A stretch of DNA of 64,000 nt, taken from positions 1 to 64,000 of IMG/VR virus record IMGVR_UViG_3300027987_000382; one strand, 5' to 3'. Below the pieces are notes generated by a model. That model saw only the letters and a program-made list of their open reading frames with translations. It made no database searches and was not told the origin of the DNA. Positions 1 through 64,000 of this stretch are shown here, in pieces (positions within the stretch are counted from its first letter, which is position 1; the number at the start of each line of letters is the position of its first letter). The translations under genes were made by a program, and so were the position numbers. This DNA comes from a virus.

Positions 1-90
1 TCAGTTATTCCCCGGCTTGGAGGACTCCACGCAGGCCGGGCCAGATGTTCCCATGTCAACGATCCTGGGGAACCCACGCTTGCTTCTAAG

Positions 91-163
91 TGCGGATGAC
101 CGGATTCGAACCGGCGACTTTCACGTTGGCAACGTGACACTCTAGCCACTGAGTTACATCCGC
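91..163 (-). tRNA. tRNA-Gly (GCC)
   Basis: Cloverleaf on the minus strand: acceptor GCGGATG pairs with CATCCGC, the T arm holds TTCGAAT, and the seven-base anticodon loop TTGCCAA gives GCC. CCA is not encoded. Confidence 0.95.
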
Positions 164-164
164 A

Positions 165-240
165 TGGTGGAGGATAGGGGAGTCGAACCCCTGACCTTTT
201 GGCTGCCAGCCAAACGCTCTCCCAACTGAGCTAATCCCCC
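165..240 (-). tRNA. tRNA-Ala (GGC), CCA encoded
   Basis: Acceptor GGGGGAT pairs with ATCCTCC and the anticodon loop CTGGCAG gives GGC. Discriminator A is followed by an encoded CCA, unlike the other tRNAs here. The stop codon of the upstream small ORF (231-398) lies inside the 5' acceptor region. Confidence 0.95.
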
Positions 241-398
241 GTTTGTTGTAGTTGTCTCTTCAACGCTCTCCTGACGATTCGTTTCTTGTGCTTCTTGTTC
301 GGCGGAGTCCTGCTGCCACACCCACAAAGTCCGATGCTTGGGTGAATGCAATGCTCTCCTCGTTTCTTCCGCCGTTGCTCTCGTTTGTAGTCGTCCAT
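231..398 (-). CDS. Small basic protein, 55 aa
   Basis: Short ORF starting ATG GAC GAC TAC AAA, with AGGAG 8-10 bases upstream. Its ATG overlaps the TAA of the preceding small ORF (TAATG), a coupling typical of this genome. The product is rich in Lys and Arg with a Cys-Gly-Cys-Gly stretch in the middle and no recognised domain. The 3' end runs into the tRNA-Ala gene. I infer a real gene from the ribosome site and coupling; function unknown. Confidence 0.5.
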   Translation of the reverse strand: MDDYKREQRRKKRGEHCIHPSIGLCGCGSRTPPNKKHKKRIVRRALKRQLQQTGD

Positions 399-544
399 TA
401 CCACGCTCCTCCTCTGTACCGGCCACGTGAAAGTTGTGCTTTCACTGCTTGCCGGTTTCTTTTATTGACACCGCGACGGCCGTAACCGTTCGCATTTCGT
501 GTGTGTTTGCACCATTCCTTGATACCGCTGTCGTCTTTTCGCAT
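398..544 (-). CDS. Small basic protein, 48 aa
   Basis: Starts ATG CGA AAA GAC GAC with GGAGA about 9 bases upstream. A longer reading from a TTG at 604 is possible but puts AAGGAG directly against the start. The product is Lys/Arg/Asn-rich and unrecognised. It ends in TAATG, overlapping the start of the next small ORF, so the two are probably translated together. They fill the spacer between tRNA-Arg and tRNA-Ala. Confidence 0.45.
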   Translation of the reverse strand: MRKDDSGIKEWCKHTRNANGYGRRGVNKRNRQAVKAQLSRGRYRGGAW

Positions 545-615
545 GACCGTTGGTCTCCAATTCTTGACCGATTTCGACTTGCCGGGCTGAACCGAAGCCA
601 GCAACTCCTTGTGAG

Positions 616-688
616 TAGTCCTGACTGGATTCGAACCAGCGACTCCGAGTTTAGGAAACTCGTGCTCTATCCACTGAGCTACAGGACC
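616..688 (-). tRNA. tRNA-Arg (CCT)
   Basis: Acceptor GGTCCTG pairs with CAGGACT, the T loop is TTCGAAT and the anticodon loop TTCCTAA gives CCT (reads AGG). First of four arginine tRNAs in the array. Confidence 0.95.
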
Positions 689-763
689 GTAGGTCTCCGA
701 GACGCACCATGCTTTTCCGTACTGTGCCCAAACCTGCCATGCGTCACCTTAGCAAGCCTGGAG

Positions 764-837
764 TAGTCCCGGAGGGATTCGAACCCCCGACTTCCTCGTT
801 AGAAGCGAGGCACTCTGTCCAGCTGAGTTACGGGACC
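764..837 (-). tRNA. tRNA-Arg (TCT)
   Basis: Acceptor GGTCCCG pairs with CGGGACT, the anticodon stem is CCTCG/CGAGG and the loop CTTCTAA gives TCT (reads AGA and AGG). Confidence 0.95.
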
Positions 838-844
838 GTATAAG

Positions 845-917
845 CGTCCTTGGCTGGATTCGAACCAGCGGCTTCCACCTTCGCAGGGTGGCACTCTATC
901 CACTGAGCTACAAGGAC
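845..917 (-). tRNA. tRNA-Arg (GCG)
   Basis: Acceptor GTCCTTG pairs perfectly with CAAGGAC and the anticodon loop CTGCGAA gives GCG. This is unusual, because bacteria normally read CGC with an inosine-modified ACG tRNA. Confidence 0.93.
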
Positions 918-924
918 CTGTTAG

Positions 925-997
925 TAGCCCCAGAGAGATTCGAACTCCCGACCACTTGGTTCGAAGCCAAGCACTCTGTCCACTGAGTTATGGGGCC
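925..997 (-). tRNA. tRNA-Arg (TCG)
   Basis: Acceptor GGCCCCA pairs with TGGGGCT, the anticodon stem is CTTGG/CCAAG and the loop CTTCGAA gives TCG (reads CGA and CGG). Confidence 0.95.
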
Positions 998-1002
998 AAA
1001 AG

Positions 1003-1077
1003 TCGGAATGACAGGATTTGAACCTGCGACCCCCGCGTCCCGAACGCGGTGCTCTGGCCAAGCTGAGCTACATTCCG
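1003..1077 (-). tRNA. tRNA-Pro (CGG)
   Basis: Acceptor CGGAATG pairs with CATTCCG, the T loop is TTCAAAT and the anticodon loop TTCGGGA gives CGG, with the G37 usual in proline tRNAs. Confidence 0.94.
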
Positions 1078-1138
1078 ATGGGTCGGAGCGGCCATCCTTT
1101 GTGGGACGACTTCCGCTTTCGCGGTTTCTCACTCCGAG

Positions 1139-1210
1139 AGCTGACGGTGGGGCTCGAACCCACGACTTCCTCCTTACCAAGGAGGTACTCTGCCACTGAG
1201 TTACGCCAGC
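1139..1210 (-). tRNA. tRNA-Thr (GGT)
   Basis: Acceptor GCTGGCG pairs with CGTCAGC (one G-T), the anticodon stem is CCTCC/GGAGG and the loop TTGGTAA gives GGT. Confidence 0.94.
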
Positions 1211-1375
1211 GTGAGAGAGTGCGGGCGATGGCGGGCTCCCTACCGGCCCATCAGTCGCCTACGGTAACGGTGACTAAACCCGCTTTCGACTTCCTTTGGG
1301 TTGTCCTCAGGAGATCGGCGTCATACTGCTTGGCAGTCTACCAAGCTCGAGCCGCCCACCCGCTCGCACTCTCAC
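1211..1375 (-). ncRNA. Structured spacer between two tRNA-Thr genes
   Basis: This 165-base spacer is closed by a long helix: GTGAGAG(AG)TGCG at the left pairs with CGCACTCTCAC at the right. Inside are at least three nested hairpins: GGCGA/TCGCC around GGGC/GCCC, AACCC/GGGTT, and CGGC/GCCG around GCTTGG-cagtcta-CCAAGC. It has no ORF with a ribosome site. It sits exactly between two tRNA genes, so it would be released when they are processed. Strand is assumed from the tRNAs; function unknown. Confidence 0.5.
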
Positions 1376-1381
1376 TTAAGG

Positions 1382-1454
1382 GGCCACCGACAGGAATCGA
1401 ACCCGCAACCCGAGCTTTACAAAAGCCCTGCTCTGCCAGTTGAGCTACGGTGGC
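1382..1454 (-). tRNA. tRNA-Thr (TGT)
   Basis: Acceptor GCCACCG pairs with CGGTGGC and the anticodon loop TTTGTAA gives TGT. The anticodon stem has one G-T pair. Confidence 0.93.
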
Positions 1455-1475
1455 TTGGACACACTACCCAAATTG

Positions 1476-1940
1476 TCAAAGATCAATGCGATAATCGGAA
1501 AGTGGTTGGTCAACATAAGACTCACGAATTCGCTGTTGCTCATCGATCATCTTCTGATCCGGGTCCCACAAGCCAGCATGATGTTCGGCATGGCAGTTGT
1601 GGCAGACTAAGATCGTCTTGTCAACCTCCTTCTTCGTCTTATCCCAGCCCCAAGTGTTTCCTGAGGCCAGTCCGTGTTCCTTTTCGTTCGGGTCAAGGTG
1701 ATGAAAAGTCAAGCCAGCTTCGCAGGTATCATAGCCGCATTTGAGGCATTTACCACCTGAGTAATCGACCGCTTTCCGTTTAACCTTTCTCCGATGTTCT
1801 GTGATTTGTTGTCCCCGACGTGCCTTGCTCGGTTCTCTGTAATAACGAACCGTAGCGATTGGCATTTCGAGTTGTTCTGCGATTTCTCGCGTCGTTTTTC
1901 CGGCTTCAATTAAGGCCGTCACATTTTCTCTTTTACCCAT
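1476..1940 (-). CDS. HNH endonuclease with N-terminal helix-turn-helix
   Basis: 154 aa. Residues 1-40 look like a resolvase-type helix-turn-helix (EAGKTTREIAEQLEMPIATV). An HNH module follows: a CLKCG zinc pair near residue 70, FHHLDP near 85, and a second CHNC pair followed by HAEHH. HNH proteins of this shape are usually free-standing homing endonucleases that nick or cut at an intergenic site and copy themselves. Lying between tRNA-Asn and tRNA-Thr genes fits such an element, as tRNA arrays in phages are common insertion places. Start is ATG, with AAGGAG 6 bases upstream. Confidence 0.88.
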   Translation of the reverse strand: MGKRENVTALIEAGKTTREIAEQLEMPIATVRYYREPSKARRGQQITEHRRKVKRKAVDYSGGKCLKCGYDTCEAGLTFHHLDPNEKEHGLASGNTWGWDKTKKEVDKTILVCHNCHAEHHAGLWDPDQKMIDEQQRIRESYVDQPLSDYRIDL

Positions 1941-1979
1941 GGTAGAACTCCTTTCGTTCTACCATAGATTTGTCTGAAG

Positions 1980-2053
1980 CTCCTCAGGAAGGACTCGAAC
2001 CTTCAACCCCCAAGTTAACAGCTTGGTGCTACTACCAATTGAGCTACTGAGGA
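1980..2053 (-). tRNA. tRNA-Asn (GTT)
   Basis: Acceptor TCCTCAG pairs perfectly with CTGAGGA, the anticodon stem is CCAAG/CTTGG and the loop CTGTTAA gives GTT. Confidence 0.95.
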
Positions 2054-2087
2054 ATGTTGTCTCCTTGTCACATCCCGATTATTTGAG

Positions 2088-2158
2088 AGCCCCCGAACGG
2101 ATTCGAACCGATGTCGCAGCTTTACGAAAGCTGAATCTTCCCACTAGACGACAGGGGC
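2088..2158 (-). tRNA. tRNA-Thr (CGT)
   Basis: Acceptor GCCCCTG pairs with CGGGGGC, the anticodon stem is CAGCT/AGCTG and the loop TTCGTAA gives CGT. The T stem has a mismatch, so it is the weakest cloverleaf in the set. With GGT and TGT it completes threonine coverage. Confidence 0.86.
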
Positions 2159-2170
2159 TTAAATTCTGAG

Positions 2171-2245
2171 TGACCCGGACGGGAATTGAACCCGTGGACT
2201 CCAGATTGAAAGTCTGGGATTTCTACCAGCAGAAACTACCGGGCC
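2171..2245 (-). tRNA. tRNA-Glu (TTC)
   Basis: Acceptor GGCCCGG pairs with CCGGGTC, the T loop is TTCAATT, the anticodon stem is CCAGA/TCTGG and the loop CTTTCAA gives TTC. First gene of the array in the direction of transcription. Confidence 0.93.
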
Positions 2246-2600
2246 ATACATGGGGCGGACCTTTGTTGCGGTCCTCAAATTGTTCGTAAAATCGGTTCAT
2301 GGATAGGGATTCTCCGCAACTTGGATTGCCGGGCCTCGCCTGGCTGTCTCAGTGGGAAGGAAAAGAGTTGCTTAGCTTCTCCCGGCCCTCAACAGCCGCC
2401 CGGCATGACGTTCCGGATTATCATGTCCGGCAAATGGGGCGGCTGGGGACAGGGAAATACGCACGTTACCCAAACCGCCAAATGCGGTCGTCTGGAGTGT
2501 CACGCTTTGTAAGAGCAGCGATGACATGGGGTAACGGTTCCTTGAGAGAAAAACTGTGCGACGTATCTTTGCCTTAAATACGTCCGGTTGCCTTCTACAA
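2246..2600 (-). ncRNA. Candidate structured non-coding RNA upstream of the tRNA array
   Basis: No supported gene lies between the tRNA array and the gene ending at 2684. The stretch holds many perfect helices: AGCCGCCC (2394-2401) with GGGCGGCT (2437-2444) enclosing CCGGA/TCCGG; CGTTACCC (2464-2471) with GGGTAACG (2529-2536) enclosing ACCGC/GCGGT and a TGTCA-CGCT/AGCG-A-TGACA stem; GCCGGGC/GCCTGGC; and GACGTAT/ATACGTC (2560-2584). Helices this dense suggest an RNA gene or leader cotranscribed with the tRNAs. Strand is inferred; family unknown. Confidence 0.45.
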
Positions 2601-2619
2601 AACAGACACACCAGATCGC

Positions 2620-2690
2620 ATTGAGGTTCGTGTGTCTTGTTACGGAAAGGACACAGGCCGTTAAATCGAGGTTCGTGTTTCTTTTACAAA
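2620..2690. repeat. Imperfect direct repeat (about 23 bases, two copies)
   Basis: GAGGTTCGTGTGTCTTGTTAC and GAGGTTCGTGTTTCTTTTAC occur about 46 bases apart, just after the folded region and next to the stop of the tagged gene. They could be part of a terminator or regulator region; no function is assigned. Confidence 0.4.
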
Positions 2691-3235
2691 TCGAGCCGGG
2701 GAGCCTCGGTCCTATCTACTTCGTAACCCTCGCTGATCCCCTCGACCACCTCCTCGATCCGCACAAGGACGGCAGACCGGCCGTCTTCAAGGCGGGGACC
2801 GTTATCAACGATCATATCCAGTACCCAGGCCAGCTCATCAACCAGTTCCCACGCCGGATAATGCTCGCCCTCTTCGAATTCATCGGCATCCTCGAGGCCC
2901 TCGTACTCGTCGTCGTAGACAGGCTCATGCTCTACCTCATCCTCTTCGTAGATCAGCCTGCCCGCCATGTTCAAAGACGTCAGATCGTGGTTGAACTCAA
3001 GGGCGATGATATAAGCGTTGGCGTCCTCCAAGCACCGGCCGAACTTGTACGGCTCCCAATAGCTCGGATCGAGAGCGAGGGCATAGACCGTGTAGATACT
3101 GTCGCCGCCAGATTCGCCGAGTGCGTCGATAAAATCGTAACCAATCCCAGCGGCAATGTCAAGCAACTCTCTGGCTCGAGCTACCTCGGCAGATTCTTCA
3201 TGCTCGTCGTTTTCTCTGATCTGCCTTAACCGCAT
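2684..3235 (-). CDS. Tagged acidic protein (MRLRQIRE start, one GLEDADEF motif)
   Basis: 183 aa, very acidic, no known fold. It begins MRLRQIRENDE, one of eight proteins here with an M(K/R)LxxI start; the I-R-E at residues 6-8 fits the (L/I)-x-E cut rule of T4-type prohead proteases. The decapeptide YEGLEDADEF lies mid-protein near residue 115, after a run of Asp and Glu that includes I-Y-E. The half after the motif (WELVDELAWVLDMI) looks like a separate helical unit. It overlaps the end of the upstream glycosyltransferase-like gene by 38 bases and is the only motif-bearing gene on the minus strand. I infer a capsid-internal protein. Confidence 0.75.
   Translation of the reverse strand: MRLRQIRENDEHEESAEVARARELLDIAAGIGYDFIDALGESGGDSIYTVYALALDPSYWEPYKFGRCLEDANAYIIALEFNHDLTSLNMAGRLIYEEDEVEHEPVYDDEYEGLEDADEFEEGEHYPAWELVDELAWVLDMIVDNGPRLEDGRSAVLVRIEEVVEGISEGYEVDRTEAPRLDL
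2876..2905 (-). repeat. YEGLEDADEF motif copy 1
   Basis: Thirty bases encoding the decapeptide inside the 183-aa acidic protein, preceded by an acidic run containing I-Y-E. Confidence 0.9.
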
Positions 3236-4100
3236 TGGCTCTGGTACACACTTTGTAGAACTTGAGTGCTCGTGGTCCGTACAAACTCAATTCACCAGGA
3301 CCGGCAACCGCCGAAGAAGCGTAGTGCCAGAACGCGGTCGACAAAACCGGTTCTCCTCCATATTTGGCTAGGAATATGGCGATGATTCGCTCGAACATGT
3401 GGGGTGTCCAGAAACCGATATCACCAAGACGCAAACGGTGGGTGATATCATACAGCTTGTTGCCAAGCTGATCGAATGTCTCACGAGTACAGGCGAATTG
3501 ATGTGAATACACCATGCTTGGTTTCACATCCATCGCGAAATCGTACAGATCGCTGTCGTACTTCTTGATGAAGTCCCATACATGGATTTTGTTGTCGAAA
3601 CAGTGCCGCATGAACGGGTCCTGATCGACGGTAACAGGATATTCTTTCGGAATCAGCCAGTCATCCCAAAAGCCGATGGCAGATGACGGAGCGGTAAGCC
3701 CGACACCGCGTTGTGGGTTCTCACGAAGCCAGCCGTCGATCTTCTTCCAGGTCTCACCCGGCGAGAAATGTAACTCGATGTCGGAGTGAATGATCGCGAC
3801 GTCGTTGTTTCCGATCAGCTGATCGGCATGTTCCCAAACAGTGAGGATAACCGACGTCTCGAATAGGCACGAGTTCCAAGACGCATAAGTCGGGAAGAAA
3901 TCGTTCGACTCGTAGTAATCGAGCCAGTTCGTCTTCGGCTTTGTCGTACCGCAAGCGATGCGGTGGCAATTAGCCAGCTTCGTCTTGAACGCCGACTTCT
4001 TCAGGAGATCCGCTGACTGCGGATGCACCAACATTATAGCTTGGATCACGATGGCGTCTCGAATATCCAGGCGTGTCCGTGAGGACATCGTTTGGATCAT
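3198..4100 (-). CDS. Probable glycosyltransferase-like protein
   Basis: About 300 aa. A central NNDVAIIHSDIEL segment resembles the acidic DxD-type nucleotide-sugar site of GT-A enzymes, followed by a GFWDDW stretch and an aromatic-rich C-terminal half. It is likely to transfer a sugar from a nucleotide donor, together with the neighbouring transferases. The start is uncertain: the longest reading overlaps the MazG-like gene by 131 bases and no clear ribosome site is seen; an ATG at 4034 is an alternative. Family assignment is by motif only. Confidence 0.55.
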   Translation of the reverse strand: MIQTMSSRTRLDIRDAIVIQAIMLVHPQSADLLKKSAFKTKLANCHRIACGTTKPKTNWLDYYESNDFFPTYASWNSCLFETSVILTVWEHADQLIGNNDVAIIHSDIELHFSPGETWKKIDGWLRENPQRGVGLTAPSSAIGFWDDWLIPKEYPVTVDQDPFMRHCFDNKIHVWDFIKKYDSDLYDFAMDVKPSMVYSHQFACTRETFDQLGNKLYDITHRLRLGDIGFWTPHMFERIIAIFLAKYGGEPVLSTAFWHYASSAVAGPGELSLYGPRALKFYKVCTRANAVKADQRKRRA

Positions 4101-4539
4101 AAGTGAAGGTGTCGAGTAATTTCTCAGTACACCTATCTATCACTTCCTGCATGCTGACATCACAATGCAGTAAGAGATGGAGCCAAGTGGCCAAGACATC
4201 GGACGACTCTTCGATCACCCCATCGCGGTGCTGCTCGATCACGGCTTCGGCTTGAAGTTCGACGACCTCCTCAATCATGTGGTTGGAAGCGAGTATTGAA
4301 GACGATTCTTGAAGGCCGAAACCGCGTTTTCGGTGAATCGCATTGTTCTCATGCAGTTCTCGGACGAATGCAATCAGTTCCGACATCGTCAAACCGCGAT
4401 GCTCAAAGCTTGAGCAATCACATCCTGAGATGCCACAGCATCCGGTGCCGGTCGGCACTTCATCGTGCTCGTCCGCGTGGTCGTATTTGGTATGACCGCA
4501 TTTGCAGCGGTAGGTTTTCCACTTCTCAAGTTGATTCAC
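3970..4539 (-). CDS. MazG-like NTP pyrophosphohydrolase with N-terminal zinc-binding segment
   Basis: 189 aa. The first 45 residues are Cys/His-rich (CKCGH, CCGISGCDC), suggesting a zinc knuckle. Residues 85-150 match the MazG helical pattern: IEEVVELQAE, then IEESSDVLATWLHLL, with the acidic residues that bind magnesium. MazG enzymes hydrolyse NTPs or dNTPs to monophosphates, or lower alarmone levels in phage infection. Start is GTG with AAGGA 8 bases upstream. The last 40 residues have atypical composition and overlap the next gene by 131 bases, so the true end may differ through a frameshift. Confidence 0.65.
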   Translation of the reverse strand: MNQLEKWKTYRCKCGHTKYDHADEHDEVPTGTGCCGISGCDCSSFEHRGLTMSELIAFVRELHENNAIHRKRGFGLQESSSILASNHMIEEVVELQAEAVIEQHRDGVIEESSDVLATWLHLLLHCDVSMQEVIDRCTEKLLDTFTYDPNDVLTDTPGYSRRHRDPSYNVGASAVSGSPEEVGVQDEAG

Positions 4540-4837
4540 GTGAATTCCTTATATCTTCCGCATGCTCTCCAGCAAGGAATTCGATCATTTCGTCGACAGA
4601 ATCGAATTCCATGCAAGGCTTAGCATACCTGATGATCGAAATCGGCGGGTCTAACATGATTTCTTCGGATAATTTTCGGACATACCCGACAACCTTCAAA
4701 GCTGACACGCTGAAAACGAGAGTTTCATTGGAAGTTGTGTAGCCGTACAAGAAAGGCTCGTCAGCACCCAACTCCTTAAGTGTGATAGTCAGACGCTTCT
4801 CGAGTTGTTCTTTGAGTTCTGATAGCGTCAATGTCAT
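4526..4837 (-). CDS. Conserved-looking hypothetical protein, 103 aa
   Basis: Starts at the ATG that overlaps the stop of the upstream gene (ATGA). A longer reading lacks support. The protein is acidic and probably all-alpha/beta, with SELKEQLEKRLTITLKELG at the front and DSVDEMIEFLAGE near the end. No motif I recognise. Confidence 0.7.
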   Translation of the reverse strand: MTLTLSELKEQLEKRLTITLKELGADEPFLYGYTTSNETLVFSVSALKVVGYVRKLSEEIMLDPPISIIRYAKPCMEFDSVDEMIEFLAGEHAEDIRNSREST

Positions 4838-5286
4838 AATGTTCTCAGAAACCTCACGAGATATTCCATCGAATCCGGGTCCTGTAGCGGAGTCCCGAAA
4901 AGGCTGTTTTGTGGGTTCATCCAATCGTATCGCACTCTGAGCGGCTGCCGAATGACGATCACGTCGTAGTCATAGAACGTGACAGCATATTTCTCGCAAC
5001 CGATCATCACAACAACAGCTGGCCGAAACGAGCCCTCTCCCTCAACACCTGCTGTGCCGTAGAAGATGGCATCGAATCCTTCTTCTACCAAGATCTGTTC
5101 GACAGCACGATAGAGTTGCTCGTGAGCCCGTATGACGTCTTCGTCAAGCTCCGGCAATTTCCCCTTCAACGGCTCCGTAAAATTCGGGTCCTTGAGGACG
5201 GGGAAAGGTTTTTTACAATAAGTCGGATTGAATGGGTGTGTCTTCCAGGCTTCATGCCATGGTGTCACATTAATTGTCGTGGTCAT
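4834..5286 (-). CDS. Hypothetical protein, 150 aa
   Basis: Not recognised. The N-terminal third is Pro-rich (HPFNPTYCKKPFPV). The middle has a helical ALYRAVEQILVEEGFDA-like segment and a beta-rich VVVMIGCEKYAVTFYDYDVIVI core. It overlaps the stop of the small membrane protein upstream by 17 bases and is coupled to the next gene by ATGA, so it belongs to the long minus-strand operon. Confidence 0.7.
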   Translation of the reverse strand: MTTTINVTPWHEAWKTHPFNPTYCKKPFPVLKDPNFTEPLKGKLPELDEDVIRAHEQLYRAVEQILVEEGFDAIFYGTAGVEGEGSFRPAVVVMIGCEKYAVTFYDYDVIVIRQPLRVRYDWMNPQNSLFGTPLQDPDSMEYLVRFLRTL

Positions 5287-5458
5287 ATCGATCGATGAAC
5301 CTCTTTATCGGGCCTGACATCAAGAGAAACCCGACGACAATCATCCCACCGATCAGAAAGACAGTCCACATCGAACCGAAAACGATGATGCGGACCTTAT
5401 TCAGCAGGAAAAGCCCCAATAGAATCACCGCTAGGGCTACCAGGATTCTCGGTTTCAC
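5270..5458 (-). CDS. Small membrane protein, two transmembrane helices
   Basis: 62 aa. Two hydrophobic stretches (residues 5-20 and 27-47) are separated by a short loop with KVR, and the tail is basic then acidic (IKRFIDRYDHDN). The shape resembles small phage membrane proteins and holin-like proteins, but nothing specific supports a lysis role. It overlaps the glycosyltransferase upstream by 62 bases. Confidence 0.6.
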   Translation of the reverse strand: MKPRILVALAVILLGLFLLNKVRIIVFGSMWTVFLIGGMIVVGFLLMSGPIKRFIDRYDHDN

Positions 5459-6287
5459 GTTGTGGTTTCCTTATTTGGACTTCACCGAGCCCCATCGACT
5501 TGATCTTCAGGTTGCAACCGTCCTCGGATTCAAGCTCGATTGGAATGTAACTCGTCAGCTCGTCCTTGGCCCAATGCATGTGTGTGCCGAGCATCTCTGG
5601 GAACTGACTACTCCATTTGTCTCTTAGTCTTCTCAAATACGTCCAGTAACGAGTATCACTGGTGAAGCTGGCCGAATACTTGCCGTAGTGGATAATTGGC
5701 AAGTCCGCACAATAAACACCATACCCAGCCGCACGTGCTTGAAGGCAGATATCCACCCCGTAAAAGTGAAAGCCATTGAAGATTGGGTCGAACCGGAGAC
5801 CGGTGCTTTTCTTCATGACGAAGAGGCATTCGTCGACACAATGACACCGCGATGTCTTCTTGATGCCGTCCCAGTATGGTGGCTCATCCAATTTGTCATC
5901 ATTATCCCACACAGATCCAATAGCGACGGTGTCAACTTCTTTGGCACCGCCCCAGGGTCCGATATCTTTTCTGTAGTAATCAAGGGAAATTCCGGCCGAA
6001 CCAATTATTGCCCAATCATTTCCGGCCTCGTCGATAATCCTTCTCAGACGACCAAACCAGTCATCGCCGAGAATTTCGACGTCTTGATGGCAAATCACCA
6101 GGATGTCTGATTTTGACGAATCTATCCCAACGTTGAGTGCGAGCGACGCAGAATACAGGCCCTCCATGTTCAGGACAGGCACAAATTCTATCGCGTAGCC
6201 ATTCCTTTGGGCATTAAAAGACTGCAAGACGCATTCGTCGTAAACGTCTGGTTTAGAAATACAGGATATAATCGAAAATTCAGACAT
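5397..6287 (-). CDS. Glycosyltransferase, GT-A fold (GT2-like)
   Basis: 296 aa. It opens with FSIISCISKPDVYDE. Near residue 70 it has ILVICHQDVEILG, in the place of the DxD metal/nucleotide-sugar site, and further on FHFYGVDICLQARAAGYGV, typical of GT2/GT27-type acceptor regions. It probably adds one sugar in the glycan pathway encoded around it. The C-terminal 30 residues are Pro/Ser-rich and overlap the small membrane protein gene. Confidence 0.78.
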   Translation of the reverse strand: MSEFSIISCISKPDVYDECVLQSFNAQRNGYAIEFVPVLNMEGLYSASLALNVGIDSSKSDILVICHQDVEILGDDWFGRLRRIIDEAGNDWAIIGSAGISLDYYRKDIGPWGGAKEVDTVAIGSVWDNDDKLDEPPYWDGIKKTSRCHCVDECLFVMKKSTGLRFDPIFNGFHFYGVDICLQARAAGYGVYCADLPIIHYGKYSASFTSDTRYWTYLRRLRDKWSSQFPEMLGTHMHWAKDELTSYIPIELESEDGCNLKIKSMGLGEVQIRKPQRETENPGSPSGDSIGAFPAE

Positions 6288-6324
6288 CCTGGCAAAACTA
6301 CCGTAGACTCAAGGAGAATCCAAA

Positions 6325-6549
6325 ATGGCACTGACCAGCATCACAAATATCTCGAAGCAAGTCGTCCCGATTCTCGTAAACGACATTGCCATCGATATCG
6401 CCGACGCCGGGTCCGACATTCCTCCGACCCGTGCTCAGCAGATGCAAATCGCACCAGGAGCCGAAGTCGAGATTGAGTCGTCTCGCGTCGATCTCGCTCA
6501 GCTGGAGCAGCTCCAACGACTGAAGCTACTTACCTTCGTCGCTCGGTAA
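6325..6549 (+). CDS. Small hypothetical protein on the opposite strand, 74 aa
   Basis: Plus-strand gene with a clear AAGGAG site 9 bases before ATG. The product is beta-rich (VVPILVNDIAIDI, GAEVEIESSRVDLAQLEQLQRL) without Cys. It resembles small structural or adaptor proteins of phages in size and composition only. It sits alone in a minus-strand operon and its end overlaps the next minus-strand gene by 24 bases. Confidence 0.7.
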   Translation: MALTSITNISKQVVPILVNDIAIDIADAGSDIPPTRAQQMQIAPGAEVEIESSRVDLAQLEQLQRLKLLTFVAR

Positions 6550-7266
6550 TTCGATCGACGTGTGCTCGTAGAACTTCTCGAGATTCTCTTCATACAACCG
6601 CATATCAGCAATCACCTTGCTGTAAATCTCTGCGGTTTCTCGATCTCCACCACAGTCTAGCATATATGCCAGCTGAGAACTCAGCTGATCAAGGCCGGAA
6701 TGGTTCCAACACAAACCTCTCCCTGTAAATCCGGACCAGAACTTGTACGTGACCAAATGCTGGTAGACCCGTTTGTACGGGCCGCGATACCAGCTGCCCG
6801 TCTCGAGGTTGAAGAGGCAATCGATCAACAGATAGAACGCATTGCCGATCGCTGAGACGGCTGTCGAATAACAACGGTCGCGGACACATGTGTCGAAATT
6901 CCTCTTTCGGCAATACTCCATGAGAAAGAGCTTGGTGAAGTGCTCGATCTCCTCATGGTACTGACGTGGGAGAGCGAATGCGAGACCCTTCACTTTAGAG
7001 TCGTACTCTTCTGGAAGCGTCGGTGGCGGAATGTGCACAACCACCTGAGAATTGTACGCATAAGGTGGACCATCCACCTCCTCTTCATGTGACTCCCCTC
7101 GCCAAGAAAGATACTGCTCTTCCTTATACGCATCGACCGTTTTCCAGTCGAGAGTGAAGAGCTGCTGAATTCTGTCCTTGCCGCCCTTGCTGAGAGTGGC
7201 TTCCCCAACGTGAATGAGACGGGGGATATAGCGGCGGACATCAGAAGTGTGTAGAGAACCTAACAT
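6526..7266 (-). CDS. Hypothetical protein, 246 aa
   Basis: The start is set at ATG 7266, where GGAGG lies 8 bases upstream; an upstream in-frame start lacks a site. The protein is rich in Tyr, Trp and Cys, with a VVVHIPPPTLPEEYDSK stretch and a helical C-terminal third. No family recognised. A cytosolic role is likely, as there is no signal or membrane segment. Confidence 0.72.
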   Translation of the reverse strand: MLGSLHTSDVRRYIPRLIHVGEATLSKGGKDRIQQLFTLDWKTVDAYKEEQYLSWRGESHEEEVDGPPYAYNSQVVVHIPPPTLPEEYDSKVKGLAFALPRQYHEEIEHFTKLFLMEYCRKRNFDTCVRDRCYSTAVSAIGNAFYLLIDCLFNLETGSWYRGPYKRVYQHLVTYKFWSGFTGRGLCWNHSGLDQLSSQLAYMLDCGGDRETAEIYSKVIADMRLYEENLEKFYEHTSIELPSDEGK

Positions 7267-7337
7267 GCTCGGAACCTCCGTAGCAAATCCAGAAACATTT
7301 GTCACCGCACCCTGCGGCGAATCCACTCTAAGTTTGC

Positions 7338-7820
7338 CTAGCTTCTTCGTTCGAGCAGTACAAAGCTGTCGTCGAGGAGCGGCCTTATAACAGGCAACAC
7401 ATCGCGAGGTGTCAGGTTCCCATTACCACACCCTGGCATCGGTAATGCGATGGACGGCATAAAACGCCCGTCTTCACGTAGAATCTCAACGAGCTTCGCC
7501 AGTTGAATCGCAGAACGACGGATCAAAGAGACATCCGAATCGCCCTGCCAGGACATCCAAGGCTTGTCTTCGTCCAGCGGCTTGGTCGGGAACAAGAAGA
7601 GATTGCCGATCTCATAGTAGCAAACAGCCGTCTCGGCACCATATTGTTTGCAGCGACGACCGTACCAACCAGGAAGCTCTGGATATTTCTCTGCTGCGGT
7701 CTTTGCCACACCGGCTCCCATCGGATTCGAGCCGTCTTTTTTCCACCCGATGTTGGTGGTTATGACGATCGGGCGTCCTTCGTCGTGAAAGTTCCAGAGT
7801 GATCCGACTCGTTCAAGCAT
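7338..7820 (-). CDS. Macro-domain (ADP-ribose-binding/processing) protein
   Basis: 160 aa, about one macro domain. Residues 18-50 carry VITTNIGWKKDGSNPMGAG followed by VAKTAAEKYP, matching the phosphate/ADP-ribose loop of Poa1p-type macro domains, and LPMPGCGNGNL near residue 130 matches the second glycine-rich loop. Such domains bind or hydrolyse ADP-ribose derivatives (for example ADP-ribose-1''-phosphate). In a phage this could be RNA-repair clean-up or counter-defence against NAD-based immunity; both are inference. It overlaps the sulfotransferase gene by 8 bases. Confidence 0.85.
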   Translation of the reverse strand: MLERVGSLWNFHDEGRPIVITTNIGWKKDGSNPMGAGVAKTAAEKYPELPGWYGRRCKQYGAETAVCYYEIGNLFLFPTKPLDEDKPWMSWQGDSDVSLIRRSAIQLAKLVEILREDGRFMPSIALPMPGCGNGNLTPRDVLPVIRPLLDDSFVLLERRS

Positions 7821-8472
7821 AGGGAAGGTCGCCGATGTAGGAATCTCGATTCAGTTCAAAATCAGGGTAATACTTCTCGATCGCTTCACTCTCTACAGCC
7901 AACACTCTGTCAAGCAATTGTGGCGTGTACTTCGCCCAATAACTGGACGGCAAATCTTCCAGCATTGACTCATTGAGCCGCCGATGAGTTCTAAACGCTG
8001 TCTCGTCGAATTCTTCACCGATCTGTTTGAGGAAACCGACGAGGTCATCGACGATGTTCTCAGTTCTTGCAACGAAATCCGCTGGGTGTACTGGGCATTC
8101 ATTGTATCTCTTGTATAACTTGCTCAGCCAGCCGTTTGGATGTTGCTTCAGGACGTTATCGACAAAAGTGTGGAAATCATTGGAAGCACAGGACATATCG
8201 AGAGGATGCTCTACGTGCCACCCATACTTAACACGGAAGCACCATCTCGACTGGTACCATGTTACCGGATGGCGGACAATCGTAAAAATCCGCTGTTCTG
8301 ACAGCCATTGCTCGCCACGACCCTCTTTCAACAGGACCTGCACGGCACCATGTTGTTCGCCAGTTTCGACAAGTTCGATACCCGATCCATAGGCGGCATG
8401 TCTGAACCAAGTCCCACCCGTCTTTGGGATATGAAGAAAGACTGAATTTGAACGTGGCAAAAGAAGGGCCAT
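7813..8472 (-). CDS. Sulfotransferase-family protein
   Basis: 219 aa. The N-terminus has FLHIPKTGGTW, the PAPS 5'-phosphosulfate loop, and residues 65-80 have IVRHPVTWYQSRW, the 3'-phosphate-binding motif. Known members move sulfate from PAPS to a sugar hydroxyl or other acceptor. Among glycosyltransferases the acceptor is probably a carbohydrate. No signal peptide, so it acts in the host cytosol. Second sulfotransferase at 17331. Confidence 0.88.
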   Translation of the reverse strand: MALLLPRSNSVFLHIPKTGGTWFRHAAYGSGIELVETGEQHGAVQVLLKEGRGEQWLSEQRIFTIVRHPVTWYQSRWCFRVKYGWHVEHPLDMSCASNDFHTFVDNVLKQHPNGWLSKLYKRYNECPVHPADFVARTENIVDDLVGFLKQIGEEFDETAFRTHRRLNESMLEDLPSSYWAKYTPQLLDRVLAVESEAIEKYYPDFELNRDSYIGDLPYA

Positions 8473-8473
8473 C

Positions 8474-9031
8474 TCATTCCTCTAGACCTAAATCGCGTAT
8501 TGTCACCAACGACTCCATCTGGTAACCACGATTTTTGAATTCTTCTGACGCACCGCTGAGTCTGTCGATGATTGAAATGACCTTGACTACAGTTGCATTC
8601 CGTTCTTCAACAGCGGCGATAGCTTTGAAGACGGAACCTCCTGACAAAATCACGTCCTCGACTATAACTACTCGGTCGCCTTTTTTGAGATGACCTTCAA
8701 CCATATTGTGCAGGCCGTGGGTCTTGTACTCCTTACGGACAATGAAGCCACGCTGCCTACTGGTGGGGCCGAACTTCATGAGAAGCCCGGCAATGATGGG
8801 ATCGGCACCCAAAGTCAGGCCGCCGACGACGTCGAATTCAACGCCGGTTAGAATAGATGAAATAGCGTCAACGATGATGCTCAGTCCATTCGGAGTGAGC
8901 GTGACTTTGCGGCAATCAATGTAGAAGTCAGTTTGAACACCGCTGGCTAAAGTAAACAGCTCACCCGGCGGAGCCATTACCAAGCCGATCTCCTTGATTA
9001 TCTGAACAACCTCCTGTTTCTGATGTTCCAT
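8474..9031 (-). CDS. pyrE: Orotate phosphoribosyltransferase
   Basis: 185 aa, near full length for the family. It has FTLASGVQTDFYIDCRKVTL (the usual substrate region), GGLTLGADPI, and the PRPP motif VVIVEDVILSGGS. It converts orotate and PRPP to OMP in pyrimidine synthesis, presumably to boost nucleotide supply. Start ATG follows GGAGAAGAAGG. It overlaps the small ORF upstream by 71 bases. Confidence 0.92.
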   Translation of the reverse strand: MEHQKQEVVQIIKEIGLVMAPPGELFTLASGVQTDFYIDCRKVTLTPNGLSIIVDAISSILTGVEFDVVGGLTLGADPIIAGLLMKFGPTSRQRGFIVRKEYKTHGLHNMVEGHLKKGDRVVIVEDVILSGGSVFKAIAAVEERNATVVKVISIIDRLSGASEEFKNRGYQMESLVTIRDLGLEE

Positions 9032-9206
9032 CCTTCTTCTCCACCAGGGCCGAGCACATGTGGCGTGCTAATGCGTCCAACGGTTCCTCATTCTCGTTGA
9101 CCGCATCAGCCAGAAGTTGGAACATACCGAATCGCGGGTCATGGACCGGCGTCAAAATCCTGGATAGCCGTTCCTTGAATAAGTCATGGACATTGTCAAT
9201 CGCCAT
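8961..9206 (-). CDS. Hypothetical protein, 81 aa
   Basis: The ATG lies inside the end of the upstream glycosyltransferase gene. The first 60 residues look like a helical protein (VHDLFKERLSRILTPV, FQLLADAVNENEEPLDALARH). The last 20 are low-complexity and overlap pyrE. Function unknown. Confidence 0.5.
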   Translation of the reverse strand: MAIDNVHDLFKERLSRILTPVHDPRFGMFQLLADAVNENEEPLDALARHMCSALVEKKDGTSETGGCSDNQGDRLGNGSAG

Positions 9207-10155
9207 CAATCATACCCTTGGCTTCTGCGACGAAGCCTAGAGCCATGAACAAAGTACGCATGCGATGATGGTATGTGTGTTCGGCCAAAACTTCTTGCCG
9301 CTGTTTTTCCGCTAGTGCTTTTCGTTCTTCGTTATTCTTGCTGAAATGCACGCACTTCTCGAGAAAGTCTTGGGTGTTTCCAGCAACGACAGCCGATGGA
9401 ATCATACGCTTGAGCGTAGGCACCGCATCGTGGATGACGAGTGTCTCGCAAAGAGCAACCTTGAAAGCACGCTCCGGGATATCGATCCCGTACTGCTGAG
9501 TGTGCTTCTCTGAGATGCATGGCCCAATTCGACCACTATTCAGAAATTGGTTTGGTTGATCTGCCGGTAAAATACCGGAGCAAACACCGGCTGGCCATTC
9601 CCCCCAACCGTGTACCTGGAAAGAGAGACCAGAATGCTGCAGAACCGGCAACAAGAATGTATCGATCGTCTGAGCCTTGTAAGGCCAGCGACCGCCAAGA
9701 TACACCAGATCGACGACCCTGTCATCTTGGCCGCGAGATTTGTTGAACAGTATTCGATCACCAGCTGTCGGCATCGGCACCCATTGAATACCGAGTTTCT
9801 TTTGCCAGTGAGACCACATGATGCGGTCCTCTTCATGCCCGTAGCCGAACACCGCATCGGGGTTCTGTTTTCTGACCCATTCGATATTCTGGTCGGCCTC
9901 GTTGATCCCAGGAATTTCGACAGGACCAAACGGGTTGACGTGGATCGCCACTTTGGTATTTCGCTTTGCCGGAATCGGTTGCTTGTGGCCAGAGCACCCG
10001 ATATAAAGATCTGGCTGGAAATCACGCCAAGACACTTCCGCACCGTCCCATCGACGAACGTCGTGACCGCGATCACGGCAGGCGTTAATCCAGCCGTCAG
10101 TAATATAACCGAAAGCCCCGCCCGGACGATGACAGATCAGAACTCGCATTTTCAT
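9196..10155 (-). CDS. GT-B glycosyltransferase, CgeB-like
   Basis: 319 aa. It starts MRVLICHRPGGAFGYITDGW and has a Rossmann half followed by VDLVYLGGRWPYKAQ. The C-terminal half carries YGIDIPERAFKVALCETLVI and the HTYHHRMRTLF end typical of the spore-protein CgeB/group-1 transferase domain. It probably transfers a sugar from a nucleotide donor. The stop of the upstream ORF overlaps its start (TGATG), and AAGGAG precedes it. Confidence 0.8.
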   Translation of the reverse strand: MKMRVLICHRPGGAFGYITDGWINACRDRGHDVRRWDGAEVSWRDFQPDLYIGCSGHKQPIPAKRNTKVAIHVNPFGPVEIPGINEADQNIEWVRKQNPDAVFGYGHEEDRIMWSHWQKKLGIQWVPMPTAGDRILFNKSRGQDDRVVDLVYLGGRWPYKAQTIDTFLLPVLQHSGLSFQVHGWGEWPAGVCSGILPADQPNQFLNSGRIGPCISEKHTQQYGIDIPERAFKVALCETLVIHDAVPTLKRMIPSAVVAGNTQDFLEKCVHFSKNNEERKALAEKQRQEVLAEHTYHHRMRTLFMALGFVAEAKGMIDGD

Positions 10156-10379
10156 CAGACTCCTTGGTCATCAGGTATTGGTGCTTGACTCGCCTTGGCT
10201 ATTACTTCGACGTGCTCTTGCAAAGCATAGATCTTGTAATAAAGACCGACATCGATGACGAGATTTGAACCATCAACATCGAAAACGACACCAGTGATCC
10301 CAAGATTACGGCACCACACAGCAGCAGAACAAGTGGCCGCATCCGTGAAACGAACTAGGTCTGTTTTCTCAGCGTTCAT
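10155..10379 (-). CDS. Hypothetical protein, 74 aa
   Basis: Coupled on both sides: its ATG overlaps the TGA of the large glycosyltransferase gene (ATGA) and its TGA overlaps the next start. Beta-rich centre (ITGVVFDVDGSNLVIDVG). It may be a small partner of the transferases, by position only. Confidence 0.65.
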   Translation of the reverse strand: MNAEKTDLVRFTDAATCSAAVWCRNLGITGVVFDVDGSNLVIDVGLYYKIYALQEHVEVIAKASQAPIPDDQGV

Positions 10380-12331
10380 CCCAACCTCTTGAGTTGGTCG
10401 CCATAACCGTTTTGACGCAGCTGGGCGAGTTGCTTGTTGATTCGGTCCTTAATAGGCAATACCTTCAGACTTGCTTCGATCTCCTTATTAGTCTTGTGAT
10501 GCTGGTTCCACCCATCAACTCTGCCATGCCACATGTGCAGGAAATCGAAAACTCGATCTTCCTTCCACGCAGCACCCCCAGCGAGACGAGCGTAAAAATC
10601 ACAATCTTCACATCCGTATCCCCAATAGTCTTCATTGAAGCCACCGACACGCCAGTATGCATTGACTTTGCACGCCAACGAGCCGCCCTCAAAATAGCCA
10701 ACGACACGCTCACACTCGCAGTCTTTGTTGATCTCCCTCGTGGTGTTGATCCTGTCTGTTGATTCCCGCGTCGAGTAGATGACGGTTCCGCCAAGATGGC
10801 AAGCGTCGGCCAACTTAAGAGTGTCGTAGACTTGCTTCGTGTAATTGCCCTGTACTACCATGTCGGCATCGTGCAGAATGACACTCTCGGTCGTTGTCTT
10901 CGAGACCCCGAGATTGAACGCAATCGCTTTATTGAACAGGAGGTTCCTGGTTTCTTGAGCAAGATAATAGAAGACCGGGCTGTAATCGTCGACATTGATC
11001 CTGGTCTGAGAATCTTGCTCGACCATGATGATATGGACGACAGGAAATCGTTGCCCACGCAGATTGGCGATCACAGTCTTCATCGACGCATCGCGAGCCG
11101 TGTTCCGGAACGGGACCACATACGTGATCTCAGAAACCTTCGACTGTTCTGTTGGGCCACATCTCTGTCGTGTTCTTGTCTCGAAAACCTTGCGGGCTTC
11201 TTTCAAATGTGTCGATCGATCCTCGACAACCGATGAGTCAGAGTGCAACCTGAAATAATCAGCGGAGCCTTCAACGTCAAAGAACCCTTGCTCCTGCAGG
11301 TTGAATTCCCAAGCTTTCATCGACCAATCGACGTGTTCCATACCATAGAGGCCGAAATCTTCGTTAAAGTATCCGGCCTTAACCAACATTTCTCTGCTGA
11401 ATGCCATGACCGCTCCTTGCGGTCTTTCTGTAACGACTCTCAGAGCGATGCCGTTTTTCGATCTCTGATCGCCGAGTTTGGCACCATAAACGCCAGGCTG
11501 GCGATGCTGGAAATGATGCATCCCGGTTCTACGCATGGCTTCTACGTAAAACTCATCCCAACCTTCTTTGAGGACCTCCACGTCATCATTCAGAATCAAG
11601 CCGTGATTGAATCTTGTCAGGCACCGGATGAGACGGTTCGTGTTTACTGCAATCCCTCCACGTTTGCCGTTTCTGATCACCACAAAATTCGGGGTTGCCT
11701 CCAGTTCGTTGAGATACTGGATGGTGCTTTCCTCGGTGCTCGCGTCGTCGCTGATGAACACCGTTGTTCGCCTGAGATCTGTCGTTTTTGAAATCGATTG
11801 AACCAGCCTCCTGAGGGACGATACCCTGTTATAGGACATGATCCCAATACCAATGTTGTTGCTTACCGGGAAGTGGTTCTTCTCGATATTGCTTCGCAAC
11901 AATTCAGTGGCATCGATAGCCAACCGACGCCCAACCACCAACTTCTTTCCGCCAGGAGAAACGGGGCCTGATCTCCTAACCTTCGTGGCGTTTGAGATCT
12001 TTCGTGCCCGTTGAATTTCTTGGATTCTGGTTTTCTTCCGTTGTTGCAATTCTTGAGCGGAGGCATCCTGGGGGATCTGCTCTTTGGACTTCCTCACCAC
12101 ACGCCTTTGTTGCGTAAGGCGGATTGAACCTTGGACGTTCTTCGGTTTGGCTTGTGGCGGTGTGTTGACTGGTGCTGAAGTCTCTGACACGAGTTTAATG
12201 AAGCCTCGAGCACGATACCTGTCGAAGTATTCGTTCAGGATCATTTTCTGTTTAGAGCGTATTCGAATGACCTTCCCATCCGGCCCTGTCAGATGCACTG
12301 TGTGAGGGTTATGATTGATGTACTCTGGCAC
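10376..12331 (-). CDS. Large bifunctional glycosyltransferase (two GT-A domains)
   Basis: 651 aa with three parts. Residues 1-55 form a small domain (HTVHLTGPDGKVIRI to RARGFIKLV) seen at the front of some phage proteins. A basic Lys/Arg/Gln linker follows. Next is a first GT2 domain (GIGIMSYNRVSSLRRLVQ, ISDDAS, HGLILNDDVEVL) and a second GT2/GT7-like domain (TYVVPFRNTAR, ESVILHDADMVV, GGFNEDYWGYGCEDCDFYARL). Two catalytic modules suggest it builds a disaccharide or polymer, as chondroitin- and hyaluronan-type synthases do. The product is unknown. Confidence 0.85.
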   Translation of the reverse strand: MPEYINHNPHTVHLTGPDGKVIRIRSKQKMILNEYFDRYRARGFIKLVSETSAPVNTPPQAKPKNVQGSIRLTQQRRVVRKSKEQIPQDASAQELQQRKKTRIQEIQRARKISNATKVRRSGPVSPGGKKLVVGRRLAIDATELLRSNIEKNHFPVSNNIGIGIMSYNRVSSLRRLVQSISKTTDLRRTTVFISDDASTEESTIQYLNELEATPNFVVIRNGKRGGIAVNTNRLIRCLTRFNHGLILNDDVEVLKEGWDEFYVEAMRRTGMHHFQHRQPGVYGAKLGDQRSKNGIALRVVTERPQGAVMAFSREMLVKAGYFNEDFGLYGMEHVDWSMKAWEFNLQEQGFFDVEGSADYFRLHSDSSVVEDRSTHLKEARKVFETRTRQRCGPTEQSKVSEITYVVPFRNTARDASMKTVIANLRGQRFPVVHIIMVEQDSQTRINVDDYSPVFYYLAQETRNLLFNKAIAFNLGVSKTTTESVILHDADMVVQGNYTKQVYDTLKLADACHLGGTVIYSTRESTDRINTTREINKDCECERVVGYFEGGSLACKVNAYWRVGGFNEDYWGYGCEDCDFYARLAGGAAWKEDRVFDFLHMWHGRVDGWNQHHKTNKEIEASLKVLPIKDRINKQLAQLRQNGYGDQLKRLG

Positions 12332-12984
12332 TACCGTCTAACCTCGACATAAAGTGGGCTGTACGAGTTCTGTTCTTGGTCGTGGTACATCCTGAACCTA
12401 CTCGGCTTGATGAGCAGATCGCCCTCATAAGATCCGGTTCCTTTCTGGATATACTCCAAAGCTCGATCGTCAACAACCTCCATCTTAAGAATTTCTTGTG
12501 TTCGGCACACCTTACTGAAGATGTCTTTGACCATCCCTGGTCCGGCGAATTTGTTCAACGACAATTGAACATCGTACAGAACCAAGCCTTCGTCGTCCTG
12601 CCCGAAAAAGAATTGGGCTTGATCTACTCCGACAAGTCTCATGACTTCGTAGAGCGGGACCGCTTCCTTAGTGACGAAGTCAGCCGCGACGTCGGCCATA
12701 GGCGATTGTGAATCGACCAAGTCGATCTTGTTGCCAGCCCAATCGCCACAAATGACGACCACTTGGTCGTTATCCGGCTGGCGGTAGATGAGAATTGCCA
12801 ATCCGTTATCTCCAGGATGACGAAGGATATAGCAGAAGATATCCTTGACCTGCTGGAGATTTGTGATCAGAGGTGGGTATTTGAGAAGCTGTGGAAGCTG
12901 CGGGACCTTGGCTGGGCCACGCCTAGATGTACCAGATGACTGCGTTTTGGGTTTGGTCGTGTCTCTGAATCGCGTATTTGCCAT
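12331..12984 (-). CDS. Hypothetical protein, 217 aa
   Basis: The first 30 residues are Ser/Thr/Lys/Pro-rich and probably disordered. The rest is alpha/beta (LAILIYRQPDNDQVVVICGDWAGNKIDLV, VVDDRALEYIQKG). AAGAAGG precedes the ATG, and the TAG overlaps the glycosyltransferase start. No family recognised. Confidence 0.7.
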   Translation of the reverse strand: MANTRFRDTTKPKTQSSGTSRRGPAKVPQLPQLLKYPPLITNLQQVKDIFCYILRHPGDNGLAILIYRQPDNDQVVVICGDWAGNKIDLVDSQSPMADVAADFVTKEAVPLYEVMRLVGVDQAQFFFGQDDEGLVLYDVQLSLNKFAGPGMVKDIFSKVCRTQEILKMEVVDDRALEYIQKGTGSYEGDLLIKPSRFRMYHDQEQNSYSPLYVEVRR

Positions 12985-13234
12985 TGCTAGCCTTCTTCAC
13001 CTCGTCCAGCGAGATCTTTCTAGTTTCCTTCTTTTGTTCATTTTCTGGCATTGTGAAGAGAAGGAATGGCACACCTGCGAAAACCACGGACAACTCACCA
13101 ACGTTGGCGTCAAAATTGGTGACTACTCCGTGCCAAGTAGAAAACCATCGTGACCAGATGAAATAATCCCCGTACTGTGGACTATATTCACTTCTGGGCT
13201 TGTATTGGGCCAGTGGCGGGAGTTCCAGTTCCAT
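12923..13234 (-). CDS. Hypothetical protein, 103 aa
   Basis: Trp/Tyr-rich N-terminal half (SPQYGDYFIWSRWFSTWHGVV) that may form a small beta-barrel, then a Lys/Glu helix and a second short beta region. It overlaps both neighbours by 47-62 bases. No ribosome site is obvious; it is retained for its sensible composition. Confidence 0.55.
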   Translation of the reverse strand: MELELPPLAQYKPRSEYSPQYGDYFIWSRWFSTWHGVVTNFDANVGELSVVFAGVPFLLFTMPENEQKKETRKISLDEVKKASNGKYAIQRHDQTQNAVIWYI

Positions 13235-13721
13235 CGTGTTGTACTCTGGTCAGTTTGTGTTCGTAGATGTCATATTTGTAGCGGTACCCGTCAAGGTCCC
13301 AACAGATATGTATCCCGACACGGAATCCTCCCGTCCATTGGCTTATTAGAGGGTCAACCCAACTCCTTCCTTCGACTCCGCTACCAACAGGTTTTGGCTT
13401 CATCGCGATGCCATTGATCTCTACCTCTTCACCATCGCCAGTTTGAGCTGTCACTTCCATCCGACGCTTGATGATGTCGATTCCTTCGACTAGCATATCC
13501 CTCTTGGACTTTGATTTTGTGTTTGCTCTGACCTCAAACGTTTGACCCTCAGACTCCATATGAGTGACTACTTCGATGTCGTGTGATTCAGGGTTCTTTT
13601 TCGGATCGAGTTCACTCACGATCCTTTTGATGTCGTTGATGTTGTTCACAACGACTGGGTCAAGGATCGATTGACTGAGTCTTCTCGCTTCCCTGGCCCG
13701 TGCACGCTCAAGATTCTCCAT
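13188..13721 (-). CDS. Hypothetical protein, 177 aa
   Basis: Start at ATG 13721, with GGAGG six bases upstream, inside the end of the membrane-protein gene. The N-terminus is an Arg-rich helix (NLERARAREARRLSQSIL), followed by a beta-rich domain (TFEVRANTKSKSKRDML, RVGIHICWDLDGYRYKYDIY). Unknown function. Confidence 0.68.
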   Translation of the reverse strand: MENLERARAREARRLSQSILDPVVVNNINDIKRIVSELDPKKNPESHDIEVVTHMESEGQTFEVRANTKSKSKRDMLVEGIDIIKRRMEVTAQTGDGEEVEINGIAMKPKPVGSGVEGRSWVDPLISQWTGGFRVGIHICWDLDGYRYKYDIYEHKLTRVQHDGTGTPATGPIQAQK

Positions 13722-14181
13722 CGTCACCCTCCAAAGCGTCTTCTAGGTCGAGGTCCTCCTCCTCTTCTGATTCAATAATCTGCACTTTCAAAGAGATCTC
13801 GTGGTCATGGCTTTTGACCCGACCTTTCCTCACGAGTTCGTAAAAGACGTGCAGCCAATTCGCCAGTCTGTGCAGCAGGAATGTCGCACACATCCAATTC
13901 AAGAAGGCGTGGTCGAAGACCTTTGGTGCGAATAAAGCGAAGAACCCAGCTGTCCACACACTGAAGCAATAGCCGCATGTGAGCAATTTGTAGATGGCAA
14001 CTACCGCATGGTGCCGGAAATTGTTTCGCGGAGTGTCAGGAACGGCGATGAAAGAAAGGCGTGTCCTGATCCAGAGAAACAATGGGAATTCAGAGGCAAC
14101 GATGATCTCCGTCACCGCTTCGGTGGCCACGACGAGAATTGCGAAGACTGCGAGTTCGATCACTTGATAATCTGTCTGCAA
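13708..14181 (-). CDS. Integral membrane protein, DUF1360-like
   Basis: 157 aa. Hydrophobic helices lie near residues 8-27, 38-50, 62-90 and 95-115. KLLTCGYCFSVWTAGFFALF resembles the Cys-x-x-Cys membrane signature of DUF1360 proteins found in phages and sporulating bacteria. The last 30 residues are a dense acidic tail (ESEEEEDLDLEDALEGDD). The role is unknown; the tail presumably faces the cytosol. Confidence 0.6.
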   Translation of the reverse strand: MQTDYQVIELAVFAILVVATEAVTEIIVASEFPLFLWIRTRLSFIAVPDTPRNNFRHHAVVAIYKLLTCGYCFSVWTAGFFALFAPKVFDHAFLNWMCATFLLHRLANWLHVFYELVRKGRVKSHDHEISLKVQIIESEEEEDLDLEDALEGDDGES

Positions 14182-14420
14182 TTGGCATTACTACATTGTT
14201 GTCTCTCACGCCCGCCAATATGTACGAGCATGGTAGGATAACCGCACGATGGGCATCGAGTATGGGGGACAACATGCTGACGCTCAATGCTGACAGGGCG
14301 ATCAGAAGAACGACGACGCACTCGCTGCACCTTCACGGTCTTTTGGCCTTTGGATGCCTTCGTAACCGTGAGTTGTGATCTTAGCTTTCTTTTGCCGCCA
14401 CCGCATCCACCGCATGCCAT
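14160..14420 (-). CDS. Small zinc-ribbon protein, MACGGCGGG start
   Basis: 86 aa. It begins MACGGCGGGKRK, has a basic middle and ends with CPSCG...CSNANC, a zinc ribbon. The upstream 59-aa ORF starts almost identically (MACGSCGGNK), so the pair arose by duplication and later gained or lost the ribbon. Probably binds nucleic acid; inference from charge only. Confidence 0.7.
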   Translation of the reverse strand: MACGGCGGGKRKLRSQLTVTKASKGQKTVKVQRVRRRSSDRPVSIERQHVVPHTRCPSCGYPTMLVHIGGRERQQCSNANCRQIIK

Positions 14421-14422
14421 GT

Positions 14423-14602
14423 CTATGCTCTGTGTTTGTCTAGATTGTTTGCCGGTTTCACAGAGGTAGGCGAGATTCTGGCGGTTAGCTTATGCGTGCC
14501 AAGACGTTCGGCCGTCACTTGCACGAGCTTTTTAGGTTTGGTGGCAACAACCCGCTGGACACGAAGCGGAGCTTTATTGCCACCACAAGAACCACATGCC
14601 AT
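14423..14602 (-). CDS. Small MACGSCGG protein, 59 aa
   Basis: Short ORF with a strong GGAGG site 7 bases before ATG. It starts MACGSCGGNKAPLRVQRVVA and continues with basic residues. The N-terminus and the VQRV segment match the next gene, whose start lies two bases beyond this stop. It lacks the C-terminal zinc ribbon of its paralogue. Confidence 0.68.
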   Translation of the reverse strand: MACGSCGGNKAPLRVQRVVATKPKKLVQVTAERLGTHKLTARISPTSVKPANNLDKHRA

Positions 14603-14617
14603 TCCTCGTCCTCCTTT

Positions 14618-15370
14618 TTAGGTTTGGACGAATATGGATTGTGGGTTTACCTCGGCAGCAAAATCCTTCCAGCGGCACATGATGCACGGTTCCAACTCCA
14701 ACGCGAACATGACTTTGTTCTTATTGGAAGCGGCGATATTCTGTTCGATCTCTCCTAGCCAGGAATAGGCATCATACCGGATGTGCTGGAACCAGCATTC
14801 AGTGGAATTGGCTCCCCAACGAGCTTTAGACTCGTCGGAAGCATACTCAGCGGGGCGTAGAACCTGTTGAGTGAAGCATTTGGTCGGGACAGCTACCCAA
14901 TCCCAGTTAGGATGCGGCTTGAAGAATAGTAATGGCCACCGCTTCTCGCCAAGCTTATCCGTGAGGAGTTTGGCGTCGTAGTTGACTTGGTGCCACCACT
15001 CTGTGAATTTGGCGGTGTGGGGGTTCATGAAGAGCCCATCAAGGCTGAATTTCTCGCCTTTTTTGGACTCAATGGCGAACAGAATTTCACCTTCGATTGG
15101 GATGATGTCCGCGACACCCTCCACGACGGCCACGTCGTGGCCTCTTCCTTCAACTCGACGCCGCCTAAACTCGACGCCCGCCCAGTCGGTCAGAAGCTTT
15201 TTACAACGCCTTTCGTGGCTTTTCGAGGTGGCTACGTTGCGTTTCCCGGTCTTCGAGTACGTCTCCTTACGCTTCTCGATGATTTTGTCAATAAGCTGCT
15301 CTTTGGTGAGTTTGTCCAGGTCGCGGTGGGCTTTCGCGATCCAATCTTCTTTGTCTTCTTTGTCAGTCAT
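14618..15370 (-). CDS. Putative PD-(D/E)XK nuclease
   Basis: 250 aa from the ATG that overlaps the upstream stop. A charged helix is followed by KSHERRCKKLLTDWAGVEFRRRRVEGRGHDV. DIIPIEG...LFAIESKKGEKF then has the shape of the Asp...Glu-x-Lys nuclease core (RecU/Holliday-resolvase-like and related enzymes). The C-terminal domain has CIMC and aromatic clusters. It could act in recombination, DNA packaging or host DNA breakdown; exact family is not certain. Confidence 0.6.
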   Translation of the reverse strand: MTDKEDKEDWIAKAHRDLDKLTKEQLIDKIIEKRKETYSKTGKRNVATSKSHERRCKKLLTDWAGVEFRRRRVEGRGHDVAVVEGVADIIPIEGEILFAIESKKGEKFSLDGLFMNPHTAKFTEWWHQVNYDAKLLTDKLGEKRWPLLFFKPHPNWDWVAVPTKCFTQQVLRPAEYASDESKARWGANSTECWFQHIRYDAYSWLGEIEQNIAASNKNKVMFALELEPCIMCRWKDFAAEVNPQSIFVQT

Positions 15371-15554
15371 TTTCGAGCAACTCTCGCCAGTAGTACAATG
15401 CGTATTCGAGATCAGCGTCGACGAGTCCTTCCGTCTCACGAAGATAGCGTATCAGGCGTTTCGCCCTTCTAATTACTTCCTCCCGGCCCATTTCCCGACC
15501 ACGTTCGTGGGTCAGGTACATGATCCGTCTGATACACGCTTCTCGCAATTCCAT
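15363..15554 (-). CDS. Small helical protein, 63 aa
   Basis: Arg/Glu-rich and almost entirely helical (REACIRRIMYLTHERGREMGREEVIRRAKRLI in outline). Its TGA overlaps the nuclease ATG (ATGACTGA), so it is probably cotranslated with it and may be a partner. Not recognised. Confidence 0.6.
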   Translation of the reverse strand: MELREACIRRIMYLTHERGREMGREEVIRRAKRLIRYLRETEGLVDADLEYALYYWRELLEND

Positions 15555-15592
15555 GCTTGACCGATATCTGGTGTTTCATACTGTTGTCCAGA

Positions 15593-16381
15593 TCAAACTC
15601 GATCGTACGGGTCGTACAGCCATTGCACGAAACCGAGCCGTTCTCGGCCGTTGCTGGGAGTGACACTGTGAAAAGTAGGATTGTCCTTCAGATTGCAAAG
15701 AAACAACCTATTGTAGGCAGGTACGATCTGATCATAAAGAACAAGATCGTGCTCTTTACCGTCCGTGAATCCTCCACCAGGTGATCTAGTTCGTACCCTT
15801 TTGTGTTTGGCAAGAAATTCAAGCCGACCAGTTGGGTTGTTGAACTCCGGTGTGGATTCCTGTGAACGCTCGACTTTCCACAGCTGTAATAGTCCTCCGT
15901 CCTCAACGGTCCAATTACGGTTGAAATAACAGATCGCCACTAACGAGCGGATCTTGCTGTCAGTGTGTATCCAAAATCCATCTGCTTGTGGGCGATGGTA
16001 TCGCAGCTTGATCTCAGTACCGACAGGGAAGTCCATCTTGGTCCCGGTGACGTAGCAACAGTACCGCTGCCATTCGTCATCGTAGAACAAGTCAGACCCG
16101 AAATGTTCTCCTTTTTGGGCGAACACTACAGACCCATCGTAGGGTAGTAGTTTTCCTTCGCGAGTGACTCTGTCATCTTGCTCGCTGAACTTCAGCGAAC
16201 TATGGTGTTGAACCAACTGGTCCAGTTTCTCCCTACGGAAGAAATCATCCAATACCGTATATTTCGCTATGGGCCTCGCCAGAACCGACTGCCGGAGAGT
16301 CTCGACAAATTCATCATCCAGGTATCTGGGATTCACCCAGTCGTCGATGACACTCACTTGAACTGATCCGCTTGCTTCCAC
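15593..16381 (-). CDS. 2-oxoglutarate/Fe(II)-dependent oxygenase (prolyl-hydroxylase-like)
   Basis: 262 aa. The double-stranded beta-helix core is clear: FWIHTDSKIRSLVAICYFN gives H139-x-D141, and FHSVTPSNGRERLGFVQW gives H238 and R248, the iron and 2-oxoglutarate ligands. Relatives hydroxylate proline or other side chains using O2. A collagen-like protein with G-x-x repeats and 22 prolines lies at 55096, making proline hydroxylation of that protein an attractive but unproven role. Confidence 0.85.
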   Translation of the reverse strand: MEASGSVQVSVIDDWVNPRYLDDEFVETLRQSVLARPIAKYTVLDDFFRREKLDQLVQHHSSLKFSEQDDRVTREGKLLPYDGSVVFAQKGEHFGSDLFYDDEWQRYCCYVTGTKMDFPVGTEIKLRYHRPQADGFWIHTDSKIRSLVAICYFNRNWTVEDGGLLQLWKVERSQESTPEFNNPTGRLEFLAKHKRVRTRSPGGGFTDGKEHDLVLYDQIVPAYNRLFLCNLKDNPTFHSVTPSNGRERLGFVQWLYDPYDRV

Positions 16382-17043
16382 GTGTTAATGTGCGTCGGTA
16401 TTTCGACACCAGCAGAATTCCGGCCCTTGAAATAATCGAGATCTTTCGTGTACCCCGGCCTATTGCGTTTGGCCCGCCAATGTTCATGGCCTTCCGGATA
16501 GCCGTCGACAAATTGCATCTCTGCAGCACCGGCATCTCCACGATAGAGAAACATCTGGGCAATCGGCTGTCCCATGTATACTGTAAAATCGCATGGTTGA
16601 TTCAACAGATATACTATTCCGAAATGCCCAACATTCCACCAAGCCTCGATGACTGCCTCCATGCAAGAGTACGGCATCGCCCGCTCATTCGGTATTCCTT
16701 TAACATAGACGAAATCGCCAGGATCGTCCGTAACAGGAATGAACTTCGCTTGAACAGTGAATCCGCCAAACGTGGCGTGATTATCCACTTCGAAGTGAGA
16801 GCTGACTTCTATCGGCGTGATCTTGGCACGTTTATTGAGATCACCGTGCCAGCGAACACGAAACGTGCCCGGAGATAGAATATAGTATCCAAGACTGTTG
16901 GCCATGGCCAATGGAAGACAATGCCTCGCGTGATCCCGAGTTGCTTGATTGTCTTCCCACCAGTCTCTGTGCCTGATAGCAGGTTTTGGCACCAAACTCT
17001 TGTCGAAGTTTGGCGACAAATGAATTCGGATTATGTCGCCCAT
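16354..17043 (-). CDS. Hypothetical protein, 229 aa (DUF6065-like pattern)
   Basis: A front segment, RHRDWWEDNQATRDHARHCLPLAMANSLGYYIL, and later WWNVGHFGIVYLLNQPCDFTV and GYPEGHEHW recall the uncharacterised DUF6065 family, which often sits near phage-like modification genes. I give that only as a likeness. It is coupled to the upstream gene by TAATG. Confidence 0.55.
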   Translation of the reverse strand: MGDIIRIHLSPNFDKSLVPKPAIRHRDWWEDNQATRDHARHCLPLAMANSLGYYILSPGTFRVRWHGDLNKRAKITPIEVSSHFEVDNHATFGGFTVQAKFIPVTDDPGDFVYVKGIPNERAMPYSCMEAVIEAWWNVGHFGIVYLLNQPCDFTVYMGQPIAQMFLYRGDAGAAEMQFVDGYPEGHEHWRAKRNRPGYTKDLDYFKGRNSAGVEIPTHINTWKQADQFK

Positions 17044-17327
17044 TACGGAGTCGGATAGCCGCCAGTCGAGTTCCTGAGGTAGGTGACGATCATGTTCTGG
17101 TCCATGTATTCCAGGACATAATCGGCAGCCGCTTCTGCCTCTAGGTACGCTTTGACGGTGGGCGACGTAGCCGAATTCGGCACATCAGCAGACGGAATAA
17201 TCCGGTGGTCGTGAGAACCCTGTAGGTGCTGTTTAAGCGTCACATTCGGGTCTTCTTTGCTGACAACATTGCCAGCAGCATCGACTTTTCTGAACGCAAC
17301 GCGAACGACGTGAACACCCATTGCCAT
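17043..17327 (-). CDS. Hypothetical protein, 94 aa
   Basis: Good AGGAGA site before ATG. It has a beta-strand start (VHVVRVAFRKVDAAGNVV) and an Ala/Glu helix (VKAYLEAEAAADYVLEYM). Unknown. Confidence 0.65.
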   Translation of the reverse strand: MAMGVHVVRVAFRKVDAAGNVVSKEDPNVTLKQHLQGSHDHRIIPSADVPNSATSPTVKAYLEAEAAADYVLEYMDQNMIVTYLRNSTGGYPTP

Positions 17328-17330
17328 GAT

Positions 17331-18104
17331 TTATTCTCCTGGTTCAGTATCTACCAGATGAGCGAATCCTAAGCGGTTCAGTTCCGAGACCAAAGCGTCG
17401 AAATTGATGACTCGCTCACGGAGACTGTCAGGGTTCTGTTTCTGCAGTCGGCTCTTAACGGAGTATTTCTCGCCGATGAGCCACTCAAGGACTTTCTCAA
17501 CAGGTTCGTAATTATCTTTGAATTGTTCGTATCTGAGTCGTTTGTGCTGAAGTCCATGGCACTTTGCAATCAGATACTTCTTCTCACGCATGATCCTGCG
17601 GATATTCCGCTCTAACGAATCTATCGGCACTTCAACCTTGGCCTGTATCGGATCATCGCCCCAACAAGCCGCCTGTCTAGTCTCTTTCACAATCAGATCT
17701 GACACGTACTGCATCACAATGTTGTGCCGAAAGACCAGGATCACCTTGATCTTATTGGCACGCAGGTACTGCCAGAACAATTCCTCGTGCTTCAACGCTT
17801 GTAATTGGTGAGCCATGATTTTGAAGCCAGAAGCAACAGCCCCAGCTTTCTTGCTCAAAACCCACTGATCAGGAAGGACCTCTTGGGACAGCAGAAGATC
17901 CATCGCGTCGCTGAGACGGTCCTGCACCATTGCCTCTGGTAGAAGGCAATTCGAGTCCGCGATCGGTTGCATATGATGGGTGTGAGTCTCGGGATTAATC
18001 GGCTCGATTAAACACCGGACGCCAGGATGGCTCGAGAACAACGAGCAGAGCAAGGTTGAACCTGTTCGCGGCTGCGAAAGCACCACGAACTTTACGTGTT
18101 TCAT
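17331..18104 (-). CDS. Sulfotransferase, Stf0-like
   Basis: 257 aa. FVVLSQPRTGSTLLCSLF is the PAPS-binding P-loop-like start of Stf0 and related sulfotransferases. VILVFRHNIVMQYVS near residue 120 occupies the 3'-phosphate motif. The acceptor is unknown; Stf0 sulfates a sugar. Its ATG overlaps the stop of the RNase H gene (ATGA), so it is read from the same transcript as a replication gene. Confidence 0.82.
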   Translation of the reverse strand: MKHVKFVVLSQPRTGSTLLCSLFSSHPGVRCLIEPINPETHTHHMQPIADSNCLLPEAMVQDRLSDAMDLLLSQEVLPDQWVLSKKAGAVASGFKIMAHQLQALKHEELFWQYLRANKIKVILVFRHNIVMQYVSDLIVKETRQAACWGDDPIQAKVEVPIDSLERNIRRIMREKKYLIAKCHGLQHKRLRYEQFKDNYEPVEKVLEWLIGEKYSVKSRLQKQNPDSLRERVINFDALVSELNRLGFAHLVDTEPGE

Positions 18105-18952
18105 GCCAACTTCTTGAATGGTGGAACGAGATTCGAGTATTCTTGCAGCATGCCATTCACCTTATATTTCTTGATGAAGGCGTCAATGTCCTGCTTCGAA
18201 AACTCTACCTCTTCCGCCAAGCGGCGTAGCACATAGAGCCTGTTCGCCAGACAACGCGGACAAAGCGACAGGTCAATCAGGGCCAGATTCAGCCCGAAAA
18301 CACGACGATTATTCGTCTGTAGGAATTCCTCCAAGACCGAATGATCTGCCAGCATTTTGGCACTCTTCACTGGCCCGATGCCTTTGTATCCGTCAATCGA
18401 GTCAGCCTTATCGCCAACCAGAGCTTTCTGCAGCACAGGATCAACATCCGGCAGCGGGAGTTCTTCTTGCTTCTGCGGATGAAAGACGATAGAACTTCTG
18501 AATCGATACGGAATTTGCAGCATATCGCTGTCTGTCGACACGATCACCGTTGGCATTGGGTGTAAAGCGGTGACAGCAGCGTAGATCAGATCGTCAGCTT
18601 CCATCTCTTTGCGAGAGTATTGCCGCACACCCATTTTAGTAAAGAAAGCCTGAGCAACGGCCGTAGTCTTGGCTAGATCTTCTGAGATGTCCTCGACGTA
18701 CTGGCTATCGTCCCTGTCTTTATAGTTAGGGGCGAGCTGCTTACGCCACACAGTGTTGCGTGGGGCGTCCCAGAAGATATGGACAGAAACGGGATCGTAC
18801 CGGCGAATCCAGCTGGTCAGCTGCCGCAGAAACACAACGAAGTAATGATAACGAACTTCGAATTGCCTCCGCTTTTCATCAGCCTTTTGGCCGTAGATCG
18901 CTCGGTACAAAGCGTTTCTGGCGTCTACCAATAGTGCTGGTCTCGCACTCAT
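18101..18952 (-). CDS. rnh: 5'-3' exonuclease / RNase H of the FEN family (T4 Rnh-like)
   Basis: 283 aa. ALLVDARNALYRA supplies the first metal-binding Asp. VHIFWDAPRNTVWRKQL, EMEADDLIYA, VIVSTDSDMLQI and GDKADSIDGYKGIGPVKSAKML give the remaining acidic cluster and the helix-hairpin-helix. In T4 the homologue removes RNA primers and pairs with gp32 during lagging-strand synthesis; gp32 is the next gene upstream here, as in T4-like replication clusters. Confidence 0.9.
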   Translation of the reverse strand: MSARPALLVDARNALYRAIYGQKADEKRRQFEVRYHYFVVFLRQLTSWIRRYDPVSVHIFWDAPRNTVWRKQLAPNYKDRDDSQYVEDISEDLAKTTAVAQAFFTKMGVRQYSRKEMEADDLIYAAVTALHPMPTVIVSTDSDMLQIPYRFRSSIVFHPQKQEELPLPDVDPVLQKALVGDKADSIDGYKGIGPVKSAKMLADHSVLEEFLQTNNRRVFGLNLALIDLSLCPRCLANRLYVLRRLAEEVEFSKQDIDAFIKKYKVNGMLQEYSNLVPPFKKLA

Positions 18953-18972
18953 CGCTGTACCTTAAAACAAGA

Positions 18973-18997
18973 GGGCGGCCGGAAATTCCGGCCGCCC
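18973..18997 (-). terminator. Rho-independent terminator after gp32
   Basis: A perfect 12-bp inverted repeat (GGGCGGCCGGAA and its complement, one-base loop) is followed on the minus strand by CTCTTGTTTTAAG. It separates the gp32 gene from the RNase H gene. Confidence 0.85.
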
Positions 18998-19007
18998 CCG
19001 CGATCTG

Positions 19008-20174
19008 CTAGTCGTCGTCCTCCAGCTGATTCAAGAGAGCGGCAATCTCGCTGGATTCACCACCACTCTCGCTGTCATCGTCCCCATCGTTGTCGCTCTT
19101 TTTCGCGTCCTCGATGTCTGGGACCTCATCATCGATAGGAGACTCATCGGCCAAAGTGCCATTATCGTCGTCATCGGACGGGCCGAGATCTGGAGCCTCA
19201 GCATCCTCGTCGTCGGATGGACCTGGATCGAGATGATCAACCACGTCTTCGTCGTCTTCGTCCTTCTTCTTGTCGGACTTGCCGGAAGACTTGCCACTCG
19301 ATTTGCCGCCCGAAGACTTGTCGGATTTGTCGGACTTACCAGAGTCGGCTTTCGTCTCGTCCGAGTCGAATCCGCCGCCAGCTTCATCATCGTCATCGCC
19401 TTCGACCATGACGCTGTAGACCTTCTTGATCTTGGTCATGTCAGGCTCTTCGAGCTTGTCCCACAGGTTGTGGCGAAGACGTAGAAGGGTCGAGAGACCT
19501 TTCTCGTTCGGCGAACCGTCTTCGTTCTTGACCATTGGGATGCCCTTGCCGCCATTGGCAAGGAAATGGCTCGTCTTGTAACTGTTCTGCTTTCCTTGTT
19601 TGAGAACTTCGAGCTGATACAGGAAAGCGGAACTTTCATCGAAGAAGACGCCGTAGGCTTCCGGCTCTTCCGGATCGCCAGCGTCTTCCCGCATCAGACA
19701 GGCGGTCCAATGATCGAAGCAGGTCTTCGGTGCATTGTACCACTTGACTTTGCCCCGAAGCTCCTCGGGGTTGTTCTTCCAGTGCGGGAAGTAGATGTTG
19801 ACGGCCTGATAGGTCGTCGGCATCCACTGCTTGATGATGCTTCGGCGTTTCTCTTCGTCCTTCTCATCGCGAAGGAGATCGAAGCCGAATTGACAGATGG
19901 GGCAGTCGGTGCCGTCCCAGACTCGTGGGCACGCATGGGGCCGGTCGTTGACCCAATGGTTGCCGTGCTGAATGAAGAATTGGTCCATCTCCTTCTTTAC
20001 CTCGCCGCTCTTGAGCTTGGCTCCGAGCTGGAGGGGAGGAAGGACAAAGAACCGGTACTTGATTGCGACCGTCCCGTCCTTGGCCTTGTCAGGCTTGAAT
20101 TCGTCCGGATCGGTGTACTTTCCGGCTTGGGACTGCTTCAGTTTCTTGCGAATCGCTTCAACGTCATACGACAT
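19008..20174 (-). CDS. 32: Single-stranded DNA-binding protein, T4 gp32 type
   Basis: 388 aa. The basic N-terminal segment (IRKKLKQSQAGKY) is where gp32 monomers contact each other. The core holds a zinc site HACPRVWDGTDCPIC (H80, C82, C91, C94), and the last 130 residues are a very acidic Ser/Asp/Lys tail used to recruit partners. It coats single-stranded DNA in replication, recombination and repair. AAGGAG precedes the ATG, and hairpins on both sides make it a separate transcription unit, fitting high expression. Confidence 0.93.
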   Translation of the reverse strand: MSYDVEAIRKKLKQSQAGKYTDPDEFKPDKAKDGTVAIKYRFFVLPPLQLGAKLKSGEVKKEMDQFFIQHGNHWVNDRPHACPRVWDGTDCPICQFGFDLLRDEKDEEKRRSIIKQWMPTTYQAVNIYFPHWKNNPEELRGKVKWYNAPKTCFDHWTACLMREDAGDPEEPEAYGVFFDESSAFLYQLEVLKQGKQNSYKTSHFLANGGKGIPMVKNEDGSPNEKGLSTLLRLRHNLWDKLEEPDMTKIKKVYSVMVEGDDDDEAGGGFDSDETKADSGKSDKSDKSSGGKSSGKSSGKSDKKKDEDDEDVVDHLDPGPSDDEDAEAPDLGPSDDDDNGTLADESPIDDEVPDIEDAKKSDNDGDDDSESGGESSEIAALLNQLEDDD

Positions 20175-20229
20175 GGACTTTCTCCTTGGTTACCTTGGCC
20201 TTTACTTTGGCACTGGAACTGATTAAACA

Positions 20230-20244
20230 CGGGGCCGATCCCCG
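20230..20244 (-). terminator. Terminator-like hairpin upstream of gp32
   Basis: CGGGG-CCGAT-CCCCG hairpin followed on the minus strand by TGTTTAATC. It would stop transcripts from the upstream genes before gp32. Confidence 0.6.
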
Positions 20245-20262
20245 CTTTGGGCAATGGCATTG

Positions 20263-20793
20263 CTAGCTTTGGTCATACTCTTTTCGCTTGGAAGCAAGAA
20301 GCGACCGAGCGAAATCACCTTTCATTTCGAGAGCCTTAACCATATGCCAGACCTTACCGGTCTGCATTTGTGCTTTGGCAAGATTCTCTTCGAGCCTGCT
20401 GAGTTGATCGTCTGCTTCGACAACGACCTTAACTTGGTCCGCTGTGAATTTGATACCCTCAGCTTTAGCTCTCTTCTGGATGTCATTCACTGCCAGACCA
20501 CGGCGGATCTTGACTGCTCTGGATAGGATCTCCACATTCATCCGGAGTTCCGAGTAGAGCGTTGACCAGAAGATATATGAAGCTGGAAGTTCCTCCATTT
20601 GGTCCTCGATAAGCTCCCTATCTAGCACAAGATCGGGTAGCAAATCGATTTCGATGTTCTTGGCCTTACCGGTCGCCTTATCCTTGGCCCTGAGGTTCAC
20701 CTTGAATTTGAACAAATCCGTCCCGAGAAGTTCCTCGGGAAGGTTTTCATCAATCCATTTCGGGAGCTGTTCACCCCGTTTTGGTATGCTCAT
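20263..20793 (-). CDS. Hypothetical protein next to gp32, 176 aa
   Basis: Beta-rich first half (FKFKVNLRAKDKATGKAKNIEIDL) and helical second half ending in KALEMKGDFARSLLASKRK. It occupies the place where phages often encode a recombination or helicase-loading factor, but no motif supports that. Confidence 0.68.
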   Translation of the reverse strand: MSIPKRGEQLPKWIDENLPEELLGTDLFKFKVNLRAKDKATGKAKNIEIDLLPDLVLDRELIEDQMEELPASYIFWSTLYSELRMNVEILSRAVKIRRGLAVNDIQKRAKAEGIKFTADQVKVVVEADDQLSRLEENLAKAQMQTGKVWHMVKALEMKGDFARSLLASKRKEYDQS

Positions 20794-21100
20794 TTTCAGG
20801 CGGTCCCCAGGCCCCCTTCTGGAAGCCTACTTTCCTTGGCTCAGTATTCAATACGGCACTCTTGACGGTGCCTGATGTGGTATTTTTAGCAGACTGCGAC
20901 GCCTGAAAAGCGTTCCTGCTGAATGTCGGAGTCTGCTGCTGATTGAGCTGCGAGACGAGATTTTCGACTTGCAGATCTTTGCGTGATTTGGGCCGTCTTT
21001 TACCCTTCTTCTCCGATCGCTTCTTACGCTTTCTCTTTCGCTCCAGCGACTTCTGCTTCGCCAGTTGCCGGGCCTTTGTCTTGTTTCTCTTGTTTGACAT
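20771..21100 (-). CDS. Highly basic, probably disordered protein, 109 aa
   Basis: The first 45 residues are almost all Lys, Arg, Ser and Gln (KRKRKKRSEKKGKRRPKSRK). The remainder is Ser/Thr/Asn-rich without a fold. It overlaps the PolA-like gene end by 77 bases. Likely nucleic-acid-binding by charge. Confidence 0.55.
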   Translation of the reverse strand: MSNKRNKTKARQLAKQKSLERKRKRKKRSEKKGKRRPKSRKDLQVENLVSQLNQQQTPTFSRNAFQASQSAKNTTSGTVKSAVLNTEPRKVGFQKGAWGPPENEHTKTG

Positions 21101-22313
21101 TGGTGATCCCGTTCTCGCGATAAATCCTCATGGTCTTCCACTTCTTCCAACGTTTACCTACGCTCACCTTCAACGGGAAAGCTGGGTTGGTTTTGAGAAC
21201 GCCTTCGAAGGGATAGAGCATGATCTTAGAGACAGTATTTATCGCCTCTGTAACATGCCGTGTGGTTGGTTGGCACGATATAACCAACGAGTCATGGATT
21301 TCCGCCAGAAGGTATTGCGGCATCTGCTCCCAGATCCGCCGAATCACCAATTGCATCGCATGGGCCACAGACCCCTGCATCACACCATTCAGTACAGCCA
21401 AATCGTTTTTCGCCTGTGCCCGCCTAAACCTTCGACGTAGCAGCGTCTCGAGGTAACCGTTCTCTCTCGACAAAGTCTGCTTACAACGGCCGATCCAGGT
21501 TCCGAGCTGCGGATAGACAGACGACAGGGCAGCACTCGTGAAGTCCATAGAGTTGATCGATTTGAGCAGATATGTCTTGCATTCATCACGTGATAATTGG
21601 CCGTCCGACACGTCCTTATTCAAAATATCCATCATCACAGTATACGGATCAGACTCGTCAAAAGCTTTCTGCAGATTCCCATCCTGCGAGAGAATCGACG
21701 CTACTCTGATATCAGCACAAATCCAGTCGAAATGAATCAGGACAGATTCATCCGGCATTGCAGTAGTTCTGACTTTCTCATTTTCAGCATATCCTTGGAT
21801 GTTGAAGCCGGTTGTCTTGCTACGACCGGAGAATGTCTTTTGTGACCAAATCGGAACCTCCCTGTTATAATTCAACATGATGCCTTTGTCCTCCAAGTCC
21901 TGGTAGACGACTGCGGCATTTGCTAGGACATGCTGATATTCGCGAATTGGTGCACTCGCCATCTTGGTGAGAATTCGCCTGATGAGGGCGTGATCACCCT
22001 GCTTCGATCCAGTTGTTTTCACATCTGGGAGATGCAGGTCGTAGACGTTATAGTGCGTGTTGGCGTCTCTTGGTAGATCGAATGCCTTGAGATGCGACTT
22101 GAAGTCAGAAAGGACAACCGGACGGCCTTTAGACCCAGCTATTAGCAGAAGCCGGTGGATGATGTCCCGTTGTTTGAAGATCTCGCCAAGAGGCTTTTTA
22201 TCGCCTGAGCGATACAGCTCAACCACGACTGCCTTGTCACCGTCAAGAATCCCGGTGCAGATTGGCAGTTTCGTCTTGTGGTCAAATAATGTGTAAACAT
22301 GGAGGTTGCTCAT
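21024..22313 (-). CDS. Divergent family-A (Pol I-like) DNA polymerase domain protein
   Basis: About 429 aa from an ATG preceded by GAGG. A polymerase motif A-like segment is seen (VLIHFDWICADIRVASILSQD, keeping the Asp and Arg). LLKSINSMDF aligns with the O-helix where K-x-I-N-F-G is usual, then comes GYLETLLRRRFR, MQGSVAHAMQLVIRRIW and LAEIHDSLVI, the motif C place. HDE is HDS and the O-helix Phe/Tyr are missing, so catalysis may be altered. No 3'-5' exonuclease domain. The DnaE-type polymerase elsewhere in the window is probably the main replicase. Confidence 0.72.
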   Translation of the reverse strand: MSNLHVYTLFDHKTKLPICTGILDGDKAVVVELYRSGDKKPLGEIFKQRDIIHRLLLIAGSKGRPVVLSDFKSHLKAFDLPRDANTHYNVYDLHLPDVKTTGSKQGDHALIRRILTKMASAPIREYQHVLANAAVVYQDLEDKGIMLNYNREVPIWSQKTFSGRSKTTGFNIQGYAENEKVRTTAMPDESVLIHFDWICADIRVASILSQDGNLQKAFDESDPYTVMMDILNKDVSDGQLSRDECKTYLLKSINSMDFTSAALSSVYPQLGTWIGRCKQTLSRENGYLETLLRRRFRRAQAKNDLAVLNGVMQGSVAHAMQLVIRRIWEQMPQYLLAEIHDSLVISCQPTTRHVTEAINTVSKIMLYPFEGVLKTNPAFPLKVSVGKRWKKWKTMRIYRENGITNVKQEKQDKGPATGEAEVAGAKEKA

Positions 22314-22354
22314 GATGGCCTCGATATCCATCAACACAGGCAAACGAGGCCGTG

Positions 22355-22939
22355 TCAGAAGTCAATTGGTTTCCTCACAACCCAAGAGTTCGTGCCTCTT
22401 CCTGGGACCTCTGTCGTATAATGAGCTTGCAAATTGACCTCTGCGAGGAACTCCGCAAGTGCTTCCCTCGGAGCCATGGTGCTGTCGATTGATCCGTCTT
22501 CAAGGACGACTTTGTCGAATAAATGGCCGCAAAACAGCCCGCCTCTCCCAACTTTGGGCCACCACGTTTCTATTCCTTCAGACACGTCCGTCTTGTCGAA
22601 ACCGACATCGTAGTAGACAAAATCGAGCGAGTCGTCTGGCAACAATGAAGCGGCAACGCGATGGTCCAGCCTCATGATGACGCTTCGACCGTGATACGGA
22701 AACAGCTTCATTGCTGCTGTAATGTAGTCGGTAGCGTTAAGGACATCCTGCTGGCTTGGATGGTCCCAATAATCTATCGAGTAGAAAATCGACAGATTCG
22801 ATTTGGCCAACATGTAGCGTGAGAAGTCGCCTTCCTTGACTCCAACCTCTGCACCGTGCCCAGTCAACCCGAGAGCATTCAAGAGCTTGGGAAGATCACG
22901 CCGATGGTTAACTGCAAGCAACAGTTGCTCATATTCCAT
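22355..22939 (-). CDS. SAM-dependent methyltransferase-like protein
   Basis: 194 aa. GHGAEVGVKEGDFSRYML is the glycine-rich SAM loop of class I methyltransferases of the Methyltransf_24 kind, and LPDDSLDFVYYDVGF takes the place of motif IV. In sugar gene clusters such enzymes methylate hydroxyls of glycans. The ATG overlaps the upstream TGA (TGATG). Confidence 0.7.
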   Translation of the reverse strand: MEYEQLLLAVNHRRDLPKLLNALGLTGHGAEVGVKEGDFSRYMLAKSNLSIFYSIDYWDHPSQQDVLNATDYITAAMKLFPYHGRSVIMRLDHRVAASLLPDDSLDFVYYDVGFDKTDVSEGIETWWPKVGRGGLFCGHLFDKVVLEDGSIDSTMAPREALAEFLAEVNLQAHYTTEVPGRGTNSWVVRKPIDF

Positions 22940-23427
22940 CAATCATCCGCCGGTGTCGGTGTCGAGACAGCCTTATCCACTGCCTTCTCCAGCTCTTTAT
23001 TCGGCGTCAGATAGTGCTTGCGATTTGGGTTGTGCTGGCCTTCACGCTTCAGCTGTTGATCGATGTGGTCTACTTCGCCCGGAACCCGATACTCGGCATA
23101 CGGATCGTCCATCGCCAGCTTGTATCGGTTCATGTCCCTTTTGGCACCAGCCCGATCGAGCCAACCGTAGCCTTTCACGTAGCCGTGGACATGAGCACCA
23201 TGGAAGCTCTTCTCGCAGTTGTGTCCCTTACAACGCGGGCATTCAGTTGCCTCCCGCAATTCCTTCGGCGTTGGATTCATGGGATGCGAGGTCTCGAAGA
23301 GGACAAGCTCTTCATAGAGTTCTTCAGGCAGATGGAGTTCGCCGTCGTTGCCCTCTATGAGCTTATCGGCGTGCTCCTCGAATGCCTTTTTCTCGCAATC
23401 ATAGCAATGGTAGTTGTAGTTGGCCAT
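22939..23427 (-). CDS. Zinc-ribbon protein, 162 aa
   Basis: It starts MANYNYHCYDCEKK and has a second pair CPRCKGHNC near residue 63, so one split zinc ribbon resembling FmdB-type regulators. The C-terminal half is charged and Lys-rich. Role unknown. Confidence 0.68.
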   Translation of the reverse strand: MANYNYHCYDCEKKAFEEHADKLIEGNDGELHLPEELYEELVLFETSHPMNPTPKELREATECPRCKGHNCEKSFHGAHVHGYVKGYGWLDRAGAKRDMNRYKLAMDDPYAEYRVPGEVDHIDQQLKREGQHNPNRKHYLTPNKELEKAVDKAVSTPTPADD

Positions 23428-23867
23428 CAGTCACCTTCGAACTTCTCCCAAGCGATCTTCTTGTGCAACCTGCACAAGAGATTCCGCTCGGACACAATGA
23501 CTACTTTGCGTCCGGCGTAAGGGGGACTGTCAGAAGCGATCGTGGCGATGATGTTGCGTGCTCCAAACATCACGACATCACCAACCGCAACGGATGGCTT
23601 TAAGCGAGAGCCACTCCCGTCTGCGACTCCAGGCCCGACGCCGACGACGAGTCCTTCGTTCTTATATTTGGAGTCGGCATCCGGCATCTCGATGGTCGAC
23701 TCAATTTCGAACTGAAGGATCGCAACGAAGTCGTTGAGACATTGGACTTCGCGAACCTGGACCGGGCCGTCTTGTGCCGGAGTAGCAACCGCCAAAGAGG
23801 AGGGTGCGTCAGATTTCTGGCCCTGTTCCTCTTCCCGCTGCAACTTTTCGCTTTTCGGTACTGCCAT
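23427..23867 (-). CDS. GroES-like cochaperonin (T4 gp31-type role)
   Basis: 146 aa. After a 35-residue flexible start, NDFVAILQFEIESTIEMPD, VVGVGPGVADGS and VAVGDVVMFGARNI follow the GroES barrel, ending LLCRL. The insertion between the first strands corresponds to the mobile loop that contacts GroEL. T4 replaces host GroES with gp31 to fold its capsid protein; a similar use is inferred. A strong AAGGAG precedes the ATG. Confidence 0.85.
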   Translation of the reverse strand: MAVPKSEKLQREEEQGQKSDAPSSLAVATPAQDGPVQVREVQCLNDFVAILQFEIESTIEMPDADSKYKNEGLVVGVGPGVADGSGSRLKPSVAVGDVVMFGARNIIATIASDSPPYAGRKVVIVSERNLLCRLHKKIAWEKFEGD

Positions 23868-23890
23868 AATGGGTCTCCTTGAGTGACAGA

Positions 23891-24121
23891 CTATTTACTC
23901 GCGGAGTCCTCCTCACTCACTGGTTCTTCCTTGAATTCAGAGAGTGGTCTGGCAGGGTCTTCAACGAACAGTACCTTCGTTTTCCGCTTTGGGATGACAG
24001 GCGAACCGCCAACTTTGACAGACTGCCCAGAACCGTCCTGGCAAAGAGTGAAACCGCCACGTTTGATGGTTTCGGCGATCGTCGGAGAGACATCCACGTC
24101 GACGACGACACGTAGTTTCAT
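23891..24121 (-). CDS. Hypothetical protein, 76 aa
   Basis: Beta-strand start (MKLRVVVDVDVSPT) and a charged tail. Its ATG overlaps the helicase stop (ATGA). The MKLR beginning is not followed by I-x-E, so I do not count it with the tagged proteins. Confidence 0.6.
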   Translation of the reverse strand: MKLRVVVDVDVSPTIAETIKRGGFTLCQDGSGQSVKVGGSPVIPKRKTKVLFVEDPARPLSEFKEEPVSEEDSASK

Positions 24122-25458
24122 AATTCTTCCCTAACGAGCATGGTGTTGTAGTTGATGGTGCAATTGACAGTTTGATGCTTCGGTCCGTTGCGATTCTTCG
24201 CAACGAACATGCTCAGTCTCGGTGGTTTCGATTGTCGTTGTGATTCACTTTGGTTGAGACTAACGACGTAGTCCAACGAGAACTGCTTCGCGAAACTCTC
24301 AGCTGCCTTTGTCAGGTCTGCGACACCTTCACCTGACGCTCCACTACGGTTAGTTTGCGTGGCAGTGAAAACGAGAACATCTTCATTCTTCGCAAGCCCA
24401 CGAATCTCGTTCGCCACATGTTTCTGACGCGTGTAATCATCCTTGTTGTACGAGTTGTTCCTGCTCACCATCAAGTCCATGTAGTCCAAGATGACGACAT
24501 CAGGCCGGAAGTTTTCTGTTCTCCTAAGGTTGTCCAGAAGAGCATAAACGTGAGTCACGCTACATTCGTCTGGAGGCCACTCGAAGATAGCAAACCGCTT
24601 CCCGTACGTCTGCTTCATTTGGTTGATAACACGTTCGATATAGCTACGCTTTCCTGGTATATCATCCAGCGAGATATCCGTCGCAGCACCAAGACACCGC
24701 ATAGCCGTTTTGATTGTGTCCAACTCGAACGTAATCAGCAGCACATCTTGCCCAGGTTTCCCGCTCCGGCCGATGCCTTTCAGCGACGAGATCGCATTGT
24801 TACAGAGCAAGATCGACTTACCAACGTTCGTCGCAGCCAACCAGCACACAACCTCCTTCGGAGATGGGCCGCCATTGTTCAGTAATCGATCGAGCTTTGG
24901 AAAACCCGTCGTTCTATGGTCGATGATATCAGGCTCAAACAGCACTTCGAAATTTTCCAAGAACCAGAATCCCTGTTGCCCGATGTCGGCGATCCTGTTA
25001 GCTTCATGGACGATCGTCTCAAGCTCTTCATAATCGCCCCTAGCGTACGCCTCCTGTGCTTCTTCACTATACAGCAAGCCGTACGCTCTATCTTGTGCCC
25101 ACCGCAGCAGAGTGTCCTTGATTAAAGGAACTTCACGCGGATTAGACGGCCGATCGACGATCTCCAATACGCGTTGCCACGGATCGTCTTCCGTCAGAGT
25201 CCCGATGATTTTGTCACGCAACATCGGACGCGGCGGGACAACATTGTGCTTTTCAAATGCGTTGAGGATTTCGGCGATCACCCAGCGGCATTCTAGGGTG
25301 CCGAACATATCTGGCTTCATGAAGCGACCAACCGCAGTGAAAAATTCTGGGTGGTCTAACGCCAGAGATATAATGGCCTCTTCTTGATAAGGGCCGAATG
25401 GCTTGGCTTCTTCTTGGTCGTCAGCCAATCCTTGAAGCCGTGCTAGGGTGTTTGACAT
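24118..25458 (-). CDS. Replicative DNA helicase, DnaB/gp41-like
   Basis: 446 aa. An N-terminal helical domain is followed by a RecA-like motor: WLAATNVGKSILLCNNA (Walker A), DVLLITFELDT, VVILDYMDLM (Walker B) and LVFTATQTNRSG. It unwinds duplex DNA ahead of the replication fork and normally binds a primase; none is recognised in this window. It lies between the cochaperonin and RecA genes. Confidence 0.9.
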   Translation of the reverse strand: MSNTLARLQGLADDQEEAKPFGPYQEEAIISLALDHPEFFTAVGRFMKPDMFGTLECRWVIAEILNAFEKHNVVPPRPMLRDKIIGTLTEDDPWQRVLEIVDRPSNPREVPLIKDTLLRWAQDRAYGLLYSEEAQEAYARGDYEELETIVHEANRIADIGQQGFWFLENFEVLFEPDIIDHRTTGFPKLDRLLNNGGPSPKEVVCWLAATNVGKSILLCNNAISSLKGIGRSGKPGQDVLLITFELDTIKTAMRCLGAATDISLDDIPGKRSYIERVINQMKQTYGKRFAIFEWPPDECSVTHVYALLDNLRRTENFRPDVVILDYMDLMVSRNNSYNKDDYTRQKHVANEIRGLAKNEDVLVFTATQTNRSGASGEGVADLTKAAESFAKQFSLDYVVSLNQSESQRQSKPPRLSMFVAKNRNGPKHQTVNCTINYNTMLVREEL

Positions 25459-25796
25459 TAGGGTCCTGCCGTAGGCTCAACGCATAGACTCGCTCGCTGT
25501 GCTTGCAAACGCTGCAATTGACGCTGGGTGTTAGCCTCAGCCAACGCCAGAGCATCACACACGGGCACGAACTCAGCTTCCGTGAAATACAAGATCATAC
25601 CCGCTACCGCAGTAATACGATCCCCGTGATGCGACACAGCGGTCGGTCCAGGAGCCCTGGCCGAAACGGAGTAGAGCCACGTGCCATTGGCACGCATCAC
25701 TCCACTGATACGCATTGCTTCCAAGAACCCCAAAGCTGCGGATTCTCTCAGGTAGACGATGTCTCCAACGTCATAAAGCGGTGCTTCAATCGTCAT
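25458..25796 (-). CDS. Hypothetical protein, 112 aa
   Basis: It opens with a KOW/SH3-like segment (YDVGDIVYLRESAALGFLEA) and ends in a Gln/Ala-rich helix. It is tied to the helicase by TAATG and to recA by an 11-base overlap. Unknown. Confidence 0.62.
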   Translation of the reverse strand: MTIEAPLYDVGDIVYLRESAALGFLEAMRISGVMRANGTWLYSVSARAPGPTAVSHHGDRITAVAGMILYFTEAEFVPVCDALALAEANTQRQLQRLQAQRASLCVEPTAGP

Positions 25797-26925
25797 CGTC
25801 CATTACCTCAGCAACTGCGTTCTCGATGTCGTCAGTGCTCACAGAGGATTTTCCAGTAGCTCGGGCTTTCGCCTTTCGCTCCTCGACCTCTGCAAACAAC
25901 CCATCGTAGATTTGGTTCCTGAGGCGGAGAGTTAATTCTGAATCGTTTCTCAGCGTATCGTAGGTATTGCCCATGCCGTTGCCGAGAACCTTGTCGCCGT
26001 AGCTGACATGATTGCCCTTCTTTGTCAGAATCTTGGCATCAATGCCGACATCAACTAGGGACGCGATAAGATCGATCCCTGACACAGGATGTCCACTGTG
26101 GATGTTGAACGTCACTTCACGGTAGGGCTGCCCAACCTTTGTCTTGACAATCTTCAACTTCGGATTGAATCCGATGACTGTTTCACCTTCCTTGAGCTTG
26201 GTGCCCTTGCTGATCTCCATCCTGACAGACGCGTAGAATTTGAGAGCCCTGCCGCCCGGAGTCGTCTCCGGGTTTCCGAACATGACGCCGATCTTCTCGC
26301 GAACCTGATTGATGAAGACAATGGTGCAACTGCTTTTGGCACAGGCGGACTCGAGCTTTCGCATTGCCTGGCTCATGAGTCTGGCTTGAGCACCGATCTG
26401 GTTGTCGCCGATCTCACCGTCAAGTTCTGACTTTGGAGTCAACGCCGCGACCGAATCGATGACAATAAGATCGACGAGCTTGCTTTTCGCAATCCTTTCG
26501 GCAAGCTGTAGAGCCTCATCGCCGCTATTCGGCTGCGAGAATAATAGATCATCCCAATTGACGCCACATGCCTGTGCCCAGATTGGATCGATAGCGTGCT
26601 CGGCATCTATGAAGGCAGCGACCCCGTGCCGATCCTTCTTCGGAAAGTAGAATTGTTGGCAAGCGGCAATGAGGTGATGGCAGAGAGTCGTCTTGCCGCA
26701 ACTCTCGATACCATAAACCTCGAGAATTCTGCCTTGTGGAATCCCACCACATCCAAGTTCTCTGTCCAGAGTGGCGATTCCTGATGGGAAGATGTCCACG
26801 TCGACGGTGGCGTCGCAACCCATGATAAGAGAACCCTGCCCATACTCCTTGTCGCAGATGTCTCTTAATTCTTCAAGCGTTTTTGGCTGGCCCTCTTTTG
26901 TTGTCTTCTGGGTTGCTTTGGCCAC
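25786..26925 (-). CDS. recA: RecA recombinase
   Basis: 379 aa, close to bacterial RecA length and layout. GIESCGKTTLC (residues 72-82) is Walker A, LIVIDSVAALTPKSELDGE holds Walker B, and VFINQVREKIGVMFGNPETTPGG is the DNA-binding L1/L2 region. It forms filaments on single-stranded DNA for strand exchange, the job of UvsX in T4. Start is GTG with GGGAG 8 bases upstream. Confidence 0.95.
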   Translation of the reverse strand: MAKATQKTTKEGQPKTLEELRDICDKEYGQGSLIMGCDATVDVDIFPSGIATLDRELGCGGIPQGRILEVYGIESCGKTTLCHHLIAACQQFYFPKKDRHGVAAFIDAEHAIDPIWAQACGVNWDDLLFSQPNSGDEALQLAERIAKSKLVDLIVIDSVAALTPKSELDGEIGDNQIGAQARLMSQAMRKLESACAKSSCTIVFINQVREKIGVMFGNPETTPGGRALKFYASVRMEISKGTKLKEGETVIGFNPKLKIVKTKVGQPYREVTFNIHSGHPVSGIDLIASLVDVGIDAKILTKKGNHVSYGDKVLGNGMGNTYDTLRNDSELTLRLRNQIYDGLFAEVEERKAKARATGKSSVSTDDIENAVAEVMDDDD

Positions 26926-27211
26926 GTGACAATCTCCCGAGTTGTCTTGTTATTTTGTCCAAATTGTAATCAGCCACTTTCAACACGTCAGTTGCGGGGA
27001 TGCGGATCGTGACATTGTTTTTGACGACCAACAGTTGGTCTTGATCGACAACAGCGGCCACGGACCATATCCCGCCCGGTTTCACTTCTGCAGGACCCGG
27101 TGCTGATAGATAATGGACATTTTTTGTCGTGAGTAGTTTAACTTGGTCAAACCGACCAATTCTCACTGGCTGTTGTTCCACCTGCACTTGATCTCCGTTC
27201 AAAATTACCAA
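26873..27211 (-). CDS. Hypothetical protein, 112 aa, TTG start
   Basis: Beta-rich (VRIGRFDQVKLLTTKNVHYL, VVAVVDQDQLLVVKNNVTIRI-like), perhaps an SH3/OB-type barrel. GAGGAG four bases before TTG supports this start. The CCTCGGAGG sequence between this gene and the divergent one at 27233 provides a ribosome site on each strand. Confidence 0.6.
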   Translation of the reverse strand: MVILNGDQVQVEQQPVRIGRFDQVKLLTTKNVHYLSAPGPAEVKPGGIWSVAAVVDQDQLLVVKNNVTIRIPATDVLKVADYNLDKITRQLGRLSRGQSNPEDNKRGPAKNA

Positions 27212-27232
27212 TAGACTCCTCGGAGGACCATC

Positions 27233-27772
27233 ATGGCAATGAAAAAGTCTGAAAAACTCGTACTCGAAGCCATCAACTCGATGCTGCAGGACGACGCCAA
27301 GCTAGGTTTGTCCATTCACGACAAGCAGCTCGAGACTACAGGAACGGCCGAACGAGGGTACGAATATCTACATGGCCAAATTGACGACATGTTCCAAGTG
27401 AAGGCAGCGGAATTAATCCATGCCGAGAGCGTGTGTCAAGCCTTCCGATCAGTCCACAACTACAAGTACATCGACGACCCATCCTTCGTCACGGCCATGG
27501 AAAAACAGATGGTCGCCCAAGCCGTACCGAAGGAAGAGCGGACCAAAGCGGTAGAGTTCGTCCCAGCTATCATCAAAGAGCTGAAGACAGAACAAGCCGA
27601 ATGGGCCGAAAAGGACTTCGGATTTAATCCGGCTCTTGACGAGATTCGCGAGGCCAGCAAGCCGGAGCAGCCTCTGGACTTCACCATCGAAGAAGTTGAC
27701 GGCTGGCCCACCGATGCTAACGTCGACTGGGAGCCGGGCAATGCCAGCCCAGACAGGACTCCCAGTGACTAA
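27233..27772 (+). CDS. Hypothetical protein leading the tagged-protein island, 179 aa
   Basis: GGAGGA precedes ATG. The product is mostly helical and acidic (EKLVLEAINSMLQDDAKLGL, FVPAIIKELKTEQAEWAEKD) with a Pro/Asp-rich end. Its TAA overlaps the start of the triple-motif gene (TAATG), so it opens a four-gene plus-strand operon ending at 29380. Confidence 0.72.
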   Translation: MAMKKSEKLVLEAINSMLQDDAKLGLSIHDKQLETTGTAERGYEYLHGQIDDMFQVKAAELIHAESVCQAFRSVHNYKYIDDPSFVTAMEKQMVAQAVPKEERTKAVEFVPAIIKELKTEQAEWAEKDFGFNPALDEIREASKPEQPLDFTIEEVDGWPTDANVDWEPGNASPDRTPSD

Positions 27773-28806
27773 TGAAGCTCTGTCTCATCTACGAGCAAGG
27801 TGACTACGAAGGGCTCGAAGACGCTGACGAATTCGAGCCAAATGAACTAGTCCTGTCTTGCTTCCACGAACTCTGCGACGAGCCAGCTGCTCACGCGTGC
27901 CCAATTTGTCACGAAGAGCTTTGTGACAATTGCTACAGGCACCACATGGAAGGACCGTGCGGAGACAGGATACAAGACTTCGTCGACGAATTTCCTACCG
28001 GCCCAATCGAAGAGTCAGAATACTCAGGACTTGAAGACGCCGACGAATTCGAGACTGGCTATCTTGGCAATTGCACTCAATGCGGTCGCGAGATCACGCA
28101 AGAAGATGACGGCGTTTGGAAATGCGGTAATCAAGTCTGTGCTGGCGAATGTGGCGAAGTCGCACACTTCAGTTGTGCGATGCCGTCCCGAGCTGATCTT
28201 GAGATCTACGAAACCCAACCAGAAGGCGTAATGTCAAGCGGTTGGTACTTCCGCCGCCAAAACGCACGTGGCCCATTTCGTTCAAATTGGAACATTCTAC
28301 AGGGCCAGAGAGTCCTGGCAGCGGCTCGTGCTTACGACGAATATCTGTGCCCAAATTGTGCCGAGCAGGCCGGGTATATTGCGGAGAGCTATGAAGGACT
28401 CGAGGACGCCGACGAATTCGACAACTACGAAATCGAATGGCGATCGATTTACCGTGGATCGATCCCAAACACCAGTGTCCGATGGATACTCATTGTTGAC
28501 GCCAACAATCAAGAACGATTCAACATTTACATCAGCCCAGTCAGAGGAAGAGCCGGAGAGCCGGTCGACGATTGGCGGGAAATCGACGATTTCGATCTTT
28601 CATTCATTCAAGAACTCGCCACATGGCTCGGAGTCAAGTGGTCGCACAGAACATCGTACGAGAAATTGACTGACGGCGTGCTGGATGCACTCTACATGCG
28701 GTCTCTCGAACATAAAGATAGGTGGAATTGGCCCGGCGAATGGGGCCGACTGTGGGAACCGCCTAAGGGATACCCACCTAACAGACCGCCGAATTGGTAC
28801 TATTGA
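27772..28806 (+). CDS. Tagged multidomain protein with three GLEDADEF motifs and zinc ribbons
   Basis: 344 aa. It starts MKLCLIYEQGDYEGLEDADEF. Unit 1 has CPICHEELCDNC, a RING/B-box-like zinc site, and ends IEESEYSGLEDADEF. Unit 2 has CTQCG...CGNQVC...C and CPNC, a second zinc-ribbon unit, and ends YIAESYEGLEDADEF. Unit 3 (about 120 aa) has no Cys and contains WILIVDANNQERFNIYI and a Pro/Trp-rich end. Each motif stands at a domain border with I-x-E just before it, so the chain reads like three proteins joined, each with its own tag. I infer proteolytic processing during capsid maturation; no direct evidence. Confidence 0.85.
   Translation: MKLCLIYEQGDYEGLEDADEFEPNELVLSCFHELCDEPAAHACPICHEELCDNCYRHHMEGPCGDRIQDFVDEFPTGPIEESEYSGLEDADEFETGYLGNCTQCGREITQEDDGVWKCGNQVCAGECGEVAHFSCAMPSRADLEIYETQPEGVMSSGWYFRRQNARGPFRSNWNILQGQRVLAAARAYDEYLCPNCAEQAGYIAESYEGLEDADEFDNYEIEWRSIYRGSIPNTSVRWILIVDANNQERFNIYISPVRGRAGEPVDDWREIDDFDLSFIQELATWLGVKWSHRTSYEKLTDGVLDALYMRSLEHKDRWNWPGEWGRLWEPPKGYPPNRPPNWYY
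27805..27834 (+). repeat. YEGLEDADEF motif copy 2
   Basis: Residues 12-21 of the triple-motif protein, after MKLCLIYEQGD. Confidence 0.92.
28021..28050 (+). repeat. YSGLEDADEF motif copy 3
   Basis: Follows I-E-E-S-E and divides the first and second zinc-binding units. Confidence 0.92.
28390..28419 (+). repeat. YEGLEDADEF motif copy 4
   Basis: Follows Y-I-A-E-S and divides the second zinc-binding unit from the Cys-free C-terminal unit. Confidence 0.92.
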
Positions 28807-29141
28807 TGGACCCGGAACAGATCGCCAATCTGATCACCGAAGATCCAGATGAATATGTCGGTCTGGAAGACGCAGACGAATTCAAGGAAGAAGATGCCTG
28901 GGTTCAAGAACTACAAGCAATCGTCAACCAGGACGATCCTTTGATCGTTTTCGTCTCACATGAGAAAGGTGACAAGATCATATTCGGCGACGAATCTAGT
29001 TTAAGGAAATTGTACGGATTCGTCGACGAGATAGCCACTTTTGACAGATTGTCGAATTGGCTCGCAAACGCGGATACTCATGCCTACGGAGGAAATGGCC
29101 CCGAGATCCTGCACATCGAATTGTTGGAAGCAATCTTGTGA
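28806..29141 (+). CDS. Tagged protein with one GLEDADEF motif, 111 aa
   Basis: The ATG overlaps the previous TGA (TGATG). The N-terminus MDPEQIANLITEDPDEYVGLEDADEF lacks the MKL start but keeps I-T-E before the motif. The body is a small acidic alpha/beta domain (LIVFVSHEKGDKIIFGDES). Its stop overlaps the next GTG start (GTGA). Confidence 0.78.
   Translation: MDPEQIANLITEDPDEYVGLEDADEFKEEDAWVQELQAIVNQDDPLIVFVSHEKGDKIIFGDESSLRKLYGFVDEIATFDRLSNWLANADTHAYGGNGPEILHIELLEAIL
28854..28883 (+). repeat. YVGLEDADEF motif copy 5
   Basis: Near residue 17 of the 111-aa protein, after L-I-T-E-D-P-D-E. Confidence 0.92.
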
Positions 29142-29380
29142 AATTGCGGCAGATCAACGAAAATCTGATCATGCAACAACTCAGGGGGCAATTACATCGC
29201 TCTGGGCCGTATACCGCCATGCCTTTCCTGCAGACCAACCAACTCTACAATCCTAGTCGAGGCTTTGACGCGGGAGCGTCTTCGGCTGGTATGACGTTCC
29301 TTCCGACAGGGGTACCGCTCAAGCCGCGAAACCGCCAATACTTAGGGATGGAACGGCGACCAGGAACGATCAGGCTCTAG
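29138..29380 (+). CDS. Tagged small protein, 80 aa (MKLRQINE start, no decapeptide)
   Basis: GTG start overlapping the upstream TGA. It begins MKLRQINENLIMQQL and continues with a neutral, Gly/Pro/Arg-rich chain that looks disordered. It carries the N-terminal tag but not GLEDADEF, showing that the two signals can occur apart. It ends convergently, sharing four bases with the minus-strand gene. Confidence 0.68.
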   Translation: MKLRQINENLIMQQLRGQLHRSGPYTAMPFLQTNQLYNPSRGFDAGASSAGMTFLPTGVPLKPRNRQYLGMERRPGTIRL

Positions 29381-30147
29381 TAGATCGAGATGATTCCAGC
29401 CCCGCCACATTTCGGGCACTCGATAATCTTCCCGGCGTTGTTGACGCGGCCTTCTCCACGACAAAAAGTACAGTTCGTCGTCGTGTTGGCGTAGCCCTGG
29501 CGGGCAAAGTTTGGGACTCGATCATCCATCGAATCGCTCGCCATCTTCTTGAAACGCGTTTGTAGTCGCTGATCATTCTCTACGTTGGTGACCTTGATCC
29601 GCGTGGTGCCAGTGCCATCAACTCGCTTTTCAGGGATCGCGAGAGGCATACCTTCTCGGCCCTCGACGAGTTTCATCTTGGCTTTCCCCTGAAGCACTGA
29701 TTGATCGAGCTTATCAGCTTGTCCCGCCACGGTGTGCGAGGCATGCGAGGCCACGGCACCAAGTTCTGTTTGGCCGCCAACTGATCGCATACCGGGCCGG
29801 TGATCAAGAAGTGACGTATCGACCACGTCTTCTCCATCCATGTCTTCTTGAACCAATTTCGGTTTCGGCTGCGGCTGTGCTTGCGGCTGCGGTGCCTGTT
29901 CTTGCTGCTTTACAACCGTCAAGCCGCTGGATGTTTGCGACAGATCGAGTCCAAGTGCCTTCGCTTGGGCTAAAACTTCTTCGATCTTTTTCTGCTTGGT
30001 GAGATACGCTTCTCTAGCAGTCTTCACGGAGGCGTCTTCAGCATGCTCGTCGCAGATATCGACGGTGATTCGACTACCATCCTCCAGACTTACGGTGAGT
30101 TGCGTATTTAAATCGGTTGATTTTTCGCAGTAGACACATTGGGTCAT
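29377..30147 (-). CDS. Protein with N-terminal CxxC and C-terminal DnaJ-type zinc motif
   Basis: 256 aa from the ATG with GGAG 7 bases upstream. The start MTQCVYCEKS and the end NCTFCRGEGR...ECPKCGGAGI each supply Cys pairs; the latter is the CxxCxGxG pattern of DnaJ zinc fingers. Between them lie a charged coiled region and a Gln/Pro-rich linker (QEQAPQPQAQPQPKPK). Possibly a chaperone-like adaptor. Confidence 0.68.
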   Translation of the reverse strand: MTQCVYCEKSTDLNTQLTVSLEDGSRITVDICDEHAEDASVKTAREAYLTKQKKIEEVLAQAKALGLDLSQTSSGLTVVKQQEQAPQPQAQPQPKPKLVQEDMDGEDVVDTSLLDHRPGMRSVGGQTELGAVASHASHTVAGQADKLDQSVLQGKAKMKLVEGREGMPLAIPEKRVDGTGTTRIKVTNVENDQRLQTRFKKMASDSMDDRVPNFARQGYANTTTNCTFCRGEGRVNNAGKIIECPKCGGAGIISIY

Positions 30148-30170
30148 AGCTTCACTCCAAGGTATCTTCA

Positions 30171-30596
30171 ATGACAAAAGTATCTATCATCGACGTGACT
30201 CTTGGAGCACGCGTCAAGGATATAATTTCGGAAAACGTCGTCACACTCACGGGACGTGCCCGCCAAGAATTAGATACCGCCATCGAAGAGCGGAAGAAAG
30301 TCGAAGAGGTCAAGACTCAGCGGGAGCAGGCCAAGAAGGACGCTACCGACAAAGTGTCAACTCTCATGGAAGCCGCCTACGAGAAATTAGAGCAGGCTGG
30401 TGAGAAGGGCGTGATCGTCGATACCATCATGGAGATCGTCGGAGAAGCCGTTCCAAACACTTCCGCTTTCACTCTCCGGATGAAAAAGATCCTCAACGGC
30501 AAAGGCGATCCTTATCGCATTGTGCGAAAGAAACGTGACGGCAAACCGACATACTTCTTCGAATCATTCAACGCCGAAATCCCACAGGTCGAGTAA
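30171..30596 (+). CDS. Hypothetical protein with coiled coil and winged-helix-like end, 141 aa
   Basis: AAGG precedes ATG by 8. Residues 30-65 are a Lys/Glu coiled coil. GVIVDTIMEIVGEAVPNTSAFTLRMKKIL and YRIVRKKRDGKPTYFFE resemble a winged helix-turn-helix. RVKDIISENVV near residue 15 echoes the tag but is not N-terminal. A DNA-binding role is possible. Confidence 0.65.
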   Translation: MTKVSIIDVTLGARVKDIISENVVTLTGRARQELDTAIEERKKVEEVKTQREQAKKDATDKVSTLMEAAYEKLEQAGEKGVIVDTIMEIVGEAVPNTSAFTLRMKKILNGKGDPYRIVRKKRDGKPTYFFESFNAEIPQVE

Positions 30597-30917
30597 GCCG
30601 ATCTCATCTAATATCTCGGCGAGCTGGCTCACTGTTTTGTCCCCTTGATTCGGGATCGCCAATATTTCTTCATACGAGACACTCAGTAATTGGCCAACAA
30701 ATAGAATCCCTCTGTCCTCTAGGCCGTTGGCAATACGCGTTGAAATGCCCAAACCACGGATCGCTAGCATTTTCTTGTCATTAATCGACAGCTTCCTGAG
30801 ACTCTTGAAGTCAGGCTTCGGCTCGTGATTCTCTCCGAGCTTTTTGACTTGGCGTGCAATCTTCCTCCCGTACTTCTTTAGATCCGATTCACGATGTACT
30901 TCCGGAGGGTCCTGCAT
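30564..30917 (-). CDS. RNA polymerase alpha C-terminal-domain-like protein
   Basis: 117 aa from the internal ATG. The last 60 residues (RIANGLEDRGILFVGQLLSVSYEEILAIPNQGDK in outline, then a helix) follow the alpha-CTD helix-hairpin-helix that binds UP elements and activators. A basic helical N-terminal part precedes it. A free alpha-CTD could redirect host RNA polymerase or compete with it; the same fold also occurs in other helix-hairpin-helix DNA binders. Confidence 0.65.
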   Translation of the reverse strand: MQDPPEVHRESDLKKYGRKIARQVKKLGENHEPKPDFKSLRKLSINDKKMLAIRGLGISTRIANGLEDRGILFVGQLLSVSYEEILAIPNQGDKTVSQLAEILDEIGLLDLWDFGVE

Positions 30918-31782
30918 CTCGTTTTTGCAGTTCTTTAACCAACGCACACATCGTCTTGATCTGCGATGCAAATGCCTCCCGTCTCGAACCATCCCTAAAG
31001 TTTACTGGTGACGGATGGTAGATCGCGAATACGGGCACATCAAAAATGGAGCTTTTGGTGATCGTCTTGAGACCTACACTAAATTCGGTTTCGGGACATA
31101 ATTGCGAAAAGGCAACTGCCCCGAGAGCGATTACAAGCCTCGGTTTGATCAGGTTGATCTCCATCTGCAAGAATGGCTCGCAGCGTTTCTTGTGCTTGTC
31201 GGTGGGTTTTGCATTCCCTTGGGTGAAGCAACGGACTGTGTTGCAAATGTAGAAATCATTCCTTGACAAGCCATGTTGGGCAATTTCTTCGTCGAAGTTG
31301 GCACCGGCCGCACCAACGAATGGTTCACCCTTCTCAAGTTCGTTCCATCCAGGATTCTGTCCCACTACCATGAAGCGAGTTGGGTTCAGATTACTGAAAA
31401 CATGTGGATCGCGAACGGTGTTATTTTTCTCAGCACCTTTCAACCCCAATTCACACATTGAACACGCAACGCACGCCGTCGAAAGCTGCCTAAGCATGCG
31501 AAGCTTGCGTTCGTATGGGTTCTCAGGGCTATCAAGTTGCATAATACTCACAAAAACAGGCTTGAAGGGCTTCGCTGGTGCTGTACTCTTAAAATTGAAC
31601 CAATCAAAATTCTCCAGCTCCTCCAATTCCTTCGATTTCTTGCGAGACGGCTCTGGCTCTACGTAGTCGAATTCTCCTGACGCCACCTTTTCACGAAGTC
31701 GTCGTACTCCTGCCTCGTATCGACTCCGACTGCTTTGATATCCCTCTTCAGGACCTTGATCTTGAACCCGCTCTGTAGCCAT
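30889..31782 (-). CDS. Uracil-DNA glycosylase, family 4-like (Fe-S)
   Basis: The C-terminal 230 residues match type-4 UDG: CVACSMCEL gives cluster Cys, FMVVGQNPGWNELEKGEPFVGAAG is the active-site region, FYICNTVRCF follows, and VPVFAIYHPSP is the DNA-contact His motif. It removes uracil from DNA. The start is uncertain: the longest reading overlaps kdsB by 124 bases, and a GTG at 31686 is an alternative. Confidence 0.85.
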   Translation of the reverse strand: MATERVQDQGPEEGYQSSRSRYEAGVRRLREKVASGEFDYVEPEPSRKKSKELEELENFDWFNFKSTAPAKPFKPVFVSIMQLDSPENPYERKLRMLRQLSTACVACSMCELGLKGAEKNNTVRDPHVFSNLNPTRFMVVGQNPGWNELEKGEPFVGAAGANFDEEIAQHGLSRNDFYICNTVRCFTQGNAKPTDKHKKRCEPFLQMEINLIKPRLVIALGAVAFSQLCPETEFSVGLKTITKSSIFDVPVFAIYHPSPVNFRDGSRREAFASQIKTMCALVKELQKRDAGPSGSTS

Positions 31783-32441
31783 TGCAACTGCTCCAACGAT
31801 TCACTAGCCAACGTTGTCGGCTTCATACTGTTCAAGGCCAACAAGAACTCATATTTATAAGCATACACTCCGATATGCTTCAAGGCAACCGATTGCAGAT
31901 GTCCTTCGTTCTTCCTCCTGGCCTTGATGGTTCCCTCGTAAGGAATCGGAGCACGGCTGAAGTACATCGCATTGTCTTCGTGATCCAAAACCACCTTCAC
32001 GACGCTGTATGATCGATAGTCGAGATTGGTGGCTGGTGCAGCGATTGTGGCAGCATCGATGATCCGATCACTGGCGACAGCTTCTATCAGTTCATCCAAA
32101 TACTTGCTGTCAAGCTCCGGTTCATCACCCTGCAGATTCACGATCACGTCGAATTGCGGAACGCTACCATTCGGTCGATACCAATTGTTAGTAACCCAAG
32201 CCACACGCTCCGTGCCCGAATTACATTGCGGCGTAAGCACCGTGCTCACATCGTATTCGAGGTCTTCGATGGCATCAATGATTTCTTGGTCTTCTGTCGC
32301 GACTATGACCTCGTTAGCCTTCGATTTCTTCGCACAATCGATAGTATGGCAGATCAACGGCTTGCCAGTGTCGTCTAACAAAAGCTTGTTAGGAAGACGG
32401 CTGGATGCCAGCCGAGCTGGTATGATGATTACCGAATTCAT
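31659..32441 (-). CDS. kdsB: 3-deoxy-manno-octulosonate cytidylyltransferase
   Basis: 260 aa, full length. IIIPARLASSRLPNKLLLDDTGKPLI is the nucleotidyl-transfer loop, VIVNLQGDEPELD contains the metal Asp, and HIGVYAYKYEFL with SLEQLQWLQSGFKI ends the fold. It activates Kdo as CMP-Kdo, the donor for LPS inner core. Here it may serve one of the phage glycosyltransferases or alter host LPS. Its ATG overlaps the upstream stop. Confidence 0.93.
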   Translation of the reverse strand: MNSVIIIPARLASSRLPNKLLLDDTGKPLICHTIDCAKKSKANEVIVATEDQEIIDAIEDLEYDVSTVLTPQCNSGTERVAWVTNNWYRPNGSVPQFDVIVNLQGDEPELDSKYLDELIEAVASDRIIDAATIAAPATNLDYRSYSVVKVVLDHEDNAMYFSRAPIPYEGTIKARRKNEGHLQSVALKHIGVYAYKYEFLLALNSMKPTTLASESLEQLQWLQSGFKIKVLKRDIKAVGVDTRQEYDDFVKRWRQENSTT

Positions 32442-33388
32442 TCTCGGACGACCTTCATTTGCTGACCCGGTTTGTTACCACGTTGCGAATATCGCAACAA
32501 CCGCAAAATATTAGAGCCGACATCAGCACACCAATCCCACTGAGCAGAACTGCCGACACAGAAAATCCCACGTTGTTCGATCGTATCAAGCTTTGGAATA
32601 GGCCCCATCGGAAGGACGTTCTCAATAGACGTGCCATCGAGAATATCAAACTTTGGAATAAAGCTCATGAAATAAATTCCTGGATTAGGAATGTCTTCAT
32701 GGCAGTAGATGAGAAACCTCTTCGGGGCAACGTTTGTCGCTTTGTAGAAGCTGAATATTCTGTCCGTCACCATGACTTGGTTCATCCCCTCAAAGTCAAG
32801 GTGGTCGGTCTGAATGTGCAGATAATGCACAGTGCGAGCTTTGAGATTCGGCTCCTGTTTCATCAATCGCAGTAATGCGTCGAGCGGGATGGTGCTAACT
32901 GCGTTGTCGAAATCTTCACGGACGCCGTTTCTCACGAAGTAGTGGTCGCCAATTTCTGTGACTTGTCCTTTCGCGACTTCACGCTTCAGATCCTCGATGT
33001 ACGTCTCTTGAAGCCGCTCGTAGAGCTGATTCACTCTGATGTCATAGACGAACAGGCTCATCCTGTTCATCATATAAGGTTCTGTTTGTGGCGGTATTTG
33101 CGTTCCGAAGATCTTCTCTGCCCAATCTCTGCAGAGTCCAGCATCCCATTTCCTATAGAGTTCCCCGCCTATGGACCACGCACGCTGGTAGACGAACCGC
33201 TGAAGTTGCTGACCCATCAAATCATTGACAAATGGGTCCAGTTGGTCGTCACAAATGATGAAGTTGTCGTCGAGGGCTGGGTTGAAGCTGAAGAATCTGC
33301 TTCGATAGAACGGGATCACCGTCCAGGAATCACCCAAGATGATTCTGGCGAGGAGCCCAACAATCCCAGAGCCGAAGATGACATTCAT
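32438..33388 (-). CDS. FAD/NAD-binding oxidoreductase-like protein (UDP-galactopyranose-mutase-like)
   Basis: 316 aa. IFGSGIVGLLARIIL is a dinucleotide-binding GxGxxG fold at the N-terminus, and GIFCVGSSAQWDWCADVGSNILRL near the end is in the place of the second FAD-contact motif of UDP-galactopyranose mutase and amine-oxidase relatives. The middle is divergent. Next to kdsB, a role in sugar-nucleotide chemistry is likely. Confidence 0.6.
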   Translation of the reverse strand: MNVIFGSGIVGLLARIILGDSWTVIPFYRSRFFSFNPALDDNFIICDDQLDPFVNDLMGQQLQRFVYQRAWSIGGELYRKWDAGLCRDWAEKIFGTQIPPQTEPYMMNRMSLFVYDIRVNQLYERLQETYIEDLKREVAKGQVTEIGDHYFVRNGVREDFDNAVSTIPLDALLRLMKQEPNLKARTVHYLHIQTDHLDFEGMNQVMVTDRIFSFYKATNVAPKRFLIYCHEDIPNPGIYFMSFIPKFDILDGTSIENVLPMGPIPKLDTIEQRGIFCVGSSAQWDWCADVGSNILRLLRYSQRGNKPGQQMKVVRE

Positions 33389-34113
33389 TCATTCTCAACC
33401 AAATCGTCGTCGTCGAATTCTTCAGACAAACCCTCCGCAGCTTCCAGCTCTTTCTTGGGAGGTGTTTCTGTGACCAACGAAGGCGTTTCCTTTGGCTCCG
33501 GTTGAGCTTTTTCGGCACTCTGCGACATCGAGGCCCCCTTGATCGGAGAACGTTTTTCCTGGCTCTCCGGGGCCTTCTTCGCGGTTTCCTTCTTGGCGGT
33601 CTTTTTCTTGGTCTTCTTGGTGGCCTTCTTGGTGGCCTTCTTGGCTGTCTTGGTCGGCTTTGGCTCATCATCGTTGGCCAAAAGGGCACTCGTCGTATGC
33701 CCTACAACCGTTTCCTGAATCAGACGATCGGCCACCGTCTCGTCAGGATTGCCTTCGACGACCTGCTCCATCGGATTGTGCAGCAATGGATCAAATTCGT
33801 GTTCGGCAATCCGACCAGCTTCGAGAGGATTCATGAACGCGTTGACCGGCGGTTCCACGCCTGGGCGGCAATGCTGGCAGACCCAATCGATCACCGGGAA
33901 CGGTGGGTCTGGTAGCTGGATGTTCTCGATCATCACTCCCTGGCCGCACTTTGGACACACGGTCGAAATGTGCGTCGGCTTCACATAGTTGCCAAACGAA
34001 TTCTGCATCGTTTGTTGGTTTGCGGGTTCCGAATCGAACTGGTATGGCCGCCCGCCTATCTCTTCACCCTCGATTCGGACAGTGACAAGATCGTATGGAT
34101 TGTAGCTGCTCAT
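33385..34113 (-). CDS. Zinc-ribbon protein with Lys/Ala-rich histone-like tail, 242 aa
   Basis: CPKCGQ...CQHC around residues 53-82 forms a zinc ribbon. Residues 150-185 are repeats of KKATKK/KTAKKA as in histone H1-like tails, and the end is acidic (EEFDDDDLVENE). This suggests DNA binding with a charge-regulated tail. AGGAGA precedes the ATG. Confidence 0.7.
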   Translation of the reverse strand: MSSYNPYDLVTVRIEGEEIGGRPYQFDSEPANQQTMQNSFGNYVKPTHISTVCPKCGQGVMIENIQLPDPPFPVIDWVCQHCRPGVEPPVNAFMNPLEAGRIAEHEFDPLLHNPMEQVVEGNPDETVADRLIQETVVGHTTSALLANDDEPKPTKTAKKATKKATKKTKKKTAKKETAKKAPESQEKRSPIKGASMSQSAEKAQPEPKETPSLVTETPPKKELEAAEGLSEEFDDDDLVENE

Positions 34114-34131
34114 GAAAATCTCCTGGGATAT

Positions 34132-34422
34132 CTACTTTTCTTTGTCGGGCGGTTTTTCGACCAAGGGGCCTCTGTTGCCATCAGGATACAGAATCTCCTT
34201 GTTTCCGTTGCTATACTCTATGATATAGGTACCTTCCGGGGCACCATCAACTGGGATCATTTCAGCGTTGAGGATTGTTCGCCTTTCCGGCATCCTTTTT
34301 GGAGCCGGAGCCGGTTCCCTTTTAGGATCAATCATCCACGAAATCGCGATGAACAGAAATCCGACAAAGATCAGAACGACGTACCGCCAGACGGCAGCTG
34401 TGACTAACTTGTTGTCGCCCAT
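34132..34422 (-). CDS. Single-pass membrane protein, 96 aa
   Basis: One hydrophobic helix (residues 12-30, YVVLIFVGFLFIAISWMI) and a Pro/Arg/Lys-rich soluble part ending in acidic and basic residues. It could be a spanin-like or anchoring protein, but no lipobox or coiled coil is seen. Confidence 0.62.
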   Translation of the reverse strand: MGDNKLVTAAVWRYVVLIFVGFLFIAISWMIDPKREPAPAPKRMPERRTILNAEMIPVDGAPEGTYIIEYSNGNKEILYPDGNRGPLVEKPPDKEK

Positions 34423-34952
34423 TCTCCGGCTACCTTTCTTGTCTGTTCGGCACGTTCACGAAGCGTTTGATACGCTTCCTCCGAGATGTTGAGTTCGACA
34501 AACCGCTTGTCCAAATTCATAGCGGCCGGACGGATAAAGTCAGTACCCTTGCATTTTGGGCAGATCTTGTCGGTCTCGAAAGTCCTCTGTTGGCATTTGG
34601 TGCAAATGTTCGGTTGCCCCGTCATTCGCACATTGACTCGTACCACCTCGATATGGTAGTAGTTGTAGGTACCAGTCAGCTTGGTACCACTCAATTCACA
34701 AATCGTGAACAGACCCTTTTTATCCATCCCTTCGCGATAATTCGCGATGATTTGCTGCTTGAACTTCTCAAAGCACGCAGTGCAAATGTCAAGTGAGAAG
34801 CAAGTTTGTGTGCGAAAGATATGGTTTAACGGTGGTCGCTGGCCGTTGATGACCGACACTGGGCGAAAGTCCCAGGAATAGTACAAGAAATCATTCTTGT
34901 ATTGGGTACCACAGTGATCACAAGCTATGCCGTCTCGGTCTTTGAGTTGCAT
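34404..34952 (-). CDS. Zinc-finger protein, 182 aa
   Basis: The start is placed at the ATG 10 bases after GAGAGG. Two Cys sets are seen: CDHCG...CTAC in the first half and CTKCQ...CPKC in the second. The second looks like a rubredoxin-type knuckle. Probable nucleic-acid-binding or structural zinc protein. Confidence 0.7.
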   Translation of the reverse strand: MQLKDRDGIACDHCGTQYKNDFLYYSWDFRPVSVINGQRPPLNHIFRTQTCFSLDICTACFEKFKQQIIANYREGMDKKGLFTICELSGTKLTGTYNYYHIEVVRVNVRMTGQPNICTKCQQRTFETDKICPKCKGTDFIRPAAMNLDKRFVELNISEEAYQTLRERAEQTRKVAGEWATTS

Positions 34953-35012
34953 TGGGACTAATCCTCTCATTATCTACGACGTAAAAATAAGAGTAACTGC
35001 GAGGGACCTTCC

Positions 35013-36740
35013 ATGCGACTCAGCGACATTGCCGAAATCATCATAGAGAACGTGGAGAAACTGCTCCCGTATCTTCGCGATGATGTCAAGCAATATTTGG
35101 CAAAGAGGAAAGAGGCTGGTGTACCAAACCCAACCGAATTTCCCACTCACCTGAACGAAAAATCGCTCAGCAAATGGATCGACATAGCCGTAGAATGGGC
35201 ATTGCGTGCCGATCCTCGCTACATACGTGAAATCAGAAAAGAAAAGCCTCTCAGCAGAATCAAAGCACCATTCGTCAAACAAATCCTCAAATGGTGGCTA
35301 GACCCAGCGGCTGGTGGCGGAATTGACCTACCAGAAGATATTGAAACGACGGCCGAAACGCTTAACCAATTCAATGTCGCCAAGCAACACGGGTTAAATG
35401 CGAACGCCGCCGATTTCACGCGTTGGGACGAGCTGGTTGCAGCTCTGCAACCGTTCCTCACAGAGCCAGAAGAAGCCGACAGCGACATCTACTCGCGAAT
35501 GGGCCTGGACCTCGTCTTCCACGAAGGACCATGGAAGATGTACACGGTCGACAAATGGATCCCTGGCGACCAATCGACCTTACATCCAGGTCAAGTGTGC
35601 CACAGAGCATTTGAAGGCACCCGCTGGTGCGTCAAGTATCAAAGCACATTCGAACGCACCTACAGCGGAGTCTACTACCTCGTTCTCTACAGAGGCAAGA
35701 GATTTGGGCTAATCAACTTCCCAAGCAAACAATTCAAGAATCCGCAAGACCAAGCAATCTCCAAAACAGAGCCAGAACTCGGACTCCAATTCTTGCAGTT
35801 GCTATTCAATAAGCGGCCCGACTTCCTGGCAGAATTGGCTCTAGCAATGCTCGATAGTCGATACTCGAGCTACAGTGACTTCGCCCCATTCATGGAGCAT
35901 TTCACGGCCGAGACAACGGAGATTCTGAACACACCAGAAGCGAGAGAAGGTGCACTTCGCGACCCGATGCAAGTAATCCAGCTGGCCAAATTCATCGGCG
36001 AATGGCCGCACTTTAGAGATTGGCCAGAGGGCTATCAAAAAATCGTGTCGACCGACTTCAGCACAAACACACGACGATCGCAGGCCATCCAAGAGCTTGT
36101 CGAAGCACGAGGCCGCGTCCCAGAAGTCGAAGCTAAAATCGATTCTGTAGAGGCATTCAAGCGATATTGCGTTTGGCTGACCAAGTCTAACATGAAGCCT
36201 GGTGCGGCGACCGATCTGATCGCAAAGGGTCGAGAGATCTCAGAAAACATCGCCAAAGACCCAACCAAAATCAGGGGAGCCATCAGCTGGCTAACCACAG
36301 AACGTGGACTCAGGGGCGGCGAGACTCCTCCACCATGGCCAAATATGGAACAGCAGATTCTGCGATCACAAGATCCACGAGCTGCTTTCGCTTATGCTAA
36401 ACTACTGGGCGAAGCTTGGCCAGAAGGCGAATCTCTCATCGCCTCTGATGACAGATCGGCAGAATCATACTTCAAGCTCACCGGCAAAGACGTTCGTGGC
36501 GGAAAACAGCTGGCAGAGCCGACTGACCCAGATGGCATCGTCAGAAGAGCAATTGCTCGCGGGAAAGAAATTCCTGCCGAGCAAGAAGACTTCATCCTAC
36601 AGGACCTCGATGCATCGATCGATTATGCCGAGCACCTGATCGGTCCGTGGCCAGAACTTGAGGACGAATTGCGTAAGAGAGGGACGTCGGCTCAGAAGAA
36701 AGAGTACTCGAGACGAGTCCTTTACGGCGAATTCCAGTGA
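35013..36740 (+). CDS. Large tagged protein, 575 aa (MRLSDIAE start)
   Basis: It begins MRLSDIAEII, matching the N-terminal tag with I-A-E at residues 6-8, but has no GLEDADEF. Residues 195-260 form a compact domain (GTRWCVKYQSTFERTYSGVYYLVLYRGKRFGLINF) of a kind seen in other large-phage proteins. The C-terminal 300 residues repeat short helical units with pattern 'D-p-x-A-x-x-Y-A-x-x-L-G-x-W-P' (AFAYAKLLGEAWPEGE, SIDYAEHLIGPWPELE, VIQLAKFIGEWPHFRD), a degenerate helical repeat. Function unknown; a capsid-internal protein is inferred from the tag. Solitary on the plus strand. Confidence 0.8.
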   Translation: MRLSDIAEIIIENVEKLLPYLRDDVKQYLAKRKEAGVPNPTEFPTHLNEKSLSKWIDIAVEWALRADPRYIREIRKEKPLSRIKAPFVKQILKWWLDPAAGGGIDLPEDIETTAETLNQFNVAKQHGLNANAADFTRWDELVAALQPFLTEPEEADSDIYSRMGLDLVFHEGPWKMYTVDKWIPGDQSTLHPGQVCHRAFEGTRWCVKYQSTFERTYSGVYYLVLYRGKRFGLINFPSKQFKNPQDQAISKTEPELGLQFLQLLFNKRPDFLAELALAMLDSRYSSYSDFAPFMEHFTAETTEILNTPEAREGALRDPMQVIQLAKFIGEWPHFRDWPEGYQKIVSTDFSTNTRRSQAIQELVEARGRVPEVEAKIDSVEAFKRYCVWLTKSNMKPGAATDLIAKGREISENIAKDPTKIRGAISWLTTERGLRGGETPPPWPNMEQQILRSQDPRAAFAYAKLLGEAWPEGESLIASDDRSAESYFKLTGKDVRGGKQLAEPTDPDGIVRRAIARGKEIPAEQEDFILQDLDASIDYAEHLIGPWPELEDELRKRGTSAQKKEYSRRVLYGEFQ

Positions 36741-37543
36741 TCTGCGGATTGTTCTTCTAGATAAGCCGGAAGCTCTGCAAAGCTCATTGCCCTCGGAATT
36801 ACAGAGCGGCCATCTTGACCTCGCGATTTCCACAACGCCGTCGCCTCTCCGGCCTGTTGATCGAAAGTTAGTCCAAGCAGCTTGACAGCCGAATCGATGC
36901 CCAGATGCTGCGATCTAGCATTGATTGTCACGTTGATGCCTTCAATCAAGCTAGCAAGAATCCTGTCGAAAATGACTGGAGGTGCTCCAAGCTCAAACAA
37001 CATCGCGACTGGATTTCCCGCAAAGTCTCTGTAGCTCTTACCCCGGTAATCAAAGCGGTCAGGTTCTTCATTGAATTTCGCTTCTGATTCATGCCGCCAT
37101 TTGATGTCTTTGATGTTGGTCATGTAGGCTGTCATGATCACTTTGAAGCGGTTATTCCAAATGTACTCCTTATGGGCGTTGTAGCGACCAGTTTCTGGAT
37201 CTGGTTCGGCCCAGCCGGTTTCATCCTGACCGCATCTCTCGCAAGGAATGTATTCGCCAAGAGTGGTGAAGTCTCGCATTCTCCCGATCAGAGATGCTCG
37301 CTGTGCACCAATTCTTTGGTATCGTCCAGCCCAACGCGGATAGACACCGGGTGTAATCCCCATGATGAGAATTTGGGTCCCGGTTTTCGGATGATTGATG
37401 ATCCGGGCGTGGTCTGCTTCGATGACAACGCCACGCCTCGTAAGAATCGTGGCTGGACGCAAACGACCACGGTTGCGAGTCTCGCTGACAATTCGCAACC
37501 TTTTTAGCATTAGCGTGTTGTCGATTTTATCCGATAGGTTCAT
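36722..37543 (-). CDS. RPAxIxxKRGT-family paralogue 1, 273 aa
   Basis: Starts MNLSDKIDNTLMLKRLRIVSETRN, a variant of the tagged beginning. Residues 26-150 share with the next two genes a block of RPATILTRRGVVIEADHAR, a GITPGVY-like turn, MRDFTTLGEYIP, DETGW-EP and a final KVIMTAYMTNIKDIKW. This copy has CERC before DETGW and a unique 120-aa C-terminal extension. Three tandem copies imply duplication; biochemical role unknown. Confidence 0.72.
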   Translation of the reverse strand: MNLSDKIDNTLMLKRLRIVSETRNRGRLRPATILTRRGVVIEADHARIINHPKTGTQILIMGITPGVYPRWAGRYQRIGAQRASLIGRMRDFTTLGEYIPCERCGQDETGWAEPDPETGRYNAHKEYIWNNRFKVIMTAYMTNIKDIKWRHESEAKFNEEPDRFDYRGKSYRDFAGNPVAMLFELGAPPVIFDRILASLIEGINVTINARSQHLGIDSAVKLLGLTFDQQAGEATALWKSRGQDGRSVIPRAMSFAELPAYLEEQSADHWNSP

Positions 37544-38201
37544 CTTCAAGCCTGTTGCCAGCCACGCGGCTTTTCCGCCACCAGTTCTTATTATCGTCGT
37601 ACGCTTTATATTCGTACTTGGACGGGTCGGTGCCGGGTTCCAGCAATTCAAGTGTTTTGACGTTCTCGCGATTCATCGTCAAGATTTTGCGGAACCGACG
37701 TGTGATCCTAAGTTCTCTGTCGGCACAATAATGGCCATATTCGTCTGGTTCAGACCAACCTGTTTCGTCTTGGTAGCCATGCTGCACAAGATAGCTGTCC
37801 GGATGGTATTCTCGCGAAAGATAGAAGTCTCTGAGCTTGAAGTACCATGAGTTTGGGAAATGGCCCTTGTAGACTCTTTGCCATCTGCCTGGGTCGATTC
37901 CAGCAATCACCCACATTGTACCGGTGAATGGGTTTCGCACCTCTCGCACGTGATGGACCGGGATTAGAGTGCCACGCTTCATGAGGATGATGGCGGGCTG
38001 CATTCGTCGAGATTCGAGTAGTGGGCCTAAACCGGCTTCACTGAGAGCCAGTCCAAGTTTGTCCTCGATTGACTCAGATTTCTTTTTCTTGACGCGTTCT
38101 GGAAGTTTCTTTCCCTTTGGCGTGTGCTTTTCCCACCGATCAGCCATTTCTGGATGATTAGCGTGCATCCAGCTTCGTTGAGCTTCGCTTTTGAATGGCA
38201 T
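37527..38201 (-). CDS. RPAxIxxKRGT-family paralogue 2 with MPFKSEAQR start, 224 aa
   Basis: GGAGA six bases before ATG fixes the start. The first 40 residues (MPFKSEAQRSWMHANHPEMA) form a short phage motif that occurs at the front of many unrelated phage proteins. After a Lys-rich linker the shared block begins at MQPAIILMKRGTLIPVHH and runs to KILTMNRENVKTLEL. Structured RNA copy A ends 15 bases upstream of the start codon. Confidence 0.74.
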   Translation of the reverse strand: MPFKSEAQRSWMHANHPEMADRWEKHTPKGKKLPERVKKKKSESIEDKLGLALSEAGLGPLLESRRMQPAIILMKRGTLIPVHHVREVRNPFTGTMWVIAGIDPGRWQRVYKGHFPNSWYFKLRDFYLSREYHPDSYLVQHGYQDETGWSEPDEYGHYCADRELRITRRFRKILTMNRENVKTLELLEPGTDPSKYEYKAYDDNKNWWRKSRVAGNRLEDEPIG

Positions 38202-38216
38202 TAAATGTCTCCAAAA

Positions 38217-38365
38217 GGAGCGGACCACGAGTGAAGGCCGGAGGCCGTAGTACGCTCAAAGCGTTAGCTTTGAGATGGCATTTGTCTCTATACCGTCAGC
38301 ATCCTTCCTCAAGGATTGGCACGACTAACAGCTTCGAGACGTCGAGGAAACCCATGGTCCGCTCC
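38217..38365. ncRNA. Structured RNA element, copy A
   Basis: A 149-nt element closed by an 11-bp perfect helix (GGAGCGGACCA with TGGTCCGCTCC). Inside: GGCC-gga-GGCC; CTCAAAGC-gtta-GCTTTGAG; ATCCTT-cctc-AAGGAT. The conserved single-strand core reads CATTTGTCTCTATACCGTCAGC. It matches copies B and C in order and spacing while the helix sequences differ. Strand of transcription not known. Confidence 0.75.
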
Positions 38366-38367
38366 AA

Positions 38368-38521
38368 AAATGGTTGTCACCGGTGGCGGTCCGGAGACCA
38401 AACAAACGGAATATCCGTTAGGCTATTCCTTACATTCGCTCCTGTACCGCCCGCGTCCTTCCCCAAGGACGTACACGACCAAGCAGCTTCAGAGCATCAG
38501 GGAAACCGATTACAACCATTT
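38368..38521. ncRNA. Structured RNA element, copy B
   Basis: A 154-nt element closed by AAATGGTTGT with ACAACCATTT (10 bp). Inside: GGTC-cgga-GACC; GGAATA-t-CC-gtta-GG-c-TATTCC; GTCCTT-cccc-AAGGAC. The core is CATTCGCTCCTGTACCGCCCGC. One arm of the closing helix is also the last codons and stop (WL*) of the gene ending at 38510, so element and gene overlap. Confidence 0.75.
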
Positions 38522-38968
38522 GATTCCTAATATGTTCTCCGGATTGATTGTCATGATCTTCTCAAACTTCATCTTCTTGATGTAGTACCGATGGGCCGAA
38601 TATCCGCCCGGCCCACGACCACCGCACGGTCTGCTGTTGTATGCTTCAACAGCATGCCATCCTTCAGGGGTCTCGCCACCAAGTGGCTCATCCCAACCAG
38701 TCTCATCTTGGTATGGGGCTGGGATGTACTCTCCTGGTGCATAGAAATCTCGCAGCCGCCTCACAAATGAACCGTTTTTCGAAAGCGAGGCCGACGCCAT
38801 TTCTGTCTCGTAAAGTCCCGGTTTGACTCCGACTACGAGATATGATCTCCCAGTTGGATATTGAACCATTCTCGCATGATCCGCTTTAATCACCGTCCCC
38901 CGCTTCATTGTAATTATAGCAGGGCGGTGAGTTCTCAGCCGAGCTTCTGCGATATGGTAAAGTTTCAT
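38510..38968 (-). CDS. RPAxIxxKRGT-family paralogue 3 with MKLYHIAE tag, 152 aa
   Basis: Starts MKLYHIAEARLRTHRPAIITMKRGT, so the tag with I-A-E at residues 6-8 runs straight into the shared block. It then has KADHARMVQYPTGRSYLVVG, RRLRDFYAPGEYIP, YQDETGWDEP and KIMTINPENILGIKWL. It is the shortest copy and probably closest to the basic unit. No ribosome site precedes the ATG; instead the closing arm of structured RNA copy C ends 7 bases before it. Confidence 0.75.
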   Translation of the reverse strand: MKLYHIAEARLRTHRPAIITMKRGTVIKADHARMVQYPTGRSYLVVGVKPGLYETEMASASLSKNGSFVRRLRDFYAPGEYIPAPYQDETGWDEPLGGETPEGWHAVEAYNSRPCGGRGPGGYSAHRYYIKKMKFEKIMTINPENILGIKWL

Positions 38969-38975
38969 AGGAAAA

Positions 38976-39114
38976 CCGCAGTTGCGAGTGAAGAACGTCA
39001 AACGCTCGCACCATTAGGTTCGAGATTGCATTCGCCTCTGTACCACCAGCATCCTTTCCCAAGGATGTGCACGTTCCGATAGCTTCAAGGCACCAGGAAA
39101 ACCCGCAACTGCGG
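38976..39114. ncRNA. Structured RNA element, copy C, upstream of the reverse transcriptase
   Basis: A 139-nt element closed by CCGCAGTTGCG with CGCAACTGCGG (11 bp, perfect). Inside: CGT-caa-ACG; CTCG-c-ACC-atta-GGT-t-CGAG; ATCCTT-tccc-AAGGAT. The core is CATTCGCCTCTGTACCACCAGC. It fills the space between the divergent paralogue gene (38968) and the reverse transcriptase (39132), 17 bases before the latter's ATG. Confidence 0.78.
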
Positions 39115-39131
39115 TATTGTATTTTTGCAAC

Positions 39132-40330
39132 ATGATCTCAATCGACGACTGCAAACAAGCATACTCGCTCCAGAACGCCGCTTTAGTTATCGCGAACAAA
39201 GTGGCATTCGACAAAGGCAAGGGATTCGCCAGGTCCTGGGAGCCGCCAATCTCGACGCCAGACTACCCAGACTCGAACGTCACCTCACCAACTACCAATT
39301 TAGCCCAACGGCTAAACAGATAAAGTACGTCAAGTGGAAAGAGAGAATTCTATACATATCCACCTGGGAAGACAAAATTGTCGAAACATGGCTCAGCCGA
39401 TCTCTCAATAAATTATTATCCAGCTGGTTCTCAAAACGATCATACGCCTATCGCCTCGAGAAAATCGGAGTCGACACTTGCCAACGCGACGTCATCGACG
39501 TCATCAAATCAAGTCGCTTCATCGCCAGACGCGATATCCGCAATTTCTTCTACACGATTGACCACGAGCTGCTCCTAGACAAGCTCTCTGCAATCCTAGA
39601 TCCGCCACTCCTCGACTTGGTCAGACAGCGAGTCCAATTCGAGTATTATGAGAACGGAGAAATAAAGGAATGCGAGCTGGGTGTACCGTTCGGATCACCG
39701 ATCGCTTGTTTGCTAGCAAACATTTACCTCACAGCGACAGACCACAAACTGGCAGCACAGAATGCTCACTACTTCAGGTACGCAGATGACTTCCTCATTG
39801 CATCAGATTCGGCCGGTCCAGTTTTAGACAGCGTAGAATTACTGCGAGATGAGGTTGAATATCTGCGTCTCGAGTTGCATCCAGACAAAGGTGTGAATTT
39901 GTCGTTTGAAGACCACCCGAACTTCGACATCACCAACAGATTCAAGTATCTCGGCTTAGAATATTGGCACGACGGCGTTGTTCGCCTCCCCATCGAGAAG
40001 AAACGAAAGATCGCGGGCATTTTCAGGCGAGCACTTCGCAGTCAGAAAAAGAGATTGCTGAAGATTGAAGACCTGACTGAGCGGACTAAAGCGGCAGTCG
40101 CCTGTGTCGCAGAAGCGGCATTGAAAAGAATCAGGTACGCCGCCATCATCGACTACTATCTCAAGCATGTAGAGGACGAAGAACAACTCAAGGTCCTCGA
40201 CCGCGAAATTGCCGAGATGGTGATCAGCACAGTCCTTGACAAGCCGTTCAAAGCACGCGACTTCAAAAAGATTCCGTACGGAACACGATTACGGACTTGT
40301 CTCATTGCTGCACAGAAGCAGGTTGCATAG
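39132..40330 (+). CDS. Reverse transcriptase, with an apparent frameshift near 39221
   Basis: Core motifs are intact: DIRNFFYTIDHELL (first catalytic Asp), GVPFGSPIACLLANIYL, YADDFLIAS (catalytic YxDD) and FKYLGLEYWHDG. The FGSP form of motif 4 excludes a standard diversity-generating RT (SQ), and no retron VTG motif is seen. The natural-looking start MISIDDCKQAYSLQNAAL lies in the frame of 39132, but the core lies one base back. Adding one G to the GGG at 39221-39223 joins them as FDKGK-GIRQVLGAANLDARL. It may be real decay, slippage or a read error. No ribosome site; RNA copy C lies directly upstream. Confidence 0.82.
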
Positions 40331-40361
40331 GCACGGGCAGTTGAACGTGCCGTTCCTCTCC

Positions 40362-40511
40362 ATGTACAACAGCATTCTCTTCGAACGATTCGAAGAAGGC
40401 AAACGACGGCGTTCTGAGCGTATCAGCCAGATTCGGCTGGCTCGGAAGCTGAAGAAGATTCGAGCAGACGACCAGCATAATCATCCGCAAGAGCAGCAAG
40501 GTGCGGATTAG
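40362..40511 (+). CDS. Small basic ORF after the reverse transcriptase, 49 aa
   Basis: Helical and Arg/Lys-rich (RFEEGKRRRSERISQIRLARKL). It lies 31 bases beyond the reverse-transcriptase stop and could be an accessory protein. No ribosome site, and it overlaps a minus-strand ORF by 89 bases, so only one of the two may be used. Confidence 0.35.
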   Translation: MYNSILFERFEEGKRRRSERISQIRLARKLKKIRADDQHNHPQEQQGAD

Positions 40512-40635
40512 AGAATACCGGCCTCTTGCTATCGCATTCATCGACCTCCATGATCTTCTTGCAGACGACGCCGGTCGGCACCTCATCCCTCATCATCAGA
40601 TAGAGGAATTCCTGCAGCCTTTCTCTGACGCTCAC
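40423..40635 (-). CDS. Hypothetical protein after the polymerase, about 70 aa
   Basis: A GTG start within the end of the polymerase gene gives MSVRERLQEFLYLMMRDEVPTGVV, continuing with helical sequence and a Ser/Ala/Glu tail. The start is uncertain (two ATG codons follow). Composition is protein-like; function unknown. Confidence 0.5.
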   Translation of the reverse strand: MSVRERLQEFLYLMMRDEVPTGVVCKKIMEVDECDSKRPVFSNPHLAALADDYAGRLLESSSASEPAESG

Positions 40636-43519
40636 GCCAGTCTCTTGGGAGGAGCTTGACAATGATCTGATTCCTTTTCAAAGTGAATGTTCCACGCATG
40701 TCGTCATAGTCAACACATGCCTGGATGCCCGTCCCAACAAGTAGAGTGCTCGCATCTTGCAGTGCCAGTTCATTGCTGAAAAGCAATAGCAAAGCGGTCT
40801 GGACGCCATCGCTGACGATCAGCCTCGCATATTCTTTCTTTGTCTTGGTCTCGGCGAATTGTAGCTCCGTGATCACCACTTCTAGCTTCGGATCACCGCC
40901 ATTCGCGGCGACCTCTTTCGCTTCTTCGATAGTGCAATCACCTTCGATGTCATAGACGTCCAACGGTGAATGCAGATAGTACCCAAGGTACTGTTTCTCG
41001 AACTCGAGCTTCTGCTCGAGGCTGAACGATTCATGGTCGAACAAAGCCATCACCCTCTCACGGGTGTCATCAGGCTTTGGTGTCCAATTCTGAATCTTAT
41101 TCGGGATCTTGCGACGATTGGGGAACTGAGCCTTGTACTCGGCAGTCTGTCGCTTACGTTCCTCTTCGATCGTCTCATCGTTCCAATCGTCCTGGTCAAG
41201 CAGCTTCTGCCGAACCTCTTGGCGGATCTGTGTGATGTCCTTCCCGCTGCAATACTTGTACTGGTACCACATCCAAGTGGCATAGCTATTCTCATGTCCC
41301 GGCACCGAAGAAAAGGCACCAAGCTTGATGAACCGCTCCATCACAGTCTTGCTCTTAGCACCCTTCTTTTCGATGAACTCGTCGATGTCTGTGAATGATC
41401 CGCGACCAACAAACTTATCAGCTGCCGCTTCACCGATCCCTTTGATGCCGATCATCCCCTGGTTGACTTTGTCACCAGTCGCCGTGAAGTTCGTCGTCAA
41501 GTTCGTGATGTTGATTGTGTCGAACACGACTCCCTTAGCCCGTTCTTCTGGTCTGAAAGTTCCACAGTATGTGATGTCTGTCGGTTCCCATTTCTCGGCT
41601 CTAGCGATGCCCATGTAACGGACGAGCTTGTCTGGATGGCAGTCGCTCATCACCGCTGCCCACCACTCTGGTGCGAAGTGAGCCTTCAACCACAAGCATC
41701 TCAGAGCCACCAGACAATAAGACACAGCATGTGACCGGTTGAATGCGTAGCGTCCGAACGTCTCCATCTTCGGCCACCACTCGGCCGCCTCTTTGTCGCC
41801 GATAACACGGGACGCACCAATCAGCCATTGCTCTCTGATCGGTTTCAGTTTGTGTGTCCACTTCTTGGCAACAGCTTTTCTAGCTTCTTGTGCCTGCGGA
41901 GCCGTGAAACCAGCGATCAGCTGCCAAATTGCCTGGAGCTGCTCCTGATAGACGATCACGCCGTACGTCGACTCCAGAACCCGAAGGATGTCTGGGTGCA
42001 GCCGCTTCTTCCAGCTGGCGGTTGGATCATCGCGGTTCTCAACAGCCTCTGGGATCGACGCCATCGGACCAGGGTGCCCCATGGCGTTGAAAAGCATCAA
42101 GTCTTCGAAATTCCTAACGCCATTCGCCAGAATACTCTTGGCCAGATCGGTGTCGAACTGGAACACCCCATCAGTCTTTTGCTCGTTTGCGAGCCTGAGT
42201 GCATGCACGTCATTGAGTTCAATGAACCGTTTCTTCCTATCGGCATCGTAGAAATGCCCGGCCCTATTTTGTGTCGGATCGATGTCGTCCCAACCGCTCA
42301 TAATTGGCGGCAAGTCTTGGCCGTGCTGTGATTGTTCTGCCCTTGGCTTGCCAAACGAGATGCCGCGATTCTGTTCAATGAGTCTGCAGCACTCGAAAAT
42401 ATACTTGAGCGTCTTGAGTCCCAGGATATCCCACTTGATGTAGCCGAACTTGGAGAGCTGCGTGTTGCGGCCTTCGGACCACATGCTCACCCAGTAACCC
42501 TTGCTTCCACTTTTGGCTAACGGGATGTTGCCGAACAGGGTGCGATCGGCGATAATCAGAGCCCCAGCGTGCATACCCATGTTACGCACACGGCCGATGA
42601 TCTGCACGGCGTAGCTGACTTCTTGCGGATATTTCCTAGCGAAGGCACGAAGCTGTTCGTGTTCCTTTAATAATTTGCCAATTGTAGGGCTGTCGGTAGC
42701 AGTACCGCCGCTACTATCCTTCTTCTGTTGCTTCGATCCGCCATGATGTTGTTTATCCTCGTAATCTCCTTCGCCGCCGCCGGGCGGCTGCCGCTGAAGT
42801 GCCAGATATTTCTCTGTTGGAGAGCATTTTGGACAACTCCAATTGGTGTGTACGTGGCCGCACTCTTTCTCTTCGCCTGTTTGTGCGTCCTTGATCCGCT
42901 CTTTGCAGGCCGCAGCTCCGCCGTCCTTCAATTCGTCGACGTCGTCCGGCAGACTTGTCGTTAGTTCGTAAACCTCGGCACGTCGCCGCTTCTTGTCCTC
43001 TTCATCGGCGGCCGTCGCTTGCATCGTGTCAATCAGAGCAGAACGGAACTTGTAAGTCTGCCAAGTACCGACTGAGCACACGGGGCCGTAGCCGTCCGTA
43101 ATGTTCATGCCGTATTTCTTGGCGGCATATTCCTTGATCGGATCACGAGCCTCTGGCAAACAGTCGAGGTCGATGTCTGGCATGTCCGGGTCTTTGACGA
43201 AGTCGCACGGCACGTGGCCTTTGTCGGCCTTGTACTTCATGACTTCGGACGCTCGGACTGTACAGAGCATCTCGTCTTTGCGGTTGGCGATTGGGTCGCC
43301 TTCGACCATCCCTAGCAGCCACGGCAGAACCAAGCAGCCTGGGTTTTTGTCGAATTTCTTGCCGTCGTTGTAGAGATTGATCCAGTAGGTTGTGGCACCT
43401 TGTTTCTCAATCTCTCGTTGCTCGAATGTCAAGCGGTTTTGATAGGTGCCATTCAAGCCACGCTGGTCAAGCTCCTCGTGAGCGAGGGTTTTCAGCTCTT
43501 CCCAAGTGACTTCAGCCAT
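40583..43519 (-). CDS. dnaE (C-part): DNA polymerase III alpha subunit (DnaE), C-terminal part
   Basis: 978 aa. A 110-residue lead resembles the stretch before the palm (EELKTLAHEELDQRGLNGTYQNRL). MPDIDLDCLPEARDPI then supplies the two catalytic Asp. MGMHAGALIIAD, GVFQFDTDLAKSIL, YGVIVYQEQLQAI and FNRSHAVSYCLVALRCLWLKAH are standard finger motifs. GIKGIGEAAADKF is a helix-hairpin-helix, and an OB-like end follows. A CKERIKD...CGHVHTNWSCPKC zinc insert near residue 215 is unusual. The PHP and first palm segments are in a separate gene at 46115, 2.6 kb upstream. It is probably the replicase when joined with that part. Confidence 0.9.
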   Translation of the reverse strand: MAEVTWEELKTLAHEELDQRGLNGTYQNRLTFEQREIEKQGATTYWINLYNDGKKFDKNPGCLVLPWLLGMVEGDPIANRKDEMLCTVRASEVMKYKADKGHVPCDFVKDPDMPDIDLDCLPEARDPIKEYAAKKYGMNITDGYGPVCSVGTWQTYKFRSALIDTMQATAADEEDKKRRRAEVYELTTSLPDDVDELKDGGAAACKERIKDAQTGEEKECGHVHTNWSCPKCSPTEKYLALQRQPPGGGEGDYEDKQHHGGSKQQKKDSSGGTATDSPTIGKLLKEHEQLRAFARKYPQEVSYAVQIIGRVRNMGMHAGALIIADRTLFGNIPLAKSGSKGYWVSMWSEGRNTQLSKFGYIKWDILGLKTLKYIFECCRLIEQNRGISFGKPRAEQSQHGQDLPPIMSGWDDIDPTQNRAGHFYDADRKKRFIELNDVHALRLANEQKTDGVFQFDTDLAKSILANGVRNFEDLMLFNAMGHPGPMASIPEAVENRDDPTASWKKRLHPDILRVLESTYGVIVYQEQLQAIWQLIAGFTAPQAQEARKAVAKKWTHKLKPIREQWLIGASRVIGDKEAAEWWPKMETFGRYAFNRSHAVSYCLVALRCLWLKAHFAPEWWAAVMSDCHPDKLVRYMGIARAEKWEPTDITYCGTFRPEERAKGVVFDTINITNLTTNFTATGDKVNQGMIGIKGIGEAAADKFVGRGSFTDIDEFIEKKGAKSKTVMERFIKLGAFSSVPGHENSYATWMWYQYKYCSGKDITQIRQEVRQKLLDQDDWNDETIEEERKRQTAEYKAQFPNRRKIPNKIQNWTPKPDDTRERVMALFDHESFSLEQKLEFEKQYLGYYLHSPLDVYDIEGDCTIEEAKEVAANGGDPKLEVVITELQFAETKTKKEYARLIVSDGVQTALLLLFSNELALQDASTLLVGTGIQACVDYDDMRGTFTLKRNQIIVKLLPRDWRERQRKAAGIPLSDDEG

Positions 43520-44115
43520 TCCTGGTATTCCTCAAGCTTCTCTGGATGCTTGCTTTTGACATGCAGTGTTCTACCCGGTGTGCTATTTATCGAATGATCA
43601 CAGTACGGACAAAATAATGATGGTTTGTTGGCCTCCGTGACCTTCTTGTCACGATCTGCTTTGGTCAGCTTTTTCTTGACCGGTTCTGGCTTATCGGTAA
43701 ATTCGACTTTCGGTGTGCCATCTTCGTTGTAAAGTGCGTCGACTGAGTCCCAGTCAATCACCCACGGCTGAATGGCATAATACTTCCCATCGCGGTGTTC
43801 TACGGTCGCGAAGTAGACAAAGCATTGCTTTTCGAAAGCTTTATCCAGGATCTCTTTGTGTTCCTTCCTGTTCCGAACTCGATGTGTTGACACAACACGT
43901 GACGGCGGCTTGACAATGAGCAATGCAATGCTCGAATAATCGATACCCTTGGTTCTCTTCGAACCCGATTCAGAGATGAACTGAGCGGCGTCATCGAGCG
44001 AATACGACTCATCCTCTATCAGGTACTCGTCTCCAGTGCGTGTCACGGTGACTCCACGCACTATCTTGGACTTCCCATTACGGAGTTTCAGAAGTTGGTC
44101 CTGGATGGAGGCCAT
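43492..44115 (-). CDS. Hypothetical protein with C2H2-type zinc finger end, 207 aa
   Basis: The start may be this ATG or a GTG three codons earlier. N-terminal part alpha/beta (GIDYSSIALLIVKPPSRV, CFVYFATVEHRDGKYYAIQP). The end LFCPYCDHSINSTPGRTLHVKSKH is a single C-x2-C...H-x4-H finger. Lies between the two halves of the polymerase. Confidence 0.7.
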   Translation of the reverse strand: MASIQDQLLKLRNGKSKIVRGVTVTRTGDEYLIEDESYSLDDAAQFISESGSKRTKGIDYSSIALLIVKPPSRVVSTHRVRNRKEHKEILDKAFEKQCFVYFATVEHRDGKYYAIQPWVIDWDSVDALYNEDGTPKVEFTDKPEPVKKKLTKADRDKKVTEANKPSLFCPYCDHSINSTPGRTLHVKSKHPEKLEEYQEWLKSLGKS

Positions 44116-44116
44116 T

Positions 44117-44791
44117 TCAAGCACCGCGAGTCAAACAGTTGATGCCCCAGCGATAATCAAATTCATTCAGTATCTTAGCGATTTTCTGCAGGTACACGTT
44201 CGGGCTTTTGTGCATCCAGCTATGAATCTCCAACAGCAGATACGGTTTGAATTTGGCCAAGATTCCTCTGGCACCCTCTAGAATCATTGCTTCCGCACCT
44301 TCTGTGTCGATCTTGATAAAATCGACGCGGTCGAAATTGTAGCTGTCCAAACAACGAGACAGAGCACCGCCAGCAGCAACATAACACGAGTTGTTGCCTT
44401 GGTTGTCCGGATTATACTTCACCTCGAGCGATACGCCATCTCTGTCCCACAAAGGAACATTGTAAACTTCGACGTTCTTGTACCCGTTCAAGGCGACATT
44501 ATGTTGCAGCATCGCAGCTGTTCTTGGTGCCGCTTCAAAAGCGTGAATCTTAGCAACAAATGGAGACAAAAACATTGAATAAATGCCGATGTGGGCACCA
44601 CAGTCTAGCACCACGGAATCCGGCGTCAAGATGTTTCTGGCCATTCTGAGCATTGAAGCTTCTGGCCACCATCCGTTTCGAAGTTGATCGCTGACGTTAT
44701 CGGTCTCAAATATCATCATCCAGTGCGGCACGCGTTTTCCATCTCTGTCCATATAGACGATCGGAACATTGTTGATTTCATGGTGCAGCAT
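44117..44791 (-). CDS. FkbM-family methyltransferase
   Basis: 224 aa. SVVLDCGAHIGIYSMFLSPFV is the SAM loop, IHAFEAAPRTAAML the acidic strand and FIKIDTEGAEAMILEGA the FkbM hallmark. Members O-methylate sugars or natural products. In this genome the substrate is probably a glycan made by the many glycosyltransferases. Confidence 0.9.
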   Translation of the reverse strand: MLHHEINNVPIVYMDRDGKRVPHWMMIFETDNVSDQLRNGWWPEASMLRMARNILTPDSVVLDCGAHIGIYSMFLSPFVAKIHAFEAAPRTAAMLQHNVALNGYKNVEVYNVPLWDRDGVSLEVKYNPDNQGNNSCYVAAGGALSRCLDSYNFDRVDFIKIDTEGAEAMILEGARGILAKFKPYLLLEIHSWMHKSPNVYLQKIAKILNEFDYRWGINCLTRGA

Positions 44792-45284
44792 CGTTTAATC
44801 CAGTTGTTCCAGAGTCGAAATGTTCCTGCGATTCCAACGCTCGATTGGCAAGTTCCTTGGCTCGCACGATGCATTCAGCAAGAACCCCGACATCAGATCG
44901 GTCAGTGTATCGATTGTAACGATATACCGCAATGTCTTTGTAGTATCCATACCATCTTCTCAGCTCTTCAACCTCCTGCTTGTTTTTAGACGGGCTGACA
45001 ACAAAATGCTGGCCATCCATCTTCAGCAGATCATCAACGTATCTGCTGGAAATGAAGAGTCTGGCAGTGTAGCCTCGAAACTGTGGCAACACACTGCTCA
45101 GAGCAAGCCTTGCGGCCATTATTTCGGCAAGATTAGCCGTAGATCCGCCTAGAGCCCACCCGAATTCTCTAGTTTGCACCCGCTTATGGCTGTCGGTCAG
45201 TCTGACAATCACACCACATCCAGCCAACTGAGTTGGCTTGCCGTTGTCACGACTCGCCGCAGCACAAACTAGATCGAGCCTCAT
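44778..45284 (-). CDS. RNase H-fold protein (degenerate RNase HI-like)
   Basis: 168 aa. LDLVCAAASRDN and CGVIVRL mimic the first strands, STANLAEIMAARLAL is the conserved Glu helix, and RLFISSRYVDDLL stands where TDSQYV carries the third acid, here replaced by Ser. Catalysis is doubtful. It may bind RNA-DNA hybrids or act on sequence contexts unknown. Confidence 0.6.
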   Translation of the reverse strand: MRLDLVCAAASRDNGKPTQLAGCGVIVRLTDSHKRVQTREFGWALGGSTANLAEIMAARLALSSVLPQFRGYTARLFISSRYVDDLLKMDGQHFVVSPSKNKQEVEELRRWYGYYKDIAVYRYNRYTDRSDVGVLAECIVRAKELANRALESQEHFDSGTTGLNDAAP

Positions 45285-45826
45285 AGCACATTGCCACGTG
45301 CATCCCGAATATCAGGATATTTCGCTTTAGTAACAGACGCAAGGGCACGGAGAGCATCGGCCATCGATTTGAGGACCGTATTTTTCGCAGCGATTTGGTC
45401 ATCAGTGCTGCGATTCTTGCCGAGCACCACTAGGATCTCATCGCCCTTCTGGCGAACACTGAGCGGGAATCTCTCACCACGCTGGACAGCACGGGCGGCC
45501 CTGTCATCAACGGACCGCTGGATATGCATCGCAATCGCCTCGACGATACTGAAAGCAAGAATTTTCAGCTCACCGTCGATATTCTGCAGAGCTTCCGGCG
45601 TGTAGATGAGTTCCTTGTCCGGATCGTCGTAGTCAGGAACAAAATCGAGTACCTTCGCCAAGAAGACAGCCAACTGTTGAGTGGGGCCGTTCATGATCAT
45701 CATGTGCAGATGCACCGAATGACGAAGTTCGTCCCTGGCTGTTGGTTTCTCTTTGTACACAAGCGGTGAGGTCGGCATACCGCCGACTGGTGTTGGTTCT
45801 TGCTCTTGGATTTCTGCTTCACTCAT
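45281..45826 (-). CDS. Hypothetical protein, 181 aa
   Basis: Start at the ATG with GGAG 7 bases upstream, overlapping the preceding stop. The N-terminal 35 residues are Pro/Glu-rich. The rest is helical (ELRHSVHLHMMIMNGPTQQL, ALADALRALASVTKA-like) and could be a small oligomer-forming protein. Unrecognised. Confidence 0.68.
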   Translation of the reverse strand: MSEAEIQEQEPTPVGGMPTSPLVYKEKPTARDELRHSVHLHMMIMNGPTQQLAVFLAKVLDFVPDYDDPDKELIYTPEALQNIDGELKILAFSIVEAIAMHIQRSVDDRAARAVQRGERFPLSVRQKGDEILVVLGKNRSTDDQIAAKNTVLKSMADALRALASVTKAKYPDIRDARGNVL

Positions 45827-46118
45827 TAAACAACTCCGGTGAGCATCGTGGACAATCGAAATCGTGAAGGCACCCGCCACCCGGTCTGCACTGTAACGGA
45901 CCACCGCAATCAGAGCAGGTTGGTTCTGGATAGCGATCAAAGATCAGCCAGTCAGACGGCACAGTCTCATCGAAGCCAGTGACGGCTTTTTCTGGGCTGT
46001 CAACCTGCTCGTTCCAAATGACCCTGGCCTCTTTCCCGTCATTGCTCATGACCATGACGTTGCGGACCTGACCATCAGGCCACTTACAGAGTGCTTCACA
46101 ATCGTATTTATTCGTCAA
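45819..46118 (-). CDS. Small protein with zinc-ribbon end, 99 aa
   Basis: A beta-rich start (VRNVMVMSNDGKEARVIW) is followed by CSDCGGPLQC...CPRC, a zinc ribbon. It is coupled by ATGA to the polymerase N-part, directly downstream of it in transcription. Confidence 0.65.
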   Translation of the reverse strand: MTNKYDCEALCKWPDGQVRNVMVMSNDGKEARVIWNEQVDSPEKAVTGFDETVPSDWLIFDRYPEPTCSDCGGPLQCRPGGGCLHDFDCPRCSPELFNE

Positions 46119-47533
46119 TTGATCGGCTCCGGCATTTTGACATTCAACATGTACCCGCCACGGCTCGGCGACAGGAATCTGTCAAATGAAAGTTCCCACA
46201 ACATGGGATCTAACACATGGATACCAAGCAAGAAACAAACCAACGAACCTCCAGCACTACCGCGAGGGCTAAATGGCCAGCCTCGCTTCTTCCCGTACCC
46301 CACCAAATCGCGAGTGATCAAGAAGTAACTGGCAAATCCTTTGTCGATGAACCGATTCAATTCGATTTTGGCCTGATCGACGTAAGTGACCTCGTTGCCG
46401 TCGATAATAAACCTCTTATCGACCTTTGTCAAGCCACGACTGTGCAATTCAGCCGCGACCAGCTTCTTGAGTTCATCGTCGGCATTCTGAATGTCCGGAA
46501 TTTTGGGCGATGTGTCGACGTCGAAAGGTTGGCACTTTTCTGCCACCATTAAAGTGTTGTCGCACATTCGCTCGAAGACGCCGTCGTCGAGGCCCCTGTC
46601 GTATCCGCCATTCTTGAATCTAGCCCACAACTCAGCACGCGACTTCATGTACTGCTCATCGCTGTTCACATGGAACAGATCAGGCGAATCGATCGTCGTA
46701 TCTTGTGCTACAGCCATCATGATCTTCTGCAGGATGAAATCCTTGCGGCGGAGATAATGGCAGTCGTTCGCCAGCACGATAGGGATTTTATACTGGTCGG
46801 CAATCATCACCAACCAGCGGAATACCTTCTCGTCTTCCGGGATGCCCGGCATCTGAAGTTCGATATAGTAGTCGTCTCCGAAAGCCGCTTTGAATTTCTT
46901 GACCCAATCGACAGCCGACTGGAATCGTTCCTCCTTAGTCCTCTCGCTGATCACGTTTCCTTCACGGTCCGTCAATTCCTTGTATCGAAGCTCGTGACAC
47001 ACCGGTCCGTTAAGGCAGCCGGATAGGATGATCAGACCCTCTTTGTATTCGCACAGTTTATCGAACCAAATGCGGTTGAACTGCATTCGGCCGAGACCGA
47101 ACAAACCAGTTTCGTACGCCTGAGTCGTCAACTTGACCAGATTGTGGAATCCAGTCTCATTCTTGCAGAGGACAGTGAGATGACGATTGCGGAACATTCG
47201 TGCCGCTAGTTCTTGGTTTTGCTGCCGCCATTCGAACGATCGGATCTTGATGCCTCGAGAGATGAGGTCTTTCCTGGCAGGCTCGTAGTCGTTGAAGTAA
47301 ATCTCGCATCCGGGGATGTACTTAACCCCAGCTTTCTTGAAGGCGAGATACATATCTGGCACGCTTGCCATGTGGCCGTGCTCTGTGGCACTCATTGCCG
47401 GATAGCCGCGTGCGACGCATTGCTCAGCATACTGTTCTGGTGTCGCTACTCCATCGAGAGCCGAAAAGACCGTATGGTTGTGAAGATGGACGAATTCCTT
47501 CGGTCCTTTATAGTTTTCCGGCTTGAATGTCAT
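46115..47533 (-). CDS. dnaE (N-part): DNA polymerase III alpha subunit (DnaE), N-terminal part
   Basis: 472 aa from the ATG with GAGG six bases upstream. FVHLHNHTVFSALDG, MSATEHGHMASV, YIPGCEIYF and IVLANDCHYL are PHP-domain metal sites. The palm then starts (YVDQAKIELNRFIDKGFASYFLI), and SPRGSAGGSLVCFLLGI with LSFDRFLSPSRGG is the glycine loop before the catalytic acids. The gene stops just before the PDxDxD motif, which is in the gene at 40583. No intein end is visible. Both parts repeat a YxxRLxxEL-like segment. Confidence 0.9.
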   Translation of the reverse strand: MTFKPENYKGPKEFVHLHNHTVFSALDGVATPEQYAEQCVARGYPAMSATEHGHMASVPDMYLAFKKAGVKYIPGCEIYFNDYEPARKDLISRGIKIRSFEWRQQNQELAARMFRNRHLTVLCKNETGFHNLVKLTTQAYETGLFGLGRMQFNRIWFDKLCEYKEGLIILSGCLNGPVCHELRYKELTDREGNVISERTKEERFQSAVDWVKKFKAAFGDDYYIELQMPGIPEDEKVFRWLVMIADQYKIPIVLANDCHYLRRKDFILQKIMMAVAQDTTIDSPDLFHVNSDEQYMKSRAELWARFKNGGYDRGLDDGVFERMCDNTLMVAEKCQPFDVDTSPKIPDIQNADDELKKLVAAELHSRGLTKVDKRFIIDGNEVTYVDQAKIELNRFIDKGFASYFLITRDLVGYGKKRGWPFSPRGSAGGSLVCFLLGIHVLDPMLWELSFDRFLSPSRGGYMLNVKMPEPIN

Positions 47534-48188
47534 CAACATTCCTCATGATGTCTACTGGCACATTTTGGTATGGCGGAATGTCGCTCCTCAGAAGACCCCC
47601 AACGACACGTTGACAGAGAAGCTGGTCTGTTTCTGGCACTTCTGGGTAATGGGGATCTATGGCAGTTCTCCCCATCCTCGCGATTAGTCGTTCAAATACA
47701 GCCGCTTCACTCGGGTTCTGGAGGCTGCAGACCTTCCACAAACGGCACAAATGATTGTAGAAAACTTCGTCACCAAGTTTTTCTCGCAGCCGATCGAAAT
47801 TTTCTCTGATCGATTGTGCCTGTATCGGCAATTTAGATGGATCGAGCATTTCAATCCAATAATTCCGTCTGTACTCGCCCGCTATCTCCGTCTCAAAAAC
47901 GTGCTTGATCGTCTGGCGGCAGGCTTGAGCACAAATACGTACGACATCCTGGGCACGGTAGGAGCAATTCAGACCAGTTGCAAAAGCGACAGCCATATCG
48001 CACACGGTACGATACGAATAGCGATGACCAGTTTTGGCCTGGAACCAGCTGTCGAGATTCGGAACGGTTTGCCTATGCAATCGCTCATCGTAAAGAGCCG
48101 GAAGTCCAGGTCCCATTCGCAGGTACCACAACTCGGTCCTTAACTGAAATGCAACCGTATCACCGTTTGCATACTTGATGGTGAGCAT
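47508..48188 (-). CDS. Hypothetical protein, 226 aa
   Basis: Starts MLTIKYANGDTVAFQLR, head-to-head with the plus-strand gene at 48187, so the two start codons overlap on opposite strands. Helical, Arg/Gln/Cys-rich (RICAQACRQTIKHVFETEI, FYNHLCRLWKVCSL). Not recognised. Confidence 0.65.
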   Translation of the reverse strand: MLTIKYANGDTVAFQLRTELWYLRMGPGLPALYDERLHRQTVPNLDSWFQAKTGHRYSYRTVCDMAVAFATGLNCSYRAQDVVRICAQACRQTIKHVFETEIAGEYRRNYWIEMLDPSKLPIQAQSIRENFDRLREKLGDEVFYNHLCRLWKVCSLQNPSEAAVFERLIARMGRTAIDPHYPEVPETDQLLCQRVVGGLLRSDIPPYQNVPVDIMRNVDDIQAGKL

Positions 48189-49155
48189 GTTTTTACAAGA
48201 CCGCAAAGACGTGGCCGTCATTGTGACGAACCACAATTATCTGCATTTCCTGGCTGATGCTTTATCTAGCATCAGAGACCAAATTCTGGCACCGACAGAA
48301 GTCGTCGTCGTCGATGACGCATCCGACGAGAGCTGCGAAGACCTTGTTCAACACTACGGATACCAATATATCAAGACTGAGTACGCCAACCCGCTTCTAG
48401 CAAGGCGAGCAGGATTCGAAGCAACCAAATCCGAATATGTCTGTTTCCTGGATGCCGACGATCGCCTACCATCATCTTATCTTGCACAAGCGATTCTGGC
48501 AGTCAACAATGGCATCGACATCGCCTTCTCCGACATCCAGCACTTTGGCGACAGAGACGACCGGATCAGATACCGTGAAGATATCCCGGCTAGAAGATTA
48601 TGGCAGGTGAACTTCCTTCACATCGGATGCGTTGTCAGCAGAATCGCTGTCGAACTTAGCGAAGCATTCTTAGGCCACCCCAACAGACAGAATTATCACG
48701 AAGACTGGCTGTTCTGGCGGAAAGTCGTCAGATACGGCTTCAAGTACGCCAAGCACAGCGTTCCATACGAAGTGCGAGTGCATAGCGGGAACCGGTCTGC
48801 ATCAATCAGAGAAGGTGGATACATCGCCGAAAGAGCTGTCCGCGACCTCGAGGAAATATGGCATTTCCACACAAACAAAAACTCACTCGACTTCCTCAAA
48901 TTCTTGAATGCGGCAGCCAAGAAGTCAACCGGCGACTATGTCTGTTTGAGCAAGCACAGGAGTCCGATGGAATTCCCAACGTACGACTGGCACGCCATGG
49001 CGATGCATTTGGACCATGATGTCGCGGTGGTACATGACAGTAAGTATGAGTTGTTCGATCACACATTGATCGTGGGGCCGGTATTTCGCGACTACGTCTA
49101 CACCAGCCTCAAGCTTCCGTTCGATGCGAAAACAGAGAGAGTAGTCATAATATGA
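48187..49155 (+). CDS. GT2-family glycosyltransferase
   Basis: 322 aa. VAVIVTNHNYLHFLADAL, VVVVDDASDESCEDLV and YVCFLDADDRLPSSYL are the nucleotide-sugar and DxD motifs of GT2 enzymes, and NYHEDWLFWRKVVRYGFKY is the catalytic ED region. First gene of a three-gene plus-strand glycosylation operon. Translation may begin at a TTG at 48175. Confidence 0.88.
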   Translation: MFLQDRKDVAVIVTNHNYLHFLADALSSIRDQILAPTEVVVVDDASDESCEDLVQHYGYQYIKTEYANPLLARRAGFEATKSEYVCFLDADDRLPSSYLAQAILAVNNGIDIAFSDIQHFGDRDDRIRYREDIPARRLWQVNFLHIGCVVSRIAVELSEAFLGHPNRQNYHEDWLFWRKVVRYGFKYAKHSVPYEVRVHSGNRSASIREGGYIAERAVRDLEEIWHFHTNKNSLDFLKFLNAAAKKSTGDYVCLSKHRSPMEFPTYDWHAMAMHLDHDVAVVHDSKYELFDHTLIVGPVFRDYVYTSLKLPFDAKTERVVII

Positions 49156-50099
49156 ATCACATGGCGACCGTCATCACCCATAATCACATCGATCAAGCAT
49201 TGGCACTCCAGGCGTCGATGCATCGGCACGCCGACACCACAATGCATGTGCTGATCACCAATCCACATAGACAGAAACTACCAGCACTGCGAAAAGAACT
49301 CGGTAGTAACGTCGTCCTACACACGACAGAAGAATTGACTCAGGACCCAAATGTCGGAATCATCGCACGATTCATCGTGTCGAAATATTCATTCCTGTCG
49401 CTCGACGCGGTGCCAGAGCACATCAACCCAAACGACTACCTAAGATGGTCTCTCAAATCCGTATTTCTGCGGATGCTTTTCAATTCTGGCATAGAGAATA
49501 TCTTGTACTGTGACTGCGATCTTTTCTTCTACGAGGACTACACTTTCGTCGTAGACATTTTCAAAGAGAGCAGGATCATCTTATCACCACACTGGCGAGT
49601 AATCAGGCCGATCATCGACAATGATTTCAAGTTTAATTTCATACACGGCCTCTACAACGCCGGTTTTGTTGGGGTGAGGAGGGACGCCAGTGACATGCTC
49701 GAATGGTGGGGCGAAATGTGTGCCCATGAGTGCAGTGCTGACACTTCGATGCACGGCACATATGTCGACCAGAAATACCTCGACATCGTGCCTTTATACT
49801 TCGACGGCGTTCACATTCTCAAACACAAAGGCTGCAACGTAGCCGGGTGGAATCTGAAGCAATTGGAACGCAAGACTGTCGACAACAAAACGACGGTCAA
49901 CGGTGACCCTCTGATTTTCGTTCACTTCTCACCGGTCACAATCGCAAACATCGAAGGCGGTTTTGATCCAATGCTCCATGACGCATACAAGGCATACCAG
50001 GATGAACTGAAGACTCAACGGCTTTGGCTTATGAGAAAGCAAATGCCAGAATGCATTTCGCAACGGCAAGCCGAGGATGACAAGAAAACTGTGATTTAA
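49152..50099 (+). CDS. GT8-like glycosyltransferase / nucleotide-sugar transferase
   Basis: 315 aa. The start (VITHNHIDQALALQASMHRH) and NILYCDCDLFFYEDYT with its DxD match GT8-type and related retaining transferases. LYNAGFVGVRRDASDML and DQKYLDIVPLYFDGVHIL follow the same pattern. The ATG overlaps the previous stop (ATGA). Confidence 0.82.
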   Translation: MNHMATVITHNHIDQALALQASMHRHADTTMHVLITNPHRQKLPALRKELGSNVVLHTTEELTQDPNVGIIARFIVSKYSFLSLDAVPEHINPNDYLRWSLKSVFLRMLFNSGIENILYCDCDLFFYEDYTFVVDIFKESRIILSPHWRVIRPIIDNDFKFNFIHGLYNAGFVGVRRDASDMLEWWGEMCAHECSADTSMHGTYVDQKYLDIVPLYFDGVHILKHKGCNVAGWNLKQLERKTVDNKTTVNGDPLIFVHFSPVTIANIEGGFDPMLHDAYKAYQDELKTQRLWLMRKQMPECISQRQAEDDKKTVI

Positions 50100-51226
50100 T
50101 GTTCAGGACAAGAGAAGAATTCCAAGTTCTGCAAGAAAAGTCTAAGGGCAGACCGAAAATCAAACTGCTCTACGACGGCTCATGTGCTCATTTCTCTAAT
50201 GGGGCCACGCAATTCTTCCTATCTCAGGCCGGATTTCTTGCTGAGTTTTACAACGTCCACCTTCTAGAACCCGGTGACGAACCAGATCTGATTTGGGTGG
50301 CAAGCGATAAATTCAGGCAGGACCACCTCAATTTTGGCGTACCAATCATAGTAGAAGATGTCTTCCAAGGGCCTGATATCTTCGAAGATTGCAGAAAGAT
50401 CATCAAGCACGAACAGGTCGTGATCTTTCTGAAGGCCATGATGGTTCGCGACCACACTATCCACAACAAAGAGCTGTGGAATCATTCGATCCATCAAGAC
50501 AAAATCGGCGAGCTGGCGAATCTCACAACAACTCGAGGATTCAGAACACCCGAGTTAACAGAAGCCGACTATCAGAAAGTGCGGCTCTCTTGGAACTATA
50601 TCGCCTGGCCGCATTTCAGGCACGGCTTCAATAACGACCACCGTCCGCTCAGGGAATTTTATCTTGACACTACCATTCAGTATTGTTATCCGCTTTACGA
50701 ATTACCTGAGTCAGGGAGCTTTCTTACCTGCGAACGCGAATACGACGTAAACTTCATTGGCAACATCCACAAATGGCCCGATTCAGTCCCGCTGATTCAG
50801 TACCACCGTGAAGCCGCATTTCAAGCTCTCCAAGAATGTCCAGGCAATAATCTGCTAATTGACAAGAACGACATTGGCTGGCATGAATATTGGCACAAAC
50901 TCAGACAATCCAAGATTGTCGTCTCGCCATGGGGATGGGAACCTGTCACTATCAGAGACATCGAGGCAGTTCTTGCTGGTTGCGTCCTCGTCAAACCAGA
51001 AACCGGTTTCGTTCAGACTTACCCGCATATACCATCAATCAATTGTAAGATCGACTTCTCTAACCTGCAAGAAGTCGTACAGATGATCTTGGACAGATGG
51101 CCATCGACCGAAGATTTCAGGAAGACCGCCTATAATCAATTGCTTTCGGACTCGAAAACCCTAATCCAGCGGCTATACAGCATCATTCGTGATGCCCTGC
51201 CTCATCTACAGGATTCGTCCGGATAA
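50099..51226 (+). CDS. GT-B/exostosin-like glycosyltransferase
   Basis: 375 aa. The N-terminal half is a weak Rossmann domain. The C-terminal half has YDVNFIGNIHKWPDS and WHKLRQSKIVVSPWGWEP followed by DIEAVLAGCVLVKPETGF, the donor-binding acidic motif of exostosin and group-1 transferases. Third gene of the operon, coupled by TAATG. Confidence 0.78.
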   Translation: MFRTREEFQVLQEKSKGRPKIKLLYDGSCAHFSNGATQFFLSQAGFLAEFYNVHLLEPGDEPDLIWVASDKFRQDHLNFGVPIIVEDVFQGPDIFEDCRKIIKHEQVVIFLKAMMVRDHTIHNKELWNHSIHQDKIGELANLTTTRGFRTPELTEADYQKVRLSWNYIAWPHFRHGFNNDHRPLREFYLDTTIQYCYPLYELPESGSFLTCEREYDVNFIGNIHKWPDSVPLIQYHREAAFQALQECPGNNLLIDKNDIGWHEYWHKLRQSKIVVSPWGWEPVTIRDIEAVLAGCVLVKPETGFVQTYPHIPSINCKIDFSNLQEVVQMILDRWPSTEDFRKTAYNQLLSDSKTLIQRLYSIIRDALPHLQDSSG

Positions 51227-51858
51227 GCGGTCACTTCCGCAAAATGATGGACGTAGTATTGGTCCATGTGGGCAACCAGGAAGCCCATGTTCTTGTAGGT
51301 CGTTGAGAACGTCCATTCGTGTAATCTAACGATTGGATACTCACCTGCAGCCTTGATGGCAGACACGTCATGAAGGGCCGGATTCAAAGTGAAACCTGGC
51401 CACCCGGTCTCCGGAACAAAATAGGGCGTCCCTCTCGATGTCCGCCCTTCAAGGGCAGTGTCTTGTGGTTCGCGGCCGTGCGAATAAGGTGTCAGGATGG
51501 CCGTCTTCAGTGAGCGATCGTGCCACAAAACATCGAGCAGCATTTCTATCAATCGAGCTGGCCGGACAATCTCCCAATCGTCCTCCCAATGGAGCATATA
51601 GTCGCTCGTGACAGCTGCGAAGAGCCGTCTCAACGAAGCGGCGTGGCCGCCTTCTCCCCACAGAAACTCGAAATTGGGGAAAGCTGATTCCATCCGATTG
51701 CGATCAGCATCAGATGAAGAATCATCACTGCAGAGATATCTCGTTATGAGATGTGAATCGAGACAATTCTTCTTTAGCGATTCAATTGTCCGCAGGAAAC
51801 AATCGAGCCTGCGGGAAGTAGTGATCGTGAACGTTATCGATATCGGTTCATTGAACAT
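51202..51858 (-). CDS. GT2-family glycosyltransferase, 218 aa
   Basis: ISITFTITTSRRLDCFLRTI, YLCSDDSSSDADR and DYMLHWEDDWEIVRPARL give the GT2 signature with a D/E metal site. It ends in an aromatic segment without a membrane helix. The start overlaps the stop of the actin-like gene (TGATG); its 3' end overlaps the convergent operon by 25 bases. Confidence 0.82.
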   Translation of the reverse strand: MFNEPISITFTITTSRRLDCFLRTIESLKKNCLDSHLITRYLCSDDSSSDADRNRMESAFPNFEFLWGEGGHAASLRRLFAAVTSDYMLHWEDDWEIVRPARLIEMLLDVLWHDRSLKTAILTPYSHGREPQDTALEGRTSRGTPYFVPETGWPGFTLNPALHDVSAIKAAGEYPIVRLHEWTFSTTYKNMGFLVAHMDQYYVHHFAEVTAYPDESCR

Positions 51859-53351
51859 CAAAACATTTCAGCTGCCTTGAGGCACCCAGTCGCAACACTG
51901 TAGAGCGGTTTGTCTGATCTGAAGATCTGCCCAATTTCGAAAGGCAAAGTCTTCTCATCAAACTTGGCCGCAACACGTTCAATGAAGCCCTGTGGAGAGC
52001 TAGTGCCGCCCGCCATATAGACGTTGACCGCTCCGTCGATCCTGGCACGATCCTCGTTCTCAACAAATCCAGCAACAATGCCGTCGATCACCTTCGAGAT
52101 GAGAACGTCATAGTGAAGGACGATATCGAGCCCAACACGATCTTCCGGCTCAACGCCGGGCGTCAAGTCGACTGATTCCTTCCGTTTGGCAACCGTTGTC
52201 GGTGTCTCCTTCGATTTCCTCACGAGAGAACCGGCGTCGGGATCGTAACCGTGCCTTTTGGCTACTTCCGTATCAATCCAGTCGCCAGCACCGACATAGC
52301 AGAACGAGTAGATTTCCTCGCCCCACTTCACATAGCTGACGGTAACAGTGCCTGCTCCCCAGGAGATACCAATACCCGTGCCTTCACTGCCGTGCTCTTC
52401 GTCCATATCGAGGACAATGGCATGCGATTCTTTGATAGCACCTTTTCGGTCGTCGTAGGGACCGACAAGTTCGATTGTCGCGTCTGTCTCATAGCCTTCA
52501 ATGATGAGATTGACGACGCGTTCGTGGTACTCGATGTTGCTGGTTCGTTTGTTGATGGCCGGGGCCGTTGTGCAGTAGCAGATTTTCAGTTCTTTGCCGA
52601 ATGTGCCGATCTCATGTTCGGCCATCTCCATCAAGCCTTGAACGATACTCGCGAGGATCGTCATCGCCTCTTCGTCTTGCGAGATACCGCCTTCTGCCAT
52701 TGGCCTACGTAAGGTGTCATTTTTGGCATACGCGAATTCTTCTGCGTCTTTGCCAAGCACGACGATTTGGCCGCTGTCTGGCATTTTGATCCAGCGGGCT
52801 GGCCGCTTGGTGCCGTCTGACCGGACCTTGTTCGGATCTGCGAGAAGTTTCTCAATGAACGTGGTGGCTCGTTCGAATGGCCACCAGCCATTTATCTCGG
52901 AGATATAATGCACCTTACCATCATCGTCGCGGAATGCAACGACGACGGTTTTGGTCCCAATATCGATACCCAACTGGCTCATCAGCACTCTCCTACCGGT
53001 GAAGACGTCACCGAGGCTATATACTTGGTAGTTCGGTGCAGCCGAAACTCGGCTACCTTCTGCGGGGGCGTCAACCGCCTTTGGTTCTGCGGGTGAAGAT
53101 TCCTGGAGAGGTTTGCTTTCTTGGTACTCCTGATACCCCACAGCAGCTTCCGGAATCGACTCCGGCTTCGGTGGCTCCGGCTGCGGCGGACTCGGCTTCG
53201 CAACAGGTTTCTTCTGCTGCGGCAGCGTCTTGACTCTCTTCTCCACAACAGGAGGGGTGGATTGGGTCAAGCGGGTATTTTGACATTGGACTACTTTCGT
53301 TTCCTCAGCCTGGATCGTTATCTCTTTTGTGAAGTTGTGAACCGCCATCAT
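51858..53351 (-). CDS. Actin-like (MreB/ParM-type) ATPase with Pro-rich N-terminal extension
   Basis: The actin fold begins MSQLGIDIGTKTVVVAFRDDDG (phosphate 1), continues with VLDMDEEHGSEGTGIGISWGAGT (phosphate 2 region) and ends VYMAGGTSSPQGFIERVA (adenosine motif). This core could start at ATG 52982, which has GGAGA six bases upstream. The same frame stays open upstream for 123 codons with Lys/Pro/Glu-rich, linker-like sequence, so an extended form is likely. Phage actins segregate or position DNA, or organise assembly; which applies here is unknown. Confidence 0.75.
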   Translation of the reverse strand: MMAVHNFTKEITIQAEETKVVQCQNTRLTQSTPPVVEKRVKTLPQQKKPVAKPSPPQPEPPKPESIPEAAVGYQEYQESKPLQESSPAEPKAVDAPAEGSRVSAAPNYQVYSLGDVFTGRRVLMSQLGIDIGTKTVVVAFRDDDGKVHYISEINGWWPFERATTFIEKLLADPNKVRSDGTKRPARWIKMPDSGQIVVLGKDAEEFAYAKNDTLRRPMAEGGISQDEEAMTILASIVQGLMEMAEHEIGTFGKELKICYCTTAPAINKRTSNIEYHERVVNLIIEGYETDATIELVGPYDDRKGAIKESHAIVLDMDEEHGSEGTGIGISWGAGTVTVSYVKWGEEIYSFCYVGAGDWIDTEVAKRHGYDPDAGSLVRKSKETPTTVAKRKESVDLTPGVEPEDRVGLDIVLHYDVLISKVIDGIVAGFVENEDRARIDGAVNVYMAGGTSSPQGFIERVAAKFDEKTLPFEIGQIFRSDKPLYSVATGCLKAAEMF

Positions 53352-53655
53352 CTTTACCGACACGAGAGCCGAAACCACCTTCTGGCCTTGGCGGTTTTTT
53401 GAGGTTGGGGGCGACAATTTCCGGCGGGAGTTCTTGGACTGATGTTGTTCCTCCGTCGAAGCCCTTGCTCTTGCTAGGTCCAGTTGATTCTGAATCGACT
53501 GGAGCAACTCGTCGTTCGCTCCAGGCATTTAGTAACTCTCTCAATAAGGTTGGTGGAAGGTGAAGCTTGCCAAGAGCACGCCACACAATCACAAGGAAGG
53601 CGATCTCGCATGCCAACGTTCCCATCAGAAAAATTGACAGCACGACCTCAATCAT
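53305..53655 (-). CDS. Membrane protein with cytosolic Pro-rich tail, 116 aa
   Basis: The first 25 residues are a strong transmembrane helix (VVLSIFLMGTLACEIAFLVIVW). The rest is polar with KKPPRPEGGF. It overlaps the actin-like reading frame by 47 bases and might anchor that protein at the membrane; inference from order only. Confidence 0.62.
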   Translation of the reverse strand: MIEVVLSIFLMGTLACEIAFLVIVWRALGKLHLPPTLLRELLNAWSERRVAPVDSESTGPSKSKGFDGGTTSVQELPPEIVAPNLKKPPRPEGGFGSRVGKDDGGSQLHKRDNDPG

Positions 53656-55076
53656 ACGTGATTGACTCTGATTAGCGGAATACCAAGTGAAACGGCAAGC
53701 TTCCCAAGCTGATCAAGACCAAACTCGGAAAACGTGAACTTCCTCCGAGAACCCTCGGAATCAGGCCACAACTTACCTCCATCATAGTATTCTATTTTCG
53801 CTGAATGACTCTTCCCACCCACAATCTTATTGTCGCACCCGAACAATGATATTGTTCGCGGTCCAAGAAACAACGCGAAATTCACAGCCGCATGCAACGA
53901 CTGCTCGAAATTGCAGAAAGGAAGCGACTCAGAGATCACCTTCCCAACAACACCCGCCAACTCAAACTGGTAGCAATCAGCCACCACTTCGCCAGCAGGA
54001 ATATACTCTGCCAAAGTCCGATCGATCAAAGCCATCGGCAGAACAAACTGCTTGTCCTCGTACCTCTCCCGAAGCTTAATTGCAACATGCGACGAGTCAG
54101 TGACGACCATGTCTGCATCGAACGCCAAGCCCATGTAATCGACAGCGATGATAATATCGTGACGATATACCAAGCCAGGATCAACCAAATCGACAGAAGG
54201 ACCAGGACCGACAACAGCAATTGACTTACCAGCCGCAGTGCCGTAGAGGTCATAAATACCACCAAGTTCCGGCTGCGTTCGCTGCAACAGCCAATCGATC
54301 TTATGAACCTGACGATCCTGCACCTTCATCAGATTAACAAGACGGCCAGTGTTCAACTCACTCGGCTTCACACCCCTGGCAGAATAGAACCTACTCGAAT
54401 GCTCTGGCATCCAAATCTCAACAATCCGCGACAAATTGTTGACGGTGTTCTTGCTTGAATCAATGGTATGTCTGGTCGCAATATAACTGTCGTCATCGAT
54501 CTCGACAGAGCCACCAAACAACCACGCTCGAATCGATAGCTCCAGGTCCTCGCCAGCACCACGGACCATCCCCTCATCAAACCCACCAAGATGCTCAAAG
54601 AAGGCCGCTGACACGACAATGCAATTTGATGAAACAGCGGGCGACTCAGCGGTCTGGAAAGCGGGACGGCTATAAAGAGACAGATCCCATCTCCAACCGA
54701 ATCGCTTCCACGAATTATTCTCGGTGGACCAAAAGTCGGTGTTGAGAGTATGAATTACCGGACTCACCAACTTATTCGCGTCGTTACTGACGCGGGACAC
54801 GAGGGGCTGCAACCAGTCACGCCCGACTTTGACGGTGTCTCGCAAGAAGACGAGTTCTTTTGAAGTGGCGACTTTAGCTGCTGCGTTCCAACATTTGGAT
54901 CGCCCTTCGTGGTTTGTGTCTAGGATGACGGTCGCACGCGGGTTCTCGTACTTCTCACCCGTGTCGTTGCAGATGATGATATCTTCTAGCAGGTAGGACG
55001 GAGTTTTGTCGACAATTTCATCAAGCGTCTTGTCGATATACTTCGTGTCCGCTAAGTAGAGAATGACGGAAGCCAT
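53652..55076 (-). CDS. Bifunctional GT2 glycosyltransferase + DUF115/MptE-like domain protein
   Basis: 474 aa. N-terminal part: EDIIICNDTGE, ELVFLRDTVKVGRDWL (site replacing DxD), EHLGGFDEGMVRGAGEDLELSIRAWLFG (acceptor region). C-terminal part from residue 285: SIAVVGPGPSVDLVDPG followed by IIIAVDYMG and LFGCDNKIVGGKSHS, resembling DUF115/6-hydroxymethylpterin-pyrophosphokinase-like domains, which also occur in flagellin sugar transferases. GAGG precedes the ATG. Confidence 0.78.
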   Translation of the reverse strand: MASVILYLADTKYIDKTLDEIVDKTPSYLLEDIIICNDTGEKYENPRATVILDTNHEGRSKCWNAAAKVATSKELVFLRDTVKVGRDWLQPLVSRVSNDANKLVSPVIHTLNTDFWSTENNSWKRFGWRWDLSLYSRPAFQTAESPAVSSNCIVVSAAFFEHLGGFDEGMVRGAGEDLELSIRAWLFGGSVEIDDDSYIATRHTIDSSKNTVNNLSRIVEIWMPEHSSRFYSARGVKPSELNTGRLVNLMKVQDRQVHKIDWLLQRTQPELGGIYDLYGTAAGKSIAVVGPGPSVDLVDPGLVYRHDIIIAVDYMGLAFDADMVVTDSSHVAIKLRERYEDKQFVLPMALIDRTLAEYIPAGEVVADCYQFELAGVVGKVISESLPFCNFEQSLHAAVNFALFLGPRTISLFGCDNKIVGGKSHSAKIEYYDGGKLWPDSEGSRRKFTFSEFGLDQLGKLAVSLGIPLIRVNHV

Positions 55077-55095
55077 GGGTACCTCATTATTCCGT

Positions 55096-56883
55096 CTACG
55101 TACGCACTTTCCACTTACGCGTACCCATTTGGAGCTGAGGCGATGCCTGTTGACCTCCCAATTGAATGTCTTCTACTCCGGCCTTCCGTGCTGCCGCCGC
55201 TGTTGGTGATGGCGGTGGCGGTGGAGGTGGCGGAGGTGGGGGTGGGGGAGGCGGAGGCGGAGGCGGGGGAGGAGGGTCGCCGGTACAGGGTGCATCCTGT
55301 ACCTTGGGACAATAAAAGAAGTCATCTTGGCAGCACTTGTCCTCTTCAGGCTCCGGAGCCATGACGATAGGGTATGGATATTTCCCAGGACGAACTGAAT
55401 CTGGGCCGAACCATTTGACCGTCGAATCGCACGCTGGGACGTCGGTGTCCGGAATCCAATTGAACTTGTGCCTGTCATAATGCCTCCTGGTAAAACAGCC
55501 TGGCTGCGGGTCCCAATGAAGCAGATTGAGTTCCGGCAATTCGTCGGCCTCAAGTTCTACTTCAAAACGATTGACTCGTTTGCACTCTTCCAGAGTCATC
55601 TCAGCCGCAGCAAAGACGCTCTTTAGAGCATTGGTGTTCGCTAGTGTGCCAGAATCAGGAAGCAGACTTACCTTATCAACGCATACCTCAGAGAACAATT
55701 CAGAACACAGTGTGAAAATGATTTCACGATCGCAATCAAGCCTCGCATTGACGATCGGGCAAGTAGCCACAATGTTGGTATCGTCGATGAGGCACTCGAC
55801 GACCTTGACCTTGCACTCACCCGGTTCGCCCTTCAGACCATTCGGACCTTTCTGGCGAGATTTGATACACCAGTCATCGACACTTAAGTCAGACCACTGA
55901 TTCCCAGGCTCGAGAATAATCGAGCCGCACACAATATTCGTCACAGGATCGAACTCAATCGTATTCGCCGTGCGAACAGTATCAACTGCGACGCCGGTGC
56001 CCGACACAGTCACCTTAGTCGGATCAGATGGATTCACTTCAACAACAACACTAGGAGTGGTCGCTACAGTCGATCCAGTTGGAAAGACAGAGACCAAACT
56101 CAACGGAATATCACACAAGCTATTTTGAGCCAAAATGCCCATGCTCCGCTGAGTCAAAAGCTCTCTAGTCCGCTGGAGCTTTGGCATCACCTCGTCACGA
56201 GGGTCCCGGCCTGTGTAATAGACCGCCAGATTGTGCATCTGCTCCTTCTGAGCAGCCGTGCTACCAATCGGCAGACTGACTTCAAATAGCCGGATAGAAA
56301 TATTCGGAACAACATCGCCCGGAAGAGGTACCGGGCCGTCCTTCACCAACGGAGTCGGCGTAAAGATGGCAAAATCCATTTGATCGCCATTGACAGCGGA
56401 CGGAGAAAAGCACACCTCCGCCGCACCAACTATACCAGGCAGACCAGTATCACCTTTGTCTCCCTTCGGCCCTCTGGTACCAGGGCATACTTCCTTCATC
56501 AAGATCTGGAAGAACCGACCCTTATCGACCTCGATACGAAGACAGTCTTCCCCTTCCTGACGAAATCGGAAGAGTTTGTCACTCGATCGGAAATAATACC
56601 AATACGCATCCCGACCAGGGAGCAACTTCAGGGTAGAGAGATTCGGATCAAGATCAACGTAGGATTGCAGCTTGCGAAGAATCGAGAAAATGTCTGAGGT
56701 GATCAGACCATTATTCTGTTCCGTGACCAAAGGGGCCGCAGCGATCGTTCCTGCTGAAATCCAACCATTACTGTCCGGGTCGTATCGCCACCTATTACCG
56801 TAGCGATCGCATATCTCATCTCCCTCGACCCCTTTTCGAGGCAAGCGTGGTTTGGTTATGCAAGTATCAGTCGCCATACTCAT
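55096..56883 (-). CDS. Collagen-like structural protein with 22-proline tract
   Basis: 595 aa. Two short Gly-x-x runs (GTRGPKGDKGDTGLPG near residue 135; GPNGLKGEPGE near 345) are collagen-like. Between them lie beta-rich domains (VTVSGTGVAVDTVRTANTIEF). A C-terminal Cys-rich patch (CCQDDFFYC) precedes 22 consecutive prolines, then an Ala-rich end. Such architecture fits a tail-fibre, head-fibre or virion-surface adhesin. The 2OG oxygenase at 15593 is a possible modifier. Confidence 0.78.
   Translation of the reverse strand: MSMATDTCITKPRLPRKGVEGDEICDRYGNRWRYDPDSNGWISAGTIAAAPLVTEQNNGLITSDIFSILRKLQSYVDLDPNLSTLKLLPGRDAYWYYFRSSDKLFRFRQEGEDCLRIEVDKGRFFQILMKEVCPGTRGPKGDKGDTGLPGIVGAAEVCFSPSAVNGDQMDFAIFTPTPLVKDGPVPLPGDVVPNISIRLFEVSLPIGSTAAQKEQMHNLAVYYTGRDPRDEVMPKLQRTRELLTQRSMGILAQNSLCDIPLSLVSVFPTGSTVATTPSVVVEVNPSDPTKVTVSGTGVAVDTVRTANTIEFDPVTNIVCGSIILEPGNQWSDLSVDDWCIKSRQKGPNGLKGEPGECKVKVVECLIDDTNIVATCPIVNARLDCDREIIFTLCSELFSEVCVDKVSLLPDSGTLANTNALKSVFAAAEMTLEECKRVNRFEVELEADELPELNLLHWDPQPGCFTRRHYDRHKFNWIPDTDVPACDSTVKWFGPDSVRPGKYPYPIVMAPEPEEDKCCQDDFFYCPKVQDAPCTGDPPPPPPPPPPPPPPPPPPPPPPSPTAAAARKAGVEDIQLGGQQASPQLQMGTRKWKVRT
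55210..55275 (+). repeat. (NGG)22 triplet tract
   Basis: 66 bases made only of TGG, CGG, AGG and GGG triplets on the plus strand, coding for 22 Pro on the minus strand. Pro codons are mixed, so it is not a simple microsatellite. The plus strand could form G-quadruplexes, and ribosomes would need EF-P on the other. Confidence 0.9.
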
Positions 56884-56886
56884 TTC

Positions 56887-57360
56887 TCAAGAGGACTTGA
56901 ATTCTTCCAGAATAGCACGTATCTCGCTGTCCTCTGATTTATTTTTCGCCAGATTGACCCATTTGCAAACCAATTGCACATTCTCTTTAGAGTACGGTCC
57001 GGAATTCTGGATACGGTCAAGACTCACCCGTTTCAAACAATGCCTGGCGATCGTCATCCCCATCCCAGTAATCGCACATTTCCCATCTTGTCTGTCCCAC
57101 AGCTCTTGTAAGAACTGTGAATCAATTGATACTTCGATCGTTCGAAGCCCACGGCTTTTACGGGATTTGGCCGCATTCAACAAAGTGTAAAGAGCACCCG
57201 ACAGGGTTTCGTCTTTCCACTTCTTTATAGATTTCTTCTGAGATTCGGCGAATTTCTCAGGATTCCGTTCTCGCCATGATTCGTTATATCCCTGGACCTT
57301 GTCTTTATTGCGTTGCCGCCAGTCTCGGTCATATTGTTTCTGTGCTTCGGTTTTAGCCAT
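56887..57360 (-). CDS. HNH-type endonuclease (EndoVII-like)
   Basis: 157 aa from the ATG with AGGAG 7 bases upstream. The first 60 residues repeat W/Y-R-x-R-N-P-E-K-type units (YDRDWRQRNKDK, WRERNPEK) as in NUMOD/homing DNA-binding regions. The nuclease part has DGKCAITGMGM, VSLDRIQNSGPYSKENVQLVC and WVNLAKN, the HNH pattern with Asp and Asn ligands. Probably a selfish endonuclease. Confidence 0.8.
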   Translation of the reverse strand: MAKTEAQKQYDRDWRQRNKDKVQGYNESWRERNPEKFAESQKKSIKKWKDETLSGALYTLLNAAKSRKSRGLRTIEVSIDSQFLQELWDRQDGKCAITGMGMTIARHCLKRVSLDRIQNSGPYSKENVQLVCKWVNLAKNKSEDSEIRAILEEFKSS

Positions 57361-57427
57361 GATTGCTCCTATCTTTACTCTATGTTTGCAAAAGATAGAG
57401 ATCAGCACATCAAAACAAAATTAGAGT

Positions 57428-57856
57428 ATGAAACTCCGGCAAATCACCGAAAACGACGAGTACGAAGGACTCGAAGACGACGACGAGTTCATGGAAGGCT
57501 GCATCTACTGCGGCATGACCCCAGACGTCACCGACATCATTCAATTCGACGGCGAAGACGTCTGCGTCGATTGCATCGAAGAACGCCCTATGTACGAATG
57601 GCTGCGAGACAATCCAGAGAAAGCCAAAGAACACCTCTGGAAGCTCACCGAGAACGAACTAGCCAAAGACGGCGAGGCATACGGACTTGGCAACATCGAA
57701 GTCGAAGAAGTGTCACGTCATAAAGGCAAGATCAAACTAGACTTCACAGTGACAGCCCACTCTGGCTACTACAACAACCCACAATCCACCGCCGAAATCC
57801 TGGCTGCCAGAGTCAAAGCGGCTCGTAACGCATCATCAACAGCTCGGGGGTGGTAG
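57428..57856 (+). CDS. Tagged protein with one GLEDDDEF motif, 142 aa
   Basis: Starts MKLRQITENDEYEGLEDDDEF: the tag (I-T-E at residues 6-8) leads straight into the motif. Then CIYCG...CVDC, a zinc ribbon, and an acidic alpha/beta region. It is the simplest full example of tag, motif and zinc unit. Solitary plus-strand gene; its end overlaps the Nudix gene by 21 bases. Confidence 0.82.
   Translation: MKLRQITENDEYEGLEDDDEFMEGCIYCGMTPDVTDIIQFDGEDVCVDCIEERPMYEWLRDNPEKAKEHLWKLTENELAKDGEAYGLGNIEVEEVSRHKGKIKLDFTVTAHSGYYNNPQSTAEILAARVKAARNASSTARGW
57461..57490 (+). repeat. YEGLEDDDEF motif copy 6
   Basis: Residues 12-21 of the 142-aa protein, immediately after the N-terminal tag. Confidence 0.92.
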
Positions 57857-58363
57857 ACTGGACGGATAGACGAACGGGATTCCACTGTCCGGGAAATCCC
57901 GCAGCAGGTGTCTGAAGTAATCTTTCACCTTGTCATGCACCTGATTATGCTCCAAGATCTCCCTGGAGTCAAGCCACACATGCTCAGAGTGTTGGCTGTC
58001 CGTAGTAATGTCGTCTTGCAGTATCCGCAAGAGATAAGCTGACACGACGTAGTGAGTCGAGATTCCTTCGACCTCCAGGAAATTGTCGTGATAGATGTGA
58101 TCCCAGGTACCGATCGACTCGGCTTCGGCAATATCGAGTCTGACTCCAAGCTCTGTTTCAGTTATCCTTGCGTAGGCATCACCCATCTTCTCGCCTTTGA
58201 GAATCACGCCACCAAAGGTGAACAACCAGCCTTTAGCTGGCCGGTTGACGCGAAGGCCAAGAAGGAATTTACCGTCTCTCCTCTGCACAAGCAGATCAAT
58301 CGATGGTAGTGGTGCGAGTGTGAGGACTTTGAAATAGTCCTCTTGTGATAATTTCTGCGTCAT
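57836..58363 (-). CDS. gmm-like: Nudix hydrolase, GDP-mannose mannosyl hydrolase-like
   Basis: 175 aa. LAPLPSIDLLVQRRDGKFLLGLRVNRPAKGWLF and GGVILKGEKMGDAYARITETELGV closely follow Gmm, which splits GDP-mannose to GDP and mannose and has a shortened Nudix box. It would adjust sugar-nucleotide pools for the phage glycosyltransferases. Confidence 0.87.
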   Translation of the reverse strand: MTQKLSQEDYFKVLTLAPLPSIDLLVQRRDGKFLLGLRVNRPAKGWLFTFGGVILKGEKMGDAYARITETELGVRLDIAEAESIGTWDHIYHDNFLEVEGISTHYVVSAYLLRILQDDITTDSQHSEHVWLDSREILEHNQVHDKVKDYFRHLLRDFPDSGIPFVYPSSLPPPSC

Positions 58364-58548
58364 GATACTGTCGCCGGGCAGATTTCCTTGTTATTCATAC
58401 CTCTGTTATGTAACTCAGTGACGAATCTCCTGAATTTTTCGACAGCTTCAGGATAGCTGTCTGCTTCGAGCGTCGCCTTGATTCCGAATTCTTCACAGGT
58501 GATTTCCCATGTTCGGATTTTGACGAATCTCACGAGGATTGCATTCAT
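58360..58548 (-). CDS. Small hypothetical protein, 62 aa
   Basis: Start at the ATG 8 bases after GGGGAGA. One beta hairpin followed by a helix (VRFVKIRTWEITCEEFGIKATLEA, YPEAVEKFRRFVTEL). ATGA overlap with the Nudix gene. Not recognised. Confidence 0.62.
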   Translation of the reverse strand: MNAILVRFVKIRTWEITCEEFGIKATLEADSYPEAVEKFRRFVTELHNRGMNNKEICPATVS

Positions 58549-58574
58549 AGTTCGATTCTCCCCCCGTCCTAATC

Positions 58575-58602
58575 GCAAAAAACCTTTTTGGGTTTCTTTT
58601 TG
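58575..58602. terminator. Bidirectional terminator
   Basis: AAACC-tttttg-GGTTT hairpin with a T-rich run on each side (TTTTTTGCG on minus, CTTTTTG on plus). On the minus strand it ends the non-coding region just before the small gene at 58548. Confidence 0.65.
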
Positions 58603-59195
58603 ACCAGAACGGGATAGCGGACTTGCCGCTCTTAGATCTCAGGAAAGCTCCAACACTACGTATCGAATGGGGGGAAGATCGTGTTGGTCGAACCCTGGTC
58701 TGTTATCCTGCCGTCGTCAACTCCCGCCAAGGAGTCCGAACGCTCTATCAGTTTTGGCGTTCTCAGGATATTCGAGTTACTTGGTGAAACATTACAGCTG
58801 CCGATGCTTCCAGGCTTTACACTCGAGATCAACATTTTCGGATAAGTGCCAATGGCTCTGTTTTGATTAGACCACTCGAGACTGCCTGATGGTACACCGG
58901 ATAACCCCAACTCGTTTTCACCAAGCCTGTAGTCATCCCAGTCACGAGCACCGCGATGTCTCCCATCGGGTCGGCTCAGTGTTACTTTTAAGCACTGCTT
59001 CATGCAGCGTGGTTGAAGCGGGTGACCCGACTTTGCCGAAACCCGGACTCCAAAGAGTCGCAAGAACACCCTAAGAACCCTATTGCTTCAACCGACTGGA
59101 ACTAACAGACGTCAGCACGGCAAACAACGCCGCTATGTCAACGGTAGTTGGGCTAACCGTCAGCCGTTAAATACCGAAACCCTGGAAGCGAAGAT
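58603..59195 (-). ncRNA. Large non-coding region, likely structured RNA (about 590 nt)
   Basis: No supported coding frame. Many stem-loops: AGCGG-acttg-CCGCT; CCAACAC/GTGTTGG (24-nt interior); AACGC/GCGTT; CTGC-ttcat-GCAG; CGATG-tctcc-CATCG; GACTC-caaa-GAGTC; CGGC/GCCG; ACGGT/ACCGT; AACGG/CCGTT near the right end. A terminator borders it at 58575. The size is in the range of large phage-encoded ornate RNAs such as ROOL and GOLLD, but I cannot assign a family. Strand inferred from the terminator. Confidence 0.5.
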
Positions 59196-59219
59196 AGAAT
59201 GAAATTCCAGGAGACCACA

Positions 59220-60536
59220 GTGAAACTCTGCAAGATCGTCAACGAAGAATCCAAACCCGTCGTAGGATGGCGGGAATGGATCGGCTTGCCAGATCTTGGA
59301 ATCGAATCAATCCCCTCCAAAATCGACTCAGGTGCTCGCACAAGTGCCCTTCACGCCTCCGACATCCACGAATTCGAAGAAGATGGCATACTCTGGGTCA
59401 AATTCAGCACAACAGACGGCCAAACAACCTACGACATCGTCGCTGAAGTAGTCGACCACCGCGACGTCAGAAGCTCCAACGGAGATGCCGAACGACGTCC
59501 CGTAATCGTCACAGACATCGAAATGTTCGGACAGAGATGGCCCATCGACATCACACTCGCCAATCGAAACAAGATGGGTTACCCGATGTTGCTCGGCCGA
59601 CAAGCAATCTCAGGCCACATGCAAGTCGACACATCAGATTCATTCGTCACAAAAGAATCGTACGAAGGACTTGAAGACGCCGACGAGTTCGAGTATGAGG
59701 AGATGGTCTCGTGCGACAATTGTGGTGTCGAATACTTCGCACCAACGGCTAATCTCACTCTTTGTGAATGCGGTAGTGCATTCTGTGACAGATGTTCGCC
59801 AGGAATTGACGGCGAGAATGAGGAAGCGTTTGATCGTCAGCCTGAAGAATACCGAAAATCATTCTCCGTCGATCAATACGGGGATATACTTAAATGCCCT
59901 GTTTGCACTGGTTATTACAAACAACAACTCGGTGAATCGTACGAAGGACTTGAAGACGCGGACGAGTTCGACGCTGATGATGATGAGGTCGAAGTCCTCA
60001 ATGTGATGGGTTTTACGCCTGATTCACTTGGTATCCCACCAGAGCTGCAGGAGAACGGGCTTGAGTTGAGTGATGGCAATAGTGCTTTGTGGGACGCTTC
60101 TGAGGAGCGTTGGTATCATGAGCATGATCCTCATTGGACTCTCAATGAGAGCGAATATTGGGGATTGGAAGATGAGGACGAATTCGACGATGGCTCGGAT
60201 CAGCAGGAGATCGAGGAGGTAGATCTCTGGTTTCATGCTAATGACGTGCGTGTTGTCGAGAATGGCGGTATTGTTGATATCGTCGACAGCCATGGCGTTC
60301 TTGAGGGTCTTCCTGATGGTCGTAGGTTCGGTGATGATATTCCGATAGATCGGATCGTCACTGACACGAATCCACATATGACGCATCTGCCGCCGGGTCA
60401 TGAAGCGAGAACGTATCCGCAGGAGTGGCTCGTACTCCATATCAATGATACGTATGTCCTTGCTTGGGAGATTGGCAAGGATGATGGGTGGCAGACTCTT
60501 ACTACCGAGCAGGTAGATGAGATGAATGGCATGTAG
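59220..60536 (+). CDS. Polyprotein-like tagged protein: RimB-type aspartic protease + three GLEDADEF units
   Basis: 438 aa from GTG with AGGAGA six bases upstream; starts MKLCKIVNEES. Residues 15-140 match the RimB/ATP-dependent-zinc-protease family, a retropepsin-like fold: VVGWREWIGLPDLGIESIPSKIDSGARTSALHASD in outline with the catalytic D-S-G-A, then MGYPMLLGRQAISG. The first motif follows at once (KESYEGLEDADEF), then a zinc-ribbon unit (CDNCG...CECG...CDRC...CPVC), a second motif (QLGESYEGLEDADEF), an acidic unit, a third (LNESEYWGLEDEDEF) and a final 110-aa unit. A protease at the head of a chain with regular motif spacing suggests processing; whether it cuts itself is not shown. Confidence 0.85.
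   Translation: MKLCKIVNEESKPVVGWREWIGLPDLGIESIPSKIDSGARTSALHASDIHEFEEDGILWVKFSTTDGQTTYDIVAEVVDHRDVRSSNGDAERRPVIVTDIEMFGQRWPIDITLANRNKMGYPMLLGRQAISGHMQVDTSDSFVTKESYEGLEDADEFEYEEMVSCDNCGVEYFAPTANLTLCECGSAFCDRCSPGIDGENEEAFDRQPEEYRKSFSVDQYGDILKCPVCTGYYKQQLGESYEGLEDADEFDADDDEVEVLNVMGFTPDSLGIPPELQENGLELSDGNSALWDASEERWYHEHDPHWTLNESEYWGLEDEDEFDDGSDQQEIEEVDLWFHANDVRVVENGGIVDIVDSHGVLEGLPDGRRFGDDIPIDRIVTDTNPHMTHLPPGHEARTYPQEWLVLHINDTYVLAWEIGKDDGWQTLTTEQVDEMNGM
59661..59690 (+). repeat. YEGLEDADEF motif copy 7
   Basis: Directly after the protease domain, preceded by V-T-K-E-S. Confidence 0.92.
59940..59969 (+). repeat. YEGLEDADEF motif copy 8
   Basis: After the zinc-ribbon unit, preceded by L-G-E-S. 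Confidence 0.92.
60156..60185 (+). repeat. YWGLEDEDEF motif copy 9
   Basis: Most divergent copy, preceded by L-N-E-S-E; starts the final unit. Confidence 0.88.
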
Positions 60537-60545
60537 TTCAACGAG

Positions 60546-60779
60546 TTAGTACTCGGAACTTTGTTCTGAGAACACCTTCCTGAAGTCTAATGGTTCAGTG
60601 AGGTTTTTGCGAAAGTGATGAGCATCAATTAGGTCATCAATTCGCCGCCACATCTCTGTTAGCGTTATCTCACCTCGTGCGAACTCGTCGACAAGGTTCT
60701 TGATCACGTTTTGATCCTTTTGCTGCCCGGTAGCCTCCTTGCTGTTTACATTCTCATTGTATATTTGATCTTTGGTCAT
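60546..60779 (-). CDS. Small helical hypothetical protein, 77 aa
   Basis: Charged and helical (VIKNLVDEFARGEITLTEMWRRIDDLIDAHHF). AGGT precedes ATG. It lies 6 bases downstream of the gp47-like gene and may be cotranscribed with it. Confidence 0.62.
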   Translation of the reverse strand: MTKDQIYNENVNSKEATGQQKDQNVIKNLVDEFARGEITLTEMWRRIDDLIDAHHFRKNLTEPLDFRKVFSEQSSEY

Positions 60780-60785
60780 TTCGAC

Positions 60786-61886
60786 CTACACTTCTGCCTC
60801 TTCTAGAGCATATTCTTGATCGCCTTCGTGCACTACTTCAGCGTGCCTTTTGAGCAGAATATCACGATCAAGATCTCGGGCACCTTTCTGGTCTGCTGAC
60901 AAGAACGCTGTAAACAGATTACTGTGTTTGGACGTGTCCACCCCTTTGGTGATTTGTGATTTCTCTTCCTTCTTCGTGAACATGTCCCACCACCGCACGG
61001 AGCGGGCTCCGAGTTCTATTAAGAACTTACGCATCTCGTGCTTTTCATCCTGGGTGTATTCCCGCTGCAGACCAACGCGAATCATGTTGTTGGCAACTTC
61101 CGCCTTTGTCTTTTGGGGCAGAAGCTCATCGAGGAAAGTGTGGAATTGAGGCGGCGGTGTCTCATCAGGAAAGAACTTCTCTCCGGCTTTCCAGATGTTG
61201 ATGAATTTGTGTGAATCAGCCTCAAGATCATAAACGTAAAATCCGTGTGCGACGTCTCCCTCGTCGAATTTGAACGGAATTGGCGATCCTGGGTACCAGC
61301 AGTTTTCGCCAATTTGTTGTTTGCTGTGGAAATGGCCTGTATAGATCCGATGAAACGGAGTGTGTTCGAAGTTGACTACGGACCAGTCCTGTAGCAAGAA
61401 GCATGTGTTGTAAAGGGCACCACGAACACCGATGTGTGTCAGTAAGCTATCACCTTCCTGGACTTGTTTCTCGATTTCGTGCACTACTTGCATGAACGAT
61501 TTCTCGTACTGGATGAATGGCAGGACCCAAAATCGTCGATCGTCCAGTTGCAGCAGTTTGACATCATCGATGACTGTGAGGTGTCGCCTCATCGCGTCGA
61601 GACTGTTGGTATCCCACGAGTGCCGCAGGAACATGTCGTGATTTCCTGGGAATACGATCCATTGTTGCCCATATTTCGTTACTGTTTCCTCGAAGAAAAG
61701 AGCTGATTTTGACAGCACATCGATCCCGATCGACGTCCGATCGTGATAGAGGTCGCCGAGGACCAGTACGGTGTCAATTCCCGCCGCGTGGCAATACTCA
61801 CGGATCACACGGGTGGCGTAAATTGTATCGTTCAATTTGTCCGGAACGCCGAAGTGGATATCCGCTGTGATGGCTACTTTTGACAT
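60786..61886 (-). CDS. 47: Recombination nuclease subunit, gp47/SbcD/Mre11-like
   Basis: 366 aa. ITADIHFG, LVLGDLYHDR, VFPGNHDMF, LLTHIG and YTGHFHSKQ are the five metallophosphoesterase motifs, and the C-terminal part is divergent. With gp46 (Rad50/SbcC) it resects DNA ends for recombination-dependent replication; gp46 is not in this window. GAG lies 6 bases before ATG. Confidence 0.92.
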   Translation of the reverse strand: MSKVAITADIHFGVPDKLNDTIYATRVIREYCHAAGIDTVLVLGDLYHDRTSIGIDVLSKSALFFEETVTKYGQQWIVFPGNHDMFLRHSWDTNSLDAMRRHLTVIDDVKLLQLDDRRFWVLPFIQYEKSFMQVVHEIEKQVQEGDSLLTHIGVRGALYNTCFLLQDWSVVNFEHTPFHRIYTGHFHSKQQIGENCWYPGSPIPFKFDEGDVAHGFYVYDLEADSHKFINIWKAGEKFFPDETPPPQFHTFLDELLPQKTKAEVANNMIRVGLQREYTQDEKHEMRKFLIELGARSVRWWDMFTKKEEKSQITKGVDTSKHSNLFTAFLSADQKGARDLDRDILLKRHAEVVHEGDQEYALEEAEV

Positions 61887-61901
61887 TTCAGGCTCTTTTA
61901 C

Positions 61902-62291
61902 GTGGATGGCTCGCTTGCAACATTATTTACGGGCAATACATCTCAACGAACCGAATCCAATTGGCTGGTGTCTATGTTGTACCTGACAATGCTCGACAAT
62001 TACGAAACTACCAGCTCGGAAGCTGGAAACGAGCACTTGGAAGGTATGATCCATGTCAGACCGGAGCCACCAAAGAACCTTGAAGATCCTGAGGTTCCTG
62101 ATCATGTATTAACGATCGACCTAGTTACAGTCGATATTAGTCCTGATCCCAAGCCGCGAGGTATGAAAGGCTGGAATCGGTTAAAGGGCAAAACGGCCCA
62201 TTGGGATAATGCTGATTGGAAAATCGCTGAAGTCCAACCAATTGAAAACGGAGATTCTTGCTTTGTCTGGATTGAAAGATTGTCGCCATGA
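61902..62291 (+). CDS. Hypothetical protein, 129 aa or shorter
   Basis: The start is uncertain; ATG codons at 61974 and 61989 would give shorter forms and none has a clear ribosome site. The C-terminal half is beta-rich (VLTIDLVTVDISPDPKPRGM, WKIAEVQPIENGDSCFVWI). Its stop overlaps the next ATG (ATGA). Confidence 0.5.
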   Translation: MDGSLATLFTGNTSQRTESNWLVSMLYLTMLDNYETTSSEAGNEHLEGMIHVRPEPPKNLEDPEVPDHVLTIDLVTVDISPDPKPRGMKGWNRLKGKTAHWDNADWKIAEVQPIENGDSCFVWIERLSP

Positions 62292-63214
62292 AACGCAACA
62301 AAGGCTTCCCCTACCGGGAGAAGAAAAAGCAAAAATCGAAGCTGCCTGAGGACCGGCGTCCTCATATCTCCGTCCGTATGCCCTTGCGTGGGTGGGTCCG
62401 AAGAGAAGAACTTGAAGAGGCAACTGGCGATGTAGGCTTCTATATCCCAAGCCTGAAATACATCGAAGACAGTGGCAGACCGAATTGGACTCGTCAAGAA
62501 GCCCATACTCTCATCGATTCCTACGCCAATATCGCCTGGAAGGACAACCAGGAATTTCGCCGCAATATGGCAAAACTCGCCGGGCACTTCATGAGCTTGT
62601 TCGACAAACAGAAAGGACTCTGTGCTCTCACCGATCTCCCACTACTCGGTGCACCGGGCATGAAGCATTACGGAATTGGGATCGACTTGCTGCATAAAAA
62701 GCGTGGGCCAGTGAAGGGCAATATTCGCCTTGTATCATGCCCACTCGCAGTCATGCGATACCGCTATCCGCAATATGCGACACAATCCGTGGCTTTGCCG
62801 AATCGCAAGCACTACCCGAACTTCGACATCACGTATGCGATCGCCCACACCATTTATTGGTACATCGACCGTAAGGTGCCGTTCAAGAACTTGCCAATCA
62901 GAGTCGAATTCCCGCCAGAAAGCGATCAACGGCCGTCGTCACGCTACGACACCAGCAAGGGAATGATCAAATTCCTGTGGGTCTACGCCGATCCGTCGTT
63001 ATCGACGTATAATGACCTGAAAATCTCGCAGGATTCATTTTTCAGAGTCTATCTTGATGGAGCAGACCTACGACTCGAAGGCACCGACAAGATCGTGGAG
63101 CGGCATATTCCGTTGACAGATCCAAGCTTTGACATCGAGAAAGAGATTTGTGACGCTGTGAAATTATGCTTCAGGCGAGGGCTGCACATCAAATTCCGCA
63201 AATCTTCATACTAA
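62288..63214 (+). CDS. Protein with HNH-like segment, 308 aa
   Basis: The basic N-terminal 25 residues are followed by FDKQKGLCALTDLPLLGA...GIGIDLLHKKRGPVKGNIRLVSC near residues 105-155. This copies the spacing of HNH/EndoVII proteins (C-x-x-T, x-D, N-I-R-L-V) but with few metal ligands. The C-terminal half is alpha/beta. Function uncertain. Confidence 0.65.
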   Translation: MKRNKGFPYREKKKQKSKLPEDRRPHISVRMPLRGWVRREELEEATGDVGFYIPSLKYIEDSGRPNWTRQEAHTLIDSYANIAWKDNQEFRRNMAKLAGHFMSLFDKQKGLCALTDLPLLGAPGMKHYGIGIDLLHKKRGPVKGNIRLVSCPLAVMRYRYPQYATQSVALPNRKHYPNFDITYAIAHTIYWYIDRKVPFKNLPIRVEFPPESDQRPSSRYDTSKGMIKFLWVYADPSLSTYNDLKISQDSFFRVYLDGADLRLEGTDKIVERHIPLTDPSFDIEKEICDAVKLCFRRGLHIKFRKSSY

Positions 63215-63246
63215 TCCCCAGCAAAAGATACGCTGGAGGATTCGAA

Positions 63247-63795
63247 ATGTTCAACGCCGTACTTCTTTCACTCAGCGATGGTCAGTCGTATGAGAATGTC
63301 CAGGTCTGTGAAGACGGAGACATGGACAAATACGGTATTCCGAAGATTTTCGAAGAATGGACCGGCTGTTTCTTCGCTGACGGAAAATGCATCGTAGTGC
63401 ACCACTGGAAGATCAAAGTCATCCAGATCGACAAGCTACAGCGGAGCGGGAAGGGTTCTTTGTACACAGAACGTCTCGTGCTTGATGGCGACATTCTGTA
63501 TGCTCCGGCTACGATTATCTCGCACGAGGTCTGTCATACGTTAGGAGTCCCACACTTCTTCGTAAAGCGTGGTGGAATTGCCGGACAACTGACGTGGTCA
63601 TGCCCGCACGGCACATTCATCACTCACGACACGAACGTTGTGAGTATCATTGTCAATGATCCAAGACCAAAAGGCATCACAAGAGCACACCAGCCAGGAG
63701 TCGATTCTATCACACCGACTCAGGTAATTCGAGCTGCAAATGCTCCAGAGACTGTTCATGGGAAATTGGCTCCTCGAAAATCGAGATTCTCATGA
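63247..63795 (+). CDS. Hypothetical protein, 182 aa
   Basis: GGAGG 7 bases before ATG fixes the start. SYENVQVCEDGDMDKYGIPKIF, CIVVHHWKIKVIQIDKL and ISHEVCHTLGVPHFFVKRGGI are its clearest parts. The HEVCH pattern recalls a metallopeptidase HExxH but lacks the last His at the right spacing (H-E-V-C-H does fit HExxH). A zinc-peptidase is thus possible, unproven. ATGA overlap with the tagged gene. Confidence 0.62.
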   Translation: MFNAVLLSLSDGQSYENVQVCEDGDMDKYGIPKIFEEWTGCFFADGKCIVVHHWKIKVIQIDKLQRSGKGSLYTERLVLDGDILYAPATIISHEVCHTLGVPHFFVKRGGIAGQLTWSCPHGTFITHDTNVVSIIVNDPRPKGITRAHQPGVDSITPTQVIRAANAPETVHGKLAPRKSRFS

Positions 63796-64000
63796 AACTT
63801 GGCCAAATAGCCGAGAACTACGAAGGTCTCGAGGACGCTGATGAATTTGGCGATACCGGATTCCCTGATGTATGGGAATTGGACGAGACACTGAAGGCCG
63901 TTATTAGAAGCGGCAAGATGGTTTCTGCGGAGCCGGTTGGTGATTCTTGGAGCGACGATCATATCCCTTGTATTCAAGCTCGTATCAACATGGTCGACGA
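63792..64000 (+). CDS. Tagged protein, 5' part (runs off the window)
   Basis: Starts MKLGQIAENYEGLEDADEFGDTG, the tightest fusion of tag (I-A-E at residues 6-8) and motif. At least 69 residues are visible and the sequence continues past the edge. The visible body is acidic alpha/beta without Cys. The ATG overlaps the upstream TGA. Confidence 0.8.
   Translation, partial: MKLGQIAENYEGLEDADEFGDTGFPDVWELDETLKAVIRSGKMVSAEPVGDSWSDDHIPCIQARINMVD
63819..63848 (+). repeat. YEGLEDADEF motif copy 10
   Basis: Residues 10-19 of the partial tagged protein, two residues after I-A-E. Confidence 0.92.

Follow-up and report, generated by a model that had tools for sequence, protein, structure and literature searches.

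Three regions of a 64,000-base stretch of DNA (the window; bases 1-64000 of a 146,839-base virus record) are best explained as three paralogous copies (A, B, and C) of one structured RNA, each ~140-155 nt in length. By sequence analysis, we demonstrate the structure of this RNA, the strand that encodes it, its pseudoknot, its proximity to start codons, and the paralogy of the genes with which it is arranged. We favour, with moderate confidence, its interpretation as a cis-acting leader of a phage gene family, which would probably act by controlling translation. The element is a clear new pseudoknotted structured RNA that shows covariation within a single genome and precedes a family of phage genes. 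If the leader interpretation is true, a large, repeated regulatory RNA joins the few that have been studied in phages, and it would also provide a handle on the role of the paralogous proteins.

Three copies of a structured RNA

The three copies, together with the P4 loops that take part in their pseudoknots, are located as follows:

38217-38365, minus strand: RNA copy A (149 nt), with a P1 helix of 11 bp, helices P2-P6, and the pseudoknot
38307-38310, minus strand: P4 loop of copy A (GAGG), forming the pseudoknot with CCUC at 38344-38347
38368-38521, minus strand: RNA copy B (154 nt), with a P1 helix of 10 bp, helices P2-P6, and the pseudoknot
38461-38464, minus strand: P4 loop of copy B (GGGG), forming the pseudoknot with CCCU at 38499-38502
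38976-39114, minus strand: RNA copy C (139 nt), with a P1 helix of 11 bp, helices P2, P3, P4, and P5, and the pseudoknot; P6 is absent
39057-39060, minus strand: P4 loop of copy C (GGGA), forming the pseudoknot with UCCU at 39095-39098

All three repeats were found where the initial annotation had placed them. Their cores share 61-69% identity and, as had been described, each is closed by a perfect helix (11, 10, and 11 bp in A, B, and C, respectively) whose sequence is unrelated to those of the other two. When the 30-nt flanks were shuffled, a closing helix of such length beside the core was obtained in at most 1 of 10,000 shuffles for each copy. The compensating changes quoted for the inner hairpins (ATCCTT/AAGGAT versus GTCCTT/AAGGAC, and the RTTA-loop stem) were likewise confirmed. 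As for the proposed common architecture, the shared core was confirmed but a set of four helices common to all copies was not: the GGCC/GGTC hairpin is present only in A and B and is missing from C.

In a manual alignment of the minus strands, 122 of 131 cells are paired and both sides have changed in 23 of the 44 pairs. For P2-P5 in a MAFFT alignment, 94.3% of the cells are paired and 12 pairs show a double change; none of 500 shuffles matched the observed covariation on any of five measures, and sliding the partners against each other as a control reduced the pairing to 41-48%. These values come from a small sample of three sequences, from which the structure itself was also derived, and the margins are large.

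In a 4-bp pseudoknot, which also covaries, the P4 loop pairs with the strand that connects P1 with P2. This pseudoknot is the best additional stack among the unpaired columns; when columns were shuffled, 12 of 2000 shuffles gave a stack as good or better. Double changes are seen in two of its four pairs, and G-U pairs are present too. The covariation, the shuffling results, and the pseudoknot strongly support the earlier proposal that the repeats represent a selected structured RNA.

Each copy contains the motif UGYM both in the P3-P4 bulge and in the P2-P5 strand, with the same letters at the two sites (A, UGCC; B, UGUA; C, UGCA). This doubled motif may represent a repeated contact site or may have arisen by chance. 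Pairing of the UGYM in the bulge with that in the joining strand works only in B and C and was left out of the structure.

Strand of the RNA

The initial annotation had read the repeats on the plus strand, i.e. on that of the neighbouring reverse transcriptase (RT) gene. This reading was wrong: the folding energies, helices P2 and P3, and the pseudoknot all favour the minus strand, opposite to the RT, and we therefore reject a plus-strand, RT-linked RNA. We regard the assignment to the minus strand as firm and as very nearly certain.

The minimum free energies on the minus and plus strands are -71.0 versus -59.0 kcal/mol for A, -61.2 versus -54.5 kcal/mol for B, and -62.7 versus -46.3 kcal/mol for C, and the RNAalifold consensus gave -65.0 for the minus strand versus -49.0 for the plus strand. 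Compared with dinucleotide shuffles, the z-scores of the minus strand are -5.0, -6.9, and -3.5 for C, A, and B, respectively, with none of 200 shuffles being as good, and the consensus arms were recovered in the minimum energy structures of all three minus-strand copies. P2 and P3 are two extra helices found on the minus strand. P2 is formed across the copies by GUCUC/GAGAC, GCUCU/GGAGC, and GCCUU/GAGGC, with double changes as well as G-U pairs. The decisive evidence is P3, an 8-bp helix paired in 24 of 24 cells over the three copies, because 11 of these cells are G-U pairs that turn into A-C mismatches on the plus strand.

Paralogous genes on the minus strand

The RNA copies are interspersed with three protein-coding genes on the same strand:

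38510-38968, minus strand: gene3 (152 aa), the paralog downstream of copy C
37527-38201, minus strand: gene2 (224 aa), the paralog that follows copies B and A
36722-37543, minus strand: gene1 (273 aa), the third paralog, sharing 17 nt with the end of gene2

Read along the minus strand, the order is thus C, gene3, B, A, gene2, gene1. The three genes share 39-47% amino acid sequence identity in pairwise comparisons, are the only three such paralogs in the whole record, and differ most at third codon positions, as expected under coding selection. The structured element is located directly before same-strand start codons in two cases, the 3' end of copy C being 7 nt upstream of the ATG of gene3 and the end of copy A being 15 nt upstream of the gene2 ATG; the latter gap holds UUUU and the ribosome-binding-site-like sequence GGAG. 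Copy B is the exception: it covers the last 12 nt of gene3, including the stop codon, lies 2 nt ahead of copy A, and is directly followed by that copy, not by a gene. A run of 4-5 U follows P1 in every copy and GGAG follows A and B, but copy C has no ribosome-binding-site-like sequence. The ATG behind the GGAG of copy B opens a frame of only 19 codons. This frame lies inside copy A and may be what is left of a lost gene; at 38345-38370 on the minus strand, P1 of copy A begins with the very GGAG that follows B. The overlap of gene1 with gene2 leaves no space for a copy of the RNA ahead of gene1.

None of the three proteins matched a PADLOC family or gave a match above the cut-off in Pfam or NCBIfam; gene3 had no match at all in either of the latter two and only weak matches in PHROGs. 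No described family of known function, and in particular no toxin or defence family, was matched, and no relatives of the paralogs were found in IMG/VR. The start codon at 38201 gains support from the N-terminus of the gene2 product (MPFKSEAQ..., MPFKSEAQRSWMHANHPEMADRW...), which over 27 aa is 63% identical to a stretch of DNA from seven records of Streptomyces phages (E = 0.02). The AlphaFold model of the family was poor (pLDDT 43), and a fold search with this model returned no match at E <= 0.001. The RNA and the gene together look like a duplicated unit, perhaps with the loss of one gene after copy B and with no RNA before gene1.

A putative leader of the paralogous genes

The proposed repeated unit consists of the RNA, the U-run, the start codon, and the gene, in which copy C would serve gene3, and the tandem copies B and A would serve gene2 and the overlapping gene1. 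Closed by P1 and held by the pseudoknot, the RNA would form the 5' leader of these mRNAs and would probably control their translation or stability through P1, the 3' strand of which adjoins the presumed ribosome-binding region. The 3' strand ends with CUCC in copy A; if P1 opened, this sequence could base-pair with GGAG ahead of gene2, a possible switch as judged from the nucleotide sequence. Candidate triggers are the encoded protein (autoregulation, for which T4 gene 32 is an example), another phage or host protein, and a small molecule; among these, autoregulation appears most likely because the RNA and the gene were apparently duplicated together.

Some features count against a leader, namely the occurrence of the RNA in only three copies within a single phage, the lack of an RNA copy belonging to gene1, the position of B before A rather than before a gene, and the lack of a ribosome-binding-site-like sequence at C. 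In addition, neither C nor B was preceded by a consensus promoter in a promoter scan, and a terminator fitting the RNA element was not found. Weak promoter-like sequences read by hand before C and B were unsupported by the scan and were dropped.

Leaders of comparable kinds, including autoregulatory ones with structured operators, are known from phages. The T4 gene 32 leader contains a pseudoknot, and the gene 43 operator of T4 and RB69 is a hairpin with a UAAC loop (PMC3014915). The RNA described here resembles the former as a structured element with a pseudoknot ahead of a phage start codon, and the latter in having a hairpin with such a loop ahead of a start codon (the P5 loops are UAAC, UAAC, and UAAU). 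The gene 43 operators, however, are 16-18 nt in length, compared with 140-155 nt, multiple helices, and three copies here, and we do not claim that the sequences are related. Like the present element, the motifs manA and wcaG, candidate cis-regulatory RNAs of T4-like cyanophages, are conserved structured RNAs in presumed phage 5' UTRs (PMC2864571); unlike them, our RNA has no match among the 4227 Rfam families at E values up to 5.

The main rival explanation, which we consider rather unlikely, is that the RNAs are cut from the leader and bind the downstream protein as RNA partners or antitoxins, by analogy with type III toxin-antitoxin systems and AbiF, in which RNA repeats precede the toxin gene (PMC12373285). 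Such a role is favoured by the presence of a repeated, pseudoknotted RNA directly ahead of a protein gene, the tandem arrangement of B and A, and the apparent joint duplication of RNA and gene; moreover, the AbiF/RCd22 leader is a cis-regulator and an RNA antitoxin at once (PMC12373285). The systems differ, however, in repeat size and divergence, as the type III repeats described are ~34-50 nt long (PMC12373285), whereas the units found here are 140-155 nt long and only 61-69% alike. No terminator separates the RNA from the gene here, and the proteins match no known toxin or defence family.

It is also conceivable, though unlikely, that the three copies are independent, trans-acting phage small RNAs that merely happen to be intergenic. 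Their number, their self-contained closed structures, and the position of B away from a gene start would fit such RNAs, but two of the copies end 7 and 15 nt ahead of the start codons of paralogous genes, and no terminator follows the copies.

The adjacent reverse transcriptase

The RT gene lies next to copy C:

39132-40330, plus strand: RT gene (RVT_1, RYADD motif), divergent from copy C

The two are 10-18 nt apart and on opposite strands. The ORF listed for the RT encodes 401 aa and starts with TTG. Codon usage favours the frame of the ATG at 39132 up to ~39240-39265 and the frame of the 401-aa ORF thereafter, a change that may be due to a frameshift mutation, a base missing from the assembly, or programmed slippage. 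The RT scored 139 bits against TIGR04416 (group II RT; cut-off, 300), 48.7 bits against retron_St85_RT of NCBIfam (cut-off, 235), and 71, 62, and 20 bits against the DRT families Drt2, Drt3a, and Drt4 (cut-offs, 390, 200, and 450, respectively). The RT and UG models of PADLOC, which have no cut-offs, also match, the best being the general RT model (126.8 bits). In its predicted fold (pLDDT 73.5), the protein is nearest to the GsI-IIC RT, DRT9, and the G2L4 RT, a result that does not settle its class. The RT is a divergent, group II/DRT-like enzyme and may belong to an undescribed UG type.

No close relatives of the RT were found in IMG/VR by a single-sequence search or in the genomes within reach of the pattern scans. 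Profile searches yielded relatives with only 25-33% identity, which include group II intron-like RTs and an RT-Cas1 protein. As for an intron ribozyme around the RT, no Rfam intron matched the region 38900-40800.

A structured RNA adjoins the RT gene in retrons (msr-msd), DRT2, and DRT9, as it does here, and retron RNAs, like the present one, have a long and variable closing helix. In contrast to these systems, the present RNA is encoded on the opposite strand and in three copies, and the RT scores below the cut-offs of the retron and DRT families that it matches. A retron ncRNA precedes its RT and shares its strand; here the RNA is on the minus and the RT on the plus strand. The presence of an RT near a structured RNA is thus insufficient for a retron- or DRT-like call, and the strand must be settled first.

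That the RNAs serve as template, primer, or scaffold of the adjacent RT, being encoded divergently, appears improbable to us. The short distance between copy C and the RT speaks for such a role, and the RTs of DRT2 and DRT9, which are close in fold, use adjacent structured RNAs (PMC12039810, PMC12489045). The initial annotation had compared copy C to such template or primer RNAs; this is unsupported, as the RNA and the RT are encoded on opposite strands and the RNA copies track the start codons of other genes, i.e. the minus-strand paralogs. The reading frame of the RT is also shifted. Furthermore, a link to RTs in other genomes was not obtained: a covariance model built from the RNA (R1) gave no convincing match in ~735 kb around 123 loci of distant RT relatives (best E = 0.65), which is a weak test at 25-33% identity. 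The RT is best regarded as a neighbour of the RNA; a role of the RNA with the RT, though possible, is now a less likely reading than a leader. A new type of RT system, in which an RT acts with divergently encoded RNAs present in several diverged copies that double as leaders of phage genes, seems very improbable.

Distribution of the RNA

Over the whole record, model R1 recovered A, B, and C and nothing further. Selection of these sequences as DNA hairpins, i.e. as inverted repeats or mobile cassettes, is extremely improbable: P1 is indeed an inverted repeat at the DNA level with no G-U among its 32 paired cells, but in P3 the pairing is maintained by 11 G-U pairs, which fits a minus-strand RNA, the pseudoknot includes G-U pairs too, and the record lacks further copies.

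In the window, Rfam 15 (4227 families) detected only 12 tRNAs at the gathering threshold, and no match was found at E values up to 5 over 38150-39180 and 38900-40800. Five scans of IMG/VR with degenerate patterns returned 14 contigs in total, in none of which R1 found the RNA; the matches from two of these scans fall in coding DNA. One pattern, applied to 85,000 genomes, gave no matches. As these scans demand an exact match to the degenerate pattern, diverged relatives could be missed. The RNA is best regarded as an orphan, undescribed element present in three copies in one phage genome.

Genome setting

Besides the 12 tRNAs, the window encodes a DnaE-type DNA polymerase, and the 147-kb record appears to derive from a large phage. 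The DNA polymerase III alpha subunit is divided over two minus-strand ORFs (40583-43519 and 46115-47539), which match positions 41-439 and 440-1036 of one PHROG model. The two ORFs are separated by a gap of ~2.6 kb that contains several genes, including one for a methyltransferase.
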